A program made the position numbers and the translations under genes. From positions 682,001 to 746,000 of the forward strand of contig JACRNY010000001.1 of NCBI GenBank assembly GCA_016214695.1: a stretch of DNA of 64,000 nucleotides, given 5' to 3'. The stretch is from Nitrosomonadales bacterium. GTDB lineage: Bacteria; Pseudomonadota; Gammaproteobacteria; Burkholderiales; Gallionellaceae. Positions within the stretch are counted from its first letter, which is position 1; the number at the start of each line of letters is the position of its first letter. This document shows positions 1 to 64,000 of this stretch, one piece after another. The notes beneath the pieces were generated by a model that was given only the letters and a program-made list of their open reading frames with translations, was not told where the DNA came from and did no database searches.

Positions 1-1
1 G

Positions 2-409
2 CTGGACTTCGGGCGTGTGGCGGTGATCATCCTCGCCGCGCTGCTGAGCTTCGCCCTGGTCGCGATCACCTTCAACACCATACGTCTGCAGATACTCACG
101 CGCCGCGAGGAGATCGAAGTGGCCAAGCTGATCGGCGCGACCGACGCCTTCATCCGCCGTCCCTTCCTCTATTTCGGCTTCACCCAGGGACTCCTGGGCG
201 GCGCCACTGCCTGGCTGCTCATCTCGGCAAGCCTGTTCCTGCTCAATCACACGCTCACCGGGCTGACCCAGCTCTATGCCAGCGATTTCAGCCTGCAGGG
301 CTTGTCCAGCGGAGACAGCTTTGCCCTGCTGGCTTTTTCTGCCTACCTGGGCTGGCTAGGCGCCTGGTTCTCGGTTTCGCAGCATCTGTGGCAGATCGAA
401 CCGCGCTGA
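2..409 (+). CDS. ftsX: Cell division protein FtsX, C-terminal part (5' end outside window)
   Basis: The frame is already open at the left edge, so only the last ~135 residues are present. FtsX is the membrane partner of the ATPase FtsE; the pair activates septal peptidoglycan hydrolases at division. The visible part has a membrane helix, then the strongly conserved FtsX stretch NTIRLQILTRREEIEVAKLI followed by GATDAFIRRPFLY, and two further hydrophobic segments (about residues 60-75 and 105-125 of the fragment). This is the standard FtsX C-terminal layout. ftsE would be expected just upstream, outside the window. The stop codon TGA is at 407-409. Confidence 0.93.
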   Translation: MDFGRVAVIILAALLSFALVAITFNTIRLQILTRREEIEVAKLIGATDAFIRRPFLYFGFTQGLLGGATAWLLISASLFLLNHTLTGLTQLYASDFSLQGLSSGDSFALLAFSAYLGWLGAWFSVSQHLWQIEPR

Positions 410-541
410 TCACAGCGGAAAAAACCGCGGCAAAACTGCGTTGTTTGACGCAAAATGCGAATCGGATTCCCGCATCGAAATCGGGCATCTTGTTCCGCAA
501 CACGGATGTGACAGCAAGCAGGCACCAATAAGGGAGACGGC

Positions 542-997
542 ATGGCGCGCATGGAATGGACCCAAGATCTGGAATCCGGTATTCCGGTCATCGATACGCA
601 GCACAGACGGCTCATCGATTTCATCAACGAGCTGGACGATGCCAACCGCACCGGCAATACCGAAGAAACCAACCATGTGATGGAAGGTCTGCTCAATTAC
701 ACGGTCACCCACTTCGAGTTCGAGGAGGCGCTGCAGGAAAGAGCCGGCTACCCGTACCTCAAGGCGCACCGGCGCATCCACGAGATATTCATGAAGAAGG
801 TCGCCGAGATCAGGGCGCGCGCCAATCAGGGCGAAAACGTCGCTCCGGTGTTGCTGCATATGCTGCAGGGCTGGCTGGCCAGCCATATCAAGGGAGAAGA
901 CCGCGACTACGTCGAGACGGTGAAAGCGATGCTGAACAGCGATGACAAGGAAGTTTCGAGCTGGCTGAACAACGCCATGAAGAAGTTCTTCAGCTGA
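542..997 (+). CDS. Bacteriohemerythrin (O2-binding diiron protein)
   Basis: A 151-residue single-domain hemerythrin, the usual length for bacterial forms. It binds O2 reversibly at a non-heme diiron centre and may store, deliver or sense oxygen. The ligand pattern is complete: WTQDLESGIPVIDTQHRRL near the N-terminus (first His), HFEFEE around residues 60-65, HRRIHEIF near 78-85, and HIKGEDRDY near 115-123. A ribosome site AGGGAG lies about 6 bases before the ATG. Transcription may be monocistronic: ftsX ends 130 bases upstream and the next gene is convergent. The neighbouring CZB-domain genes suggest a local redox/oxygen response theme, which is inference. Confidence 0.92.
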   Translation: MARMEWTQDLESGIPVIDTQHRRLIDFINELDDANRTGNTEETNHVMEGLLNYTVTHFEFEEALQERAGYPYLKAHRRIHEIFMKKVAEIRARANQGENVAPVLLHMLQGWLASHIKGEDRDYVETVKAMLNSDDKEVSSWLNNAMKKFFS

Positions 998-1004
998 CCC
1001 CGCC

Positions 1005-1439
1005 TCAGGCCTGATCGTGCAAGTGCTTGTTCAGCTCCGTCAGATCCTGGATGACCTCACGGGAGGCACGCGCATACTCCCCCCGCAACAGGGCTTCTGA
1101 CCCCGCCATATCTTTTTCCTGCACTTTCTTGACCACGGTGCCTGCCACAAAGTGGAAGTTGGCATGGTCGGAACGCAACTTCTGGAAACCTTCATCATCG
1201 TGGAAATATTTGAGCGCCGGGCCGTGTATCCACTTGCCCAGCACGCACTGGTCATCGCGGCAGATGACCATGGGATCCAGCACTTCCTGCGAGGTCCCGT
1301 CCAGGTAGCTCTGCAGACGCCCCTTCCATTTCATATGCGCTTCGATGCATTGGGGGATATCGATCTCGGAACGGATCGACTCGCGCACGTTCGTTTCGAT
1401 CTTCTTGTCCTGCCCGAACAACTTGGAAAAGAAACCCAT
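1005..1439 (-). CDS. Stand-alone CZB (chemoreceptor zinc-binding) domain protein
   Basis: A 144-residue cytosolic protein that is essentially one CZB domain. This domain binds zinc through a His/Cys set and in characterised proteins senses zinc or hypochlorous acid through the reactive Cys. Visible ligands are the His in IEAHMKWKGRL, the Cys in CVLGKW, and the HANFH pair. The C-terminal ~45 residues are helical and charged. The ATG at 1439 (MGFFSKLFG) is preceded by GAGGGA, whereas an in-frame ATG 15 bases upstream has no ribosome site. The gene is convergent with the hemerythrin gene, 7 bases apart. The partner is unknown. A regulator of a diguanylate cyclase or chemoreceptor is plausible by family precedent but not shown. 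Confidence 0.85.
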   Translation of the reverse strand: MGFFSKLFGQDKKIETNVRESIRSEIDIPQCIEAHMKWKGRLQSYLDGTSQEVLDPMVICRDDQCVLGKWIHGPALKYFHDDEGFQKLRSDHANFHFVAGTVVKKVQEKDMAGSEALLRGEYARASREVIQDLTELNKHLHDQA

Positions 1440-1578
1440 GGCTCCATCCCTCATATATGTTTCATACGCTGCAGACCTGTCCGTTCTACAGACGGGATTT
1501 TATAACCAAGTATGACTATTCAAGTCAACCGGAATTTGTTCCAAAACAACAAGCTGGAGCAAGAGAGGGGGATCCCCC

Positions 1579-2928
1579 TTAACGCCCCGCCACCGTCATT
1601 TTTTCTATCAGAATCGAGCCGCACTGGCGCGAGCCCTGCACGACGACATCATTGCCGATGGCGGCGATGTCGCGGAACATGTCCTTCAGATTGCCGGCGA
1701 TGGTGATCTCGTGCACCGGATACTGGATCTCGCCGTGTTCGACCCAGAAGCCGGCTGCACCGCGCGAATAATCGCCGGTGACGTTGTTGACGCCGTGGCC
1801 AAGCAGTTCGGTGACCAGCAATCCGCGTCCCATGCTCTTCAGCAAGCCGGAGAAATCCTGCTGCCTGCTGGAACCCAGGATGAGGTTGTGATTGCCGCCG
1901 GCATTGCCGGTAGTCTGCAAACCGAGTTTTCGCGCCGAATAGCTGCCGAGGAAATAGCCGCGCAAGACGCCGCTGTCGATGATGCGCCGGTTGCGCACCC
2001 GCACCCCCTCCTCATCGAACGGACCGGAAGCCAGGCCGCGCGGGATGTCCGGCACATCGGAAAGATCGATGTGCGAAGCGAACACCTGCTTATCCAGATG
2101 ATCGAGCAGGAAGGACGATTTGCGATAGAGGCTGCCCCCGCTCACCGCTCCGACGAAATGTCCCAGCAGACTTGCCGCGACCGGCGCTTCGAACAGCACC
2201 GGAACCTGCATGGTGTCGAGCTTGCGCGCGTTCAGCCGGCGCACGGTACGTTCCGCCGCGATGCGCCCGATCTCCTCGACCCGCAATATCTCGCGCGCAT
2301 CGCGCGCCACGCTGTACCAATAGTCGCGCTCCATCGCGTCGTCCTTGCCGGCGATCACGGAGCAGCTGATGCTGTGGCGGGAGCTGGGATAGCCGCCGAT
2401 GAAACCCAGACTGTTGGCCTGGATGAACATCCCTTCGTGCACGTTCACCGTCGCACCTTCCGAATTGCGGATGCGCTTGTCGGAGCGCATGGCGGCATAC
2501 TCGCATTCGCGCGCCAGCGCTATCGCCTGTTCCACTTCCAGCGACCACGGGTGATACAGATCGAGATCCGGAAACTCGGTGGCGAGCTGGTCGGCGTCCG
2601 GCAGGCCGGCGCAGTCGTCCTCTGCGGTGTAGCGCGCGATGTTAAGCGCGGCATCGACGGTGTCGTGCACCGCCTGCATCGAGAAGTCCGAGGTGCTGGC
2701 ATTGCCGCGGCGCTGGCCAAGATAGACCGAGACGCTCACGCCCTTGTCGCGGTTGTATTCGATGGTTTCAACCTCGCCCTGGCGTACCGTGACGGTCTGA
2801 CCGAAGCCTTCCGACACTTCGGTCGCACAGGCGGTCGCCCCCTGTTTGCGCGCGTAGGCAAGGATATCCGTTGCGAGTTGCTGCAGGGTGTCGGCACTGT
2901 GCGACACTTTTGGAACATGCGTGTTCAT
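1579..2928 (-). CDS. pmbA: Metalloprotease-like protein PmbA (TldE)
   Basis: A 449-residue TldE/PmbA family member, near full family length. With TldD it forms a heterodimeric cytosolic protease that acts on unfolded or modified peptides; TldD carries the catalytic zinc site and TldE supports it. Family signatures are ARKQGATACATEVSE near the N-terminus, a central YSVARDAREI region, and the C-terminal glycine-rich block containing TGNAGGNHNL and GHGVNNVTGDYSRGAAGFW. The ATG at 2928 (MNTHVPKV) is chosen because the upstream 13 codons are unlike the family. It is divergent from darP with a 68-base gap, an arrangement conserved in proteobacteria. tldD is not in the window. Confidence 0.94.
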   Translation of the reverse strand: MNTHVPKVSHSADTLQQLATDILAYARKQGATACATEVSEGFGQTVTVRQGEVETIEYNRDKGVSVSVYLGQRRGNASTSDFSMQAVHDTVDAALNIARYTAEDDCAGLPDADQLATEFPDLDLYHPWSLEVEQAIALARECEYAAMRSDKRIRNSEGATVNVHEGMFIQANSLGFIGGYPSSRHSISCSVIAGKDDAMERDYWYSVARDAREILRVEEIGRIAAERTVRRLNARKLDTMQVPVLFEAPVAASLLGHFVGAVSGGSLYRKSSFLLDHLDKQVFASHIDLSDVPDIPRGLASGPFDEEGVRVRNRRIIDSGVLRGYFLGSYSARKLGLQTTGNAGGNHNLILGSSRQQDFSGLLKSMGRGLLVTELLGHGVNNVTGDYSRGAAGFWVEHGEIQYPVHEITIAGNLKDMFRDIAAIGNDVVVQGSRQCGSILIEKMTVAGR

Positions 2929-2996
2929 AAAAATTCGGGCGGCTGGTTCGTCGGGAGGCGCTATCATAGCAACATCCGCCGAACCTTACCGATACC

Positions 2997-3518
2997 ATGA
3001 ACCCGCGCCAACCCCACCACGACGAGCCCGAAGAAGAGCTGCCACCCAGCAAGACCAAGATCAAGAAGCAGATGCTCGAACTGCAGGATCTGGGCAAGAC
3101 TCTCACTGCCCTGTCCAACGAGAAGCTGCGCGAACTCAATCTGGAAGAAAACCTGCTCGAAGCCATCCTGGAGTACAAGCGCATCACCAAGTTCGGCGCA
3201 CTCAGCCGCCAGTTGCAGTACATCGGCCGTCTCATGCGCGACGTGGAACCCGCCCCCATCATGGCGAAGCTGGATGCCTGGAACGGCGTCTCGCGCCAGC
3301 ACACGGCCTGGCTGCACCAGGTCGAACATTGGCGCGACCGACTGCTGGAACAGCCGGATGCGCTCACCGAACTGCTGGCCGCACACCCGGAAGCGGATGC
3401 CCAGCGACTGCGCGCGCTGATCCGCAATGCACAAAAGGAAAGGGAGGCTGCGAAGCCTCCCAAGTCCTACCGCGAACTGTTCCAGGTATTGCGCGAAATC
3501 ATTCCCGAGCCGCAATAG
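2997..3518 (+). CDS. darP: Ribosome-associated assembly protein DarP (YjgA, DUF615)
   Basis: A 173-residue DUF615/YjgA protein. The E. coli homologue associates with late 50S precursors and helps mature the peptidyl-transferase centre. Visible hallmarks are an acidic N-terminus (DEPEEELPPSKT), then KTKIKKQMLELQDLGKTL, the conserved central KFGALSRQLQYIGRLMRD, and a C-terminal YRELFQVLREI. Length and organisation match the family. It is divergent from pmbA as in many gamma- and betaproteobacteria. It ends six bases before the stop of the convergent chemoreceptor gene. Confidence 0.93.
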   Translation: MNPRQPHHDEPEEELPPSKTKIKKQMLELQDLGKTLTALSNEKLRELNLEENLLEAILEYKRITKFGALSRQLQYIGRLMRDVEPAPIMAKLDAWNGVSRQHTAWLHQVEHWRDRLLEQPDALTELLAAHPEADAQRLRALIRNAQKEREAAKPPKSYRELFQVLREIIPEPQ

Positions 3519-3523
3519 TCCGG

Positions 3524-4993
3524 CTACCCCGCCCTGAGCATGTGGGGATGCTTCTCGGTGACGAGCTTGTCGATCGCCGTCATCACTTCCAGGCTCGCCT
3601 CCTCGGCACACTGGAGCGACTCGAAGATCTTGTCCTGCACCGCTTCATCGCGCTCCCACTTCTGCCCCAGCAGCTGCGTCATGTCATGGATACAGCTGTG
3701 CACCTTGCTGTGCGGCTGGGCCAAGCCGCGATAGGAAGGGAGTTCGCCGAACACATCCCTGGCCGGCCCCTCGTACCACTTGCCCAGGCGGCAGTTATGG
3801 TGATCCACAGTCACCGCCTTCATGAAATCCTCATGCCCGGGCTCGCTGATCAGCACATAGGCCCGCTGCTTGTAGATGACGTGATCGACCTTGACCAGGG
3901 AAGCAAAGCTGAGATCCTGCGCATAGCGCGCGCCGGACAATGTGGTGACTGCCGATTCGTAGAACTGGCCGAACTTCTGCTCCAATCGGCCGATCACCCC
4001 CTGGGACGAGTTGGCGATCTCATGCATCGCTTCGGAATCGACCAGCATCTTGGCAGCTTCGCTCTGCAGCATCTGCATGATGCGGCCGATCGATTCGGAA
4101 GCATTCTTGGTGTTCTCGGCCAGTTTGCGCACTTCGTCCGCCACCACGGCGAAACCGCGCCCCGCCTCACCGGCCCGTGCCGCCTCGATGGCCGCATTCA
4201 GTGCCAGCAGGTTGGTCTGGTCGGCTATGGAGTTGATCAGCCCGACCGCTTTGTTGATCTCCGAGCTGCGCGCATTGAGCTGCGTGATGGCCGTGTTCGC
4301 ATGATTGACCCTTTCGACGATGCCGGACAGGCGCGCCACCACATCCTTGACCGAGGCACGGCTCTCTTCGGCATCTTCACGCGTACGCCGTGACAAAGCC
4401 GCCAGCTGCTCCATGTTGTCGGTGATGACCTTCAGATCCTGCTGGTTCGATACCAGGTTCTTGAGCAGGTTTTCGGTGTTCAGATGGTGTGCACGCGACA
4501 GCATCTTGGTGCGCATCGCCCCCAGTTTCTGGCCGGCCATCCCGTCCAGCAGGATGTTCTGGTTCTCCAGCCCCTTCCTGAAGCCGCCACGCAGCCCCCC
4601 GGGCATCGCCTGACGGCCAAAGTTGCCCGAGAGATTGGCACGGAAGCTGGTCTCCTGTTCGCGGAAGAATGTGTTCAACTGGTCCAGCATATCGTTGACG
4701 CTCCAGCACAGCATGCTGATCTCATCGCGCCCGTCGGCGATCCCGGTCACCCGGCTGTTGAACTTTCCCTGCGCGACCTCGTCGACCACGCTCTTCAGTC
4801 TTGAGACCGGCGCGAGCCATTTGCGCACCAGCCATTGCCCGCCTGCCGACACGGCGATGCTGACCAGCAGGAAAACGACCATGAAAGCATGGATGCCGTA
4901 CACGGCAAAACTGGTCAGGATGATGACCAGCGTGCCGAAGGTGAACGACCATAACAGCGCGGAAAATCTAAATTGCAAGGACGAGTTCGTCAT
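3524..4993 (-). CDS. Methyl-accepting chemotaxis protein with C-terminal CZB domain
   Basis: A 489-residue chemoreceptor lacking a periplasmic sensor. Two closely spaced membrane helices at about residues 10-55 are followed by a HAMP region (ending near 110), a long helical linker, and the conserved signalling hairpin ([10 protein letters not shown]-like region, then [38 protein letters not shown]). A C-terminal CZB domain has the VDHV His, CRLGKW, and the PHSKVHSC His/Cys set. Input is probably cytoplasmic, from zinc/oxidant binding at the CZB domain and perhaps from the adjacent PAS protein. Its start overlaps the end of the upstream PAS gene by 26 bases, implying translational coupling. 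An in-frame ATG 18 bases upstream is possible. Confidence 0.9.
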
Positions 4994-5486
4994 AGCCGAG
5001 TCCCTTCTCATTCAAAATATCGACCAGTACCCTGGTGGAAGCGGCGATGGCATTCGCCGCGCCGGCCTTGCGTTCCGCCTCCAGCATGGCGGCATACAAA
5101 GCGCTTGCCGCCTGCACCCCGCTCTGTTTCGGCTTGCGGCGCACCGAGAAGTAACCGGTCACATTGCCGGACGAATCGTAAGTCGGTGTGACATTGGTGA
5201 ACACCCAATAGAAACTGCCGTCCTTTGCCATATTCTTCACGTAGGCAAAGCATTCCTCTTTTTTCTGTATCTTGTCCCACAGCAATTTGAAGACCGCGCG
5301 CGGCATATCGGGATGTCGGATGATATTGTGCTGGGAACCCAGCAACTCGCTCTCGCTGTAGCCGGAATACTCGATGAAGATGCGATTCCCGTAAGTGATG
5401 ATCCCTTTCAGGTCGGTCATGGAGACGATAAAATCCCCCTCCCTCATCACCTTTTCGACAGAAGTCGGTGTGACGTCTCGTTTCAT
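4968..5486 (-). CDS. PAS-domain protein, Aer-like sensory half
   Basis: A 172-residue protein made of one PAS domain plus a short helical tail. The PAS part has the aerotaxis-receptor pattern: [17 protein letters not shown], then [26 protein letters not shown] and [15 protein letters not shown], followed by GYFSVRRKP. In Aer proteins this fold binds FAD and reports redox state, and the PHPDMP-type loop is typical. The ATG at 5486 has a strong AGGAGGGAG ribosome site; an ATG 13 codons upstream does not. There is no membrane segment and no signalling hairpin. Both reside in the overlapping downstream chemoreceptor gene, so the two genes look like a split aerotaxis receptor (inference). FAD binding is not proven by sequence. 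Confidence 0.88.
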
Positions 5487-5605
5487 TGCTCCCTCCTGGA
5501 TACTGCTAGTTATTATGACTGCCATATTCTTATCGGCACCCTTAGTGCCTTGGACTGCATGATAATCGAATACCCCTTATCCATACCCGTAGTAAAAAGG
5601 AAAAA

Positions 5606-6298
5606 ATGACCTCTATTCTTCCCCATATCACCCTGGAAACCGGCCCCGCACCCGAGCACAGCATCATCTGGCTGCACGGCCTGGGTGCCGACGGCGAGGA
5701 TTTCGTCCCTGTCGCGGAAGAGATGAATCTTCCCGTCCCGGTCCGCTACATCTTCCCGCATGCACCGATGCGCCCGGTGACCATCAACGGCGGCTATGTG
5801 ATGCGCGCCTGGTACGACATCCTGGCCGCCGCCCCGTCGGCGGAGATCGCCGACAGTATCGGCAGGATGGAAGACGCGGAAGGCATCCGCGCCTCGCGGC
5901 ACGAGGTCGGGAAGTTGATCGAACAGGAACATCAGCGCGGCATCGCAATGCACAACATCATCCTCGCCGGATTCTCGCAAGGCGGGGCGGTCGCCCTGCA
6001 TGCCGGTTTGCGTTACGGGGAGAGACTGGGGGGGATACTGGCGCTTTCGACCTATCTGCCGCTGATGCAGTCCTTGCCGTCCGAAGCGCACGCCAGCAAC
6101 AGGGATACCCCCATCTTCATGGCGCACGGCCAGTTCGATCCGGTGATCCCCTACGCTTTCGGGCGTGCTTCAGCAGAAGAGTTGATGCGAGAAGGTTACC
6201 GGCTGGAATGGCACGGCTATGCGATGCCGCACTCGGTATGCCAGGAGGAAATACAGGACATCGAGCGATGGCTAAGGGAACGACTGGCTAGGCGATGA
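5606..6298 (+). CDS. Alpha/beta-hydrolase carboxylesterase (phospholipase/thioesterase family)
   Basis: A 230-residue cytosolic esterase of the small carboxylesterase/acyl-protein-thioesterase family, which hydrolyses short acyl esters. The oxyanion loop is WLHGLGADG (residues 22-30). The nucleophile is Ser124 in GFSQGG, the acid is Asp178 in HGQFDPV, and the base is His209 in AMPHS. All three are in the right order and spacing. The ATG has an AAGGAAA ribosome site. It overlaps by 11 bases the 3' end of the convergent hypothetical gene. The physiological substrate cannot be told from sequence. Confidence 0.92.
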   Translation: MTSILPHITLETGPAPEHSIIWLHGLGADGEDFVPVAEEMNLPVPVRYIFPHAPMRPVTINGGYVMRAWYDILAAAPSAEIADSIGRMEDAEGIRASRHEVGKLIEQEHQRGIAMHNIILAGFSQGGAVALHAGLRYGERLGGILALSTYLPLMQSLPSEAHASNRDTPIFMAHGQFDPVIPYAFGRASAEELMREGYRLEWHGYAMPHSVCQEEIQDIERWLRERLARR

Positions 6299-7838
6299 CA
6301 TCCTCGGTCGAGGTTTCCTGCTCCATGCGGCGATAACGCGCAAGATCGTAGTCCTCCCCGCTTTCCACCAGCGCCAGCGGCAGCAACAGGTAGCTCTTGC
6401 CGTCCATGTCCATGTTCATGCTGCGACTGAGCGAGAAGGTGTTGGGTTTCATCAGCAGCCACGCCTCACCGCTGGTGTCGGCAGGACGGTTCAGGTACAT
6501 GGCGACCTCGATCTCCTTTTCAGTCTCCGCCGAGATGATACGGTCCGCCAGAGAGACGCCGACGATCTGTGTGCTCAGCACCTCTACGCCGATATGCAGG
6601 TTGTTCTTGTCGTCGCGGCTGAGGCGGCGCACGATGCCCGCCCCCCAGTTCCGGACGTTCTCGGGTCTGCTGCCGATCAGCGAGCCGATCCTGACCCCCT
6701 CGGCACGCGGAACCGGAATCACGCTGCGGAAACCGGTTGCGCTGATGTCTTCGACCTCCCACGTCTCGCCCTCTTCTGCGCTCATGAAGTTCAGGCCGAT
6801 ATCGGCCTGTTCCAGCATCTTGAAGAATCCGTTGGCCACTTTCAGGTTCACGCTGATCTTGCGACGCGGATTGCGGCGCGTCGGCAAAGGCTGTGTCAGA
6901 TTGTCGATCAGGCGGCGCAGAATGTCGCGCACCAGATCCGTCTCGTAGGTCGCGCCGCAGAAACTGACATCGTCCGGCACGATGCCCTTCTCCAGCGTCA
7001 GGAGCAAACCGCCCAGCTGTTTCAGCGCATCGCCCACCGTGAGGAAACGCAATGAAGGATGCACGGTGGCATCGCCCGCGAGGCGCATCGGCGGGGTCGG
7101 CTGCGACAGGTCGAACACGAACAGGCCATTGCCGTTGTACTTGTCGTCCAGACGCAGCCCTTTGCCGGCATAGGCAAGCAGCCGCTCGGTGATGTGCTCC
7201 TGCAGGGGACTCAACACCCCGGCACTGACGCCGTACCAGGCCAGCAGCGTTGCGAATTCCTGGGCGACCGTGGTGCTTCCTGTCGTTCCCGGATACTGGG
7301 CGACGGTGTTGTGCTGATATCCATGCGTCTCGGCATGGCCGAAGAAATCGGAAAGGTGATTCCAGAGTCCGGGTTCGATCAGGGCATAACGCGCCACCGA
7401 CATCTTCAAGCGCCCCGACAGCGCAGCGATGCCGCGCACGCCCACGATCGCCAGCTCCGTTTTGATCCCGGAGGCTCCGCGCCCGCCGTTGCGGTAACGG
7501 TTCAGCACATCGTGGTGCGCCAGTTCGCTGTGGGTATAGAAAGTATTCAGCACCGTCCACAGCCGGTTCTCCTGGAACTTCGAGAGCGGCTGCATGGTGA
7601 AATAGTCGCGCGTCAACTTGCGCAGATGGGGTTGTGCGGCCTCATCGAACATGCGCAGCACAGTGAATTCATGATCCAGACGGAACTCATCCGCCAGCTC
7701 GACGATGGATTCTATCCAGCCGCTGATCTCCTGCACGGCGTTAAGAGAATCGTTCTTCGGGACTTCATCCAGTATCTGCTGCGCCGATTTGATGTCGGCC
7801 AGCGGGTGGTCCGATTTTCTTCCAAATATCCCCAACAT
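6288..7838 (-). CDS. Conserved hypothetical protein with possible C-terminal PilZ-like domain
   Basis: A 516-residue soluble protein without signal peptide or membrane helices. I do not recognise a named gene. The first ~330 residues are helical, containing FTMQPLSKFQENRLW. A beta-rich part (about residues 365-450) has a domain resembling PilZ-like folds: EVEDISATGFRSVIP, then RIGSLIGSRPE and VRRLSRDDKNNLHIGVEVLS. The combination of R..R residues before this block (PTRRNPRRKISVNL) and the D-x-S-x-x-G string is what makes a c-di-GMP-binding PilZ domain plausible. The first residue is either the GTG at 7841 or the ATG at 7838; GGGAGG precedes both. A role in c-di-GMP signalling would fit the GGDEF gene nearby, but that is inference. 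Confidence 0.6.
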   Translation of the reverse strand: MLGIFGRKSDHPLADIKSAQQILDEVPKNDSLNAVQEISGWIESIVELADEFRLDHEFTVLRMFDEAAQPHLRKLTRDYFTMQPLSKFQENRLWTVLNTFYTHSELAHHDVLNRYRNGGRGASGIKTELAIVGVRGIAALSGRLKMSVARYALIEPGLWNHLSDFFGHAETHGYQHNTVAQYPGTTGSTTVAQEFATLLAWYGVSAGVLSPLQEHITERLLAYAGKGLRLDDKYNGNGLFVFDLSQPTPPMRLAGDATVHPSLRFLTVGDALKQLGGLLLTLEKGIVPDDVSFCGATYETDLVRDILRRLIDNLTQPLPTRRNPRRKISVNLKVANGFFKMLEQADIGLNFMSAEEGETWEVEDISATGFRSVIPVPRAEGVRIGSLIGSRPENVRNWGAGIVRRLSRDDKNNLHIGVEVLSTQIVGVSLADRIISAETEKEIEVAMYLNRPADTSGEAWLLMKPNTFSLSRSMNMDMDGKSYLLLPLALVESGEDYDLARYRRMEQETSTEDVIA

Positions 7839-7930
7839 CACGCCTCCCAGCGCCCTTACGCCGCATATGGACGTAATATAAGCATAAATCCGCTACCGTG
7901 ACCATATGCCAGACGACCTATAACCCCCAG

Positions 7931-8632
7931 ATGATCCCGTTCCTGCCACCCGACTCTGCCTTTCCACCGCTGTGCCAAGCCCTGCGTTCACCCAACGGTT
8001 TGCTGGCGGCCGGCGGAGACCTCTCCGTTGCGCGGCTGCTGGAAGCCTATCGCCACGGCATCTTCCCGTGGTTCAGCGATGGCGAGCCTATCCTGTGGTG
8101 GAGTCCCGATCCGCGCATGGTGCTCATCCCCGGCGAGATCAGGATCTCCAGGTCCTTGCGCAAGACCCTGCGCAACGGCCGCCATGAGATACGCGTCGAC
8201 AGCGCTTTCGAGCAGGTCATGCGCGCCTGTGCCGCGCCGCGCGAAGGCGCCAACGGGACCTGGATCCACGAAGGCATGATCGCCGCGTACTGCGAACTGC
8301 ACCGGCTGGGATATGCGCACTCGGTGGAAACCTGGATGGAAAACCAGCTGGTAGGCGGATTGTATGGGGTGAGCATCGGTCGCATGTTCTATGGTGAGTC
8401 GATGTTCAGCCACCGCAGCGACGCCTCCAAGATCGCACTCTCATACCTGTGCGCGCAACTGGACAGCTGGGGTTTCGGTATGATCGATTGCCAGATGAAC
8501 ACCTCGCACCTGGCTTCGCTTGGCGCCAGGGAGATCCAGCGCGATGAGTTTGTTGCTCGCCTGCAAGTGCTGACGGCGCAACCCGGAATACCCTCACCGT
8601 GGCAGTTCGGGCGCCACTTCAGAACGGCCTAG
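7931..8632 (+). CDS. aat: Leucyl/phenylalanyl-tRNA-protein transferase
   Basis: A 233-residue Aat enzyme. It transfers Leu or Phe from aminoacyl-tRNA to N-terminal Lys/Arg of proteins, marking them for ClpS-ClpAP (N-end rule). The family start is [10 protein letters not shown]. Conserved blocks follow: [74 protein letters not shown] and the [10 protein letters not shown] motif. The ATG at 7931 matches the family N-terminus; a GTG at 7898 in frame would add 11 unlike residues. The partner bpt transferase, which tags other residues for the same degradation route, lies 1 kb downstream. Confidence 0.95.
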
Positions 8633-9481
8633 TCATTGGATGGCGACACAATTCCGCCCCTGATGCTTGGCGTCATACAACGCCATATCGGCACGGGCAT
8701 AGATGCTCTCTTGTGTGTCGCGATCCTCGAAGTCGCTGATCCCGATACTGACGGTGAGCTTCCCCACCTCGGGTAGCGGATGCGACTCGATCATCAGGCG
8801 TATCTTCTCGGCAAGAGATTTGGCCTGTTTCGCATCCGTCTCTGCCGCCAACAAGCAGAATTCCTCGCCGCCGACGCGGAACATCTGGTCAGAATTCCGG
8901 ATCGAGGATCTGATTTGATCGCAAATGATGCGTAACACGCGATCGCCGATCTGGTGACCGAACTGATCGTTGATACGCTTGAAATGGTCAATATCTATCA
9001 TCAGCAATGCAAACATATGCTGGTGACGGTTTGCCTTGGAAAGGGCGATATTGAGAGATTCGTGGAATTTTCGGCGATTGAACACACCTGTGAGCGGATC
9101 AACCACCACAAGCAGTTCCAATTTCCGCCTCATCTCCTCCAGCTGCTCGTTGTTTTCCCGCAGCTCGCGCTGGATCCGCTCGGCGCGATCCAGCAACAGC
9201 GCCGCATACACACCGAAAGAGACCAGCAAGACAGAGACCAGCACACGCATCCACAGCTCGACCGGCTCCGGCCGCAGAAGTGCCATATAAAAAGAACTGG
9301 CCTCATCGAATATCATGAAGTCGACCCATGCATCCAGCAGCCAGAACGCCGGCACCAACGAGAGCGCCCCCCATACCAGCCTTCTGGAGTTCCTGCCCAG
9401 CGCGGAAAACGAGCTGAAACAAACACCCAGCGCACCGCTCGACCCCAAGTCCAAAGTATTCGGTATCTGCTGTATAGACAT
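8633..9481 (-). CDS. Membrane diguanylate cyclase (GGDEF)
   Basis: A 282-residue protein with two N-terminal hydrophobic helices (about residues 28-50 and 72-95), a short coiled coil (ERIQRELRENNEQLEEMRRK), then a complete GGDEF domain. The active site reads RVGGEEF. An RxxD inhibitory site (RNSD) lies five residues before it, so product inhibition is likely. DPLTGVFNRRKF and DIDHFKRINDQFGH are canonical. It should make cyclic di-GMP from GTP in response to a membrane cue. The stop abuts that of convergent aat. The upstream 150 bases to bpt form a divergent promoter region. Confidence 0.93.
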   Translation of the reverse strand: MSIQQIPNTLDLGSSGALGVCFSSFSALGRNSRRLVWGALSLVPAFWLLDAWVDFMIFDEASSFYMALLRPEPVELWMRVLVSVLLVSFGVYAALLLDRAERIQRELRENNEQLEEMRRKLELLVVVDPLTGVFNRRKFHESLNIALSKANRHQHMFALLMIDIDHFKRINDQFGHQIGDRVLRIICDQIRSSIRNSDQMFRVGGEEFCLLAAETDAKQAKSLAEKIRLMIESHPLPEVGKLTVSIGISDFEDRDTQESIYARADMALYDAKHQGRNCVAIQ

Positions 9482-9632
9482 CGCCGCCCCTTAATCCCCC
9501 AACGCCATTGGTAAAAGCCCGCCATTCTATGGTTCAATCTATAGTAAATCAATCAACAATTTTTGATCGCTTATCATCGACTCACTACTGGAACTTGATA
9601 GACTTCCAACGTCCGCTCCATTTCGACCAAGC

Positions 9633-10370
9633 ATGAGCCTTTTGCACGACATCCCGCTTTCCGCCCTGCACCTCTACCTGACCGCACCCTACCCGTGCAG
9701 TTATCTGGAGGGTCTGGAAGCGCGCTCGCAGGTCGCCACGCCCAGCCTGCTGATCACCACCCCGGTCTATTCCGAACTGGTGCGCCACGGCTTCCGCCGC
9801 AGCGGCACCTTCACCTATCGCCCGCGTTGCGACACCTGCCAGCAGTGTGTCCCGGTGCGCGTGGTGGTCGACGGATTCGAGGCGAACCGCTCGCAGAGGC
9901 GCAGCTGCAAAAGGCATTCCGACCTGCACGCCACGCTGCACTCATTGCAGGACAAACCGGAGTATTTCGATCTGTATCGCCGCTACCAGGAAGCGCGCCA
10001 CCGCGACGGCGGCATGGATGACGACAGCCCCGAGCAGTACCGCAACTTCCTGCTGCAAAGCCATGTCGACACCATGCTGGTGGAATTCCGCGAAGCAGGC
10101 GTGCTGCGCATGGTGAGCGTGGTCGATGTGCTCGCCGACGGCCTGTCGGCGGTCTACACCTTCTACGACACTGATGTGCCGCACAGCAGCTACGGCACCT
10201 ACAACGTGCTGTGGCAGATCGAACTGTGCCGCAAGCTGGAGCTGCCCTATCTCTACCTCGGCTACTGGATCCGGGACAGCCGCAAGATGGCCTACAAGAT
10301 CAACTTCCAGCCGCTGCAAGGATTGCGCGACGGCACATGGCAGTCTGTCCTGCCGGTAGCGCAAGCATGA
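9633..10370 (+). CDS. bpt: Aspartate/glutamate leucyltransferase (Bpt)
   Basis: A 245-residue bacterial arginyl-transferase-fold enzyme. It adds Leu to N-terminal Asp/Glu for ClpS-dependent degradation. The N-terminal cysteine motif is visible as APYPCSYL and the [12 protein letters not shown] cluster. The conserved core contains [43 protein letters not shown] and YLYLGYWI. Length matches the family. Its stop overlaps the start of the next membrane protein gene (ATGA at 10367-10370), implying coupled translation. It sits near aat, so both branches of the N-end rule are encoded within 2.5 kb. Confidence 0.94.
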
Positions 10371-11245
10371 ACTACCGCCTCATCATCTTCTCCGTCGCGC
10401 TGCTGTTCCTGCCGCCGCTCGCGCTGACACTGGCGGAACAGGAGTGGGAAGCGCCGCAACCGATCATGGGTGCCGTCTGGGCGCCCGCATTGCTCGGCAT
10501 GGCCGCCCTGCTGGCCTTCAGCCTTCTGCTCGACACGCTCACCTTCCGCCGCGGCAGCCACAGCCTGCTGCGTTCGCAGCGCAGCTATCTGCTGTGGTGC
10601 GGTGTGGCCGGCATGCTCGCCGGCATGCTGCTCGGTTATCTGAACCTGTTTGCGGGCGCATGGTTCACACCCGCCGCGGAAACCGCGGGACTCCTGCTTG
10701 CCGCGCTCGGCGGCATGCTGCTGTTGCCCGCCGTACTCATCACGCGCCTGTGGCTGGCCGGGTTGCCCGGCCTGGTGAAGCTGGGCACCCGCAGACTCGC
10801 GCTGCCCGCCCTGCCGGCCGAAGCAAGCGCGAAGTCGCTGCTGCTGGCGGCACTGATCGGCTTGCTGGTCGGCACCATCCATATCGAGCATCTGGGCTGG
10901 CTGTTCTGGCTTTCCCCCTTGCTGCTGCTCGCCGCCTTGCAACTGCTGTGGCACGAGAGCACGGTATTCTCCGGTCTGGCGCAGGGCGACTGGAGCCGCA
11001 TGCTGCTCGGTGCGCTGGCCGGCATCCTGGTCTGCGGCGGCGCGCTCGCCAGCTACCGCGCCGGCGGCGGCGCCATCTATCTGGCATCGGATACATGGCA
11101 GATGCTCATCTGGTTCGCCCTGTTCGGCCTGCTGTGTCTGCAGATCGGCGACATCGTCGCCGAACACTGGCGCGGCAAATCGCGCGGCGAAGTGTTCAAA
11201 AAGAAATCATTTCCCATTCCCGTCGTTTCCAAGAAAGACCGATAG
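10367..11245 (+). CDS. Hypothetical polytopic membrane protein
   Basis: A 292-residue hydrophobic protein with about eight predicted membrane helices (Leu/Ala/Gly-rich segments near residues 5-22, 35-55, 78-100, 108-135, 165-185, 190-210, 220-245 and 255-275) and a basic C-terminus ([15 protein letters not shown]). I do not recognise a family. It is wedged between bpt and pyrD with a 4-base overlap at its start and no gap before pyrD, so it is probably co-transcribed with both. No transporter signature or catalytic residues are evident. Confidence 0.75.
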
Positions 11246-12265
11246 ATGTTCCAACTGTTCCGCCCCGCCCTGTTCGCGCTCGATCCCGAAACCGCCCACC
11301 ACGCCACCATCGACGGACTGAAGACCGCCAACTGCCTCGGCCTCACCTCACTGATGTTCAAGCGCCCGGCGAGCGACCCGCGCACCGTGATGGGCCTGAC
11401 CTTCCCCAACCCGGTGGGACTGGCCGCGGGCCTGGACAAGAACGGCGAAGTCATCGACGCGCTGGCCGCCTTCGGTTTCGGCTTCATCGAGATCGGCACC
11501 GTCACACCGCGCCCGCAACCCGGCAACCCCAAGCCGCGCATGTTCCGCCTGCCGGAAGCGCACGGCATCATCAACCGCATGGGCTTCAACAACGAAGGCG
11601 TGGACGCGCTCATCGCCAACGTCAAGCGCGCGAAATACAAAGGTATCCTCGGCATCAACATCGGCAAGAACGCCGACACCCCCATTGAAAAAGCGGCGGA
11701 CGATTACCTCATCGGACTGCGCAAGGTGTACCCATACGCCAGCTACGTCGCCATCAACATCTCCTCGCCCAACACCAAGAACCTGCGCCAGCTACAGGGC
11801 GGCGACGAACTGGACGCACTGCTCGGCCAGCTGAAAGCGGAACAGGAAAAACTCGCGCAGCAGCATGGCAAGTACGTGCCGCTGGCCGTGAAGATCGCGC
11901 CCGACCTCGACGCAGACCAGATCAAAGGCATTGCAGGGCTGCTCACAAAGCACCGTATCGACGCCGTCATCGCCACCAACACCACGCTATCGCGCGAAGG
12001 CGTGGAAGGCCTGCCGCACGGCAACGAGACCGGCGGTCTCTCAGGCGCACCCGTGCGCGACAAGTCGACTGCCGTCATCCGCGCATTGGCCGCAGAGTTA
12101 AAAGGTGCACTGCCCATCATCGGCGTGGGCGGCATCCTCAAAGGTGCGGATGCGCTGGAGAAGATGCAGGCGGGCGCGGCGCTGGTGCAGGTGTATAGCG
12201 GGCTGGTGTATCGCGGACAGGAACTGGTGACGGAGTGTGCGACTGCAGTAAAGAAATCTGCATGA
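11246..12265 (+). CDS. pyrD: Dihydroorotate dehydrogenase (quinone)
   Basis: A 339-residue class 2 DHODH. It is membrane-associated, uses FMN, and passes electrons from dihydroorotate to quinone in pyrimidine synthesis. Class 2 features are the N-terminal helix ([15 protein letters not shown]), [54 protein letters not shown] with the catalytic Ser in that loop, [15 protein letters not shown] and IGVGGI. Length is typical. It directly follows the membrane protein gene and ends 106 bases before rnfA, where a separate promoter begins. Confidence 0.97.
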
Positions 12266-12317
12266 ACACCACAGACAATCGCTGAGCGCTGGTCATATAG
12301 ATATAACCCTGCAGTGG

Positions 12318-12346
12318 TTGAACCCATATTAGAAACGGCGGATAAT
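12318..12346 (+). promoter_or_regulatory. Predicted sigma-70 promoter of the rnf operon
   Basis: TTGAAC at 12318-12323 and GATAAT at 12341-12346 are separated by exactly 17 bases, a near-consensus sigma-70 pair. They lie 26 bases before the rnfA ATG at 12372, with a GAGGA ribosome site at 12358-12362 between them. The placement leaves a short leader. No operator palindrome is evident. Confidence 0.6.
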
Positions 12347-12371
12347 CCGGCGCTCTTGAGGAATCGCTGGA

Positions 12372-12947
12372 ATGACAGAATACCTACTCATCCTCGTCGG
12401 CACGGTGCTGGTGAACAACATCGTGATGGTGAAGATACTCGGACTGTGCCCGTTCATGGGCGTGTCCAAGAAACTGGAGGCCGCGGTCGGCATGGGTGCC
12501 GCCACGACCTTCGTGCTGACGCTGGGTTCCGGCGCCAGCTACCTCATCCAGCACTATCTGCTCGGCCCCGATCTCGCCTATCTCACCACGCTGTCGTTCA
12601 TCGTGGTCATCGCCGGCATCGTGCAGTTCACCGAGATGGCGATCAAGAAGACCAGCCCGGAGCTGTACCAGATCCTCGGTATCTATCTGCCGCTCATCAC
12701 CACCAACTGCGCGGTGCTCGGCATCCCCTTGCTCAATGTGCAGGCAAAGCATGATTTCATGGAGTCGCTGCTGTTCGGCTTTGGCGGCGCGGTCGGCTTC
12801 ACGCTGGTGATGGTGCTGTTCGCGGGCATCCGCGAACGTCTGGAAGGCGCGGATGTACCCGGCGTCTTCAAGGGCTCGGCCATCGCCATGATCACTGCCG
12901 GATTGATGAGCCTCTCATTCATGGGGTTCTCGGGCCTGGTGAAATGA
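12372..12947 (+). CDS. rnfA: Ion-translocating oxidoreductase subunit RnfA
   Basis: A 191-residue six-helix membrane subunit of the Rnf (Rsx) complex. Rnf couples electron flow between ferredoxin and NADH to Na+/H+ movement; in some bacteria it also resets SoxR. Signature segments are [46 protein letters not shown] and [21 protein letters not shown]. RnfA and RnfE are homologous and share a membrane 2Fe-2S/Fe site built from a conserved Cys in each half (here in LGLCPF and TTNCAV). It is the first gene of the operon; its last four bases overlap the rnfB start. Confidence 0.96.
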
Positions 12948-13498
12948 TCTCTGCGCTTCTGGTGATGATCGGCATCTCCTTGCTGCTCGGAGCAGTGCTG
13001 GGCTATTCCGCCATCCGGTTCAAGGTCGAAGGCAACCCGCTGGTGGAAAAGATCGATGCGGTGCTGCCGCAGACGCAATGCGGCCAGTGCGGCTACCCCG
13101 GCTGCAAACCCTATGCCGAAGCCATCGCCAAGGGCGAGGCCGACATCAACAAGTGCCCGCCAGGCGGCGAGGAAGGCATCCACAAACTGGCCGATCTGCT
13201 GGGTGTGGAATACAAGCCGTTCGGCGAAGGCGCGGCCCCAAAAGCCAAGGCGGTCGCCTTCATCGACGAACAGACCTGCATCGGTTGCACCCTGTGCCTG
13301 CAGGCCTGCCCGGTGGACGCCATCGTCGGCGCGGCCAAGCAGATGCACACCATCATCGTCTCCGAATGCACGGGCTGCGAGCTCTGCGTCGCCCCCTGCC
13401 CGGTGGACTGCATCAGCATGCAGCCGCTGGGTGAGGACATCGGCAACTGGAAGTGGCGTTACCCGACCATCTCCATCGTCCCGGTGGCAGCACGATGA
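12944..13498 (+). CDS. rnfB: Electron transport complex subunit RnfB
   Basis: A 184-residue subunit with an N-terminal membrane helix (about residues 5-25) and soluble iron-sulfur domains. A 4Fe-4S site reads CGQCGYPGC with a further Cys in NKCPPGGE. Then come two ferredoxin-type motifs, [14 protein letters not shown] and [14 protein letters not shown]. It is thought to be the ferredoxin entry point of the Rnf complex. Length is typical of betaproteobacterial RnfB. The ATG overlaps the rnfA stop, and its own stop overlaps the rnfC start. Confidence 0.96.
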
Positions 13499-15222
13499 GA
13501 CAGCTCTTCAAATTCCACGGCGGCGTGCATCCGCCCACCCATAAGGCAGAATCGACACGCACGCCCATCGCCCAGGCGAAGATGCCTTCCAGGCTGGTCA
13601 TCCCGCTGCACCAGCATGTGGGCAACCGCGCCGTGCCGGTGGTGCAGGTCGGTGAGCGCGTGCTCAAGGGACAGATCATCGGACGTCCGGACGGGCGCTT
13701 GTCCAGCGCGGTGCATGCCTCCACTTCCGGCACGGTCAGCGCCATCGACATGCAGCTGGTCGCGCACTTCTCCGGTCTGCCGGACCTGTGCATCACCCTC
13801 ATCCCCGACGGCCGTGACGAGTGGATCGAACACAGCGGTGTGGACTACAAGCAGACACCGCACACCGAGTTGCGCCACCTGCTGCGCGAAGCTGGCGTGG
13901 TCGGCCTGGGCGGCGCGGTCTTCCCCAGCGACCTGAAGTCGTATTCCAACAAACACAAGATCAAGACACTGGTCCTCAACGGCGCCGAGTGCGAGCCCTA
14001 CATCACCTGTGACGACCTGCTGATGCGTGAACGTGCCGGCGATACGCTGCGCGGCGCAGAAGTGCTGCGCGAGCTGCTGTATGCCGAAGAGGTGCTGATC
14101 GGCATCGAGGACAACAAACCGGAAGCCATCGCCGCGATGAAAAAGGCGGTGGAACAGGACGGCCACCAGCACATGGAAGTGATCGCCGTGCCCACGCTGT
14201 ATCCGGGCGGCGGCGCCAAGCAGCTGATCCGCGTGCTCACCGGCATCGAAGTCGCCGCCGGCGTGCGCTCCACCGAGAAGGGCGTGCAGTGTTTCAACGT
14301 CGCCACCGCCTGGAGCACCTGGCGCGCGATCGCCCACGGCGAGCCGCTGCTGTCGCGCATCGTCACCGTCACCGGCAACGTCGAGCATGCGCAGAACTTC
14401 GAGGTGCTGCTCGGCACGCCGGTCGAGGAACTGGTGGCGCAGGCCGGCAGCAGGCCCGACACCAACCGCCACATCATGGGCGGCCCGATGATGGGCGTGG
14501 ATCTGCCGTCGGGTCAGGTGGGTGTGACCAAGGCGACCAATTGCATCATCGAAGGCTCGGACAAACTGTTCCCGCCGCCCGCGCCGGCGCTGCCCTGCAT
14601 CCGCTGCACGCGCTGCGCCGATGTCTGCCCGGCCGACCTGCAGCCGCAGGACCTGTACTGGTTCGCCAAATCGAACAACTTCGGCAAGACCCAGGAGTTC
14701 CATCTGTTCGATTGCATCGAATGCGGCGCCTGCGCCTATGTCTGTCCCAGCCATATCCCGCTGGTGCAGTACTACCGCTATGCCAAGAGCGAGATCTGGC
14801 AGCGCGAGCGCGAAGCGCAATCCGCCGAGGTCGCGCGTGAACGCCACGAGTATCGCCAGTTCCGCATCGAACGCGAAAAGCAGGAGAAGGCCGAACGCCT
14901 GGCGCAAAAAGAAAAAGCTGCTCTGGCCGCGAAACCTGCCGTACCGGCACCATTGCCGGTTGCTGCCGCGCCAAACGCCGACCCGGACGACACCCTGCAG
15001 ATGCGGGTGGATGCCGATGTCGCCAAAGCCAACCTGCAATTGCGCATCGATGCAGCGGTTGCGCGCGCCAAGGAGCAGGCAGCCACTGCCAAGCCCAGGA
15101 ACACCGATGCCCTGACCCCGGCGCAGCAGGCCGAGATCGCCGAGATCGAGGCGCGCCGCGCCAAGTTACGCGAGATGGCTTCCGGCGCCGGCGCGGACGA
15201 CGAGCCGCCGAAACACAATTAA
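13495..15222 (+). CDS. rnfC: Electron transport complex subunit RnfC
   Basis: A 575-residue peripheral subunit that exchanges electrons with NADH through FMN and Fe-S centres. The N-terminus [13 protein letters not shown] is typical. A biotinyl-lipoyl-like region follows, then the nucleotide-binding core ([27 protein letters not shown]). Two 4Fe-4S motifs are present: [12 protein letters not shown] and [12 protein letters not shown]. The last ~130 residues are a charged Ala/Lys/Glu-rich tail ([16 protein letters not shown]), common in RnfC and variable in length. The ATG at 13495 overlaps the rnfB TGA and gives the family N-terminus. Confidence 0.96.
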
Positions 15223-15237
15223 GGAACCGCCGAAATC

Positions 15238-16266
15238 ATGTGGAGCTCACCTTTCATCACCTTGCCCAGCAGCGTCAGCCAGATCATGCTGCGCGTGCTG
15301 ATCGCACTGATCCCCGGCATCGCGGCCTATGTCTGGTATTTCGGCCCGGCCATCCTGGTGTCGATCGCCCTGGCTTCGGTCACGGCCTTGGCGACCGAGG
15401 CGGTCATGCTCAAGCTGCGCAACCGCCCGCTCAAGCCCTTCCTGTCCGACAACAGCGCGCTGATCACCGCCTGGCTGCTGGCCCTGTCCATCCCGCCACT
15501 GGCTCCCTGGTGGCTGGTGGTGGTGGGCACCGTCTTCGGTATCGCGGTCGCCAAGCATCTGTACGGCGGCCTCGGCAACAACATCTTCAATCCGGCGATG
15601 GTCGGCTATGCGGTGCTCATCATCTCCTTCCCCGGGCACATGACGCACTGGCTGACGCCGCATGCGATCGGCATGCTGGAGCTGCCATTCTCCGACCAGC
15701 TGGGTTACATCTTCGGCGGCATATTGCCTGCCGGCTTGACACTGGATGCGGTGACCACGGCGACGCCGCTGGACACGCTGAAGACGCAACTGCACCTCGG
15801 CCTGTCGGTGAACGAGATCCGCGAGATGCCGATCTACGGTTACCTTTCCGGCAAGGGCAGCGAGATAGTCGCCCTCGGCTTCGCCATCGGCGGCCTCTAC
15901 ATGCTGGCCACGCGCATCATCACCTGGTATCTGCCGCTGATCTATCTGGCCGCGCTGTTCTCCATCGCCGGCTTCTTCCATCTGTATGATCCGGCGCACT
16001 ATGCCTCGCCGCTGTTCCACTGGTTCTCGGGCGCGGCGATGCTGGGCGCCTTCTTCATCTTCACCGACCCCATCGGCAGCCCGACCACGCGCAAAGGCAA
16101 GATCATCTACGCCGTCGGCGCCGCCCTGCTTACCTGGCTGATCCGCACTTTCGGCGGTTTCCCTGACGGTGTCGCCTTCGCCGCCTTGTTGATGAACATT
16201 TGCGTGCCGCTGATCGACGCCTATTCGCAGCCCAGGGTGTTCGGCAAGAAGGGAGATGGCAAATGA
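15238..16266 (+). CDS. rnfD: Ion-translocating oxidoreductase subunit RnfD
   Basis: A 342-residue membrane subunit with about ten helices. It resembles NqrB and carries covalently bound FMN in characterised complexes. The flavinylation region is DAVTTATPLDTLK, with the acceptor Thr in TATP. Other family landmarks are DNSALITAWLLALSIPP, GLGNNIFNPAMVGYAVLI and FFIFTDPIGSPTT. It starts 15 bases after rnfC behind AAGGAAC, and its stop overlaps the rnfG ATG. Confidence 0.96.
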   Translation: MWSSPFITLPSSVSQIMLRVLIALIPGIAAYVWYFGPAILVSIALASVTALATEAVMLKLRNRPLKPFLSDNSALITAWLLALSIPPLAPWWLVVVGTVFGIAVAKHLYGGLGNNIFNPAMVGYAVLIISFPGHMTHWLTPHAIGMLELPFSDQLGYIFGGILPAGLTLDAVTTATPLDTLKTQLHLGLSVNEIREMPIYGYLSGKGSEIVALGFAIGGLYMLATRIITWYLPLIYLAALFSIAGFFHLYDPAHYASPLFHWFSGAAMLGAFFIFTDPIGSPTTRKGKIIYAVGAALLTWLIRTFGGFPDGVAFAALLMNICVPLIDAYSQPRVFGKKGDGK

Positions 16267-16910
16267 GACGCATCGCCCGCTCCACGCTGCAGACCGCGGC
16301 CAACCTGGTGTTCTTCTCCGTGCTCGCCACGGCGATCCTGGCGTCGACCTTCTTCCTGACGCGCGACGAGATCAAGAAGAGCGAAGATGCCGAGAAACTG
16401 AAGCTCATCAACCAGATCATGCCAGGCGCGCTGTATGACAACGACATCATCAAGGACACGCTGACCATCCCGGCGAACGAGTTGCTGGGCACCGAAGGCG
16501 ACACCTTGGCCTACCGCGCGCGCCTGAAGGGCGAAGATTCCGCCGTGGTGCTGGAATCCATCGCGCCGGACGGCTACAGCGGCAGGATCTGGCTGATCCT
16601 CGCGGTGCGCAGCAACGGCGAACTGGCCGGCGTGCGCGTGGTGACGCACAAGGAGACGCCGGGACTGGGCGACTACATCGAACTGCCCAAGGGCCCGTGG
16701 ATCAAGGGCTTCGACGGCAAGTCGCGCGCGCTGTATAAAGATGCCGACTGGAAGGTGAAGAAGGACGGCGGCCAGTTCGACTACATGGCCGGTGCGACCA
16801 TCACCCCGCGCGCCGTGGTCAAGGCGGTGAACAAGGCGCTGATCTATTTTGAAGAGAACCGCGACAAGCTGTTCGCCGCGGCCGAGCCGAAGAAGGAGGA
16901 AACAAAATGA
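16263..16910 (+). CDS. rnfG: Electron transport complex subunit RnfG
   Basis: A 215-residue FMN-binding subunit with one N-terminal membrane anchor (about residues 10-30) and a periplasmic FMN domain. The flavin-attachment motif, usually [ST]GAT, reads [13 protein letters not shown]: the acceptor Thr is kept but the first Ser/Thr is Ala. Other conserved parts are [18 protein letters not shown] and [12 protein letters not shown]. The ATG at 16263 overlaps the rnfD stop, and the stop overlaps the rnfE start. The gene is intact. Confidence 0.95.
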
Positions 16911-17608
16911 ACCTTCAGGAAGTTAAGGACATCTTCTACAACGGCCTGTGGAAGCAAAATCCCGGCATCGTGCAATTGCTCGGCCTGTGCCCGCTGCTGG
17001 CGGTGAGCAGCACGGTGGTGAACGCCGTCAGCCTCGGCCTCGCCACCTCGCTGGTGATGGCGCTGAGCAATCTTTCCATCGCGCCGATACGCAGCTACGT
17101 GCCCAACGAGATCCGCATCCCGGTGTTCATCCTTATCATCGCGGTGCTGGTCACCGTGGTGCAATACCTGATGAACGCCTACATGTACGGCCTCTATGTC
17201 GTGCTCGGCATCTTCATCCCGCTCATCGTCACCAACTGCATCGTGCTGGCGCGCGTGGAAGCGTTCGCTTCCAAGAACGCCGCACTGCCTTCCGCGCTGG
17301 ACGGCCTCGCCATGGGCCTGGGCCTGACCGCGGTGCTGGGCGTGCTGGGCGCGATGCGCGAAGTACTGGGCAAAGGCACGCTATTCTCCGGCATCGACCT
17401 CGCGCTGGGCGACATGGCGCAGGGCTGGGTGCTGCACATCATCCCCGACTACAAGGGCTTCCTCATCGCCATCCTGCCGCCCGGCGCCTTCATCGGGCTG
17501 GGGCTGCTGATCGCCGGACGCAACTGGCTCAACCTGCGCGCCGAACAGAAAGCACGCAGCAATCCGGTCACCCCTGCACTGGCCAATCCGGAAGCCGCAC
17601 AGGGATGA
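16907..17608 (+). CDS. rnfE: Ion-translocating oxidoreductase subunit RnfE
   Basis: A 233-residue six-helix membrane subunit homologous to RnfA and inverted relative to it in the complex. Signatures are [35 protein letters not shown] and a central [15 protein letters not shown]. The Cys in LGLCP and VTNC supply the shared iron site. A short hydrophilic C-terminus ([13 protein letters not shown]) is normal. It overlaps rnfG by four bases at the start and nth by four bases at the end. With it the complete rnfABCDGE set is present in canonical order. Confidence 0.96.
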
Positions 17609-18240
17609 ACGCGGCGAAACGCCGCGAGATCTTCTCGCGGCTGCAGGCAGCCAATCCCCACCCCACCACCGAGCTGGAACACAAGACGCCGTTCGAGTTG
17701 CTGGTGGCGGTTATTCTCTCGGCACAGGCCACCGACAGGAGCGTGAACATCGCCACGCGCGAACTCTTTCCCGTTGCCAATACACCGCAAAAGATACTCG
17801 ACCTCGGCGAAGCCGGACTGCGCGAATACGTGCAGCGCATCGGCCTGTACCAGACCAAATCAAAACACATCATCGCGATGTGCCGCATCCTGCTGGAGCA
17901 GCACGGCGGCGAAGTACCGCGGACGCGCGAGGCGCTGGAAGCCCTGCCCGGCGTGGGCCGCAAGACTGCCAATGTGATCCTGAACACCGCCTTCGGCCAG
18001 CCGACCATCGCGGTGGACACCCACATCTTCCGCATCAGCAACCGTATCGGGCTGGCGCCCGGCAAGGATGTGGTGGAGGTGGAAAAGAAACTGATGAAGT
18101 TCGTGCCGGAGGAATTCAAACAGGATGCGCATCACTGGCTCATCCTGCACGGACGCTATGTGTGCGTGGCACGCAAGCCGAAGTGCCGCGAGTGCATCAT
18201 CCAGGATCTGTGCGAATTCCGCGAGAAGGACTTCGGCTGA
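17605..18240 (+). CDS. nth: Endonuclease III
   Basis: A 211-residue DNA glycosylase/AP lyase that removes oxidised pyrimidines in base excision repair. Visible features are the helix-hairpin-helix [12 protein letters not shown] with the catalytic Lys in GRKTAN, the catalytic Asp in [12 protein letters not shown], and the 4Fe-4S loop with Cys in [17 protein letters not shown] (spacing C-x6-C-x2-C-x5-C). The conserved [11 protein letters not shown]-terminus is present. The ATG overlaps the rnfE stop; rnf-nth linkage is common in proteobacteria. The end of the gene forms part of a hairpin. Confidence 0.97.
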
Positions 18241-18257
18241 GACGCTGTCAGCCGAAG
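18231..18257. terminator. Hairpin at the nth 3' end (weak terminator)
   Basis: CTTCGGCTGA and its exact complement TCAGCCGAAG are separated by 7 bases. The left arm contains the nth stop codon. No T-run follows, so it may act as a transcript-end stabiliser or weak bidirectional terminator between convergent nth and fpr. Confidence 0.45.
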
Positions 18258-18271
18258 CGCCGCCCGAGTGG

Positions 18272-19129
18272 CTAGTAGAGAACCTCCAGCCAGCGCCCTG
18301 CCGCAGCCAGTTCCTTGCGCTTCGACGTCCATGCGTCGGCAGAGCCGGCGGCCTTGCTCATCGCCTTGGCGATCATATCGAGCATCTGGCTTGCGCCCGC
18401 CACGTAGACACGGCTGTCCGGACTGTTCACGATCTCCCAGACTTCTGCCGCATTCTGCTCCAGCGCCTTGTCCAGAGCCGCTGGCACGTTGAAGGCGGGG
18501 CGCGGGCTCACCGCCTGGAAGGCCTTGAACGTCGGCTGGTCGAAATAGTTGCCGATATCGTTGTTGGCATCGTTCATGTAGAGGGATTCCAGGCCGGTGC
18601 GTGCGCCATGGAACAGCCGCACTTTTCCTTTCCAGCCCCCATGTTTGTCGTAGATCATGCGAATCAGGCCGCGGAACGGCGCGATACCGGTGCCCATTCC
18701 GATCATCAGCAGATTGGCCTCGGGGTTTTGCGGGATGACGAACGGATAACCGACCGGACCGGAGAAGCGGATGGCGCTGCCCGGCTTGAGATCGCACAGG
18801 TAATTCGAGGCAACGCCCCCGTATTCCTCGCCACTGGCCTCGTCTATAAAGGAACAACGGCGCACGCAGATCTCGAACCTGGCGCCCTCGTCGGACGGAT
18901 CGCTGTCCGCTATCGAATAGAGTCTGGCGTGATAAGGACTGCCATACTGGCCGGGGGCCAGGATGCGGATGCAGCTGCCCACCTTGCTGTCGAAATACAG
19001 GTTGTCCGTATGAAAGACCAGCTGTCTGATCTCTTCCCGCGAGGACTCCGGCGTGATGCGCTCGGAGCTCAGCAATTTTGCCGTAAAGACCATCGTGTCG
19101 CCGGCGCCGTCTGTCAGTAGATTCTGCAT
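18272..19129 (-). CDS. Ferredoxin/flavodoxin-NADP(+) reductase, plant-like type
   Basis: A 285-residue FAD enzyme that moves electrons between NADPH and ferredoxin or flavodoxin. The FAD site reads ARLYSIA and GVASNYLCDLKPG; the NADP site reads IGMGTGIAPFRG; the C-terminus is WLEVLY with the terminal Tyr that stacks on the flavin in plant-type enzymes. It is longer than the classical E. coli Fpr. AAGGAG precedes the ATG by six bases. Facing the rnf-nth operon, it could supply or drain the same low-potential ferredoxin pool, which is inference from position. Confidence 0.88.
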   Translation of the reverse strand: MQNLLTDGAGDTMVFTAKLLSSERITPESSREEIRQLVFHTDNLYFDSKVGSCIRILAPGQYGSPYHARLYSIADSDPSDEGARFEICVRRCSFIDEASGEEYGGVASNYLCDLKPGSAIRFSGPVGYPFVIPQNPEANLLMIGMGTGIAPFRGLIRMIYDKHGGWKGKVRLFHGARTGLESLYMNDANNDIGNYFDQPTFKAFQAVSPRPAFNVPAALDKALEQNAAEVWEIVNSPDSRVYVAGASQMLDMIAKAMSKAAGSADAWTSKRKELAAAGRWLEVLY

Positions 19130-19271
19130 TTTTTTCTCCTTGTATTCTCACCCGACAGGATAATCCCGCCCATTGTTTTTTACTACCTCAAAGCAGATGC
19201 CCATGGCAGCATGCCACGCGTTGACTGATGCGGCTGATGCAAGGACAATCCGCCGCACCACCGAGGCTCCC

Positions 19272-19694
19272 ATGTACAACCCGACCCGCGACGAAGCGAG
19301 AAACTTCCTGTTCGAATCCTGGCGCAAACGCTGCGCCAGGGAATTGCTCTCGCCGCTGGAAGACCTGACCGCCCAGCTCATAGACAAGCACCCCGAATAT
19401 CATGCGCTGTTCAGCGACCCCGAAGGCAGTCAGGACAAGGACTATGCACCGGACGGCAACGTGGTGAATCCCTTCCTGCACCTGATGATGCACCTGACCA
19501 TCGAGGAACAGCTCAGCATCGGCCAGCCGCAGGGCATCCGCGAACAGTTCCTGCGACTCACGCAAAAATACGAATCCGAGCACGAGGCGCAGCACGCGAT
19601 GATGGATTGCCTGGGCGAGATGATCTGGCAGGCACAGCGCAACAAGACCGCGCCGGATGCCGCGGTCTACATCTCCTGTCTGGAGAAACAATGA
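19272..19694 (+). CDS. DUF1841 family protein
   Basis: A 140-residue cytosolic protein of unknown function matching the DUF1841 pattern. It starts MYNPTRDEARNFLFESWRKR, then has HPEYHALFSDPE, the central NPFLHLMMHLTIEEQLSIGQ with its paired His residues, and a C-terminal CLGEMIWQAQRN. The clustered His/Glu residues could bind metal, but no role is established. The ATG at 19272 (upstream GAGG) gives the family N-terminus. Its stop overlaps the next ATG by four bases, so it is translationally coupled to the cobalamin adenosyltransferase gene. Confidence 0.82.
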   Translation: MYNPTRDEARNFLFESWRKRCARELLSPLEDLTAQLIDKHPEYHALFSDPEGSQDKDYAPDGNVVNPFLHLMMHLTIEEQLSIGQPQGIREQFLRLTQKYESEHEAQHAMMDCLGEMIWQAQRNKTAPDAAVYISCLEKQ

Positions 19695-20221
19695 GACTCA
19701 GCAAGATCGCCACGCGTACCGGCGACGACGGCCTGACCGGCCTGGCCGACGGTTCGCGCCTGCCCAAGGATCATCCGCTCATCGCCGCCATCGGCAGCGT
19801 GGATGAGCTCAACAGCCATCTCGGCGTGTTACTCGCCGAAACGTTGCCCGAACCCGTACGCCAGGAATTGCTGCGCATCCAGAACGACCTGTTCGATCTC
19901 GGCGGCACGCTTGCCTGCCCGGGCGCGCCCTTCGCTGCCGCCAAGCTGGCACGTCTGGACGAAGCAATCGCTCACTACAACGCCGACCTCCCCCCGCTCA
20001 AGGAGTTCATCCTGCCCGGCGGTACGCGTGCGGTCGCGCTATGCCATGTCGCCCGCACCGTGGCACGGCGGGCTGAACGCGATTACCTTCAATCCCTGCA
20101 AAATGAAACAGCCCCTCGGGAGGGGCTGCAATATCTGAATCGTCTTTCCGATCTGCTGTTCGTATTTTGCCGCGTGTTGAACCGCGCGGTTGGGCAGACT
20201 GAAACGCTCTGGACGCGATAA
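19691..20221 (+). CDS. Cob(I)alamin adenosyltransferase, PduO type
   Basis: A 176-residue PduO-type enzyme. It transfers the adenosyl group of ATP to reduced cobalamin, forming coenzyme B12. The ATP-binding N-terminus is KIATRTGDDGLTGLADG, followed by VDELNSHLGV. The signature helix contains CHVARTVARRAERDYL, with the Arg and Glu that contact ATP/Mg, and the C-terminus has LNRLSDLLFV. It overlaps the DUF1841 gene by four bases and ends six bases before convergent pssA. Confidence 0.93.
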   Translation: MRLSKIATRTGDDGLTGLADGSRLPKDHPLIAAIGSVDELNSHLGVLLAETLPEPVRQELLRIQNDLFDLGGTLACPGAPFAAAKLARLDEAIAHYNADLPPLKEFILPGGTRAVALCHVARTVARRAERDYLQSLQNETAPREGLQYLNRLSDLLFVFCRVLNRAVGQTETLWTR

Positions 20222-20227
20222 AGCGCT

Positions 20228-20986
20228 TCAGGGCTGGCCGGCGGGCGGCATCTTGGGCTTGCGCAGGCTGAGCAGCCACATCACATAGCCGGACAGGCAA
20301 TAGCCGAAGAACAGCAGGAACAGATGCAGCGGCGGATCCACCGACACCAGGATGAAGAACAGCGCGAACAGGAAGATGACGATGAACGGCACGCTCTTGC
20401 GCATGTTCACCGACTTGAAGCTGTAATACTTGAGGCTGCTCACCATGCTCAGACCGGCGAACACGGTCAGTGCCGCGGCATACCAGCGCAATTCGAAACC
20501 GGTGAACTGGTTGTCCTGCATCACCCAGACGAAACCTCCCACCAGTGCCGCCGCCGCCGGGCTGGGCAGGCCCTGGAAGTAGCGCTTGTCGACCACATCG
20601 ATATTGGTGTTGAAGCGCGCCAGACGCAGCGCGGCGCCCGCACAGTAGATGAAAGCGGCAAACCAGCCCCACTTGCCCAGATCGCGGAACGCCCACTCGT
20701 ACATCAGGATGGAAGGTGCCACACCGAACGACACCATGTCCGACAGACTGTCGTACTCGGCGCCGAACTCGCTCTGGGTATGGGTCAGCCGCGCCACACG
20801 GCCATCCAGCCCGTCCAGCACCATGGCGATGAAGATCGCCACAGCGGCAAATTCATACTTGCTGTTCATCGCCTGCACGATGGCATAGAACCCGGCGAAC
20901 AGCGCAGCCGTGGTGAACAGGTTGGGCAGCAGATAGATGCTGCGCCTGCGTAAGTCCATGTTCCTGCGCTGGTTGGATTCGGTCAT
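20228..20986 (-). CDS. pssA: CDP-diacylglycerol-serine O-phosphatidyltransferase
   Basis: A 252-residue polytopic membrane enzyme of the CDP-alcohol phosphotransferase type. It makes phosphatidylserine from CDP-diacylglycerol and serine. The catalytic motif D-G-x2-A-R-x8-G-x3-D-x3-D is fully visible as DGLDGRVAR then FGAEYDSLSD (about residues 70-95). About six to seven hydrophobic helices follow. The start at 20986 lies two bases past the psd stop, so psd and pssA are co-transcribed. A GTG/ATG 15 codons upstream is within psd and less likely. Confidence 0.94.
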   Translation of the reverse strand: MTESNQRRNMDLRRRSIYLLPNLFTTAALFAGFYAIVQAMNSKYEFAAVAIFIAMVLDGLDGRVARLTHTQSEFGAEYDSLSDMVSFGVAPSILMYEWAFRDLGKWGWFAAFIYCAGAALRLARFNTNIDVVDKRYFQGLPSPAAAALVGGFVWVMQDNQFTGFELRWYAAALTVFAGLSMVSSLKYYSFKSVNMRKSVPFIVIFLFALFFILVSVDPPLHLFLLFFGYCLSGYVMWLLSLRKPKMPPAGQP

Positions 20987-20987
20987 C

Positions 20988-21626
20988 TCAGAGTTTGGCC
21001 AGAATGGTCTCGGTAGCACGCACTTTATCACCGATGGCGACTTTTACGGTAGCCGTCAGCGGCAGGTAGACATCGACGCGCGAGCCGAAACGGATGAAAC
21101 CGTAGCGCTGGCCGCGCGCCAGCACATCGCCCGCCTTGATGTAGCACAGGATGCGGCGCGCGATGAGTCCGGCCACTTGCACGAAGGTCACCGTCTGTCC
21201 GTCGTTCGTCCTGAGCACCACCGCATTGCGTTCGTTCTCGCTCGACGCCTTGTCCAGATCGGCATTCACGAATTTACCCGGAAAATATTGCACTTTTTCT
21301 ACGGTGCCATCGACCGGGCTGCGGTTGGAATGGACGTTGAACACGTTCATGAACACGCTGACCAGGATCGCCTCGCGCTGACCATAGGGATCCTGGGTGC
21401 GCTCGACCTTGATCACGCGGCCGTCGGCGGGAGACAGAACAGCACCGGCTTCCTGGGGGATGACGCGTGCCGGGTCGCGAAAGAACTGCAGCACGAACAC
21501 GAAGATGATCCACAGCGGGATAGACCAGCTCGCGCACCATGCTGTGACAGCCACGGCCAGAACCAGAGAGATCGCTAGGAACGGCCAGCCCTCACGGGCG
21601 ATGATGGGATGCGGATATTGATTCAT
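20988..21626 (-). CDS. psd: Phosphatidylserine decarboxylase proenzyme (short type)
   Basis: A 212-residue short-form decarboxylase that converts phosphatidylserine to phosphatidylethanolamine. An N-terminal membrane helix pair lies at about residues 15-55. The self-cleavage site is the GS in [11 protein letters not shown] near the C-terminus, where Ser becomes the pyruvoyl group of the alpha chain. Conserved elements are [26 protein letters not shown] and [15 protein letters not shown]. It sits in the ilvIHC-psd-pssA cluster known from betaproteobacteria; leuA, often the next gene there, is absent. Confidence 0.94.
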
Positions 21627-21670
21627 AGGAGTGAGACGCGTGGAAAATAGGAGAAATGGAGGGATATCAA

Positions 21671-21691
21671 GGAGCGGCTGCTTGCCGCTCC
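21671..21691. terminator. Hairpin between ilvC and psd
   Basis: GGAGCGGC and GCCGCTCC pair around a five-base loop just 14 bases past the ilvC stop. On the minus strand it is followed by TTGATAT rather than a clean T-run, so it is a weak terminator or processing site between ilvC and psd. Confidence 0.45.
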
Positions 21692-21704
21692 CCGTTTTCC
21701 ATTG

Positions 21705-23247
<1,543 letters not shown>

Positions 23248-23248
<1 letters not shown>

Positions 23249-24954
23249 TACAGGTCCTCCGCCAGAATCACTTCGGACAAGCCCTTGCCGCCGGGAACCA
23301 TGGGGTACACGTTCTCGGTGGAGTCAGTGCGGAAGTCCAGGAACACCAGATCGTCCTTGCGCGCGAAGGCTTCCTTCAGTGCGCCTTCCACGTCGGAGGG
23401 TTTCTCCACCAGGATGCCGACATGGCCGTAGGCCTCGGCCAGTTTGACGAAGTCCGGCAGCGCATCCATGTAGGAATGCGAATAGCGGTTGCCGTGGAAG
23501 AACTCCTGCCACTGGCGCACCATGCCCAGATAACGGTTGTTCAACGCGATCACCTTGATCGGCAAGTTGTACTGCTTGCAGGTGGACAACTCCTGGATGT
23601 TCATCTGGATGCTGCCCTCGCCTGTGATGCAGGCCACAGTCGCACCCGGATGGGCCAGTTGCACGCCCATCGCGGCAGGCAGGCCAAAGCCCATGGTGCC
23701 GAGGCCGCCCGAGTTGATCCAGCGGCGCGGCTGATCGAACTTGTAGTACTGCGCCGCCCACATCTGGTGCTGGCCGACGTCGGAAGTCACGAAGGCGTCG
23801 CCATGCGTGATCTTGTGCAGCGTCTCGATCACGTATTGCGGCTTGATGAGTTCGGTCGAATTCTTGTAGGTCAGCGAATTCGCGCCGCGCCATTCGGCGA
23901 TCTGTTTCCACCAGTCCTTCAGCGCAGCCGCTTCGGGCTTCTGTTTGCTGCTGTTCAGTACCGCCAGTAGATCGGACACCACATGTGCCACATCGCCGAC
24001 GATGGAGACATCCACCTTGACGCGCTTGGAAATGGAAGCCGGATCGATGTCAATATGGATGATCTTGCGCGGCACCGAGTTGAAGTGCGCCACGTTGCCG
24101 ATCACGCGGTCGTCGAAGCGCGCGCCCACCGCCAGCAGCACGTCGCAGTTCTGCATGCCCATGTTGGCTTCGTAGGTGCCGTGCATGCCGAGCATGCCGA
24201 GGGATTGCTTGTCGCTCGCCGGAAAGCCGCCAAGGCCCATCAGTGTATTGGTGCAGGGAGCGCCCAGCAGGCGCACCAGTTCGGTCAATTGTTTCGAGGC
24301 GTCCGACAGGATGACGCCGCCGCCCGCATAGACCATCGGGCGCTTGGCTTCAAGCAGCAATTGCGCTGCGCGCTTGATCTGATTGATGTCGCCGTTCGTC
24401 TGCGGATTGTAGGAACGGATGTGGACCGAGGCCGGATATTCGAATTCGACCTTCTGGTTCGACACATCCTTGGGGATGTCCACCAGCACCGGACCGGGAC
24501 GTCCGCTCTTGGCCAGATAGAAGGCCTTCTTCAGTGTGCTGGCGATATCCTTGGCGTCCTTGACGAGGAAGTTGTGCTTAACGCAGGGGCGCGTGATGCC
24601 GACCGCGTCGACTTCCTGGAAAGCGTCTTCGCCGATGAAGCTGGTCGGCACCTGGCCGCTGATCACGACCAGAGGAATGGAGTCCAGATAGGCTGTGGCA
24701 ATGCCGGTGACGGCATTGGTCACGCCGGGGCCGGAGGTGACCAGCGCGACACCGACCTTGTCGGTGGAACGGGCATAGCCGTCGGCGGCATGCACTGCAG
24801 CCTGCTCGTGGCGCACCAGCACATGCTTGACCTGCTCCTGCTTGAACAACTCATCGTAGATGAACAATACCGCGCCGCCGGGATAGCCAAAAACATATTC
24901 GACCCCCTCCTCCTGCAAACAGCGGATGGTAATTTCTGCGCCCGTCAGTTCCAT
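23248..24954 (-). CDS. ilvI: Acetolactate synthase catalytic subunit
   Basis: A 568-residue thiamin-diphosphate enzyme that condenses two pyruvates, or pyruvate and 2-oxobutyrate, at the start of branched-chain amino acid synthesis. The catalytic Glu lies in GYPGGAVLFIYDEL. The FAD/central domain has GMLGMHGTYEANMGMQNCDVLLAVGARFDDRV. The ThDP motif runs from ITGEGSIQMN to ALNNRYLGMVRQWQ. All are intact. No leader peptide or attenuator rich in branched-chain codons was recognised in the 150 bases upstream. Confidence 0.96.
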
Positions 24955-25108
24955 GAACCCACTACCCCAGATTAAAACAACGAAAGACCGCGCAAGATAA
25001 AGGCTGGCGGCGTTTTGGTCAACCCCTGCAACGTCCCGGAAAGGGCAAAATCCCTAGCCGAAGCATGAATTTGCTAGTATCCGCCTCCACCGTCAGGGAG
25101 CCATCGAT

Positions 25109-25678
25109 CTGTCCACGCCACAGCAACTTTCCGAATTCCTCGCCCAGGTGGAGCGCCGCGCCTGGAAACAGGCGCAATTCGCCGTGCGCGACGGTCACGT
25201 GGCCCTGGATATCGTGCAGGACGCCATGCTGAAGCTCGCCGAGAACTACGGCGACCGCCCCGCGGAGGAGTTCCCCATGCTGTTCCAGCGCATCCTGCAG
25301 AACACCATCCGCGACCACTACCGCCGCCAGAAGGTGCGCTCGCTGTGGACGACACTGTTCTCATCCTTCACCCCGCCACATGGCGAAGAGGACTTCGACC
25401 CGCTGGACACCCTGCAGGACAAGGAGAATCCGGGCCAGTCGGCCGAGCCGGACGACGCGCTGCAGCAGGCCCAGCTGCTCGCTATCATTGAAGAGGCGCT
25501 GGGCCGGCTGCCCGCCCGTCAACGGGAAGCCTTCCTGCTGCGTTACTGGGAGGAACTGGATACGGCGGAGACCGCCGCGGCCATGGGTTGCTCGGAAGGC
25601 AGCGTCAAGACCCACTGCTCACGTGCGACCCACGCACTTTCTGCGATACTGAAAAAGCGAGGCATAGACCTGACATGA
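25109..25678 (+). CDS. ECF-type RNA polymerase sigma factor, apparent CTG start
   Basis: A sigma-70 family ECF factor of about 189 residues. Region 2 covers AWKQAQFAVRDGHVALDIVQDAMLKL; region 4 covers LPARQREAFLLRYWEELDTAETAAAMGCSEGSVKTHCSRA with its helix-turn-helix. The first ATG/GTG/TTG in frame is the GTG at 25148, which would cut off LSTPQQLSEFLAQ, a stretch resembling the normal family N-terminus. The best ribosome site (AGGGAG, 25095-25100) is 8 bases before an in-frame CTG at 25109, so I place the start there; ATC at 25103 is another option. It heads a conserved betaproteobacterial triad with DUF3619 and DUF3106 genes. Confidence 0.82.
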   Translation: MSTPQQLSEFLAQVERRAWKQAQFAVRDGHVALDIVQDAMLKLAENYGDRPAEEFPMLFQRILQNTIRDHYRRQKVRSLWTTLFSSFTPPHGEEDFDPLDTLQDKENPGQSAEPDDALQQAQLLAIIEEALGRLPARQREAFLLRYWEELDTAETAAAMGCSEGSVKTHCSRATHALSAILKKRGIDLT

Positions 25679-26010
25679 ACATCAAACTGAGCCACAAGGA
25701 TATCGGACGCCTGCTGGATCGCTCTGCCAGGCAGGTGGATGGGGGCACGCTGGAGGCGCTACATGCTGCACGCCGGCACGCACTGCTGCGGCAGCGCAGC
25801 TCGACCCCGCTCTGGATAGGTCTGGACGGCGTGCTGTTCGGACATCAGCAGCTCTCCCGCCGCGCGTTCGGCTGGCTCATCGCAGCTGCCGTCGCCACCC
25901 TGCTGCTGATCAACCTGGGCTCCTGGTATCACGCTTCCGAGCACAATCACGGCGATATCGACATCGCCATCCTGACCGACGAGATGCCGGTCGACGTGTA
26001 TATCGATTGA
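25675..26010 (+). CDS. DUF3619 family membrane protein, putative anti-sigma partner
   Basis: A 111-residue protein with a soluble N-terminus (LSHKDIGRLLDRSARQVD, then LHAARRHALLRQR), one membrane helix (about residues 66-86) and a short acidic tail. It matches the DUF3619 layout. The ATG overlaps the sigma-factor stop (ATGA). Its size, single helix and coupling to an ECF factor suggest an anti-sigma factor, but that function is inferred from context only. Confidence 0.75.
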   Translation: MNIKLSHKDIGRLLDRSARQVDGGTLEALHAARRHALLRQRSSTPLWIGLDGVLFGHQQLSRRAFGWLIAAAVATLLLINLGSWYHASEHNHGDIDIAILTDEMPVDVYID

Positions 26011-26020
26011 ACCGACCTCC

Positions 26021-26413
26021 ATGCGCATCCGGCCCCTGCTGCTCATCTTCGCACTGTCCCTCGCATCACTACCCGCCTCCGCGCAGCCGTGGGAAAAATT
26101 GACCGCTCAACAGCAGGATGTCCTTTCGCCTTTCGCGAACTCGTGGGACTCCCTGCTTGAAAAAGAGCAGCACAACCTGCTTGGTATCGCCAAACGCTAC
26201 CCGAAGCTCGCCCCGCAAAAACAACAGCGCCTGCGCGAGCAACTCGACAAGTGGAGCAAATTGACTCCGGAACAGCGCAGGCGCGCGCGGGAGAAATACA
26301 AGGCGTTCAGCAAGGTTCCCGCCGAAAAGCGCGAAGAAGTGAAGAAGATGGTACGGGAACAGCATCCCTCTCAAACCGGCAGCGAAGTGCCGCCGGCCAC
26401 GCCATCACCCTGA
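26021..26413 (+). CDS. DUF3106 family exported protein
   Basis: A 130-residue secreted protein. A signal peptide (MRIRPLLLIFALSLASLPASA) is followed by a helical, charged region containing WEKLTAQQQDVLSPFANSWD and the repeated sense KLTPEQRRRAREKYKAFSKVP, typical of DUF3106. A Pro-rich tail ends the protein. It follows the DUF3619 gene by 10 bases and completes the sigma/DUF3619/DUF3106 operon. The heptad-like helical pattern recalls periplasmic sensor proteins such as CpxP/RseC-type stress partners, but homology is not evident. Confidence 0.75.
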   Translation: MRIRPLLLIFALSLASLPASAQPWEKLTAQQQDVLSPFANSWDSLLEKEQHNLLGIAKRYPKLAPQKQQRLREQLDKWSKLTPEQRRRAREKYKAFSKVPAEKREEVKKMVREQHPSQTGSEVPPATPSP

Positions 26414-26415
26414 GG

Positions 26416-27492
26416 TCATCTGCGCTCGGTACGCCAGAGCATCCACATCGCCAGCCCCAGGAACATCCAGCTCATCGCAGTGGCGCTCAACACCGGCGAC
26501 CAGTCGTTCAAAGCGCCCATATTGGCAAACAGCCTGCCGATGAAGTGGAAGCTCAAACCCAGCACGATGCCCATGAATATCTTGCCGCTGATACCGCCCT
26601 CGCGGCGCTGGTAAGCGGAGAACGGCAAAGCCAGAAGCATCATCACCAGCACGGCGAACGGGTAGACCAGCTTGTTCCACATCGCGATCTCGTAGCGCAC
26701 GGTCTTCTGGTGGTTGTCGCGCAGATGCTCGGTGTATTGGTACAGATGCCAGACCGACATCTGTTCGGGAACGATCAGCAGCACGCTCAATATGTCCGGA
26801 TTCAGGGCGGACCGCCATTCCGCCCTGGCGCGGATGTCGACCGAGGCGACCTTCTCGCTGAAACGCGTCTGCTTCACGCGCTGCAACTCCCACACCCCCT
26901 CGCCCATGAAGATGGCATGTTCGGCACTGATGATGCTTCGCAGATGATAACCATCATCGAACTCATAGATGCTGACCCCCATCAGGGACGTATCGGGCAA
27001 CACCCCCTTTACATTGACGAAACTGCGCTCGTCCTTGACCCATACCCCGGAGCGGAACTCCTTCATCGAGACCTGCATGTTCTGGGCTCTCAGTTTGATC
27101 TGCTGCGCCAGGCGCTCGCTCGGCGGAGCGACGAACTCGCCGCAAAGGAAACACAGCAACATCAATGGCACACCTATCTTCGCCAGGGCCTTCACCATCA
27201 TCTTTATGGAGACACCCGAGCTGCGGTAGACCGTCAATTCCGAGTTGGCCGCCATCTGCACCATGGCGAAGATCGTGCCGATCAGCACAGCTACCGGGAA
27301 CAGTTCATAGATATGTCCGGGAATGGTGAGCGTGACGAATAGCAACACATACCCGAGACTATAGTTGCCCTGGCCCATGTCGTTGAGCTCGCGCACCAGA
27401 TCGAGCAGCGCGAACAGCATGATGAGCGCAGCGAAGACCAGCAGGATGCTGGAATAGATCTCGCGGGCCAGATATCGGGTGAGCAGCTTCAT
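26416..27492 (-). CDS. lptG: LPS export ABC transporter permease LptG
   Basis: A 358-residue YjgQ/LptG permease. With LptF and the ATPase LptB2 it extracts lipopolysaccharide from the inner membrane and feeds it to LptC. Three N-terminal helices (LTRYLAREIYSSILLVFAAL and following) and three C-terminal helices flank a periplasmic beta-jellyroll (about residues 130-260). PLMLLCFLCGEFVAPPSERLA and LPFSAYQRREGGISGKIFMG are family blocks. It overlaps lptF by four bases and is convergent with the DUF3106 gene with a two-base gap. Confidence 0.94.
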   Translation of the reverse strand: MKLLTRYLAREIYSSILLVFAALIMLFALLDLVRELNDMGQGNYSLGYVLLFVTLTIPGHIYELFPVAVLIGTIFAMVQMAANSELTVYRSSGVSIKMMVKALAKIGVPLMLLCFLCGEFVAPPSERLAQQIKLRAQNMQVSMKEFRSGVWVKDERSFVNVKGVLPDTSLMGVSIYEFDDGYHLRSIISAEHAIFMGEGVWELQRVKQTRFSEKVASVDIRARAEWRSALNPDILSVLLIVPEQMSVWHLYQYTEHLRDNHQKTVRYEIAMWNKLVYPFAVLVMMLLALPFSAYQRREGGISGKIFMGIVLGLSFHFIGRLFANMGALNDWSPVLSATAMSWMFLGLAMWMLWRTERR

Positions 27493-28622
27493 TTAGCGCC
27501 GCGCCTCCATGGAGTGACCGAGGTACGGTGGTAGAACATGACCAGCATCACACCGAACATCAGCAGGTGGATGCCGAACAAACCTGCCGCCACGCTTATC
27601 CTGCCTTGCCCCACCCAGGAATTCGTCACGCTGATCATGTTGTTGTAGAACATATAGATCACTACTGCGATGATCAGATTGAGCGATCGTCCGGCACGCG
27701 GATTCACATAGCTCAATGGTATCGCCAGCAGCGCCAGGATGAGTGCACTGAGCGGCAGCCCGATGCGCCATTCCAGCTCGGACATATTCCAGCTCGTCGG
27801 ATTCTTCAACAGAGCGGCCGTCGGCAGACTCCTCAGATTGGGTGCTTCCTTTCGCAGCTCGACCGGCTCGATACGCATGGCATAGCGCTCGAATTCGACG
27901 ATCTTGAAATCAGCCCGGCCGGGAACGCCCTCATAACGGGTGCCGTTGAGCATCACCAGAAAGCGGTCTCCGTTCGCGGCGGTCTCCTGGAAGCCCTCTT
28001 TTGCGACCATCGTCCCTTCCTTGCCGTTCTGGATAGAACGCACAAAGATGTTGCCGACGCGCTTCTTCTCGGTGTCCACTTCTTCCAGGAAATAAACGCG
28101 ATCCGCCTGTTTCGATTCGCGGAACAGGCCGGGCGTCGCTCTCGACACCTCGTCGCGGCTATCCAGCCTGCGCTTGAACTCCTCCGCCTTCGTGAGCGCC
28201 CAGGGTGTCAGCACCAGACTCAACAGCGCGATCACCGCCACGACAGGGATGGCATAGCCAAGCACCGGACGCACCCAGTGCGACAACCCGATGCCCGAGG
28301 AGAACCACACCACCATCTCGCTGTCGCGATAGCAGCGCGTCAACGTCAGCAACACCGAAAGGAACAGACTGATGGAAAGCAGCACCGGCAGATAATTGAG
28401 CGCGCTGAAACCCAGCATCGCCATCACCCCCTCGACCACCAGCAAACCGCTCACCGACTCACCCAACAGGCGTATCAGCTGCGTCAGCACCACGATACTC
28501 AGCAGGATGGAGGAGACCAGCAAGCCGGTGCTGGCGAACTCCCGCACCAATGCCCAATAGAAGATCCCGTGCAGACGGGGCTTCTTTGACTTTTGTGGCG
28601 GGGATTGCGGATAATCCGGCAT
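27489..28622 (-). CDS. lptF: LPS export ABC transporter permease LptF
   Basis: A 377-residue LptF permease partner of LptG, with the same 3+3 helix layout around a periplasmic domain. Recognisable parts are GIFYWALVREFASTGLLVSS, LNYLPVLLSISLFLSVLLTL, LTPWALTKAEEFKRRLDSRDE and PLSALILALLAIPLSYVNPRAG. The start is uncertain: ATG at 28622 is used, ATG at 28643 would add seven residues, and neither has a clear ribosome site. It is transcribed divergently from pepA, a conserved proteobacterial arrangement. Confidence 0.92.
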   Translation of the reverse strand: MPDYPQSPPQKSKKPRLHGIFYWALVREFASTGLLVSSILLSIVVLTQLIRLLGESVSGLLVVEGVMAMLGFSALNYLPVLLSISLFLSVLLTLTRCYRDSEMVVWFSSGIGLSHWVRPVLGYAIPVVAVIALLSLVLTPWALTKAEEFKRRLDSRDEVSRATPGLFRESKQADRVYFLEEVDTEKKRVGNIFVRSIQNGKEGTMVAKEGFQETAANGDRFLVMLNGTRYEGVPGRADFKIVEFERYAMRIEPVELRKEAPNLRSLPTAALLKNPTSWNMSELEWRIGLPLSALILALLAIPLSYVNPRAGRSLNLIIAVVIYMFYNNMISVTNSWVGQGRISVAAGLFGIHLLMFGVMLVMFYHRTSVTPWRRGAK

Positions 28623-28656
28623 CTGGGACACTTTAGAGATCATTGAGGAGAGGCGC

Positions 28657-30141
28657 GTGGAATTTAGCATAAAACAAGGTAGTCCGGAAAAACTGAAGAG
28701 CGGTTGCGTGGTGGTCGGCGTGTTCGACGGCGGCAAGCTGTCGAAGGCGGCGCAGGTGCTCGACAAGGCTGCCAAACACGCACTCAGTGACGTCATCGCC
28801 CGCGGTGACATGAGCGGCAGGTCCGCTTCCACCCTGCTGTTGCACAAGCTTCCCGGCGTCGTTGCCGAGCGCGTGCTGCTGGTCGGACTGGGCAAGCCCG
28901 CCGAACTCGACAACCGCGGCAGCGTGGACATCCTGCGCGCGACCTTCAAGGCGCTGCATGCGACCTCGGCCAAGGATGCCGCGCTCTTCATCACCGGCGA
29001 CGGCGTAGGCAAGGATGCGAGCTGGGTGCTGAAGCAGGCCGTGATCGCTGCCGCCGAAGGCGCCTATCGTGCCGACGGTCTGAAGAGCAAGCCCTCCAAA
29101 CCGGCGACACTCAAGCAGGTCGCCTTCGCCACGCTGGACAAGCCGGCCGCCGACCTGAAGAAGACCATCGACCAGGCCGCCGCCATCGCGCGCGGCATGG
29201 CACTGACCAAGGACCTCGGCAACCTGCCCGCCAATATCTGCACGCCCAGCTACCTTGCTGCCAAGGCGCTGGCGCTGGCCAAGGCGCACAAGAGCATCAA
29301 GACCACCGTACTGGAGAAGAAGGACATGGAGAAACTCGGCATGGGTTCCTTCCTTTCCGTCACGCGCGGCAGCGTGCAGCCGCCCAAACTCATCACGCTG
29401 GAATACACCGGTGCGGCGAAGACGCAGAAGCCCATCGCGCTGGTCGGCAAGGGCATCACCTTCGACACCGGCGGCATCTCGCTGAAACCCGGCGCCGACA
29501 TGGACGAGATGAAGTACGACATGAGCGGCGCGGGCACCGTGCTCGGCACGCTGCAGGCCATCGCCGAGATGCAACTGCCGATCAACGTGGTCGGCGTGAT
29601 CCCGACCTGCGAGAACATGCCCAGCGGCACCGCCACCAAGCCCGGCGACATCGTCACCAGCATGTCCGGCCAGACCATCGAGATCCTCAACACCGACGCC
29701 GAGGGCCGCCTCATCCTGTGCGACGCCCTGACCTACACCGCCAAGTTCAAGCCCGATACCGTGATCGACATCGCCACGCTCACCGGCGCCTGCGTGATCG
29801 CGCTGGGCAACATCGTCAGCGGCATGTTCGCCAACGACGACAAGCTGGCCAGGGAACTGGTCGCGGCCGGTGAGCAGTCGCATGACCGCGTGTGGCAACT
29901 GCCGCTGTGGGAGGACTACCAGTCGCTGCTGGACAGCAACTTCGCCGACATGGCCAACATCGGCGGCCGCGCCGGCGGCACCATCACCGCGGCCTGCTTC
30001 CTCGCCCGCTTCACCAAAGACTACCGCTGGGCGCACCTGGACATCGCAGGCACGGCCAACAAGTCCGGCAAGGACAAGGGTGCGACCGGACGGCCGGTGC
30101 CGCTGCTGGCGCAGTATCTGATCGACCGGGCCGCGAAGTGA
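28657..30141 (+). CDS. pepA: Leucyl aminopeptidase PepA (GTG start)
   Basis: A 494-residue M17 aminopeptidase, a hexameric two-metal enzyme removing N-terminal residues; in E. coli it also acts in site-specific recombination and carAB control. The family N-terminus EFSIKQG follows a GTG start with GAGGAGAGG upstream. Metal and catalytic residues appear in LVGKGITFDTGGISLKPG, DMSGAGTVLG and the signature NTDAEGRLIL. It overlaps the holC start by four bases. Confidence 0.96.
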   Translation: MEFSIKQGSPEKLKSGCVVVGVFDGGKLSKAAQVLDKAAKHALSDVIARGDMSGRSASTLLLHKLPGVVAERVLLVGLGKPAELDNRGSVDILRATFKALHATSAKDAALFITGDGVGKDASWVLKQAVIAAAEGAYRADGLKSKPSKPATLKQVAFATLDKPAADLKKTIDQAAAIARGMALTKDLGNLPANICTPSYLAAKALALAKAHKSIKTTVLEKKDMEKLGMGSFLSVTRGSVQPPKLITLEYTGAAKTQKPIALVGKGITFDTGGISLKPGADMDEMKYDMSGAGTVLGTLQAIAEMQLPINVVGVIPTCENMPSGTATKPGDIVTSMSGQTIEILNTDAEGRLILCDALTYTAKFKPDTVIDIATLTGACVIALGNIVSGMFANDDKLARELVAAGEQSHDRVWQLPLWEDYQSLLDSNFADMANIGGRAGGTITAACFLARFTKDYRWAHLDIAGTANKSGKDKGATGRPVPLLAQYLIDRAAK

Positions 30142-30557
30142 CGAAGGTCGATTTCTACACCGGTTCCGAAGACAAGCTGCGCACCGCCTGCCAGCTCAGC
30201 CACAAGGCGATGCAGAACGGCCTGCGCGTGCTGTTGCACGCGCCGGACGAGGACACCGCCGACAAGCTGGACAAGCTGCTATGGCACTTCCCCGCCACCG
30301 CCTTCATGCCGCACTGCCGCAGCACCGAGGCGGATGCGGGCACGCTGCCGGTGGTGATCGGCAGCGACGAGACCTTCCCCCATTCCGATCTGCTGATCAG
30401 CCTGCACGACGAGTGCCTGCCCTTCTTCAGCCGTTTCGAGCGCGTCATCGAGATCGTCAGCCAGGACGATACCGATGCCAAACTGGGGCGCGACCGCTAC
30501 AAGTTCTACAAGGATCGCGGTTATGAACTGCGCCACTTCGACCTGCGCAAGCCATGA
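30138..30557 (+). CDS. holC: DNA polymerase III chi subunit (GTG start)
   Basis: A 139-residue chi subunit. It links the clamp loader (through psi) to SSB at the replication fork. The family pattern is KVDFYTGSEDKLRTACQL, LLWHFPATAFMPH, VVIGSDETFPHSDLLISL, and FFSRFERVIEIV. The GTG at 30138 overlaps the pepA stop, as in many proteobacteria where pepA-holC-valS are adjacent. The C-terminus (KDRGYELRHFDLRK) is complete. Confidence 0.93.
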   Translation: MTKVDFYTGSEDKLRTACQLSHKAMQNGLRVLLHAPDEDTADKLDKLLWHFPATAFMPHCRSTEADAGTLPVVIGSDETFPHSDLLISLHDECLPFFSRFERVIEIVSQDDTDAKLGRDRYKFYKDRGYELRHFDLRKP

Positions 30558-30856
30558 ACACGAAGGACATCAATCCGGATCTGCTGCCCATCCTGACCGA
30601 GCTGGCGGATGGCACGGTACTCGATCTGCCGACACTGACCGAAACGGTCGGCAGCAAACGCGCCGTCCAGCAACCCGCGTTCCCGCTCTCCGACGAGCAA
30701 TGCCGCCAGCTGGCCGAACAGCTCTTTCCCCAGCTCGAAACGGCATTGCGCGCCGCCATCGGCTCGCGCTCCGAAGCCAAGTGGGAGAAAGCCATGCAGC
30801 AAGTACGCACCGCGCTGCCCGACCTCATCCGCGACACCGTCCAGAAGCCCCGCTGA
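30554..30856 (+). CDS. Conserved hypothetical protein between holC and valS
   Basis: A 100-residue soluble, helical, acidic protein (PILTELADGTVLDLPTLTE, then LSDEQCRQLAEQLFPQLE). I do not recognise a domain. It overlaps holC by four bases (ATGA) and so is translated with it. Similar small genes occur at this place in betaproteobacteria, from memory of gene order, but no function is known. Confidence 0.7.
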   Translation: MNTKDINPDLLPILTELADGTVLDLPTLTETVGSKRAVQQPAFPLSDEQCRQLAEQLFPQLETALRAAIGSRSEAKWEKAMQQVRTALPDLIRDTVQKPR

Positions 30857-30915
30857 GCACTGCGCGCCGCGCCCCTGCTCGCCACTGCGAGCCTGTATAA
30901 TCCGCCTCCTTCGTC

Positions 30916-30965
30916 ATAACCGGCGACTTGGCTGGCGTTGTTTGCCAGCCTGGTCGAATGGCTAG
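30916..30965 (-). repeat. REP-like hairpin element, copy 1
   Basis: On the minus strand this 50-bp unit begins CTAGCCATTCGAC and ends AAGTCGCCGGTTAT. The ends pair imperfectly with each other and enclose a perfect 7-bp inner stem (GGCTGGC/GCCAGCC). It lies between the hypothetical gene and valS, about 50 bases before the valS start. Copies 2 and 3 are at 33859-33902 and 39758-39807. Confidence 0.85.
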
Positions 30966-31016
30966 TTGATTAATCAAGCTCAGGACAGGCTTTCAAGCCG
31001 TACGCAAATACATCAA

Positions 31017-33806
31017 ATGGAACTCGCAAAAAGTTTTGACCCGAAAGACATCGAAGCCCGCTGGTACCCGACCTGGGAGAACGCCGGTTACTTCAAAGCC
31101 GGACTCGATCCCGCGAAGAAAGAGAATTTCTGCATCCAGCTGCCACCCCCCAACGTCACCGGTACGCTGCACATGGGCCACGGCTTCAACCAGACACTGA
31201 TGGATGCGCTCACCCGCTACCACCGCATGAGGGGCGACAACACCCTGTGGCAGCCGGGCACCGACCACGCGGGCATCGCCACGCAGATCGTGGTCGAGCG
31301 CCAACTGGATGCACAAGGCGTCTCGCGCCACGACCTCGGCCGCGACAAGTTCATCGAGAAGGTGTGGGAGTGGAAAGAATATTCCGGCAACACCATCACC
31401 AAACAGATGCGCCGCCTCGGCACCTCGCCCGACTGGTCGCGCGAGCGCTTCACCATGGACCCCGCGCTGAACAAGACCGTCACCGAGACCTTCGTGCGCC
31501 TGTTCAACGAAGGCCTGATCTATCGCGGCAAGCGCCTGGTGAACTGGGATCCGAAACTGCACACCGCTGTTTCCGACCTGGAAGTGGTGCAGGAAGAAGA
31601 AGACGGCTTCATGTACCACATCCAGTATCCGCTGGCGGACGGTTCCGGACATCTGGTCGTCGCGACCACCCGCCCCGAGACCATGCTCGGCGACGTCGCC
31701 GTGATGGTGCATCCGGAGGACGAGCGCTACAAACATCTCATCGGCAAGCAGGTCACGCTGCCGCTGTGCGGCCGCACCATCCCCGTCATCGCCGACGAGT
31801 ACGTGGATAAGGAATTCGGCACCGGCGTAGTCAAAGTCACCCCCGCACACGACTTCAACGACTACGCAGTCGGTCAACGCCACAAGCTGGAGATGATCTC
31901 CATCCTCACGCTGGACGCGAAGATCAACGAACACGCACCCAAGCAATATCAGGGCATGGACCGCTTCGCCGCACGCAAGCAGATCTGCGCCGATCTCGAA
32001 GCCGCCGGATTGTTCATCAAGGCCGACAAGCACAAACTGAAAGTGCCGCGCGGCGACCGCACCGGCGTGGTGATCGAGCCGATGCTGACCGACCAATGGT
32101 TCGTTGCCATGAGCAAGGCGGGCCCCGAGGGCAAATCCATCACCGAGCAGGCGCTGGAATGCGTGAGTTCCGGCGAGATCAGGTTCCACCCCGAGAACTG
32201 GGTCAACACCTACAACCAGTGGCTCAACAACATCCAGGACTGGTGCATCTCCCGCCAGTTGTGGTGGGGCCACCAGATCCCCGCTTGGTACGGCACCAAC
32301 GGCGAAGTGTTCGTCGCGCACGATGAAGCCGAGGCACGCAAGCTCGCTGACAAGGCCGGCTACGCCGGACAACTCGACCGCGACGCCGACGTGCTCGACA
32401 CCTGGTTCTCTTCCGCCCTGTGGCCGTTCTCCACGCTGGACTGGGAAGAGGGCAAGGCGTTCGACGCGCAGAACGCTTTCGTGAAGCAATACCTGCCCTC
32501 GTCGGTGCTGGTCACCGGCTTCGACATCATCTTCTTCTGGGTGGCACGCATGGTGATGATGACCAAACACATCACCGGCAAGATCCCGTTCAAGGATGTG
32601 TACGTGCACGGCCTGATCCGCGATGCGGAAGGGCAGAAGATGTCCAAGTCCAAGGGCAATGTACTCGACCCCATCGATCTCATCGACGGCATCGATCTCG
32701 ACTCGCTGGTGAAGAAACGCACCACCGGACTGATGAACCCAAAGGACGCGGAGAAGATCGAGAAGCGCACGCGCAAGGAATTCCCCGACGGCATCACTGC
32801 CTTCGGCACCGACGCGCTGCGTTTCACCTTCGCCTCGCTCGCCTCGCCCGGCCGCGACATCAAGTTCGACATGCAGCGCTGCGAGGGCTACCGCAACTTC
32901 TGCAACAAGCTGTGGAACGCCACACGCTTCGTACTGATGAATTGCGAAGGCAAGGACGTCGGTCAGGACGAATCGCTGCCGCTGGAATTCTCCGCCGCCG
33001 ACAAGTGGATGATCGGCGAACTGCAGAAGGCAGAAGCCGAGATGGCGACACACTTCGCCGACTACCGTTTCGACATGGCCGCGCGTGCGGTGTACGAACT
33101 GGTGTGGAACACCTATTGCGACTGGTATGTGGAACTGGCCAAGGTGCAGATGAACGGCAGCGAAGCGCAGCAGCGCGGGACGCGCAGAACATTGGTGCGC
33201 GTGCTGGAGACCATCCTGCGCCTTGCCCACCCCATCATCCCGTTCATCACTGAAGAGTTGTGGCAGTCGGTTGGGCCGATGGCGAATGCCAGGGGCGACA
33301 GCATCATGCTGCAGGCCTATCCCAAGGCCGACAGCAGCAAGATCGACGCAACCTCCAGTGCACAGATCGCACTGCTGCAGGAACTCACCACCGCCACCCG
33401 CAGCCTGCGCAGCGAGATGAACCTGTCACCCGCCGCACGCGTGCCGCTGATCGCCGCCGGTGACGCGACGGTACTGAACGCGCTCGCCCCTTACATCAGC
33501 AGCCTCGGCAAACTCAGCGAAGTGCAGGTCGTCGCCGAACTGCCGGAAGGCGATGCGCCGGTGTCCATCGTCGGCAACTTCAAGCTGATGCTGAAGGTGG
33601 AGATCGACGTCGCCGCGGAACGCGAGCGCCTGGACAAGGAGATCGCGCGCATCAGCAACGAGATCACCAAGGCCAATGCGAAACTCTCCAACGAAAGCTT
33701 CGTCGCGCGCGCCCCGGCGGCGGTGGTGGAGCAGGAGAAGAAACGTCTGGAAGAATTCGGCGCCACGCTGCTGCAGTTGCAGGCACAGCGCAAGAAATTA
33801 GGCTAA
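31017..33806 (+). CDS. valS: Valyl-tRNA synthetase
   Basis: A 929-residue class I synthetase charging tRNA-Val. The HIGH signature is [15 protein letters not shown] (about residue 45), and the KMSKS loop is [17 protein letters not shown]. The editing domain has [13 protein letters not shown] and the typical [16 protein letters not shown]. The C-terminal coiled-coil arm is present ([23 protein letters not shown]). The ATG at 31017 ([13 protein letters not shown]) matches the family; a longer ATG at 30966 would begin inside the REP-like hairpin region. The ribosome site is weak. Transcription probably starts in the 160-base spacer that holds the repeat. Confidence 0.96.
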
Positions 33807-33828
33807 AGGAGTGGGCAAAATTGTCCTG

Positions 33829-33920
33829 CCCTCCCCCACCCCAATCCTGGTGGAACTACTAGCCATTCGACTAAGCCCGCAAGCGGGCAAGTCGCTGGTT
33901 ATCCCCCAGAGGGAGAGGGG
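33829..33920. repeat. G+C-rich palindromic element (half copy) interrupted by REP copy 2
   Basis: The flanks read CCCTCCCCCACCCCAATCC on the left and CCCCCAGAGGGAGAGGGG on the right. This is the same block that is continuous at 40310-40346 (CCCTCACCCCTAGCCCCT then CTCCCGC). Here the two parts are separated by the REP-like unit. It lies in the 155-base spacer after valS. Confidence 0.7.
33859..33902 (+). repeat. REP-like hairpin element, copy 2
   Basis: The arms CTAGCCATTCGACTA and AAGTCGCTGGTTAT are nearly identical to copies 1 and 3. The inner stem is a different sequence, GCCCGC/GCGGGC with a two-base loop, yet still perfectly paired. Confidence 0.85.
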
Positions 33921-33961
33921 CAAACGAATCGCAAAGCGATATTTTTATAGCGAGGTGCGGC

Positions 33962-34309
33962 ATGCTGCATGAGTTCCTGGTAGAGGTCATCGCATACATC
34001 GTGCCGCTCACCGAGATGCTGGGCGCGGCCGTGGTCACCTGGGGCAGCCTGCACGGCCTGCTGATGCTGGCACGCCGCGGCTGGCGTTATGCGCAGAAGC
34101 TGCCGATGGATGAAACCTTGCGCGATATCCGCATCGCCATCGGCGAAAAGATGGCGCTGGGCCTGGACTTCTTCCTGGCCGGCGACATCATCGGCACCAT
34201 CGTGGTACCGAGCAAGGACACGCTGATGATCCTGGGCGGCATCGTGGTGATCCGTACCGTGATGGCTTATTTCCTGGCGCAGGAGATAGAGAAGAAAGCA
34301 GCCGAGTGA
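33962..34309 (+). CDS. DUF1622 family membrane protein
   Basis: A 115-residue protein with three hydrophobic helices (about residues 5-40 and 65-105) and the DUF1622 pattern: EMLGAAVVTWGSLHGLL, RIAIGEKMALGLDFFLAGDII, TIVVPSKDTLMILGGIVVIRTVMAYFL. Its function is unknown; members are small inner-membrane proteins. It stands alone behind valS and faces the TusA-like gene, with a nine-base gap. Confidence 0.82.
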   Translation: MLHEFLVEVIAYIVPLTEMLGAAVVTWGSLHGLLMLARRGWRYAQKLPMDETLRDIRIAIGEKMALGLDFFLAGDIIGTIVVPSKDTLMILGGIVVIRTVMAYFLAQEIEKKAAE

Positions 34310-34318
34310 TGCGGCCGC

Positions 34319-34555
34319 TCAGCGGCGGCGGATCAGGAAGATGAATTCGTCCCCCTGCTGCGTCGACGACAGCAGTTCATTGCCGGTCTTGCCGCAGAAA
34401 TCCGCAAAGTCCTTGGGCGAGCCCTTGTCGGTCGCCACCACCCGCAGCACCTGTCCCGCACTCATCGCCGACAGCGATTTCTTGGCGCGCAGGATGGGCA
34501 GCGGACAAGCCAGCAGCCGCACATCCAGTTCCACATCGAATGCGTTGTCGCTCAC
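34319..34555 (-). CDS. TusA-like sulfur-carrier protein
   Basis: A 78-residue SirA/TusA-fold protein. The family motif with the sulfur-accepting Cys17 is ACPLPILRAKKSL, followed by the usual beta-alpha pattern (VLRVVATDKGSPKDFADFC). Such proteins pass persulfide sulfur in tRNA thiolation, molybdenum cofactor or sulfur oxidation pathways. A second Cys is in DFCGKTG. It is coupled to the rhodanese gene by a four-base overlap, suggesting a sulfur relay from rhodanese to TusA-like carrier (inference). Confidence 0.9.
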   Translation of the reverse strand: MSDNAFDVELDVRLLACPLPILRAKKSLSAMSAGQVLRVVATDKGSPKDFADFCGKTGNELLSSTQQGDEFIFLIRRR

Positions 34556-34866
34556 GCGACGATCTCTCCGCCGGACTGCGCCCAGGCCATGATGCCGCCC
34601 TGCAGGTTAGCGGCACCTTGCAGCCCTTGGCCCGCCGCGAATGCCGCCGCCTGTGCGGAGCGCCCACCCATCTGGCAGTAGAACACGGTGATCTTGCCGT
34701 TATCCAGATCCTGCAGACGCAGGGGCAACAAGTGCAGCGGCAGGCTGATCGCCCCCTTGATACGGCCGCGCACGATCTCGGCATCGGTGCGCACATCCAC
34801 CAGTTGCGCCTTGCCGCTGGCGAGCAATTCGGGCAATTCGGCCACGCTGATGTTCAGAAAATCCAT
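34552..34866 (-). CDS. Single-domain rhodanese-like sulfurtransferase
   Basis: A 104-residue rhodanese domain. The active-site loop is YCQMGGRS with Cys64, six residues as in GlpE/PspE-type sulfurtransferases. LVDVRTDAEIVRGRIKGAISLP is the conserved N-terminal signature. The ATG at 34866 has GGAAG just upstream; an earlier ATG at 34899 lies in a repetitive GGAAGTGGAGAAAGTGG tract. It is cytosolic. It overlaps the tusA-like gene by four bases. Confidence 0.88.
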   Translation of the reverse strand: MDFLNISVAELPELLASGKAQLVDVRTDAEIVRGRIKGAISLPLHLLPLRLQDLDNGKITVFYCQMGGRSAQAAAFAAGQGLQGAANLQGGIMAWAQSGGEIVA

Positions 34867-34969
34867 CACTTCCACTTTCTCCACTTCCAGTACAAACAAA
34901 ACAGTTCCTGAAAACTCATAGATTCGGGATGCAGCGCAAGACGCAGCGATGCGCCCGAAGGATGAGTTT

Positions 34970-36262
34970 TTACTGCTCGTCGCCGTGATCGGTGAGCAAG
35001 CGCGAGATCCGCGTATTCGCCATCGACAGCCGTCGCACCAATATCACCAGGAAGGCCTCGCTGAACTGGTAACGGCAATTGGCGGTTGCGCGCGCCAGCA
35101 CCTGCGGCTCGATCTCGATCAGCGTCACCTCGGTCTTGGAGATCACATCGGTGGAGCGGCGCGCATCCGCGCCGGCCAGATGCGCCATCTCGCCGAAACA
35201 GTCCCCCTGGTGCAGCAGGCTCAGCAGGCGTCCCTGCTTGACCACGCGCACCGAACCGCTGGCGATGATGTAGATGTTGTGCCCCTCCTCGCCCTCGCGC
35301 AGGATGGCCTCGTCCTTGGGCAGCTTGCGCCACTCGCTGATGCGCAGCACCTCCCACAGTTCGACGTCGCTGAAGTTCTTGAAGAAGGACAGGGCACGCA
35401 GGGCGCTGAACTTCTCGGTATCGAAGATCTCCTCGTGCTGCGGCACATCGTGGCTGACGAACGCCAGCAGGTCGCGCGCGAACTCGTCCCAGGTCTGGTA
35501 ACGGTGCGCCGTGTCCTTGCACATGGCGCGCACCACAATGGCATCCAGCGCCGGCGGTATCTCGGGGCGGAAGGTGCTGGGCGGTTGTGGATCGATGTTC
35601 ATGATCTGGTAGATCATGCTGTAGCTGTTGGCCGCATCGAACGGCAGCTTGCCGGTCAGCAGCCGGTACATGGTGACGCCCAGCGAGTAGATGTCGGTCT
35701 GGTGCGTGAGCAGCTGCTCCTTGATCTGCTCCGGCGACATATAGGCCGGCGAGCCCACGCCGGTCACCTGGGTGGTCTGCTGGTTGTCGATGACCGCCGA
35801 ACCGAAGTCGGAGATCTTGATGTCGCTGTCGCCGCTGATGAGGATGTTGGCGGGCTTGATGTCGCGGTGGGTCACGCCCTGCGACTGCGCATACTCCAGC
35901 GCCTTGCAGCACTTGTAGACGATCTCGGCGATGCGCCCCAGCGGCATCAGATGATCGACCTCGGCGTAGCGCTCCAGCGTCTCGCCCTCGACGTACTCCA
36001 TCACCATGTAGTTGATCTCGCCTTCCATCACGGCGTCGTAGATCTTCACGATATGCGGGTGCGACAGTTTGCCGGCGAGCGAGGCCTCGGTCAGCAGCAG
36101 CTTGCGGTACGCCTTGGCGCGCGAGGCGTCATGGAGCACGCTCAGGTCGAACACCTTGAGCGCGACATGCTTCTGATCGAACGGATCGATGGCGTGGTAC
36201 ACCGTGCTGGTCGCACCGTGGCCCAACTCCTTGACGATCTCGTATTTGGCGAACTTGTCCAT
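34970..36262 (-). CDS. Serine/threonine protein kinase with C-terminal cyclic-nucleotide-binding domain
   Basis: A 430-residue soluble protein. Residues 1-265 form a Hanks-type kinase: GHGATSTVY glycine loop, Lys36 in VALKVF, HRDIKPAN catalytic loop (132-139), DFG at 152-154 and SPAYMSPEQI. Residues ~295-420 form a cNMP-binding domain: LREGEEGHNIYIIASGSVRVVK, then the phosphate-cassette-like QGDCFGEMAHLAGADARRSTD. Hence kinase activity could be set by cAMP or cGMP (inference). The ATG at 36262 follows AGAGGGA. There is no membrane segment. It is divergent from the BepA-like gene with 124 bases between. Confidence 0.92.
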   Translation of the reverse strand: MDKFAKYEIVKELGHGATSTVYHAIDPFDQKHVALKVFDLSVLHDASRAKAYRKLLLTEASLAGKLSHPHIVKIYDAVMEGEINYMVMEYVEGETLERYAEVDHLMPLGRIAEIVYKCCKALEYAQSQGVTHRDIKPANILISGDSDIKISDFGSAVIDNQQTTQVTGVGSPAYMSPEQIKEQLLTHQTDIYSLGVTMYRLLTGKLPFDAANSYSMIYQIMNIDPQPPSTFRPEIPPALDAIVVRAMCKDTAHRYQTWDEFARDLLAFVSHDVPQHEEIFDTEKFSALRALSFFKNFSDVELWEVLRISEWRKLPKDEAILREGEEGHNIYIIASGSVRVVKQGRLLSLLHQGDCFGEMAHLAGADARRSTDVISKTEVTLIEIEPQVLARATANCRYQFSEAFLVILVRRLSMANTRISRLLTDHGDEQ

Positions 36263-36386
36263 GCAAACATCCCTCTGGGACCGCGCATTCTGAAGGCTGA
36301 GCGCCGCCCTGTCCAGCATTCGCAGCCTTTACAAGGAATTACCGCATGCCGGGGAACTCTGCAGGGGCGGTGCTATCATACCGGCC

Positions 36387-37805
36387 ATGCAAAAGATCCT
36401 TCTTTCCGCCCTGCTCTCCCTGCCCCTGTTCGCCTTTGCCGACGGCCTGCCCGACCTGGGAGACGTCTCACAGGAAGTGGTCTCGCCGCAACTGGAACGC
36501 CGGATCGGCGAACAGAGCATGTTCCAGATCCGTGCCGACAGGAGCTATCTGGACGATCCCGAGGTCTACGACTACCTCAACCGGCTGGGCGGACGACTGG
36601 TCGCCTTCAGCAGCGAACCGGGACAGCCGTTCGAATTCTTCGCCATCGACGACAACGCCATCAACGCCTTCGCCATCCCCGGTGGCTTCGTCGGCGTCAA
36701 CACTGGCCTGATCCAGCTGGCCCAGAACGAATCCGAACTCGCCTCGGTGCTCAGCCACGAGATCTCGCACGTCACCCAGCACCATTACGCACGCATGATC
36801 TCCGGCCAGCGCTACGACTCGCTCGCCGCGCTGGCCACCGTCGCAGTCGCCATCCTGGCCGCACGCAGCAACCCCGAGGCGGCCACCACCGCCGTGGTCG
36901 GCGCACAGGCCGGAACGGTGCAGCGCCAGCTCAATTTCACGCGCGAACACGAAAAGGAAGCGGACCGTATCGGCTTGGGCATCCTCGAGAAGTCCGGTCT
37001 CGACACCCGCGGCATGCCGTCCTTCTTCGAACGCATGCAAAAAGCCACCCAGCTGGTGGAAGGCAACACGCCTTCCTACCTGCGCACCCATCCCGTCACC
37101 ACCGAACGCATCGCCGATGTCGGCAGCCGCGTGCAGCAGATCCCGTTCCGCCTGGTACCGGACAGCCTGGATTTCCAGCTGATACGCGCGCGCCTGATCG
37201 CCCACCAGCGCATCCCGCAGGATGCTGTCGTTTATTTTGAAAGCGCACTGGGCGAAAAGAAGTTCGGCAACCCGGTCGCCCAGCGCTACGGCCTGGTGCT
37301 GGCGTTGCTGCGCAACAACCAGCAGCAACGTGCCATCCAGGAGTTCGCCACGCTGCACAAGCAGTCCCCTTATAACGGCACGATAGAAGCCCTGCGCGGA
37401 CAGATCAAACGGCTGGAACGCGACAAGGACATCGCCGGCTTCTACCGCAACGCGCTGAAGAACTTCCCGCAGCATCATGCGCTGATCTACGACTATGCCG
37501 AAGTGCTGCTGCAGGACGGCCGCTACACCGAAGCGCTCAAACTGCTCGACGAGCAAGTCGCGCAGAACGGCAACGACGCCAAGCTCTATGCCCTGCAGGC
37601 ACGCGCCTACTCGGCGCTGGGCAGACACCAGGAAGAGCATCACGTGCTGGCCTACAACTACATCCTGCACGGCGACCTGCGCGGCGCGATCGAACAGCTG
37701 GAACTGGCCAAACGCGCCGGCAACGACTACTACCAGCTCTCCACCATCGAAAGCGAACTCAGGCAGTTCCGCGAGATTGCCGCCGCATACAACAAGAAGA
37801 AATAA
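36387..37805 (+). CDS. M48 family metalloprotease with TPR repeats, BepA-like
   Basis: A 472-residue periplasmic protein. A signal peptide (residues 1-18) is followed by an M48 zinc protease domain with HEISH at 124-128 and the third-ligand Glu in EHEKEADRIG near residue 193. The C-terminal ~200 residues are TPR-like helices (YDYAEVLLQDGRYTEALKLL). This is the BepA/YfgC layout; BepA assists or degrades LptD and BAM substrates in outer-membrane assembly. It ends at a strong terminator. Confidence 0.92.
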   Translation: MQKILLSALLSLPLFAFADGLPDLGDVSQEVVSPQLERRIGEQSMFQIRADRSYLDDPEVYDYLNRLGGRLVAFSSEPGQPFEFFAIDDNAINAFAIPGGFVGVNTGLIQLAQNESELASVLSHEISHVTQHHYARMISGQRYDSLAALATVAVAILAARSNPEAATTAVVGAQAGTVQRQLNFTREHEKEADRIGLGILEKSGLDTRGMPSFFERMQKATQLVEGNTPSYLRTHPVTTERIADVGSRVQQIPFRLVPDSLDFQLIRARLIAHQRIPQDAVVYFESALGEKKFGNPVAQRYGLVLALLRNNQQQRAIQEFATLHKQSPYNGTIEALRGQIKRLERDKDIAGFYRNALKNFPQHHALIYDYAEVLLQDGRYTEALKLLDEQVAQNGNDAKLYALQARAYSALGRHQEEHHVLAYNYILHGDLRGAIEQLELAKRAGNDYYQLSTIESELRQFREIAAAYNKKK

Positions 37806-37839
37806 AAAGGCCCCGCATCCCTGCGAGGCCTTCTTTTTT
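37804..37839. terminator. Rho-independent terminator after the BepA-like gene
   Basis: AAAAAGGCC and GGCCTTCTTTTTT form a stem with an inner CGCA/TGCG pair. The structure begins at the bepA-like stop codon and lies 16 bases before the stop of hupE on the other strand. A- and T-runs on both sides let it work in both directions. Confidence 0.85.
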
Positions 37840-37854
37840 CAACTGCCGCCGGAT

Positions 37855-38439
37855 TCAGACCACCGCCAGATATATCCCGAACAGCGCGATGCCGGCACCC
37901 GCGGCAGGTATCACCCGCTTGCCCGCCAGACGCTGTATGCCTGAACCGAAGAACAGCCCGACCATGTGCAAGACCGCCGTCGCCAGCATGAAACCGAACG
38001 CGTAAGTCAGCGCGCCGGCCGATCCCGGCATCTCCACCCCGTGCGCGAAACCATGGAACAAGGCGAACACACCGACCATGGCGCTGCCCAGCCAGAGCGG
38101 CAGACGGATCGCCGCAGCGATCAGCACACCCAGCATCAGCACGGATGCAGCGATGCCGTATTCCACGAAAGGCAGGCCGATCCCGCTCATCCCCAGCACG
38201 CCTCCCATCAGCATCACGCCGACAAAGGTGAGCGGCACCGCCCACAAAGCGCGCCCGCCCATCTGGGCAGCCCACAAGCCGACTGCGACCATCGCGCAGA
38301 CATGGTCCAGACCGCTGAACGGATGCCACACGCCATGCCCGAAACCGCCGGCATCACCGGCATGCGCAAAGGCAAGAGCCGGCATCATCCCCGCCGCCGC
38401 GAAAACCATCCTCAACCACCCCGGAACCGATCTGTCCAT
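37855..38439 (-). CDS. hupE: HupE/UreJ family nickel permease
   Basis: A 194-residue membrane protein with a cleavable-looking N-terminal segment (ending ALAFAHA), then HAGDAGGFGHGVWHPFSGLDH and about six helices including LFHGFAHGVEMPGSAG. The His-rich HPFxGxDH and FHGxxHG motifs are the HupE/UreJ hallmarks for Ni2+ transport. The ATG at 38439 follows GAGGAGATGGATC. No urease genes are near; the adjacent hyp cluster indicates it supplies nickel for NiFe-hydrogenase. It lies 129 bases downstream of hypE on the same strand. Confidence 0.9.
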   Translation of the reverse strand: MDRSVPGWLRMVFAAAGMMPALAFAHAGDAGGFGHGVWHPFSGLDHVCAMVAVGLWAAQMGGRALWAVPLTFVGVMLMGGVLGMSGIGLPFVEYGIAASVLMLGVLIAAAIRLPLWLGSAMVGVFALFHGFAHGVEMPGSAGALTYAFGFMLATAVLHMVGLFFGSGIQRLAGKRVIPAAGAGIALFGIYLAVV

Positions 38440-38568
38440 GATCCATCTCCTCAAGAAAATCCATTCACCAAGACAACCCCAAGTCGAGTCTGCAAAGGCA
38501 ATCTATCACAATCGCGCGCATCGCACAGGCACGGCGATATTACGGCAAGCAGAGACCATGGCCCGCAG

Positions 38569-39618
38569 TCAGCATATACGCGGCAACTGCTCCCCCGCGA
38601 GCCAGTCCACCACGCGGCGACCGCCCAGCCGGGTGGTCATCTGCACGAAACCGTGGGGATCTTCCAGCACCTCGCCGATGATGGCGGTATCGCGTCCCAG
38701 CGGATGCGCGCGCATCGCCTGCAGCAGACGTTCGGCATCCGCGGCAGCACACACCGCGATGAGCTTGCCCTCGTTCGCCACATACAAGGGATCGAGCCCG
38801 AGGAACTCGCATGCCGCCGCCACCGGCTGGTTCACTGCAATGGCCGATTCCTGCAGCATCATGCCCACACCGGACTGTCTGGCGATCTCGTTCAGCGTCG
38901 TCGCCAGCCCGCCGCGCGTCGGATCGCGCAACACACGCAGCTTTGCGCCGCTGTCGAGCATGGCGGCGATGAGCCCATGCAGGGCGGCGGTATCCGACAC
39001 GATGGGTGCGGAGAAGGTCAGCCCCTCTCTTTGGGAAAGTATGGCCATGCCGTGATCGCCGATTGTGCCTGACAACAATATCCTGTCGCCCGGCTGCGCC
39101 AGATCGCCGGACAGTTGCACACCCTCGCGCAGCACGCCCACGCCGGTGGTGGTGATGAACACACCATCGCCCTTGCCCTGCTCCACCACCTTGGTGTCGC
39201 CGGTGACGATGGGCACGCCGGCCTCGCGCGCGGCGCGCGCCATCGACTCGACGATGCGCTTCAGATCGGCCAGCGGGAATCCTTCTTCCAGAATGAAGCC
39301 CGCCGACAGATATAAAGGCTGCGCCCCCATCACCGCCACATCGTTGATGGTGCCGTGCACCGACAGACAACCGATGTCACCACCGGCGAAGAACAGCGGC
39401 GACACCACATGGCTGTCCGTCGCCATCACCAGCCGACCGTTCGCCACGGGCAAAGTCGCACCGTCGTTGCCCTGCGCCAGATATTCGTTGTCGAACGCGG
39501 CGGCAAAGAGCTCCGTGATGAGCTGCGCCATCGCCCGCCCGCCGGAACCGTGCGACATGTCGACGCGGCCGTGCTTGAGGTCGAGTGCGCGGGTGTAGTT
39601 GGGTTTGACTGCGCTCAT
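38569..39618 (-). CDS. hypE: Hydrogenase maturation protein HypE
   Basis: A 349-residue PurM-like ATPase. It dehydrates the carbamoyl group received from HypF on its C-terminal Cys to thiocyanate, the source of the CN ligands of the NiFe site. The essential C-terminus PRIC is intact. Other motifs are HGSGGRAMAQLI near the N-terminus, ATDSHVVSPLFF, VHGTINDVAVMGA and DPTRGGLATTLNEIA. It is separated from the other hyp genes by a DUF559 gene and two large palindromes, so its expression may have been uncoupled from hypD. Confidence 0.96.
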   Translation of the reverse strand: MSAVKPNYTRALDLKHGRVDMSHGSGGRAMAQLITELFAAAFDNEYLAQGNDGATLPVANGRLVMATDSHVVSPLFFAGGDIGCLSVHGTINDVAVMGAQPLYLSAGFILEEGFPLADLKRIVESMARAAREAGVPIVTGDTKVVEQGKGDGVFITTTGVGVLREGVQLSGDLAQPGDRILLSGTIGDHGMAILSQREGLTFSAPIVSDTAALHGLIAAMLDSGAKLRVLRDPTRGGLATTLNEIARQSGVGMMLQESAIAVNQPVAAACEFLGLDPLYVANEGKLIAVCAAADAERLLQAMRAHPLGRDTAIIGEVLEDPHGFVQMTTRLGGRRVVDWLAGEQLPRIC

Positions 39619-39651
39619 CTGATACTTCTTTCTCTCAATGTCGTTTCCTCA

Positions 39652-39828
39652 CTCCCTTCTCCCGCAGGCGGGAGAAGGGGCGGGGATGAGGGGTGTTCGG
39701 CCTATGCGACAAGTTGCTTCAACTCACCGCCCCTCACCCCAACCCCTGATAAAACCACTAGCCATTCGACTAGGCTGACATACAACGTCAGCCAAGTCGC
39801 TGGTTATCTCCCGCTTGCGGGAGAGGGG
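39652..39828. repeat. Large G+C-rich palindromic element, interrupted by REP copy 3
   Basis: The left arm begins CTCCCTTCTCCCGCAGGCGG and ends GGGGATGAGGGG. A ~32-base loop follows, then CCCCTCACCCCAACCCCT. The REP-containing insert occupies 39748-39807, and the arm resumes with CTCCCGCTTGCGGGAGAGGGG. Without the insert the arms pair as in the intact copy at 40230-40346. It lies between hypE and the DUF559 gene. Confidence 0.8.
39758..39807 (+). repeat. REP-like hairpin element, copy 3
   Basis: The 50-bp unit begins CTAGCCATTCGACTA and ends AAGTCGCTGGTTAT, with inner stem GGCTGAC/GTCAGCC. Relative to copy 1 the stem differs by a paired G-C to A-T change. The stop codon of the DUF559 gene (39788-39790) falls in its inner stem. 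Confidence 0.88.
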
Positions 39829-40207
39829 CTTTAGTTGCCTTGCTTTCGAACTCGACCACGGCCTGATAGATCGCCTCCATCACAGCTTCTGTTTCCGCCA
39901 GCATCTGATTGTTCCAGAACCTCAGCACCTTAATCCCTTGCGACTGTAACCATGCATCGCGTATTTCATCATATCCGGTCGCCTCTCCATGCTGACCGCC
40001 ATCAAGCTCGACCCCCAGCCTTTTCTCGTCGCAGTAGAAGTCGAGAATGTATCTCCCGACCGGATGTTGCCGCCTGAACTTAGCATCCGCGATCCGGCGG
40101 TTACGCAGCAATTTCCACAACAGCGCTTCAGCATCCGTCATCTTGCTCCGCATTTCTCGTGCATACGCACGGATGTCCTCGGGCAGTTTGGCTGGATAGT
40201 GCGGCAT
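39788..40207 (-). CDS. DUF559 (Vsr-like) endonuclease-domain protein
   Basis: A 139-residue protein of the DUF559 family, a fold related to the very-short-patch-repair and PD-(D/E)XK endonucleases. Diagnostic parts are KLRNRRIADAKFRRQHP-like (here LLRNRRIADAKFRRQHPVG), YILDFYCDEKRLGVELDGGQH and RDAWLQSQGIKVLRFWNNQ. The acidic D...E-x-D cluster is the presumed metal site. A GAGGTGA ribosome site precedes the ATG. The last ~14 residues (APLPQAGDNQRLG) are read from the palindrome plus inserted REP, and the stop lies inside the REP. It breaks the hyp operon between hypD and hypE. Confidence 0.88.
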   Translation of the reverse strand: MPHYPAKLPEDIRAYAREMRSKMTDAEALLWKLLRNRRIADAKFRRQHPVGRYILDFYCDEKRLGVELDGGQHGEATGYDEIRDAWLQSQGIKVLRFWNNQMLAETEAVMEAIYQAVVEFESKATKAPLPQAGDNQRLG

Positions 40208-40229
40208 TCAATTCACCTCACTTCATCAG

Positions 40230-40346
40230 CTCCCTTCGCCCGCAAGCGGGAGAAGGGTTGGGGATGAGGGGAGGCAAATATCCGGGACGTGAGTTTCATT
40301 TCACAATCCCTCACCCCTAGCCCCTCTCCCGCTTGCGGGCGAGGGG
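40230..40346. repeat. Large G+C-rich palindromic element, intact copy
   Basis: The left arm CTCCCTTCGCCCGCAAGCGG continues to GGGGATGAGGGG. After a ~35-base loop comes CCCTCACCCCTAGCCCCT and CTCCCGCTTGCGGGCGAGGGG. The two arms (about 40 bases each) are near-perfect complements, and each also folds on itself. It lies between hypD and the DUF559 gene and serves as the uninterrupted comparison for 39652-39828 and 33829-33920. Confidence 0.85.
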
Positions 40347-40348
40347 AA

Positions 40349-41461
40349 TTACACAGTCTCCCTGAATCTGCCATAACTATAGTGCGCCGCGCAGGCGCCT
40401 TCGGACGACACCATGCACGAGCCCACCGGATTCTCGGGCGTGCATACCGTGCCGAAGATCCTGCATTCCTGCGGGCGTTTCTGGCCGCGCAGGATGGCGG
40501 CGCATTCGCAGGCCTTGTTGTCCGGCACCGCCACATAATCGATCTTGAATTTCTGTTCCGCATCGAACGCGGCGTACTTCGGCCGCAGTTGCAGGGCACT
40601 GTGCGGCACGCTGCCGAGGCCGCGCCATTCGAACATGTCGCGCAGCTCGAACACTTCGGCCACCAGCTCCTGCGCTTTCAGGTTGCCTTCGCGCGTCACG
40701 GCGCGGGTGAACTCGTTCTCGACGGCGGCGCGGCCCTCGTTCACCTGGCGCACCAGCATCAGGATCGCCTGCATCACGTCCAGCGGTTCGAAGCCGGCGA
40801 TGACCACCGGCTTGCCGTAGTCGGCCGCGAACGGTTCATACGGTTTGCTGCCGATGACAGTGGAGACATGCGCGGGGCCGACGAAACCGTCCAGTGCCAC
40901 ACCGCCCTCCACCGCCAGGATGGCGTGCATCGCGGCGGGCGTGAGCACGTGATTGCACAGGATGCTGAAGTTCTTCAAGCCTTCGGCGTCCGCCTGTTTG
41001 ATCGCCACCGCAGTCGGCGGCGTGGTGGTCTCGAAGCCGATTGCGAGGAACACCACTTCGCGGCCGGGATTCGCGCGCGCGATCTTCAGCGCATCCTGCG
41101 TCGAATAGATCATGCGCACATCGGCGCCGCCGGCCTTGGCGCGCATCAGCGAGAGATTATCGGAAGCGGGCACGCGCAGTGTATCGGCATAGGTGCACAG
41201 GATCACACCGTGTTCGCGCGCCAGGCGGATGGCCTGATCGACGCGGCCGATGGGTAGCACACACACCGGACAGCCGGGGCCGTGGATCATGCGCACGTTG
41301 GGCGGCAGCAGGTCGGCGATGCCGTAGCGCGAGATGGCGTGGGTGTGGCCGCCGCAGAATTCCATAAGCCGGTACTGGCGTTGCGGGGCGGCTTCGCGCG
41401 CGATGTTGGCGGCGATGTTCTTTGCCAGTTCGCCGTCGCGGAATTCGTCGACGTATTTCAT
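40349..41461 (-). CDS. hypD: Hydrogenase maturation protein HypD
   Basis: A 370-residue iron-sulfur protein, the scaffold with HypC on which Fe(CN)2CO is built. Conserved Cys motifs are FCGGHTHAISRYG, GPGCPVCVLP, and the C-terminal 4Fe-4S set in CECAAILRG, CRIFGTVC and GSCMVSSEGACAAHY. IGFETTTPPTA and CNHVLTPAAM are also typical. The ATG at 41461 yields the standard MKYVDEFRD N-terminus. It starts 13 bases past hypC, in the same transcription unit. Confidence 0.96.
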   Translation of the reverse strand: MKYVDEFRDGELAKNIAANIAREAAPQRQYRLMEFCGGHTHAISRYGIADLLPPNVRMIHGPGCPVCVLPIGRVDQAIRLAREHGVILCTYADTLRVPASDNLSLMRAKAGGADVRMIYSTQDALKIARANPGREVVFLAIGFETTTPPTAVAIKQADAEGLKNFSILCNHVLTPAAMHAILAVEGGVALDGFVGPAHVSTVIGSKPYEPFAADYGKPVVIAGFEPLDVMQAILMLVRQVNEGRAAVENEFTRAVTREGNLKAQELVAEVFELRDMFEWRGLGSVPHSALQLRPKYAAFDAEQKFKIDYVAVPDNKACECAAILRGQKRPQECRIFGTVCTPENPVGSCMVSSEGACAAHYSYGRFRETV

Positions 41462-41474
41462 GGGGATACCGTCA

Positions 41475-41729
41475 TCATGTCGTACCCCCAGCCAACTCCT
41501 CACGCAGCTCATCCAGCTGCCCCATTTCGGCGAACAGCTGCAGGGTGCGCTCGGCTTCCTCCTGGTCCAGTTTCTGCAAGGCATAGCCGACATGCACGAT
41601 GACATAGTCGCCGATGCCGGCATCGTCCACCAGCGCCAGCGATATCTCCTTGCGCACGCCGCCGAGGTTGACGATGGCGTTGCCCGGCGTGGTCAACTCC
41701 TCGATGCGGGCGGGGATGGCGAGGCACAT
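41475..41729 (-). CDS. hypC: Hydrogenase maturation chaperone HypC/HupF
   Basis: An 84-residue HypC. The N-terminal MCLAIPARI carries Cys2, which holds the iron centre together with HypD and delivers it to the large-subunit precursor. VRKEISLALVDDAGIGDYVIVHVGYA is the conserved beta-barrel. The start lies two bases past the hypF stop. Some organisms have a paralogue HupF; this one is co-located with hypD and so is called hypC. Confidence 0.95.
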   Translation of the reverse strand: MCLAIPARIEELTTPGNAIVNLGGVRKEISLALVDDAGIGDYVIVHVGYALQKLDQEEAERTLQLFAEMGQLDELREELAGGTT

Positions 41730-41731
41730 GA

Positions 41732-44032
41732 TCAGGCTCCTTGTTTGAGATGTTGCAGCGCGATCGCCGCCTGGCCGAGCGAGACCGCGCCGTCGTTGGG
41801 CGGCAGCTGCTGCGCTGTCAGCACCTGCAAGCCGGCAGCGGTGAGCGACTCGTTCAGCGCGCTCGACAATATGCCGTTGAGGAAACAGCCGCCGCCCAGT
41901 GCAACATGGCCGGTGCGCGAGACTGCGGCGGCGCGCTGCACCCATGCACACAGCGCCGTGGCGACGGTGGCATGGAACAGCGCCGCACCGTAGCCGGCAT
42001 CCTTGCAGTCGGCCAGCTTGGCCAGCAGCGGGTGCAGGTCGAGATCGTTCTGCGCGGTGTGGATGTAGCCCAGCGCCAGCGGCTCGACCTTGCCGTGGCG
42101 CTCGGCCAGTCCTTCCAGCAGCATCGCCGCCTGCCCTTCGTAGCCCTGTATCTCCTTCACGCCCAGCAGACCCGCCGCCGCATCGAACCAGCGCCCCATG
42201 CTGCTCGTCTCGGCACAGTTCAGCTTGCGCTGCAGCATGTCGACCACCGTCGCCGCTGCCGCCTGCTCCGGGAAGCGGCGCAATATCTCGTCGCTGCGGT
42301 TCATGTCGAACAATGCCGCAGCCGCCATGCGCCAAGGTTCGCGCGCGGCACGGTCGCCGCCGGGCATGCGCAAGGGCGCAAGATGCCCCAGGCGCTGACA
42401 GTCCGTGCCCGTCACGCGCAACAACTCGCCGCCCCAGGCGCCGCCGTCGGTGCCCAGGCCGACACCGTCCAGCGCCAGACCGAGCAGCGGCCCGGTGATG
42501 CGGTGTTCGGCGGCGATGGCAGCGATGTGCGCGTGGTGATGCTGCACGGCAAAGAGCGGCAACCCCTGCCGTGCGGCATAGTCCTGCGCGTAGTGCGTGC
42601 TGTAGAAATCGGGATGCAGGTCGTGCGCCACGGCTTGCGGCTGCACATCGAGGATGTCGCAGAGATAGGCGACGGTCTCGTCCAGCATCTCGCGCGTGCC
42701 GATATGATCGAGATCGCCGATGTGCTGCGAGACGAAAGCCTCGTTGCCGCGCGTGAGGCAGACGGTGTTCTTCAGCCAGGCGCCGCAGGCCAGCACCGAC
42801 GGGCCGGAGTAAGGCAGCACGATGCGGCGCGGCGTGTAGCCGCGCGCGCGGCGGATGAAGGTCGGCGTCCTGCCCTGCCACTTCATCACGCTGTCGTCGC
42901 AGCGATGCAGGATGTCGCGATCATGGGTGAGGAAGGCATCGGCCAGACCGAACAGCGAATTGCGCGCCTCGTCGTCGTCCCGCACCAGCGGCTCGCCGCC
43001 GGGATTGGCGCTGGTCATCACCAGCGCCAGCGGTGCGGCCTGGCGCAGCCAGTCCGTACCGGCGGGACGTCCGAGCAATTCATGGAACAGCAGGTAGTGC
43101 AGGGGCGTGTAGGGCAGCATCAGGCCGATGCCGGGAAGTCCGGGTGCGATGCCCGCCAGCTCGGCATCGCAGCCAGCCGATTTGCGCAACAGCACGATGG
43201 GCCGCTCACCCGTCTCCAGCAGCGCGGCGTCCTGTTCGCGGAACTGCGCGTAGCGCCGCGCCGACTGCGTGTTCAGCACCATCACCGCGAAAGGCTTCTC
43301 CTCGCGTTGCTTGCCGTTGCGCAACTTTTCCACGCTCGCGGCGTTGCGCGCGTCGCACACCAGATGGAAACCGCCGATGCCCTTGATCGCAACGACCTGC
43401 CCCGCGCCGATGCGCTCGGCGGCAGTCGTGACGGCATCGCCTGCGAGCTGGTTCCAGTACGCATCGAACATGCTCAGGCGCGGGCCGCACTCGGGACAGG
43501 CATTGGGTTGCGCGTGGAAACGGCGCGTGGTCGGCGTGTCGTATTCCTGCTGGCAGGCCGGGCACTGTTTGAACTTCGCCATGCTGGTGTTGGCACGGTC
43601 GTAGGGCAGGCGCGCGGTCAGCGTGTAGCGCGGGCCGCAATGGATGCAGTTGATGAAAGGATGGCGATAGCGGCGGTCGGCGGGATCGAACAGTTCGGAC
43701 AGGCAGTCCGGACAGATCGCCATGTCTGGCGCGATGCCGGTGAGGACGCGGCCAGCCTTGCTCTCGGTGATGGCGAAACCGCTGAAGCCGCCGGTGGCGG
43801 CGGCGAAATCGTGGGTCACCTTCTCCACGCGCGCCAACAGCGGCGGTTCGCTCTGCAGACGTTCGATCAGGCGCAGCACCTGCGGTTTTTCGCCCTCCAC
43901 CGCGATCTCCACCCCCTCGCTGTCGTTGCGCACCCAACCCGCCAGACCGAGTTCGTTGGCGACACGGTAGACGAAGGGCCGGAAACCGACGCCCTGCACC
44001 TGCCCCGAGACTCTGATCTGCGCATGGACCAT
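41732..44032 (-). CDS. hypF: Carbamoyltransferase HypF
   Basis: A 766-residue multidomain protein that turns carbamoyl phosphate and ATP into a carbamoyl group for HypE. Domains in order: acylphosphatase (RVSGQVQGVGFRPFVYR, residues 5-90); two zinc-finger pairs (CPDCLSELF, CIHCGPRYT, CPACQQEY, CPECGPRL, about 108-185); YrdC-like (about 200-385); Kae1-like carbamoyltransferase with the metal motif VQHHHAHIAA and LALDGVGLGTDG. All are intact. The ATG at 44032 fits the family. The upstream spacer holds two repeats, so the hypFCD promoter would lie there if it is separate from hypAB. Confidence 0.96.
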   Translation of the reverse strand: MVHAQIRVSGQVQGVGFRPFVYRVANELGLAGWVRNDSEGVEIAVEGEKPQVLRLIERLQSEPPLLARVEKVTHDFAAATGGFSGFAITESKAGRVLTGIAPDMAICPDCLSELFDPADRRYRHPFINCIHCGPRYTLTARLPYDRANTSMAKFKQCPACQQEYDTPTTRRFHAQPNACPECGPRLSMFDAYWNQLAGDAVTTAAERIGAGQVVAIKGIGGFHLVCDARNAASVEKLRNGKQREEKPFAVMVLNTQSARRYAQFREQDAALLETGERPIVLLRKSAGCDAELAGIAPGLPGIGLMLPYTPLHYLLFHELLGRPAGTDWLRQAAPLALVMTSANPGGEPLVRDDDEARNSLFGLADAFLTHDRDILHRCDDSVMKWQGRTPTFIRRARGYTPRRIVLPYSGPSVLACGAWLKNTVCLTRGNEAFVSQHIGDLDHIGTREMLDETVAYLCDILDVQPQAVAHDLHPDFYSTHYAQDYAARQGLPLFAVQHHHAHIAAIAAEHRITGPLLGLALDGVGLGTDGGAWGGELLRVTGTDCQRLGHLAPLRMPGGDRAAREPWRMAAAALFDMNRSDEILRRFPEQAAAATVVDMLQRKLNCAETSSMGRWFDAAAGLLGVKEIQGYEGQAAMLLEGLAERHGKVEPLALGYIHTAQNDLDLHPLLAKLADCKDAGYGAALFHATVATALCAWVQRAAAVSRTGHVALGGGCFLNGILSSALNESLTAAGLQVLTAQQLPPNDGAVSLGQAAIALQHLKQGA

Positions 44033-44055
44033 GGTTGCCTTTAAAACCGATTTTT

Positions 44056-44127
44056 GCCACAGAGAACACAGAGCTCACAGAGAAAAACCGTTGCCGCTCT
44101 CTCTGTGACCTCTGTATTCTCTGTGGC
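44056..44127. repeat. Imperfect palindrome of CACAGAG units
   Basis: GCCACAGAGAACACAGAG at the left and CTGTATTCTCTGTGGC at the right belong to arms of about 28 bases that pair with only about two mismatches, around a ~13-base loop. This is a dispersed palindrome type seen in many proteobacterial genomes (from memory). It lies between hypF and hypB. Confidence 0.75.
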
Positions 44128-44158
44128 TAGTTTTTTGGTTTTGCGATTCATGTTTTTT

Positions 44159-44191
44159 TGATGGGTATCGCTGCGCTCCACCCATCCTACG
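44159..44191. repeat. Short dispersed repeat (GATGGGTATCGC...CCCATCC)
   Basis: GATGGGTATCGCTGCGCTCC followed by ACCCATCCTACG is a short interrupted palindrome (GATGGGT/ACCCATC). It matches a common betaproteobacterial intergenic repeat by memory. It sits 12 bases from the hypB stop codon. Confidence 0.5.
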
Positions 44192-44202
44192 TTTACTACC
44201 TT

Positions 44203-45072
44203 TTATCTGCCATCGATCGATTTTCTGTCTACCGCCTTCTTGCAACCCGCCCTGATCCACTCCAGCCACTCCCCCATGCCCTCACCGCTGGTGGCCGAGG
44301 TGCGGATCACCTGGATGTCCGGGTTCACGCGGCGCGCGTTGGCCACGGCCAGCTCGGCATCGAAAGTGAGATACGGCAGCAGGTCGCACTTGTTGAGCAG
44401 CATCAGGTCGGCGGCGCGGAACATGTCGGGATATTTGAGCGGTTTGTCTTCGCCTTCGGTCACCGAGAGGATGGCGACTTTGTGCGCTTCGCCCAGATCG
44501 AAACTGGCGGGACACACCAGGTTGCCAACGTTCTCGATCAGCAACAGGCTGTCGTCCTGCAGCTGCAGTTGCTCCATCGCACGGCCCACCATATGCGCAT
44601 CGAGGTGACAGCCCTTGCCGGTGTTGATCTGCAGCGCCGTTGCGCCGGTGGCGCGAATGCGCGCCGCGTCGTTGTCGGTCTGCTGGTCGCCTTCGATGAC
44701 GGCCAGCTTCAATTCGTTGTTCAATGCCGCGATGGTCTTCACCAGCAGCGAGGTCTTGCCCGAGCCGGGGCTGGAGACCAGATTGAGCGCGAAGATGCCG
44801 TGCGCGGCGAGATAGCTGCGGTTCTCCTCGGCGTAGCCGTCGTTCCTGGACAGGATGTCGCGCTCGATCTGCACCATGCGCGCCTGGCTCAGGCCGGGGG
44901 CGTGTGCGCCGGCGGGACCGGCGCCGAAATCCATCGTGCCATGCGCATGCACCTGCGCAGCTTCCTGCTCATGCGCGCGGTACTGCACCTGCGCGCCCGG
45001 CTTGCGGCGATGCCGCAGCGCATGTCCGCCGACGAGCGTCTGTCCCGATCCGCATCCACATGTCGTGCACAT
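44203..45072 (-). CDS. hypB: Hydrogenase nickel incorporation GTPase HypB
   Basis: A 289-residue SIMIBI-class GTPase delivering nickel with HypA. The N-terminal high-affinity nickel motif CTTCGCG is present, followed by a His-containing linker ([15 protein letters not shown]) much shorter than in HypB proteins with long poly-His tracts. The P-loop is [11 protein letters not shown]; further motifs are [36 protein letters not shown] and the guanine-specific NKCD. It lies nine bases downstream of hypA. Confidence 0.96.
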
Positions 45073-45081
45073 AACGTCCCC

Positions 45082-45423
45082 CTATTCGACTTCCAGTTCT
45101 TTCACGCGCATCTCGTTCCCGCCCGTCACCTGCAGCCGGGCGCCGCCGCACTGCGGGCAGATATCGTACAAGGCCTGCACCTGCACGGTAGCGGCGCAAT
45201 CCATGCACCACGCCTGCCCCGGCGTCGCAACGATCTCCAGCTTCGCCCCCTGCGCGACGCTGTCGCGCATCACCGCATCGAAACAGAAGCGCATCGCCTC
45301 CACTTCCACACCGGCCAGCTGGCCGATCTCCAGCCACACCGTCTTCACGCGGCGGAAGTTCTGCGCCTTTGCCGAATCTTCGATGATCTGCAGCACGCCC
45401 TCCGCCAGCGACATCTCATGCAT
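45082..45423 (-). CDS. hypA: Hydrogenase nickel incorporation protein HypA
   Basis: A 113-residue nickel metallochaperone. The N-terminal MHEMSLAEGVLQII supplies the His2 nickel ligand. The zinc site uses two CxxC pairs, in WCMDCAATVQV and ICPQCGG. Length is typical. It heads the hypAB pair. It is 130 bases downstream of the hupK-like gene on the same strand; the spacer contains no obvious terminator. Confidence 0.95.
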   Translation of the reverse strand: MHEMSLAEGVLQIIEDSAKAQNFRRVKTVWLEIGQLAGVEVEAMRFCFDAVMRDSVAQGAKLEIVATPGQAWCMDCAATVQVQALYDICPQCGGARLQVTGGNEMRVKELEVE

Positions 45424-45552
45424 GGGCGCCTCTCAAAATCCAAATTTCTTCGCAATACTGCGTTGCTCGCAAAAAATCACTCCTTACATATTACCTATAT
45501 GCTGCGTCGCGATTTTTTGCTCGCGCCTTGTCTTGCTTTGAACTTTGGCTTT

Positions 45553-46662
45553 TTAGAGACGCCCATCCTCGCTTTTTATTTCGACCTCATACGCCACACA
45601 GGGGTCGAGCGACAAGGCCTCGATCTGCGCGCGGTATTCCAGCAGCCCGCCATCATGCTCCTGCAATCCGCATATGCCCTGCGCGAACGCACCGGCGGGA
45701 TGGAAGTTCCACTCCGTCGGCGCGACGATCTGGTAGTCCGCCACCGTGTCGCCATCCAGCCGCACGTGATGCAGCAACAGCCCGCGCGCCGTGCGCACTG
45801 CCGCGACACCTTCGTCCGCCGCCGGGCTCGCCATATCCAGTCGCGGTGCGGCAGCGCCGCTCGCCATCTCGACCGCATCCACGATCCGGGCCAGCACGCG
45901 CGTCAGGGCCTGCGACCCGCTCTGCTGCCACACATCGCGCAACAGGGGATGCTCCGGATGATAACTCCAGGCCCCCGTCTCCGCCGCCGCGCCCAGCCAG
46001 TGCGGATAGGCAGAGAAGTTCGTATCCCATTTTACTGCGCACGCCTGCTGCGCCTCTGCCGCAGACCACGCCGGCAGCAGCCGGGGCTCGTTGCGCCCGT
46101 TGCGGCTCTGCTGCATCTCGTCCAGCTTGGCCAGCGGTCGCGCCAGCGCACCGGCAGACTTGCGCCACCAGGCCTGCACCGCGGCATAGCTATCCAGCCC
46201 GCGCCATTCCGCCGCCGACATCCCCAGACCGTCGCGCTCGAACCCCTGCAGGAAGTCGGCCATGCCGGCCTCGCCCGCGCCGATCTGGCGCAACAGCGCA
46301 TACCAGCCGGCAAAATACTGGTCCTGCTGCGGGATGCCGAGCAGATCCGGCCAATCCAGCATAACGCGCCACAGATGTTCCTGCAGCGCCTCGCACACGA
46401 TGGCATGCTCCATCGTCGCGATGGCGGGACTTTGCTCGCGCATCGCCGCCAGCAGCGCCGCGCTGGCAGCAGCCCCCTGCGCCCGCCCGCACACGCTGAA
46501 CAACAGCGGCACGATCTGCACCACCTCGCTCGGCGTCCTGCCCTTCAACACCTGTGCCGCCAGCGGCCGCGTGGAACGGATCTCCGTCGCAGCGACCGAC
46601 TCGCCGTCCCAGACCAACCCGAGTGACAACCTGCCCGCATCCACCACCGCGACCCCCTTCAT
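45553..46662 (-). CDS. HupK/HoxV-like hydrogenase accessory protein (degenerate large-subunit homologue)
   Basis: A 369-residue protein related to NiFe-hydrogenase large subunits but without their catalytic ligands. The N-terminal site equivalent to RxCGxC reads LFSVCGRAQG (second Cys lost). The C-terminal equivalent of DPCxxC reads SLDPCVAYEVEI (last Cys replaced by Tyr). ARGLLLHHVRLDGDTVADYQIVAPTEWNF is the well-preserved large-subunit-like stretch. HupK/HoxV proteins are thought to be scaffolds for Fe(CN)2CO cofactor assembly. It begins the hyp cluster here. No hydrogenase structural gene lies in the window. Confidence 0.8.
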   Translation of the reverse strand: MKGVAVVDAGRLSLGLVWDGESVAATEIRSTRPLAAQVLKGRTPSEVVQIVPLLFSVCGRAQGAAASAALLAAMREQSPAIATMEHAIVCEALQEHLWRVMLDWPDLLGIPQQDQYFAGWYALLRQIGAGEAGMADFLQGFERDGLGMSAAEWRGLDSYAAVQAWWRKSAGALARPLAKLDEMQQSRNGRNEPRLLPAWSAAEAQQACAVKWDTNFSAYPHWLGAAAETGAWSYHPEHPLLRDVWQQSGSQALTRVLARIVDAVEMASGAAAPRLDMASPAADEGVAAVRTARGLLLHHVRLDGDTVADYQIVAPTEWNFHPAGAFAQGICGLQEHDGGLLEYRAQIEALSLDPCVAYEVEIKSEDGRL

Positions 46663-46804
46663 CCATCACAAAAACGTACGCAGGCATTATGCCCGCTGCG
46701 CGTCAGCAAACAACAACCCCCTGACAAAACCGGTGGTCTGCATCATTGATTCCGCAAAGGGGCTATCGAACCATGTGCCGCCCAAGGAGACACACCATCA
46801 GCTT

Positions 46805-46899
46805 CCCCCTTTAGCAAAGGGGGACAGGAGGGGGATTTAAAATCGTGCCACATCGTCCTCTCTCAAATCCCCCCTCACCCCCCTTTTCTAAAGGGGGGG
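46805..46899. repeat. MITE-like inverted repeat (CCCCCTTT type)
   Basis: The left arm CCCCCTTTAGCAAAGGGGGA continues through GGAGGGGGATTT. After ~25 bases the complementary arm AAATCCCCCCTCACCCCCC continues to TTCTAAAGGGGGGG. Each arm also contains its own hairpin. It fills most of the 270-base space between the hupK-like gene and the sugar-dehydrogenase gene; no gene was found there. Confidence 0.8.
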
Positions 46900-46932
46900 C
46901 CTCATTTAATCATGTTCCGCCCGCAGAGCGGC

Positions 46933-48159
46933 TCAGCGTACCCGCTGCAAGCGGAACAAGCCGTTCGCCTCGCTATCGCTGCTGAAATACAGCGCGCCGT
47001 CCGGCCCCACCGCCACGCCCGCCGGGCGCGCCCAGCGTTTGCCGTCGCGCAGCTGGAAGCCGCTGACCAGATCGTCCACGCGCACCGCCTGCCCATCCTG
47101 GAAGCGCACCGCCACCAGCTTGGGTTCGCGGCGCGTGGCGGCGCGGCCGAGGTAGCCGCCGCCGGGCTTGGTGCCCCAGGAACCGTGCAGCGCGACCACC
47201 GCATCGAATTCCAGCTGCGCATCCATTGCCCCCCTGGGCACGAAGGTCACCCCCAGCGGCGCATTGCGCGAGGGGAAGGTCGCCACCGGCAACGTCACCT
47301 CGTTGATCGGGCGCGGCGGTGTGCTCGATACGCAATCGTCGCGCTGCAGTTGCTTGCCGTCGTACTGGAACCACGGCATGCCGTGGAAAGAGCCCGCATC
47401 CAGCCGGCTGAAATATTCCGGCGGCTGCTCGTAGCCCAGATGGTCCGGCCCGTTGTTGCTGGCGAACAGCACATCGGTCTGCGGCTGCCAGGCGAAACCC
47501 ACCGGATTGCGCAACCCCGAAGCGAAAGGCACCCAGCTCGCCACACCGCCGCGCTCGCGCAACACCAGCACGCCGCCGCGCTGGTCGTCGGGCGGATAGT
47601 CCGTACCCACGAACTGGTCACTGCAATTACGCTGGATGCCCAGACTCACATACACCCGCCCATCCGGCCCCACCCCCACGGTGCGGCTGTCATGCCCGGG
47701 GCCGCCCGGCAACGCCGCCAGCAAGGACAAGTCTTCCTCCGCGATGCTGGCCTGCCCGGCGCGGTACGGCGCGCGATACACGCCATGATTGCGCGCAATC
47801 AAGATCTCGCCCTTGCGGAAAGCCACGCTGTGCGGGTAATCGCCCGGCTCCATCAACACCTCGGCCTTGGTATAGGGCGGCGGCAGGCGATACACCTTGC
47901 CCGAACGCGAACCCGCGAACAGATCGCCATTCGCCGCAAAGGTCAGCATGCGCGGCGCATCCATCCCGCCCAGCCATTCCAGCCGGTAACCCTTGGGCAC
48001 GCGCACCGTCCTGCTCTTGCCTTCCACCGAGAGCGTCTGCTGCTCGTAGACCAGCGCCTGCGTGCCGGCCTGTGCGGGCGCACAGACCAGGCACGACAAC
48101 ATCAGCCAGCCGCAACGCAAAGCGCGCGACGCCAGCCATGGCAAAGAAACTTGATTCAT
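46933..48159 (-). CDS. Exported PQQ-dependent sugar dehydrogenase-like beta-propeller protein
   Basis: A 408-residue protein with signal peptide (cleavage after CAPAQA, residue ~32) and a six-bladed propeller of the soluble glucose/sorbosone dehydrogenase family. Typical strings are PRMLTFAANGDLFAGSRSGK, TVGVGPDGRVYVSLG, NPVGFAWQPQTDVLFASNNG, ALHGSWGTKPGGG and ARPAGVAVGPDGALYFSSD. Oxidation of aldoses with PQQ is the family activity; the actual substrate is unknown. GGAGGAG precedes the ATG at 48159. Confidence 0.85.
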   Translation of the reverse strand: MNQVSLPWLASRALRCGWLMLSCLVCAPAQAGTQALVYEQQTLSVEGKSRTVRVPKGYRLEWLGGMDAPRMLTFAANGDLFAGSRSGKVYRLPPPYTKAEVLMEPGDYPHSVAFRKGEILIARNHGVYRAPYRAGQASIAEEDLSLLAALPGGPGHDSRTVGVGPDGRVYVSLGIQRNCSDQFVGTDYPPDDQRGGVLVLRERGGVASWVPFASGLRNPVGFAWQPQTDVLFASNNGPDHLGYEQPPEYFSRLDAGSFHGMPWFQYDGKQLQRDDCVSSTPPRPINEVTLPVATFPSRNAPLGVTFVPRGAMDAQLEFDAVVALHGSWGTKPGGGYLGRAATRREPKLVAVRFQDGQAVRVDDLVSGFQLRDGKRWARPAGVAVGPDGALYFSSDSEANGLFRLQRVR

Positions 48160-48245
48160 TCCGACAACTCCTCCAGATCGATCTATTTTTATGGAATCCA
48201 GCAACAGTGCGAGCTTCGCACTTATATCCGCTGCAGGCAATAAAC

Positions 48246-48275
48246 AAAAAGCCGCGCCGGGCGGCGGGGCTTTTT
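48246..48275. terminator. Bidirectional terminator-like hairpin in a divergent spacer
   Basis: AAAAAGCC-GCGCC and GGCG-GGGCTTTTT form a strong stem with A/T tails on both strands. It lies 87 bases upstream of the sugar-dehydrogenase ATG and 85 bases upstream of the slyX ATG. That position is unusual, because both neighbouring genes read away from it. Confidence 0.7.
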
Positions 48276-48360
48276 GTGCGGGGAATGTGCGTTGCCTACC
48301 CGCAATCATTCTAGAATGCACACCTCTCCCGGCCAGCAGCCGAACACTCAGGGGCATCGC

Positions 48361-48570
48361 ATGAATGAAGAACGCTTGGTGAACATCGAATCAAAGATCA
48401 GCTTCCAGGAAGACCAGATCGACGAACTGAACAAAACGGTCTACCAGCAGCAACTCAAACTGGAACATCTGGAAGAGGTTTGCAGGGCGCTGGCGAGGCA
48501 GGTGCAAGGGCTGGCGGAGGCGGGGAATGACGGCAAGTCAGCGGCGAATGAAAGGCCGCCGCATTATTGA
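48361..48570 (+). CDS. slyX: SlyX family protein
   Basis: A 69-residue coiled-coil protein matching SlyX: RLVNIESKISFQEDQIDELN, then VYQQQLKLEHLEEVCRALARQ and a C-terminus rich in Pro (ERPPHY). Its function is unknown. The ATG at 48361 gives the family start. It ends 12 bases before the stop of convergent hsdR. Confidence 0.88.
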   Translation: MNEERLVNIESKISFQEDQIDELNKTVYQQQLKLEHLEEVCRALARQVQGLAEAGNDGKSAANERPPHY

Positions 48571-48582
48571 TGAGCGACTCGG

Positions 48583-50976
48583 TTACAGGCCTTGATACAA
48601 GTAGCGTTGAAATCCGGTAAACAGATTGCGTATCGCGCCGATATCGCCGCCAAGATCGGCAACCGCATCGGGGATGGAATCGTGATATTTCAATCGCAGC
48701 AGCTTGGTTAGTTTCTCCTGCTCCAGCTCTTCCACACCTTCATGCACGTAGTGCGCCAACACAAAGCCGAGGAAGGCCTGCTGCTTGTCGCTGAAATGAT
48801 CGTGTATCTCTTTGTGTGCCGAAGCTGCCCGCTCTTTGCGCGTGATCGGCTGCAGGGCGAAAGCTACATGAGCCAGCACATCAAACAGGTCGCTGTTCTC
48901 GGCGTCGATAATCTTCTGCATTTCGCCTAGCTGGTCTTTGCCGAAGCCTTTCTCCGCCAGGCCTTCCAACAGTTTCTTGCGCGTATCCGGCAGGCTCCAC
49001 AGCGCGCGCAACTCGTCTTCGTCCCTGAAGAACTCCGGCAACTGACCGAACAGCAGTGTCAGAAACTCGGCTGCCGAAATCGGCTTGCCGTCCGGGCCCC
49101 AGAAAGTCGTTACCGAAATATGCTGGATGGTGCGTTCCTTGCCATCACGCAACTTTACCCGCACCTTGGGCTTACCCTCGTAATCGGGACGCGGCTGCTT
49201 TGCTTCGCTCGGCGTCCTTGGCGCGATAGGCGGGAATACTTTATCGCCGCCGTTATCCACTTCCGCCTCGCCATCCCACTCCGGGTCGTTAAATAGCTTG
49301 TGCGCCTTCACAAAATCGTAAATGGTGAAGTAGTCCTTGCCGTCATACAGGCGGGTACCGCGTCCGATGATCTGCTTGAACTCGATCATCGAATTGATCG
49401 GGCGCATCAGCACGATGTTGCGAACGTTGCGCGCATCCACCCCGGTGGAAAGTTTCTGCGAGGTTGTAAGGATGGTCGGAATGCTTTTCTCGTTATCCTG
49501 AAAATCGCGCAGGTATTGCTCGCCCAGCGCGCCGTCGTTCGCCGTCACCCGCACGCAATACAGCGGATCTGTGCTGACCGTCTTTACCTGATTGATCAGG
49601 TCGCGCACCAACAGTGCGTGCGCCTGATTGGCGCAGAACACCAGCGTCTTCTCGCGCTGGTTGATGGACTCCATGAACAGCTTCACGCGATACTTTTCGC
49701 GCTCCACGATTTCAATGCTGCGGTTGAAATCCTTTTCCTCATACAGCTTGCCCGCCTCAATCTCTCCCTCGATCAAATTGTCATCCGAGGTAAAGCGGTA
49801 TTCATCCAGCGTGGTGGCGTACTGCTTCACGCGGAACGGCGTAAGGAAGCCGTCGTTGATACCTTCCTTCAGCGAATACACGTACACCGGCTCACCGAAG
49901 TAGGCATAGGTGTCGGCATTGTCTTTGCGTTTGGGTGTCGCCGTCAGGCCGAGCTGTACGGCGGGGGCAAAATAATCAAGGATGCCGCGCCAGGTGCTTT
50001 CGTCGTTCGCCCCGCCACGGTGGCATTCGTCAATGACGATGAAGTCAAAGAAGTCAGGTGGATACTCGCCGAAATAGAAAGCCCGTTCCTCCGTTCGTGG
50101 TGAGCTTGTCGAACCATGAGCGGAGGAGCTCTGCCCTTCGACAGGCTCAGGGCGAACGGCATTGGCGGATGGCCCCGACATAAACGTCTGGAAAATCGTA
50201 AAGAACACACTCCCGTTCTTCGGCACCCGCCCCTTCTTGCGAATATCATCCGGCGCAATGCGCACCAGCGCATCTTCGGGAAAAGCCGAGAAAGAGTTGT
50301 ACGCCTGATCCGCCAGAATGTTGCGATCGGCAAGGAACAGAATGCGCGGCTGGCGCGCCCCATCGCGCTTCAGATTCCAGCGCGACTTGAACAACTTCCA
50401 CGCCAACTGAAACGCGATAAACGTCTTGCCCGTTCCCGTCGCCAGCGTCAGCAATATGCGCTGCCGGTTATCGGCAATCGCTTCCAGCACATTGTTGACT
50501 GCGCTGTCCTGGTAGTAGCGCGAACCCCACATGCCGCCCCTGTCCTCGAACGGCACAGCGGCAAAACGTTCGCGCCAATCGTTCGCCACGGCGAAGGTGC
50601 GATTCCACAATTCTTCAGGCGATGGGTAAACATCAATTTCGCCCTCTGCCCCGCTCTGCATATCCACACCATAGATGCGCAGCCCGTTGGTGGCGTAGGT
50701 AAAGCGCGCACCAATCTTGCCCGCATACTGCTTGGCCTGCGCCAGCCCTTCGGTGTAAGGCAGGTCGCGGCGCTTCGCCTCCACCACCGCCAGCTTGTGA
50801 TTGCGATACACCAGCACATAGTCCGCGATCTCCGGCTTGCTGCGCTGCCCCGCGCCCTGCAAGCGCCCCTCGGTGATGCGGTATTCGCGCATCACGCGGC
50901 TGCCCTCCACCACGCCCCAGCCTGCGGCTTTCAGCGCGGGGTCGATGTGTTCGGCGCGGGTTTCGGCTTCGTTCAT
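48583..50976 (-). CDS. hsdR: Type I restriction enzyme R (HsdR) subunit, EcoEI type, with in-frame palindrome insertion
   Basis: A 797-residue motor/nuclease subunit that translocates and cuts unmodified DNA with HsdM2S. The nuclease site is EIADYVLVYRNHKLAVVEAK (D...E-x-K). Helicase motifs are LATGTGKTFIAFQ (about residue 180), IVIDECHRGG (about 312), TATPKR and the motif VI region QIIGRGTRLYDGKD. The C-terminal ~160 residues are the EcoEI-type HsdM-binding part. About 23 residues (~272-295, RPEPVEG... segment) are encoded by a palindromic repeat inserted between motifs I and II. The ATG lacks a Shine-Dalgarno sequence on its strand. Confidence 0.93.
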   Translation of the reverse strand: MNEAETRAEHIDPALKAAGWGVVEGSRVMREYRITEGRLQGAGQRSKPEIADYVLVYRNHKLAVVEAKRRDLPYTEGLAQAKQYAGKIGARFTYATNGLRIYGVDMQSGAEGEIDVYPSPEELWNRTFAVANDWRERFAAVPFEDRGGMWGSRYYQDSAVNNVLEAIADNRQRILLTLATGTGKTFIAFQLAWKLFKSRWNLKRDGARQPRILFLADRNILADQAYNSFSAFPEDALVRIAPDDIRKKGRVPKNGSVFFTIFQTFMSGPSANAVRPEPVEGQSSSAHGSTSSPRTEERAFYFGEYPPDFFDFIVIDECHRGGANDESTWRGILDYFAPAVQLGLTATPKRKDNADTYAYFGEPVYVYSLKEGINDGFLTPFRVKQYATTLDEYRFTSDDNLIEGEIEAGKLYEEKDFNRSIEIVEREKYRVKLFMESINQREKTLVFCANQAHALLVRDLINQVKTVSTDPLYCVRVTANDGALGEQYLRDFQDNEKSIPTILTTSQKLSTGVDARNVRNIVLMRPINSMIEFKQIIGRGTRLYDGKDYFTIYDFVKAHKLFNDPEWDGEAEVDNGGDKVFPPIAPRTPSEAKQPRPDYEGKPKVRVKLRDGKERTIQHISVTTFWGPDGKPISAAEFLTLLFGQLPEFFRDEDELRALWSLPDTRKKLLEGLAEKGFGKDQLGEMQKIIDAENSDLFDVLAHVAFALQPITRKERAASAHKEIHDHFSDKQQAFLGFVLAHYVHEGVEELEQEKLTKLLRLKYHDSIPDAVADLGGDIGAIRNLFTGFQRYLYQGL
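50092..50160. repeat. Palindromic RPEPVEG-type repeat inside hsdR
   Basis: GTTCGTGGTGAGCTTGTCGA and CCCTTCGACAGGCTCAGGGC are the two halves of a common dispersed palindrome. It is a multiple of three here and keeps the hsdR frame open, coding RPEPVEGQSSSAHGSTSSPR or similar. Confidence 0.85.
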
Positions 50977-51353
50977 AGCATTAGGAGGGGGTGGAAATCA
51001 AAACCCGATCAAGAAATAATTGCTGGATAGATGGGGCGTATCTATTTGGTATTTATGCACAAATTTAATGGCGGTCAATTCAGGGCTCCCGCATATTCAA
51101 AACTCAGTTAAGAAACCTACGCCCAAGTTGGCAATAAAGCCGTGTTCCACTACTATCCGATCCATCAGTTGTGGATTGGGGATTCCCGGTCGGCAAAAGG
51201 CCTCGGTGGATGCATCGGGGCCTTTTGTTATTAATTCTCCAGTTTGCGCTAAAGCACTTACTGGATTGATTTTGCAAAGAATAACCCAACAGGGGCGCTC
51301 AATGCGGTTTTGCGTTAAAACACTCCACTGTTATATAACCGCCCCATTCCCCA
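50977..51353. other. 377-base gene-free spacer between hsdR and dinD
   Basis: No convincing gene on either strand. It contains a hairpin at 51194-51226 (AAAAGGCC...GGCCTTTT) that can terminate transcription from dinD. The presumed hsdR promoter would lie between that hairpin and 50977. Base composition is lower in G+C than in the flanking genes. A 61-codon minus-strand frame at 51104-51289 runs through the hairpin and looks non-coding. Confidence 0.6.
51194..51226. terminator. Terminator-like hairpin downstream of dinD
   Basis: AAAAGGCCTCG pairs with CGGGGCCTTTT (one mismatch) around a ten-base loop. It is about 130 bases past the dinD stop and would separate hsdMS-dinD transcription from hsdR. 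Confidence 0.6.
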
Positions 51354-52199
51354 TCACTTTTTCTTCTCCAGCTTCTTCTTCGCGCTTTCGATCTTCTTCA
51401 CGCTTTGCTCGGGCACAGGCAGATTCTCCGGCATGGTGCCGCCCAGCTCCTGGATGGTCTGGCGCACTTTCTGCCCCACTTCGAAATGCGCCTGATTGGC
51501 GCGCTGCTTGCCGCTGATATTGTCCCGCTTCAGCTTCTCTTCGGCCTGCGTGGCACGGAACAGATTGGCCGCCAGTTCGGTGCTGCCCATGTGGTCAAGT
51601 ATCTTCTCGCTCTTCTTCAGCCCCTTGCGGGCATGAATATCCTTCGCCCCCATGCCGCCGTACAAACCCTTGTAACCGTGATCCTGAAAAATCGCATAGT
51701 CGAGCGGCGTATCCACCCCGGCATCCTTGGCAGCAGCAGCGAGTTGTTTGTTGTGCTCGGCCAGTTCGTTACGGATTGCCAGACGCTTCTCGTCCTCTGA
51801 CAGGCGCGCGAATTTCTCGTCGTCATTCAGTTCCTGCCGCCGTGTCTGCAACGCAAAATAGGTCTGACCGTTGGCAATCACCGGCTTGGAAGGATCGCCG
51901 TTCTGCACGATCAGGTAACAGGCATAGCGCGACAGGCGCACATCGGCGACTTCGCGCTGCGCGCCGGAACCGATGTCAACCATTTTGCTGATATCAGCAA
52001 AATGGTCTGCAACCGCACGTCCCGACTTCTCACAAGCCTGCCGGGCTTTGTCGATCACCTGCATGAAGTTGCGCCACTGCTGGTAATCCAGCAAAGGGGC
52101 GAGATCGCGGGCAAACCAATATTCATTGCCATCCTCGTCCATCTGGCGTGCCCCCTCAAAGGTGGCGTGATGCTGATTGGCTATGTCTTTCGCGCTCAT
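51354..52199 (-). CDS. dinD: DNA-damage-inducible protein D (DinD)
   Basis: A 281-residue DinD family protein; the E. coli homologue inhibits RecA strand exchange. The N-terminal part resembles the BRO-N/antirepressor-like fold (YWFARDLAPLLDYQQWRNFMQVIDKA, then DVRLSRYACYLIVQNGDPSKP). The C-terminal part has YKGLYGGMGAKDIHARKGLKKSEKILDHMGS and ends in a Lys-rich tail. GGGGAG precedes the ATG. No LexA box (CTG-N10-CAG) was recognised upstream. It sits between hsdS and hsdR, a placement often seen for such accessory genes in type I systems. Confidence 0.9.
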   Translation of the reverse strand: MSAKDIANQHHATFEGARQMDEDGNEYWFARDLAPLLDYQQWRNFMQVIDKARQACEKSGRAVADHFADISKMVDIGSGAQREVADVRLSRYACYLIVQNGDPSKPVIANGQTYFALQTRRQELNDDEKFARLSEDEKRLAIRNELAEHNKQLAAAAKDAGVDTPLDYAIFQDHGYKGLYGGMGAKDIHARKGLKKSEKILDHMGSTELAANLFRATQAEEKLKRDNISGKQRANQAHFEVGQKVRQTIQELGGTMPENLPVPEQSVKKIESAKKKLEKKK

Positions 52200-52250
52200 G
52201 ACCGCTCCCCGATTAGGTAAACATCCGAGGATTGTAAGGGGAATAGCTCA

Positions 52251-53468
52251 TTAAAGCATCCCGCTGAACGCCTGATGCAGCAGCGACTTCTTCAACTCGT
52301 CGAGGGCGGCGAGCTTGCGCTGGTAGAGGGATTCGAGGCGATCTACTTCATCATCCAGTTCGTCAAGTTGACGAGCAATCATTTCTTGGGCTGCCAACTT
52401 TATTGGTACGCTAATTTTCCAGTTTTCAAGTGTCGATTTTTTTATGGACGGCAAATGGGCATCATTTGCAAAATCTGACAGGTTGTAACTGCGGAAGAAA
52501 TAGTAAAGATATTCGCTAGTGATCTTCCCACTACGTGGAGTTGCCACCATAACGTTGTTATCCACGCAACAAGGGCGACCGACAAGGCGCTTCTTGTTTG
52601 TCGCAATTGCGCCCCCGATTTTTGGGAATATCACGCTTCCACTCGGGAAAATCGTCGCGCCAAGTTCAGCCCTGATTTTTTCCGTTATCGAATTGTTCTC
52701 GTTCTCCATGATCCTTTCGTTTCCTGGAAGATTCATGTCGCTGACCTTGTAGAAGGGCGTCCCGTTTTCAACTTTTCCTTGATGCCTGAGAGGGAAGCCA
52801 GCGCCAGAGTTAATCGAAGCAACTGCACTCAATGTTGTCTCGTCCCACCCCTCGCCGCGCTGGGTGAAGACGGATTGCAGGTGGCTTTCGAACAAGGCGC
52901 GGGCGTTTTGCAGGTTCTGTTCGGCGTTGGCGGTGGCGGTGGCGATGCCGTCAAACGCCTCGTCGAGTATGCCGACGAGGCGTTGCTGATCGGGGAGTGA
53001 CGGGAGTGGAATCTGAAATTCCTGTACTTGAGCTAACGAAAGATTTTGCTGTGCAACCCCGCCTTTGAATTTTTCAATCTGCTCCAGCAAGAAACCAGTT
53101 TCGAGAGCCTTCAGTACAAACTCAGGTAGCACTTCATTAGATTTTCTAAGTCTGATGATTGCAAGAGCCTGATTTATGTTGGCTGGCAATACATCTTTAT
53201 GAACCAGCCCTGTTCGCCCAAGAGCTCCAGCAATTGAAAAGAGGATGTCCCCATCATTAAGCTGTGACCGCTTTAATGCTGCATGGCATTCTTGAGTGAT
53301 GTGCGCAAACTTATCTTCGATGAACTGACCGTTTTCGGAAAGCGACTCAACCTTGATGAAGTTGACTCCGTCTGAAACAAAGGCGTGCCCAACCGAAGTG
53401 GGTGTTGTCCCTTTTGTAATCAGATCGGATAAATCCCCGAGCCGTTTAATTGGCCACCCAGCCTTCAT
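52251..53468 (-). CDS. hsdS: Type I restriction enzyme specificity (HsdS) subunit
   Basis: A 405-residue specificity subunit with two target-recognition domains. The first covers about residues 5-150. A central conserved coiled coil (PSLPDQQRLVGILDEAFDGI to ARALFESHLQSVF) follows. The second TRD covers about 215-355, and a C-terminal coiled coil (RQLDELDDEVDRLESLYQRK) ends LLHQAFSGML. It dictates the bipartite target sequence, which cannot be predicted here. The start overlaps the hsdM stop by four bases. TRD regions are lower in G+C than the rest, as expected for exchanged domains. Confidence 0.93.
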   Translation of the reverse strand: MKAGWPIKRLGDLSDLITKGTTPTSVGHAFVSDGVNFIKVESLSENGQFIEDKFAHITQECHAALKRSQLNDGDILFSIAGALGRTGLVHKDVLPANINQALAIIRLRKSNEVLPEFVLKALETGFLLEQIEKFKGGVAQQNLSLAQVQEFQIPLPSLPDQQRLVGILDEAFDGIATATANAEQNLQNARALFESHLQSVFTQRGEGWDETTLSAVASINSGAGFPLRHQGKVENGTPFYKVSDMNLPGNERIMENENNSITEKIRAELGATIFPSGSVIFPKIGGAIATNKKRLVGRPCCVDNNVMVATPRSGKITSEYLYYFFRSYNLSDFANDAHLPSIKKSTLENWKISVPIKLAAQEMIARQLDELDDEVDRLESLYQRKLAALDELKKSLLHQAFSGML

Positions 53469-55006
53469 AGCAACGCCCTGATATTCCCCAGCACTTCCGC
53501 ACTCTCTGCATCCAGCGCGGCAATCTCGTCCATGATGTCTTGCGGGCTGCGATGCACCACGGCTTCGCCGCCATCGGGGTTCTTCACCGACAAATCATAA
53601 GTCGCTGGATCGATGTTCGCCGCCTCCACGCTCCAGCTCTTGGGCGAATCGGCGAAGGTTTTTTGCAGCGCGATGAATTCGGCAAGGTCGGCGTCGTTGA
53701 GCGGGTTGGTTTTGCCCATGTTGCGGCCGGGATCGAGCTGGTAGTACCAGACCTTTCTTGTGGGTGCGCCTTTCTCGAAAAACAGCACCACGGTTTTTAC
53801 GCCCGCGCCCTGGAAGGTGCCACCGGGGCAATCCAATATGGTGTGCAGGTTGCAGCTTTCGAGCAGGTGCTTTCTTAAACTCACCGAGGCGTTGTCGGTG
53901 TTGCTGAGGAAGGTGTTTTTGATGACCACCGCGCCGCGTCCGCCAGCTTTCAAAAACTTGATGAAGTGCTGCAAAAACAGGAAGGCGGTTTCACCGGTCT
54001 TGATGGGAAAGTTTTGCTGCACTTCCTTGCGTTCCTTGCCGCCGAAGGGCGGGTTGGCGAGGACGATATCGAAGCGGTCTTTGTCCTGCACGTCGGCGAG
54101 GTTGAGCGCCAGGGTGTTGGCGTGGGCGATGTTCGGCGCTTCGATGCCGTGCAGGATCATGTTCATGATCGCGATGACGTAGGCGAGGCTTTTCTTTTCG
54201 ATGCCGTAGAAGGTGGCTTCTTGAAGAATCTTCAGGTCGCGTGTAGTCAACCCGGCCTGAGCGCCGTTCAACCCTTCGACGGGCTCAGGGCGAACGGGAT
54301 TATGGGGCTCAGGGCGAACGGAATTACTTGTGGCGAGAGAACGACCGGAACGCAGGTAATCGAACGCTTCGCACAGGAAGCCCGCGCTGCCGCAGGCGCC
54401 GTCGTAGATGGTTTCGCCGATTTTGGGGTTGACCACTTGCACCATGGCGCGAATGAGCGGGCGCGGGGTGTAGTACTCGCCGCCGTTGCGCCCGGCGTTG
54501 CCCATGTTTTTGATCTTGGCTTCGTACAGGTGCGAGAGTTCGTGCTTTTCGGCCTGCGAGCCGAAGCGCAGCTCGTCGATGTGCTCGATGATGTCGCGCA
54601 GGTTGTAGCCGCTCTGGATCTTGTTTTTGATCTCACCGAAGATTTCGCCGATTTTGTATTCCAGCGTTTTGGAGTTGTCGGCTTTTTCCTTGAATCGGTG
54701 CAGGTAGGGGAACAGCGTCTGGTTGACGAAGTCGCGCAGGTCGTCGCCGGTCATGGCGGCATTGTGGTCGATCTTGCCGTCCTTGCCCTTGGGCGCTGCC
54801 CAGGTTTCCCAGCGGTAGGGTTTGTCGAGCAGCCAGGTGTATTTTTTGCCTTCCAGCTCGGCTTCCATGGCCTTGCTGTGCTCGAGCGCGTCAAGGTATT
54901 TGAGGAACAGCAGCCAAGAGCTTTGTTCGGTGTAGTCCAGTTCGCTGGCGCAGCCTGCTTCTTTGCGCAGGACGTCGTCGATATTTTTGAAGGTTTGTTC
55001 GAACAT
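53465..55006 (-). CDS. hsdM: Type I restriction enzyme N6-adenine methyltransferase (HsdM), with in-frame palindrome insertion
   Basis: A 513-residue modification subunit. The N-terminal helical domain covers residues 1-150. SAM motif I is DGACGSAGFL (202-211), and the catalytic motif IV is NPPFGG (318-323). The C-terminal part has the family DPATYDLSVKNP. Residues ~228-246 (SVRPEPHNPVRPEPVEG-like) come from a palindromic repeat inserted between motif I and the FYGIEKKSLAYVIAIMNM region, without breaking the frame. The ATG at 55006 (MFEQTFKNIDDVLR) fits the family. No clear ribosome site is visible. Confidence 0.93.
   Translation of the reverse strand: MFEQTFKNIDDVLRKEAGCASELDYTEQSSWLLFLKYLDALEHSKAMEAELEGKKYTWLLDKPYRWETWAAPKGKDGKIDHNAAMTGDDLRDFVNQTLFPYLHRFKEKADNSKTLEYKIGEIFGEIKNKIQSGYNLRDIIEHIDELRFGSQAEKHELSHLYEAKIKNMGNAGRNGGEYYTPRPLIRAMVQVVNPKIGETIYDGACGSAGFLCEAFDYLRSGRSLATSNSVRPEPHNPVRPEPVEGLNGAQAGLTTRDLKILQEATFYGIEKKSLAYVIAIMNMILHGIEAPNIAHANTLALNLADVQDKDRFDIVLANPPFGGKERKEVQQNFPIKTGETAFLFLQHFIKFLKAGGRGAVVIKNTFLSNTDNASVSLRKHLLESCNLHTILDCPGGTFQGAGVKTVVLFFEKGAPTRKVWYYQLDPGRNMGKTNPLNDADLAEFIALQKTFADSPKSWSVEAANIDPATYDLSVKNPDGGEAVVHRSPQDIMDEIAALDAESAEVLGNIRALL
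54268..54325. repeat. Palindromic RPEPVEG-type repeat inside hsdM
   Basis: It contains CCCTTCGACGGGCTCAGGGC followed by GAACGGGATTATG and then a second, shorter copy GGGCTCAGGGCGAACGGAAT. It is the same family as the repeat at 50092-50160 in hsdR. The reading frame is kept. Confidence 0.82.
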
Positions 55007-55110
55007 TGATGGTGTCGCTCTGTGTTGGCTGTTGATCTGCGGTGCAGATCGATGGCGCAGGAGTTTAGCAGATGCCGCCCCTCCTGGACTTGAAGCGGAG
55101 GCTCGCAATC

Positions 55111-55389
55111 TCAATGATGCAGGGCCTTATCCAGCGAGTGCAGAAACTTTTCGGCGTCGTGCTGGGCGATCTGGAATTTGACTGTGGCGCCGGCCATCAT
55201 TTTGGGGACGGAGTTCACCAGTTCCAGGGCGATGGGGTATTTGCCGGCGGCGATGGTTTCTTTGAGGTGGTTGAAGCGGTTGGTGGCGTCTTCTATCGAG
55301 AGCAGGAAGGCATGGCCTTCGTCGGTGATGCTGATGCATTTGTTGCCCAGGTGGTTTGCTGCCTGGCAGTGAAAACGTTTCTTGGACAT
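55111..55389 (-). CDS. Small hypothetical protein
   Basis: A 92-residue soluble protein (MSKKRFHCQAANHLGNKCIS, then DATNRFNHLKETIAAGKYPI and ATVKFQIAQHDAEKFLHSLD). A strong AAGGAG ribosome site lies six bases before the ATG, and codon use is normal, so it is probably a gene. The two Cys and His near the N-terminus are not an obvious zinc finger. No family recognised. It lies 104 bases upstream of hsdM on the same strand. Confidence 0.6.
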   Translation of the reverse strand: MSKKRFHCQAANHLGNKCISITDEGHAFLLSIEDATNRFNHLKETIAAGKYPIALELVNSVPKMMAGATVKFQIAQHDAEKFLHSLDKALHH

Positions 55390-55753
55390 TCGCTTCTCCT
55401 TGGCTGATGCTTGGGGCGACCGCGGGGGAGTCTGCGCGCCGGGGTGGGTAGTGTCAAACCGGTGGCTGATTGCTGGATGACCGTTCGGGGGAGCTTCGCA
55501 GTCCTGCCTGGCTTGCTTGATCGAGGGCTTGCGCCATTAATAACGAATGAACCTTTTGTTAGGAATTCGTTGAATTTGCGTGAAATATCTAGACCTTCTT
55601 GCTCAATGTCTAGGCAAAGGTATAGGCCGTTCGGCATATGGACACACCCTGCGGCGCGGACTACTTTTCGTCCGGTGGTTTTCCCGTAGCTCAACTTTTT
55701 TCAGCGATGTCCGGTGGTTCTCGTTCTTTGCCGCTGGCGGATTGGAGAAGATG
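55390..55753. other. 364-base spacer without a recognisable gene
   Basis: Frames of about 90-130 codons exist on both strands here, but none has a ribosome site or family resemblance. GTCCGGTGGTT occurs twice (near 55670 and 55707). I see no RNA gene. The promoter of the small membrane protein gene and that of the 92-residue protein should both lie here. Confidence 0.5.
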
Positions 55754-55939
55754 ATGAATTTCATTGCAACTATGCTGCTGTATATCGTGGTTGGTTCGGT
55801 GATCCTGATGGCGGGCACGCTGGTGTTCAGGGATCCGGACAAGACTATGCGGAGTGCTATCAGGGAATCGCTGATCTGGGGCTTGAGTTTCTTTGTGATG
55901 CTGAGTGCGCAGGTGGTTGCCATAGCAGCGATGCACTGA
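55754..55939 (+). CDS. Small two-helix membrane protein
   Basis: A 61-residue protein with two hydrophobic helices (residues ~3-24 and ~40-60) joined by a charged loop (RDPDKTMRSAIRESL). GGAG lies six bases before this ATG; an ATG three bases upstream is equally in frame. It is followed within 20 bases by a strong terminator, supporting a real short transcript. Function unknown. Confidence 0.65.
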   Translation: MNFIATMLLYIVVGSVILMAGTLVFRDPDKTMRSAIRESLIWGLSFFVMLSAQVVAIAAMH

Positions 55940-55957
55940 CAGCCGACCCCGCCAAAC

Positions 55958-55991
55958 AAAAACCCGCCATATCTGCATATGGCGGGTTTTT
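55958..55991. terminator. Strong bidirectional terminator
   Basis: AAAAACCCGCCATAT pairs perfectly with ATATGGCGGGTTTTT around a four-base loop. It lies between the small membrane protein gene and the convergent PDZ lipoprotein gene. Confidence 0.9.
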
Positions 55992-56011
55992 ATTTGGTGG
56001 CGCCCGGCACT

Positions 56012-57595
56012 TTATTGACTGGTGGTTGCGGTGCCCGGCTTTTCTTCACTCGGGGCCGCGAATTCCAGTTTCACATCGATCTCATGGATCAGGTCGCCAT
56101 CCGGTCTCAGCAGCTTGAGCATCAGCGGTTTTGCTTCTGCCTCGGCTTTCAGGATCATGGTTATCACTTCTGCTGTCTTAGCGGCTTGCTCTCCGCCCAC
56201 TTCGACGATGATGTCCTTGCGCTTCAAGCCGGCTTTTTGTGCCGGGCCGCCGGTAGATACGTTGAATACGGTGACGCCGTATTCGCCTTCAAGGTCTACG
56301 GATTCGCGATCTTCCGCCGTGCTGTCGCGCAGCCTGAGTCCTGCGCCCGCTTGCACGCGGACTCCCTGTGCGGTCGCCAATGTGCCGATCGCGTCGCCCA
56401 GGCGGCGGGCGATCTTTTCGCTCGTGGTTCTCAGCTGTACCTGCTGCCGCTCGGTGGCAAAGGTCACGGCGAGCTCCCATTTGTAGTCTTTCTGTGCCGT
56501 ATTATGGGAGAGGGACATCCTGGATATCTCGTCGAAGGGAATGATGAACATGGCGTCTTTGCCTTTGGCGCGCATGCCGAATTGGTCGACTTCGAAATCG
56601 TCGATGTGCCATCCGCTGCTGCCAACGATGTCTTGCTGCAGATTCTTTATGACGCCAATGGCCTGTTCTGCCGAGGCCATGCGGGTGGGCATGAACCAGT
56701 GGTCTTCAACTCCCTGTGTTGTTTGCGGGGCACCGCCCACTTGCGGGAAATCCACCTTGACCGAGACCAACTGATAGTCGCCATAGCCGCCTTCGCGCCG
56801 GAACATCTGCCACACTTTCTTTCCGGCATATGCATTGGAAAAACTGCCGCCATTGCGTATCGGCTCTTTACCGATGAAGATGATCACATCGCCGGCCCGG
56901 AGTCCTGCTTTTTCGCCGGGACCATCTTTGTAGACCATGGTTAACAGGAGACCGTTGCCGCCTGCTATACCCAGCGCTGAACTCTGCTCCGCGGTGAGCG
57001 GTGAACCAAACAGCCCGAGGTCTGCATGGAACTTGTAACCGTGTTCAGCAGCCAGCGTCTCGAGCGCCCAGATGAGACGTTTGGCCTCGTCCTTGCTGCG
57101 CACACGCAGGAGCAGCGTCGGTATCTCGCCCTTGTACTTTACGATGACGCCCCATTTGTATTTGTTGGGAATGGTCGGGAAATGGGCCAGCCTGAGCATC
57201 TCCAGCGAGTCGAACGGGATCGAGAAAGCTGCCTGCCGCTGTGTGGATGAGGTCTGCACCGATCCGCCATAAACCGGGACATAGGTTGAGCCGGCGAAGA
57301 ATCCGCCGGAGGATGGCACCCACTCCTTGTTCTTTTCTGTCCAGCTGCCGCTCGCGCGCAAACCATATTTGTCGATGTCCAGATTCTGGATAGTCCAGCC
57401 GTCCCACTGGACGAAGTATTCCTGCAGGTTCTTGATCGTGCCTATGGCTTCTTCGGCAGAGGCCATCCGCTTGGGCTCATGCCAGTAGTATTCGTTGGGA
57501 TCGTTGGTGCCGGGCCATACGCTGCTGTCTACGGTGGCACAACCTGCCAGCATGGTCTGCAGCAGGATCGCAGAGACAAGGAAGAGCTTCTTCAT
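56012..57595 (-). CDS. Lipoprotein with internal duplication and two PDZ domains
   Basis: A 527-residue protein with a lipoprotein signal (lipobox LAGC, Cys ~19). It consists of two homologous halves. Each begins with a PxRMASAEEAIGTIKNLQ-type block (RMASAEEAIGTIKNLQ near residue 45 and RMASAEQAIGVIKNLQ near 310), followed by a domain with IPFD and KYKWGV/YKWELAV strands, and ends in a PDZ domain (GPGEKAGLRAGDVIIFIGKE and GPAQKAGLKRKDIIVEVGGE). No protease domain is present, so it is a binding or scaffold protein of the envelope. The ATG at 57595 is used (TTG six bases upstream also in frame). No known gene name. Confidence 0.8.
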   Translation of the reverse strand: MKKLFLVSAILLQTMLAGCATVDSSVWPGTNDPNEYYWHEPKRMASAEEAIGTIKNLQEYFVQWDGWTIQNLDIDKYGLRASGSWTEKNKEWVPSSGGFFAGSTYVPVYGGSVQTSSTQRQAAFSIPFDSLEMLRLAHFPTIPNKYKWGVIVKYKGEIPTLLLRVRSKDEAKRLIWALETLAAEHGYKFHADLGLFGSPLTAEQSSALGIAGGNGLLLTMVYKDGPGEKAGLRAGDVIIFIGKEPIRNGGSFSNAYAGKKVWQMFRREGGYGDYQLVSVKVDFPQVGGAPQTTQGVEDHWFMPTRMASAEQAIGVIKNLQQDIVGSSGWHIDDFEVDQFGMRAKGKDAMFIIPFDEISRMSLSHNTAQKDYKWELAVTFATERQQVQLRTTSEKIARRLGDAIGTLATAQGVRVQAGAGLRLRDSTAEDRESVDLEGEYGVTVFNVSTGGPAQKAGLKRKDIIVEVGGEQAAKTAEVITMILKAEAEAKPLMLKLLRPDGDLIHEIDVKLEFAAPSEEKPGTATTSQ

Positions 57596-57679
57596 GATCA
57601 ATATCCGGGAGAGTGATGCGATGCGTGTCGTATGGAATAACTATACATCCACTCTTTGCCCAAGTCTGTCCTTTGGATG

Positions 57680-57742
57680 AACAAAAAGCCTCGCATCGCT
57701 GCGAGGCTTTCGTTTTTTGGTGGGCCCTCCCGGACTTGAACC
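57680..57742. repeat. 63-bp direct repeat A: tRNA 3' end plus terminator (putative att site)
   Basis: Identical to 58823-58885. On the minus strand it reads GGTTCAAGTCCGGGAGGGCC then CACCA, i.e. T-arm, acceptor 3' strand and CCA. The downstream hairpin AAAGCCTCGCAGCGATGCGA completes a terminator. In this copy the tRNA likeness continues 12 more bases (CCTTTGGTCCCC), up to the fic stop codon. The stem-loop also serves as terminator of fic. Confidence 0.85.
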
Positions 57743-57760
57743 GGGGACCAAAGGTTCATC

Positions 57761-58768
57761 TCACATATTCTTCAGTACATAACGCCCGGTCTTGCTTCCA
57801 CCGATTTTCTCTACCACTCCGGCATCCAGCAGCGGGCGCAGCAAGTCCATTGCGCCCTGTTTGGATATGTCCAGCGCAGCCCATATTTCGGCTGGTGTCA
57901 TGCCGCCATGATCGCGCAACAGGTGGAGCAGTTGCTCCTGCCGTGGACGCAGGACGAGTTTCCCGGTCGTTTTCACCTGCAAGGTCTGGATGCGCAGCCA
58001 CGCCTGCTCCAGCGTTTTGCGTAACCCTTCTGCGCAATACACCAGCCATGCGCTCATATCGTCGCCGGAGTCACGCACACCTTGCAGTGCCGCGTAATAT
58101 CTCGGGCGGTCTTCCCAGTAATACTCGTCCACAGAAAAGATGTGGTGCGTGTCGAAACCGCGCCGGTAAAGCTCCCACAGCGCAAGCGCCCGCCCTGTGC
58201 GGCCATTGCCATCCGCAAACGGGTGGATGGCTTCAAAACGATAATGCAGGATCGCCGAACTGAGGACTGGCGAAAGTTTCTTCGCTTCCTTGCCCCACCA
58301 CTCCAGCAGTTCAAACATCAGCCCGGATACGGCATCTGGCGGCGGAGGCAGATACGGGCCGACCCGGACGGTGATCATCCGGTATTTTCCGGCTTCCCCC
58401 TGGTCCATGACTTCGCCAGCCAAGATGCGGTGCAGTTCCAGTATCTCCGTGTGGCTGATCTTCTTCTTGGCGGCGTTCTTCTCGACATAGCGCAGCCCGG
58501 CAAAGTAGTTGATGACTTCGCGCTTCGACCGCGCGCTGGAAGAAGATAGCTCGCGCCCTTCTTCAAGTGCCCGCACTTGTTCGAGAGTCAGTGGATTCCC
58601 CTCAATGGCTGTGGAAGCGTGCACGTTGCGGGTACGTGTGTCCTTCTGTAACGCAGGTATCCAGGCAAGATCCACCACGGCATTCTGTATGCGCTCGCGC
58701 AATGCCGCGATCTGCTCGACTTCTTCGAGCAGGTTGGGCGAAATGGTGAATTGCGGGACGTAAGCCAT
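57761..58768 (-). CDS. Fic family AMP-transferase-like protein with C-terminal winged helix
   Basis: A 335-residue protein of the Fic fold. The active-site loop is HPFADGNGRTGR (about residues 185-196) with catalytic His and the metal/phosphate residues complete. An N-terminal inhibitory helix motif S/T-x3-E-G/N is present in STAIEGN (about 52-58), so activity is probably self-restrained. The C-terminal ~70 residues form a helix-turn-helix (MTPAEIWAALDISKQGAMDLLRPL). Such proteins AMPylate proteins, and many are toxins or regulators. It lies alone between two copies of the 63-bp att-like repeat. Confidence 0.93.
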   Translation of the reverse strand: MAYVPQFTISPNLLEEVEQIAALRERIQNAVVDLAWIPALQKDTRTRNVHASTAIEGNPLTLEQVRALEEGRELSSSSARSKREVINYFAGLRYVEKNAAKKKISHTEILELHRILAGEVMDQGEAGKYRMITVRVGPYLPPPPDAVSGLMFELLEWWGKEAKKLSPVLSSAILHYRFEAIHPFADGNGRTGRALALWELYRRGFDTHHIFSVDEYYWEDRPRYYAALQGVRDSGDDMSAWLVYCAEGLRKTLEQAWLRIQTLQVKTTGKLVLRPRQEQLLHLLRDHGGMTPAEIWAALDISKQGAMDLLRPLLDAGVVEKIGGSKTGRYVLKNM

Positions 58769-58822
58769 GACGGAAGGCTACTTAACGGTCAAGTATAAGT
58801 CAAGTTATAGGTCAAGCCGCCA

Positions 58823-58885
58823 AACAAAAAGCCTCGCATCGCTGCGAGGCTTTCGTTTTTTGGTGGGCCCTCCCGGACTTGAACC
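58823..58885. repeat. 63-bp direct repeat B: tRNA 3' end plus terminator (putative att site)
   Basis: A perfect second copy of 57680-57742. Here likeness to the tRNA stops at GGTTC of the T-arm; the next bases (ATTATGTGG on the plus strand) are unrelated. The following 169 bases (58886-59054) hold no gene, only two short palindromes: TTAAATG...CATTTAA at 58964-58992 and GGCCCGCTTTAGCAGGCCC near 59038. Confidence 0.85.
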
Positions 58886-59054
58886 ATTATGTGGTATGCC
58901 TAGCCTGTCACAACATGCTTATCTCGCTCCAAACCCAACAGAACCAGCATTTTTTGCTCAACATTAAATGTGCGTTCATGTTGCGCATTTAATAAACACT
59001 ATTCTGATTGCGCTCTGCAAAGCGAAAGTACTGACAGGCCCGCTTTAGCAGGCC

Positions 59055-59699
59055 CTAAAGCGCAGCGCTATGAGGATTAAGGGCGGTACAGCAGTTGGCG
59101 AATTTTTGCTGAATCTTGGAAATACGCCCTTGTTGTTTGGTATCGCCAGACAAGACCACCAACATCATTCCCGTCATAACTTGGAGACTGTTCGACGATC
59201 TCACTGCTTGTGCGAGCAATTCAATAGGGTAGCCTTTTCCATGGCGCGAAATTGCGTGAACACCACCATGGATATATGAGCTTAATGGCTTCCATGAATA
59301 TTCCTTGAACTCTCTCAATGGTCCAAGTGCTTGAGCAGGGGCTTTCCCTTCAAGCTCAACCAGTAGCTCCCCCAGAAGAGGAATTCTGTCAGCCCACTTG
59401 GCATTATCAGCGTTTAGGTTGCTTTGTAGCTTAGAAATGGAGTTATCAGAAGCCGCATAGAGTGCCCAAATAGCCTTAACAAGCGCTTCGTATTGCATCC
59501 GGAGCACTCCGAGTGAAGAGGTGAAATTTCCCGTTGTTATTAGAATGCGCACACTCTCGGAGTGCTCGAATGAAACTCCGCAAAGTGTACGACTTGATGT
59601 TATTCGCGGGGAGTTATCGTATGGCGACAATGCCATAAGCGCAGATAGTTCGGTGGCCAGTTCATCCGATTGATGAAGTAAATCTGCTATATCAGTCAT
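59055..59699 (-). CDS. Hypothetical accessory protein (DUF6988-like)
   Basis: A 214-residue mostly helical protein (ADLLHQSDELATELSALMAL, then HSESVRILITTGNFTSSLGV and RMQYEALVKAIWALYAASD, later SSYIHGGVHAI). The pattern resembles proteins annotated DUF6988, recalled with limited certainty. The conserved R..E..VRA-type and HGG elements recall HEPN-like RNase folds, but the diagnostic R-x4-6-H motif is not clear. The ATG at 59699 is used because the earlier start lies in a palindromic repeat. It is the last of a run of minus-strand island genes. Confidence 0.6.
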   Translation of the reverse strand: MTDIADLLHQSDELATELSALMALSPYDNSPRITSSRTLCGVSFEHSESVRILITTGNFTSSLGVLRMQYEALVKAIWALYAASDNSISKLQSNLNADNAKWADRIPLLGELLVELEGKAPAQALGPLREFKEYSWKPLSSYIHGGVHAISRHGKGYPIELLAQAVRSSNSLQVMTGMMLVVLSGDTKQQGRISKIQQKFANCCTALNPHSAAL

Positions 59700-59721
59700 G
59701 ATGAGACTCGGAACGTATAAG

Positions 59722-59770
59722 TAAGCCGCCTGCACGGCTTTTCGCGCAGGTCGCTTCGAAAGCAGGGTTA
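59722..59770. repeat. Palindromic spacer, degenerate attC-like (NPAFEATCAKSRAG type)
   Basis: On the minus strand it runs from CCCTAACCCTGCTTTCGAAG through CCTGCGCGAAAAGCCGTGCAGG to GGCGGCTTACTTATACGTTC. The layout (TAAC near the upstream stop, hairpin, GCGGCTTAC..ACGTT) resembles integron attC sites, but the core GTTRRRY is not exact (GTTCCGA). It exactly fills the spacer between two hypothetical genes; the upstream gene's TAA stop is its first part. Confidence 0.45.
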
Positions 59771-60517
59771 GGGTGCAATCTTGGTGAGTGCAGCATTGAT
59801 TTCGTGGCCGATCTCAATGACCAGCAAACTGAGTCGATTGTATTCGGCCTCCGTGAGTGATGCAAAGGACACTTCAGGATAGTGCTTCTGCCCTGACTTG
59901 GTAGCACGCGAGAACGCCGGTAGATGAAACTCATGTAGTTCCTTCCTTTTTCTAGTCCAGTCTTCATTGAGATTGGTACGAATGATTGTCCGGTGTTTGC
60001 TCAGATTGCTCAAAGCGGCAAGATGCTCATATTGCGGGCCTGCTGCAATCCGCGAAACCGGATCTGCAAGATTTGCAAGCGATGGAGTGAGCTTCACTAG
60101 ATTGGTGACCGAATTGATGGAAATCTTTCGATCCGAGAGGGGCTTCGCGCTCAAGTTGAGGCCAGTGGTGAAGTAGACGCCGCTTGCCAGGATGTCCGAA
60201 ACCGCGTGAATCGCCTGAACGCAGGCAGTGGCGTGCGCTCCGGCCTTGATCATTAACACTTCAAACGGGACTTTTGCTGGAGCATTCCTCGCTCCATAAA
60301 GAGCAAGGAGGAGGTTGTTGTGGGCCAAGTGTTTTCGCTTGAAGCTCTTGAGGAGGCGTTGCGTCTCTTTAAAGTGATATGAGGCAAAGTGTTGGCGATC
60401 AACGACTGATTGCAAACAGGGCTTGACGAGGGCCACTTGGTCACGCCCAAACGCCCGCTCCACGAGACCGTATGTATGGTGTAAGTCCCACGGTAGCATA
60501 TTGGCTCTACCGTTCAT
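59768..60517 (-). CDS. Hypothetical accessory protein
   Basis: A 249-residue soluble protein of mixed composition. N-terminal part: DLHHTYGLVERAFGRDQVALV and a Lys/Arg-rich segment (KSFKRKHLAHNNLLLALYGA). Middle: LMIKAGAHATACVQAIHAVSDIL, then PQYEHLAALSNLSKHRTIIR, which resembles hydrophobic-helix/His segments of DUF proteins with HEPN-like folds. No family assigned. An alternative ATG is at 60499. It overlaps the upstream gene by 11 bases, indicating co-transcription. Confidence 0.62.
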   Translation of the reverse strand: MNGRANMLPWDLHHTYGLVERAFGRDQVALVKPCLQSVVDRQHFASYHFKETQRLLKSFKRKHLAHNNLLLALYGARNAPAKVPFEVLMIKAGAHATACVQAIHAVSDILASGVYFTTGLNLSAKPLSDRKISINSVTNLVKLTPSLANLADPVSRIAAGPQYEHLAALSNLSKHRTIIRTNLNEDWTRKRKELHEFHLPAFSRATKSGQKHYPEVSFASLTEAEYNRLSLLVIEIGHEINAALTKIAP

Positions 60518-61142
60518 GCTCAGGGGAGCGCCGGGTAGGCGCTGAACTATTAAGGAAAGAATCCAGAGCCTCCATAACCTGCTGCTTGCTCAAGATAAGG
60601 AGGTTTGACGGGTCAAATGTATTCTTCCCAACCTCGGCAAGAAAAAGAAGGTAGCTGCGCATACGCACGAAGGCTCGCAGTTTTTCTTGGTTCCAGGCAA
60701 CTGCCAACCCTATGCGACCCAGTGCGGCAGCGTTGATAGCCCCTCCCATCAAATGTTTGCGTGAAACAGCGTTCTCAATTTCAACGGCCAAAAAACATCT
60801 CGCGTTTCGATTTCTTGTACACATGCGTTCAAAGTCAAAGTGGTTGTCGGGCTGACCATGCGCTCGAAGATTGGCACGATGCACATCGAACAAATTATTA
60901 AGCAGTGGCTCAAATTCACGTACCAGCTGGTCATACTCGTCGATGCAAATATTATTTGTCGCGAATGGGCCAACTGCAGCATCAAGACGCGGGGAATAAA
61001 GACCCCTTTCGTCAGTCATTGCAGCCCACTCTATTTCAACAGGCAGTGCAGGGAAAACCGCAGTGAGTTTTTCCTCCAATTGAGTTTGATATTCACGCAC
61101 CGATCCACTGGCTACGGAAGGAGGTATGCGGGGTGGAGGCAT
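60507..61142 (-). CDS. Hypothetical accessory protein, possible nuclease fold
   Basis: A 211-residue soluble protein. SPRLDAAVGPFA (Asp54) and CFLAVEIENAVSRKHLMGGA (Glu121, Glu123, Lys129) resemble the strand pair of PD-(D/E)XK-like nucleases, with the usual Lys displaced. GAINAAALGRIGLAVAWN follows as a conserved-looking helix-strand. Function unknown; the nuclease idea is weak. It overlaps the next gene by 11 bases. No ribosome site is evident for the ATG at 61142. G+C is lower than in core genes. Confidence 0.6.
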   Translation of the reverse strand: MPPPRIPPSVASGSVREYQTQLEEKLTAVFPALPVEIEWAAMTDERGLYSPRLDAAVGPFATNNICIDEYDQLVREFEPLLNNLFDVHRANLRAHGQPDNHFDFERMCTRNRNARCFLAVEIENAVSRKHLMGGAINAAALGRIGLAVAWNQEKLRAFVRMRSYLLFLAEVGKNTFDPSNLLILSKQQVMEALDSFLNSSAPTRRSPEHER

Positions 61143-61239
61143 GATGGCTGAGCCTATGGTAGAGCTAACCAGAAGTGCGCGGTCTGATCGCGTAGCATCC
61201 AGCGACCGAAGGGAGCGAGGTGGCGTGCCGGGATATGTT

Positions 61240-61779
61240 TCATCGCATCAGAATCTTGGCAGTGATGATGGCAGGGTCGTTTTCGTACCCACGCTCCGCA
61301 AGAGCCACAACTTTTTGTTTAATGTCCTCCGGCGACCAAAATAACCAGTTTTTACCCGACATGAACTCTCTGATTGGCTCACTTCGTCCTTGGTAGACCT
61401 TGCCAGCCGCAAGACCAAGGATGATCTTTGTTTTTGAATTCGCCATGCCGCAGGCAATGAGATCTGCAAGTAACCGTGAGAAGACGATTGTGCGATAGCG
61501 CTCGGAGGTGAAAAGCTTGTATTTCCCCTCTGGAACTTCATGTTCTTCCAGTAGATGTTTGAGGCTTACGCCCGTTGAATCAAGAAAAGACTTCGCCTCA
61601 AGGGCGAGCACTTCGTTTTTGGGAAAATTAAACGCAAGGAGATCAATCTCCGGCCTGGGGATTGAGTGCTTTCCAACCAGACGTTTTTCTTCCTTCGTCA
61701 CGTTGACTTTGAATGACCTACGAACCCAATAGCCTTCTGCTTCAAGCAGTGTAGAAATGATGCTCTCGAAATGATCCAT
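61240..61779 (-). CDS. PD-(D/E)XK nuclease-like protein
   Basis: A 179-residue protein with a restriction-endonuclease-like core. The site is PEIDLLAFNFPKNEVLALEAKSF split as PEID (Asp46) and LEAKSF (Glu61, Lys63), the standard D...E-x-K. An N-terminal Glu (Glu4 or Glu14) may complete the metal site. The C-terminal half has YRTIVFSRLLADLIACGM and ends LAERGYENDPAIITAKILMR. It could be the nuclease of a restriction or defence module. It lies 97 bases upstream of the 211-residue gene and 285 bases downstream of the ThiF-like gene. Confidence 0.75.
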   Translation of the reverse strand: MDHFESIISTLLEAEGYWVRRSFKVNVTKEEKRLVGKHSIPRPEIDLLAFNFPKNEVLALEAKSFLDSTGVSLKHLLEEHEVPEGKYKLFTSERYRTIVFSRLLADLIACGMANSKTKIILGLAAGKVYQGRSEPIREFMSGKNWLFWSPEDIKQKVVALAERGYENDPAIITAKILMR

Positions 61780-62063
61780 CTGCGTCTCACTAAAACATAG
61801 CAGTTATTAGACGGACGAAGCTTATGCTGTAGCCTTGAGCAGGGCAATATGCCAGTAAATATACATTTGGCCAATATATATTAAGCATCCGCAGGCCAAA
61901 AGCAGAAATATGTGAGAGGTCCGGCGACAGTCCGCTATGGCACCGAGAAGTTGACCTAGTTGGCAATTTGTCCAAAGCGGTCGTTTCAGCTATCCGTGCT
62001 TTCGTCTGCCGTTGCATTCCTTTCGGAAGATCGAATCTCTTCAGGTGGACGAACGGCTTTTAG
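61780..62063. other. 284-base gene-free spacer in the island
   Basis: No gene seen. It is A+T-rich (AATATATATTAAGC near 61875-61890) and contains GTTGACCTAGTTGGCAATTTG and a GTCCAAAGCGGTCGTTT stretch resembling a common intergenic repeat. A promoter for the PD-(D/E)XK gene is likely here. Confidence 0.45.
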
Positions 62064-62789
62064 CTAACATTGATCACGATAGTCATGTACATATATCGAA
62101 TTGGGATTCTTGGAATCACCACAGAGCCCTAATGTCAGGAGTGAACAGCAGCGCGCAGCAATTTCAAAATTTTGGAAACCTATGCTTGGAGCAAAGCCGC
62201 TAGGAAGTGATTCCCACTGAGGGGTGCTTGATGACCTTGCTTTTACTTTTGACGGAGGACGAACTACAGAAACACCCAGAGCATAACCACATGCCCAAAT
62301 TCCTACATTCTTAGGAATGCGCTCTCGTAGTCTATGTGCTAAGTCTGGCGGATTATCACCTGCGCAAATGATCGTATCTGCATTAGCGAGCAATCTGATG
62401 GCTTGTTGATTGAGAGCGCTGGCACTCAATTTTTCAATCTCAAAGTCCCCAAATCGATCCTGAAGTGCCGTACTGAGCGAATCGACCTTAGGCTTCCCAA
62501 CATCACTAAGTTGGAATAGCACCTGGCGAGTAAGATTCCCTTTTTCCACACGATCAGGGTCAACAAGCATAAACCTTCGTACGCCCATACCCGCAAGCAA
62601 ATATGCAATAGTTGAGCCAATGCCTCCGCAACCCACTATGCCGATTCTCAACTTTGCAAGCCGCCCCATAGCCAACAATGCGCGTTGAGGGCCAAGAACC
62701 CCGTCCAAAAAAGCAAATGTGCGATTACGCAACGGATCGCTATAAATTTGCTTTACTTGCACAGCAAGCTCGGAAGTTAGGGAGCGCAA
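62064..62789 (-). CDS. MccB/ThiF-type E1-like adenylyltransferase (5' end uncertain)
   Basis: The ThiF fold is clear: ATP loop IGIVGCGGIGSTIAYLLAGMG, LVDPDRVEKGNLTRQVLF, DVGKPKVDSL and the conserved Asp in CAGDNPP. The NLTRQVLF..DVGK string is closest to MccB, which adenylates a peptide C-terminus, and to related E1 enzymes. The usual CxxC zinc pairs are missing; the protein ends DYRDQC. The first permitted start in the intergenic part is a TTG at 62789 (241 residues). The frame stays open for at least 55 more codons (EELVRGLEGANLYPATLVGQ, then GIDGQLHSFGPRGWVATRGG), which look coding. The true protein therefore probably begins upstream, overlapping the H1-like gene. Confidence 0.78.
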   Translation of the reverse strand: MRSLTSELAVQVKQIYSDPLRNRTFAFLDGVLGPQRALLAMGRLAKLRIGIVGCGGIGSTIAYLLAGMGVRRFMLVDPDRVEKGNLTRQVLFQLSDVGKPKVDSLSTALQDRFGDFEIEKLSASALNQQAIRLLANADTIICAGDNPPDLAHRLRERIPKNVGIWACGYALGVSVVRPPSKVKARSSSTPQWESLPSGFAPSIGFQNFEIAARCCSLLTLGLCGDSKNPNSIYVHDYRDQC

Positions 62790-62938
62790 GGCTCCACTTT
62801 CTACAAGTACTCGTTGAAGAGTCCGCGCCCCCCCTCTTGTCGCTACCCAACCCCTAGGACCAAAAGAATGAAGCTGCCCATCAATCCCTTGCCCAACTAA
62901 TGTGGCAGGGTAAAGATTAGCCCCCTCTAAGCCACGAA

Positions 62939-63274
62939 CTAATTCTTCAACGCGTGCGCCGAGACAGCTGCCTTTTTTACGGCTACTTTTTTTTTGGCGG
63001 CTGGCTTCTTGGCTGCCACTTTCTTGGCTGCCACTTTCTTGGCTGCCACTTTCTTGGCTGCCGGTTTCTTTGCTGCCGGTTTCTTAGCCGCCACTTTTTT
63101 GGCGGCTGGCTTAGCTGCTACCTTCTTAGCTGCTGGCTTAGCTGCTACTTTTTTAGCAGCTGGCTTTGCTGCCACTTTCTTGGCCGCTACTTTTTTGGCT
63201 GCTGGCTTAGCTGTTGCCTTCTTAGCGGCCGGCTTCTTGGCTGCTACTTTTTTTGCTGCCGGTTTTGTCTTCAT
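62939..63274 (-). CDS. Histone H1-like Lys/Ala/Pro-rich DNA-binding protein
   Basis: A 111-residue low-complexity protein built of KPAAKKVAAK-type units, very basic, ending VKKAAVSAHALKN. It resembles the C-terminal tails of eukaryotic H1 and bacterial AlgP/Hc-like proteins that coat DNA. The ATG at 63274 has GGAAGGGGAAG upstream; a GTG five codons earlier is possible. The tandem DNA repeats (TTGGCTGCCACTTTC and similar) make its length prone to slip changes. It lies between the helicase-like fragment and the ThiF-like gene, all on the minus strand. Confidence 0.88.
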   Translation of the reverse strand: MKTKPAAKKVAAKKPAAKKATAKPAAKKVAAKKVAAKPAAKKVAAKPAAKKVAAKPAAKKVAAKKPAAKKPAAKKVAAKKVAAKKVAAKKPAAKKKVAVKKAAVSAHALKN

Positions 63275-63397
63275 TACTTCCCCTTCCACATTTAACTATC
63301 AATATAGGCGATGCATTGTAAATGCATTTATTTAATCAGACCATAAAAGAAATACGCGGGCTTATGCCAAGCCTTACATTTTCCGTATTCAGAACTA

Positions 63398-64000
63398 TTA
63401 TCCTAATGCGATAATTTCCACATACCCAATCAACTCGGCCGAATAGCTCCCATCACCATTCGCCGCCCCTTTGTGCTTAAGCTCACGCTGCAGTGTTGGC
63501 TCTACAGCCCGCGCGAACAGATCGAGACGTTGTTCTGGGGAAAATCTTGGCGAAGCGGTTGGTGCCTGCAAATAGCGCTCGAATTGTCTTTCTACCGCAG
63601 GTACTCGCGTACCATCCTGCTTGACCGCAATCGGCTGTACAGCCACATGACGCTCACCTTTTCCGGCAGTTGCTTCGACCATCCAAAATGAGAGCAACAC
63701 CGGCGCTTCAACATCACCAGAAACCGCAATGCCAAGTTCCTCCGGTGGCAGACTGCGCCAGCGACCCATTTCTTCTTGCACAAGAGGATGATCAAGTCCC
63801 ATCAGCGCCAGATCATCATTCGCGGTGGCTGTATCTCGGTTCAAAGTAAATCGAACTACACGAGCACCATCCACTTTTACCAGATCGTAAGTCTCATCAT
63901 CCACCTTAACCATCCGCTGCTGACGATCTGCCACAGCAGCCGAAGTAAATCGAACCAATCGATCCATGCTCGACGACACATCAGAGAAGGGTTTGTAGTC
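63398..64000 (-). CDS. C-terminal end of a probable SNF2/RapA-type helicase (5' end outside window)
   Basis: The frame is open to the right edge (DYKPFSDVSSSMDRLVRFT), so at least 200 C-terminal residues are present. MGLDHPLVQEEMGRWRSLPP, then PVLLSFWMVEATAGKG and VAVQPIAVKQDGTRVPAVER resemble the post-helicase C-terminal domain of RapA/SNF2-type proteins, some of which belong to phage-defence systems. No helicase motif itself is visible here, so the assignment rests on general likeness. An ATG at 63979 exists but is unlikely to be the start. It ends 124 bases before the H1-like gene. Confidence 0.55.
   Translation of the reverse strand, partial: DYKPFSDVSSSMDRLVRFTSAAVADRQQRMVKVDDETYDLVKVDGARVVRFTLNRDTATANDDLALMGLDHPLVQEEMGRWRSLPPEELGIAVSGDVEAPVLLSFWMVEATAGKGERHVAVQPIAVKQDGTRVPAVERQFERYLQAPTASPRFSPEQRLDLFARAVEPTLQRELKHKGAANGDGSYSAELIGYVEIIALG

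Follow-up and report, generated by a model that had tools for sequence, protein, structure and literature searches.

The window, by which we mean the whole stretch of 64,000 nucleotides analyzed here, comes from a 2.66 Mb Gallionellaceae genome and carries a small gene with a DUF559 endonuclease domain between hypD and hypE, with a REP-like palindrome on each side of it. The features of this junction are the following.

38569-39618, minus strand: hypE, the host gene downstream, with its start at 39618
39652-39692, plus strand: REP-like unit a, the outer unit of the left palindrome, hairpin CTCCCTTCTCCCGC..GCGGGAGAAGGG with tail GGGGATGAGGG
39693-39729, no strand: spacer of the left palindrome
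39730-39829, minus strand: REP-like unit b', the inner unit of the left palindrome, broken by a nested hairpin
39748-39807, no strand: 60-nt hairpin nested within REP-like unit b', with relatives at 30916-30976, at about 33848-33902 and within other REPs of this genome
39788-40207, minus strand: DUF559 endonuclease-domain gene, 139 aa (Pfam DUF559, 138 bits, E 1.4e-40)
40230-40270, plus strand: REP-like unit c, the inner unit of the right palindrome
40271-40307, no strand: spacer of the right palindrome
40308-40347, minus strand: REP-like unit d', the outer unit of the right palindrome, adjoining the hypD stop codon
40349-41461, minus strand: hypD, the host gene upstream, with its end at 40349

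This layout agrees with a sequence-only reading of the window, which had described a 420-base DUF559 gene between hypD and hypE with a palindrome of about 117 bp on each side, both of one family. The gene at 39788-40207 scores 138 bits against a Pfam gathering cut-off of 20.6 (PF04480), which places it in the family, and both palindromes measure 118 bp, the left one (39652-39829) once its 60-nt nested hairpin, which that reading had not noted, is left out. The right palindrome (40230-40347) is intact, its 40-nt arms being 88% complementary and its folding reaching -85.8 kcal/mol. Each element consists of two facing REP-like units (a hairpin followed by a GGGGATGAGGG-type tail) with their tails inward and a spacer of about 36 nt between them, and the left and right elements match in direct orientation, 90% over 42 nt. 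Aligned against each other, the two flanks of the window gene scored 33.5, compared to a maximum of 14.0 in 1000 shuffles. The gene and its palindromes also overlap: the C-terminal codons of the window DUF559 extend into REP unit b' and the nested hairpin, and in relatives without the nested hairpin the TGA stop of DUF559 comes from the REP tail GGGGTGAGGG. At the window locus itself, terminal inverted repeats and a target-site duplication were not seen. The hairpin of about 60 nt (TAACCAGCGACTTGGCTG..CAGCCTAGTCGAATGGCTAG) recurs mostly within CCCTC-type REP units (the window, L007, L010, L015, L023 and L141) and resembles a small element with REPs as its target. Rfam returned no family at cut-off for the hairpins, only sub-threshold miRNA-like matches.

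We compared 30 hypE loci from the same genome and its relatives. The idea that hypD and hypE are normally adjacent was borne out, as the search for relatives with an uninterrupted junction yielded 13 in which the hypD stop abuts or overlaps the hypE ATG, with 0 bp between the two genes. The same REPIN-DUF559-REPIN build was found in the hyp operon at five further loci (L246, L247, L256, L261 and L102), and also at a sixth (L252), which is truncated by its contig end. The nearest named relative of the window DUF559, from a Gallionellales MAG (L102), sits at this same locus. An occupied junction conserved without repeats had been named beforehand as evidence against a mobile cassette; the junction is conserved with them. 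This common build argues that the insertion is shared by descent, and the unit would have entered hypD-hypE in an ancestor of several relatives and been inherited vertically since. The DUF559 gene of L261 is broken by a stop codon. The REPIN upstream of DUF559 has the opposite orientation in L256, L261 and L102 to that in L245-L247: it was inverted in place, which fits cruciform resolution and equally fits plain recombination between REPIN arms. Other junctions hold palindromes of a different kind, among them a RAYT-type GTAGGGTGGGCAC pair in L255, or a GIY-YIG gene (L267 and L272). Separately, hypE of two relatives contains an in-frame insert of about 34 aa that divides it (G325:C65:43173-44315 and G353:C58:136-1284).

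Palindromes lie on both sides of all four DUF559 genes of the host genome, and they fall into at least three sequence families. For each DUF559 locus in a wider sample, we took as a flank score the best local alignment, in either orientation, between the 350 bp to the left and the 350 bp to the right of the DUF559 domain, with same-size windows elsewhere in the same loci as background (n = 897) and a threshold of at least 18. This threshold was reached by 58 of the 69 DUF559 loci in a class-wide survey of 274 genomes and by 61/73 in named GTDB genomes, which span Pseudomonadota, Chloroflexi, Nitrospirota, Desulfobacterota, Planctomycetota, Verrucomicrobiota and other phyla. Both-flank repeats were thus present at 119 of 142 loci (84%) compared to 0.56% of the control windows, in a sample whose genomes are not phylogenetically independent and whose 80 named loci were picked as nearest to the query. 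The sequence-only reading had mentioned an association between DUF559 genes and such repeats from other genomes, proposed a survey for palindromes on both sides, and held that a majority of genes without them would tell against the idea; flanking proved to be the rule.

About 16% of DUF559 loci score below 18. Two cyanobacterial records of the plasmid collection fall under the threshold yet show facing hairpins by eye, so the figure of 84% is conservative. Plasmid-collection records of cyanobacterial, Deinococcus, alphaproteobacterial (Azospirillum, Sinorhizobium) and Neisseria origin are mostly flanked too, and only 3 of 50,697 phage records hold a relative, which indicates that phage carriage is not the main route. 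We give almost no credence to the explanation that low-complexity C/G-rich repeats, or the sampling, produced the association artificially. CCCTC/GGGAG runs do abound in many of the palindromes and the sampled loci are not independent, but so few control windows reach 18, the shuffled window flanks never exceed 14, and flanking families of non-CCCTC type exist (AAATCCCCC.. in L004 and L094, ATCACCACCCCC.. in L066, and CCACCCCGGCGC.. in L095). The E. coli gene ycjD (L243, L413) also belongs to DUF559; downstream of it lies a palindrome of the CCCTCACCCC type, and the hairpin on its upstream side is a different one. In the E. coli genomes compared, ycjD was not an insertion that is simply present or absent, and an ST131 strain has different genes, not ycjD, beside fabI.

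Genomes with several DUF559 genes carry several palindrome types, and within a genome each gene is paired with its own. The left flank of a DUF559 gene matched its own right flank with a mean score of 40.9, compared to 15.8 for the right flanks of the other DUF559 copies (n = 49, Wilcoxon 1.2e-8), and the own flank was better than every other in 39 of these 49 within-genome comparisons. Across loci, palindrome similarity grows with DUF559 identity, from about 11 at 35% to about 30 at 65% and above.

Units of gene plus palindromes also occur at unrelated places. Two copies in one genome (L065 and L066) match over 534 bp at 98.3%, with no shared sequence outside the unit, while two copies at unrelated sites in two genomes (L159 and L175) share 615 bp at 91%. 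In Legionella, DUF559-containing segments are recombination hotspots (PMC12308824). The palindromes exist on their own as well, as single units or REPIN-like pairs, some of them in frame inside genes. Seven single REPs of 38-42 bp within genes of the host genome have empty orthologous sites in relatives, and the reading frame is kept. No clean target duplication was found at these in-gene solo REPs, and a few host codons around the insert were replaced or changed, so no standard integration chemistry is visible. In mutS, independent in-frame REP insertions occupy the same place in two related genomes (L009 and L373).

These palindromes might be non-autonomous and moved in trans by a RAYT or an IS transposase, with DUF559 merely a passenger captured between them. 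REPtrons offer a precedent for REPs that are moved by a separate enzyme (PMC3733652, PMC8266576), and one genome, G325, fits this account: five of its DUF559 units lie within a MITE family (L304-L312, L415-L444) with terminal repeat GGTTCTATGTGATTTACAGTGG, present at 30 sites, and with target duplications of about 8 bp (for example AAGATGTC and TTATTTTT); copies of this MITE carry REPs and mostly lack DUF559. Ends of the MITE are found close to contig ends too, as those of a multi-copy IS would be, and the most recent G325 copies were probably moved within the MITE by an IS transposase acting in trans. Units outside G325, however, showed neither a terminal repeat in common nor a target duplication, and REP abundance is not tracked by RAYT presence. 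In the class survey, CCCTC-type REP counts were associated with DUF559 (odds ratio 13.8, P = 7e-9) as against an odds ratio of 2.3 for RAYT (P = 0.09), and the association with DUF559 persisted in RAYT-positive genomes alone (odds ratio 16.9, P = 2e-7). At the family level the median was 7 REP sites with DUF559 versus 0 without it (P = 1e-10). One genome, G093, has 42 REP sites, and no DUF559 was found there. The host genome has three Y1-transposase (RAYT-like) genes, two of which (L060 and L061) have different inverted repeats of their own, and none of the three has the DUF559 palindrome beside it. One would also not expect the divergence of a passenger to parallel that of its palindrome, or its omega to stay at about 0.1 across mobile copies. 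We consider the passenger account quite unlikely.

Some units sit inside proteins. Twelve DUF559 units that we examined, including one in the host genome (L003), are in frame within host proteins, where the palindromes on either side are translated as well (SPSGRGxGGEG / PPAPLPxGEGS). Restriction-modification genes make up nine of the 12 hosts (L046, L074, L075, L078, L081, L086, L092, L098 and L101), a bias that needs a proper background because the set was selected for long open frames with a high-scoring match to DUF559. These nine comprise three HsdM or HsdM-like proteins, three HsdS, one HsdR and two N6/N4 methylases; the remaining hosts are HrpA, an aminotransferase and an AIR-synthase-like protein. 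HrpA was struck at two positions, one in L003 and its orthologues and the other in L317, and in another genome the in-frame host is an MmeI-like gene (L322).

DUF559 is not the only small nuclease found in such a setting. Palindromes of the CCGTTCGTCCTGAGCTTGTCGAAGG type flank a subfamily of GIY-YIG genes (FWVYILRCADxSYYTGHTDNLE) at L267, L272, L388, L391 and L403, whereas canonical standalone GIY-YIG genes of similar size in the same genomes, which served as a negative control, lack flanking repeats. This subfamily with its CCGTTCGTCCTGAGCTTGTCGAAGG palindromes is a second nuclease/palindrome pair. We lean toward the broader view that palindromes without a RAYT are served by dedicated small nucleases whose folds are unrelated, the Vsr-like DUF559 for the CCCTC- and AAATCCCC-types and the GIY-YIG subfamily for CCTTCGACAAGCTCAGG, each co-diverging with its palindromes. 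The window has palindromes of the GIY-YIG-associated type as well (CCTTCGACAGGCTCAGGGCGAACGG, at 50090-50163 and 54272-54301), and a sequence related to the subfamily lies within an 899-aa open frame at L386.

DUF559 is a common gene that is usually read as a Vsr-like repair enzyme. Six residues (E27, D56, E67, D69, H73 and D80, in the pattern E, D, ExDG, H, D) are invariant in 37 sequences. Wherever a pair had enough synonymous change for an estimate, omega was 0.03-0.14, mobile copies included; DUF559 is under strong purifying selection. A structure model of the window protein (pLDDT 85.5) is nearest to 3HRL (Z 17.2, 46% identity over 94 residues), followed by the homing endonuclease I-Bth0305I (PDB 3R3P; Z 12.9, rmsd 2.4 over 94 residues, sequence E 3.5e-5) and by Vsr (Z 9.7); the sequence-only reading had related DUF559 to Vsr-like endonucleases. 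Holliday-junction resolvases come next at Z of about 7, a value that alone means little. The Pfam search found no Y1_Tnp domain in the window gene; the Y1 genes of the host genome are located at other places.

With this fold and these residues, the gene could be an ordinary Vsr-like repair gene acting on deaminated methylcytosine, its palindromes being incidental terminators or regulators, and the Caulobacter DUF559 protein VsrA is genotoxic when the cell has no cytosine methylase (PMC12907096). We disfavor this as very unlikely, since it leaves unaccounted for the flanking on both sides, the cognate pairing, the many non-homologous sites and the in-frame insertions, as well as the canonical GIY-YIG controls without such flanks. 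The position of I-Bth0305I among the closest solved structures bears on a different possibility, that DUF559 homes into palindromes: it would cut an empty REP-spacer-REP' and enter it through gene conversion, and the palindromes would owe their own spread to something else. The smallest units speak for it, being REP-gene-REP' with tails inward, like a REPIN whose spacer has been replaced by the gene (L003, L287 and L161). The gene of the window, however, like those of L004 and the hyp relatives, lies between two complete REPINs and not inside one, and the arrival of solo palindromes at new sites is left unexplained. On balance, homing of this kind strikes us as unlikely.

Our preferred reading is that this locus holds a single copy of a mobile unit with a wide distribution, composed of a DUF559 nuclease gene and its cognate REP-like palindromes, and that the enzyme is probably active in their spread. 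The unit recurs across genomes, its gene and palindromes diverge together, the two are jointly present at unrelated sites, and both are absent from the orthologous site in relatives. Under this reading, the nuclease would recognize its own palindrome, whether double-stranded or extruded as a hairpin or cruciform, and cut there; through repair or capture of the cut DNA, palindromes would then spread alone and, more rarely, as complete REP-gene-REP units. That DUF559 directly cleaves its palindrome is a step to which we give an even chance. Such a system would work like a REPtron in which a PD-(D/E)XK (EDxHD-like) nuclease substitutes for the HUH tyrosine transposase. The sequence-only reading had likened the cassette to a minimal homing or palindrome-borne mobile unit. 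The second half of that comparison is supported by the empty sites and the copies at unrelated sites, but strict homing to one fixed target is not, because the units occupy many unrelated sites.

DUF559 genes look to be the enzyme half of a widespread and apparently unrecognized family of palindrome-spreading mobile elements. We found no earlier report in the open-access literature of DUF559 with REPs, or of REPs with Vsr or GIY-YIG, a search that does not prove priority. The closest likeness among known systems is to REPtrons (RAYT/TnpA-REP), which likewise place a small enzyme gene between its own inverted palindromes, have many solo or paired non-autonomous copies and several enzyme/palindrome types per genome, and insert both within and between genes. 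They differ in their enzyme, an HUH Y1 transposase as opposed to a PD-(D/E)XK Vsr-like nuclease, and in the GTAG tag at the hairpin foot, which is absent here, where units read CTCCCTTCTCCCGC..GCGGGAGAAGGG-GCGGGGATGAGGG; moreover, the RAYT-like genes of the host genome carry other repeats. The EDxHD homing endonuclease I-Bth0305I resembles DUF559 in sequence and fold and in selfish spread via an endonuclease, but the DUF559 unit has no intron or intein and no single cognate site, is flanked by palindromes and encodes little beyond a catalytic domain of about 100 aa. Vsr shares the fold and Caulobacter VsrA is itself a DUF559 protein, whereas the context of the DUF559 unit is mobile and palindrome-bracketed. 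PDB 3HRL (NGO0050 of N. gonorrhoeae), a member of the DUF559 family, is titled simply a putative endonuclease-like protein. The DUF559 units provide a set of compact nucleases, each of which may recognize a long palindrome or hairpin. Finally, Rickettsia palindromic elements (RPE) and CGTC-type REPs are also short palindromes in frame within protein-coding genes; they belong to other sequence families, and for the DUF559 palindromes a cognate enzyme gene is identified. DUF559 units also offer a possible route by which puzzling in-frame palindromic inserts enter proteins.
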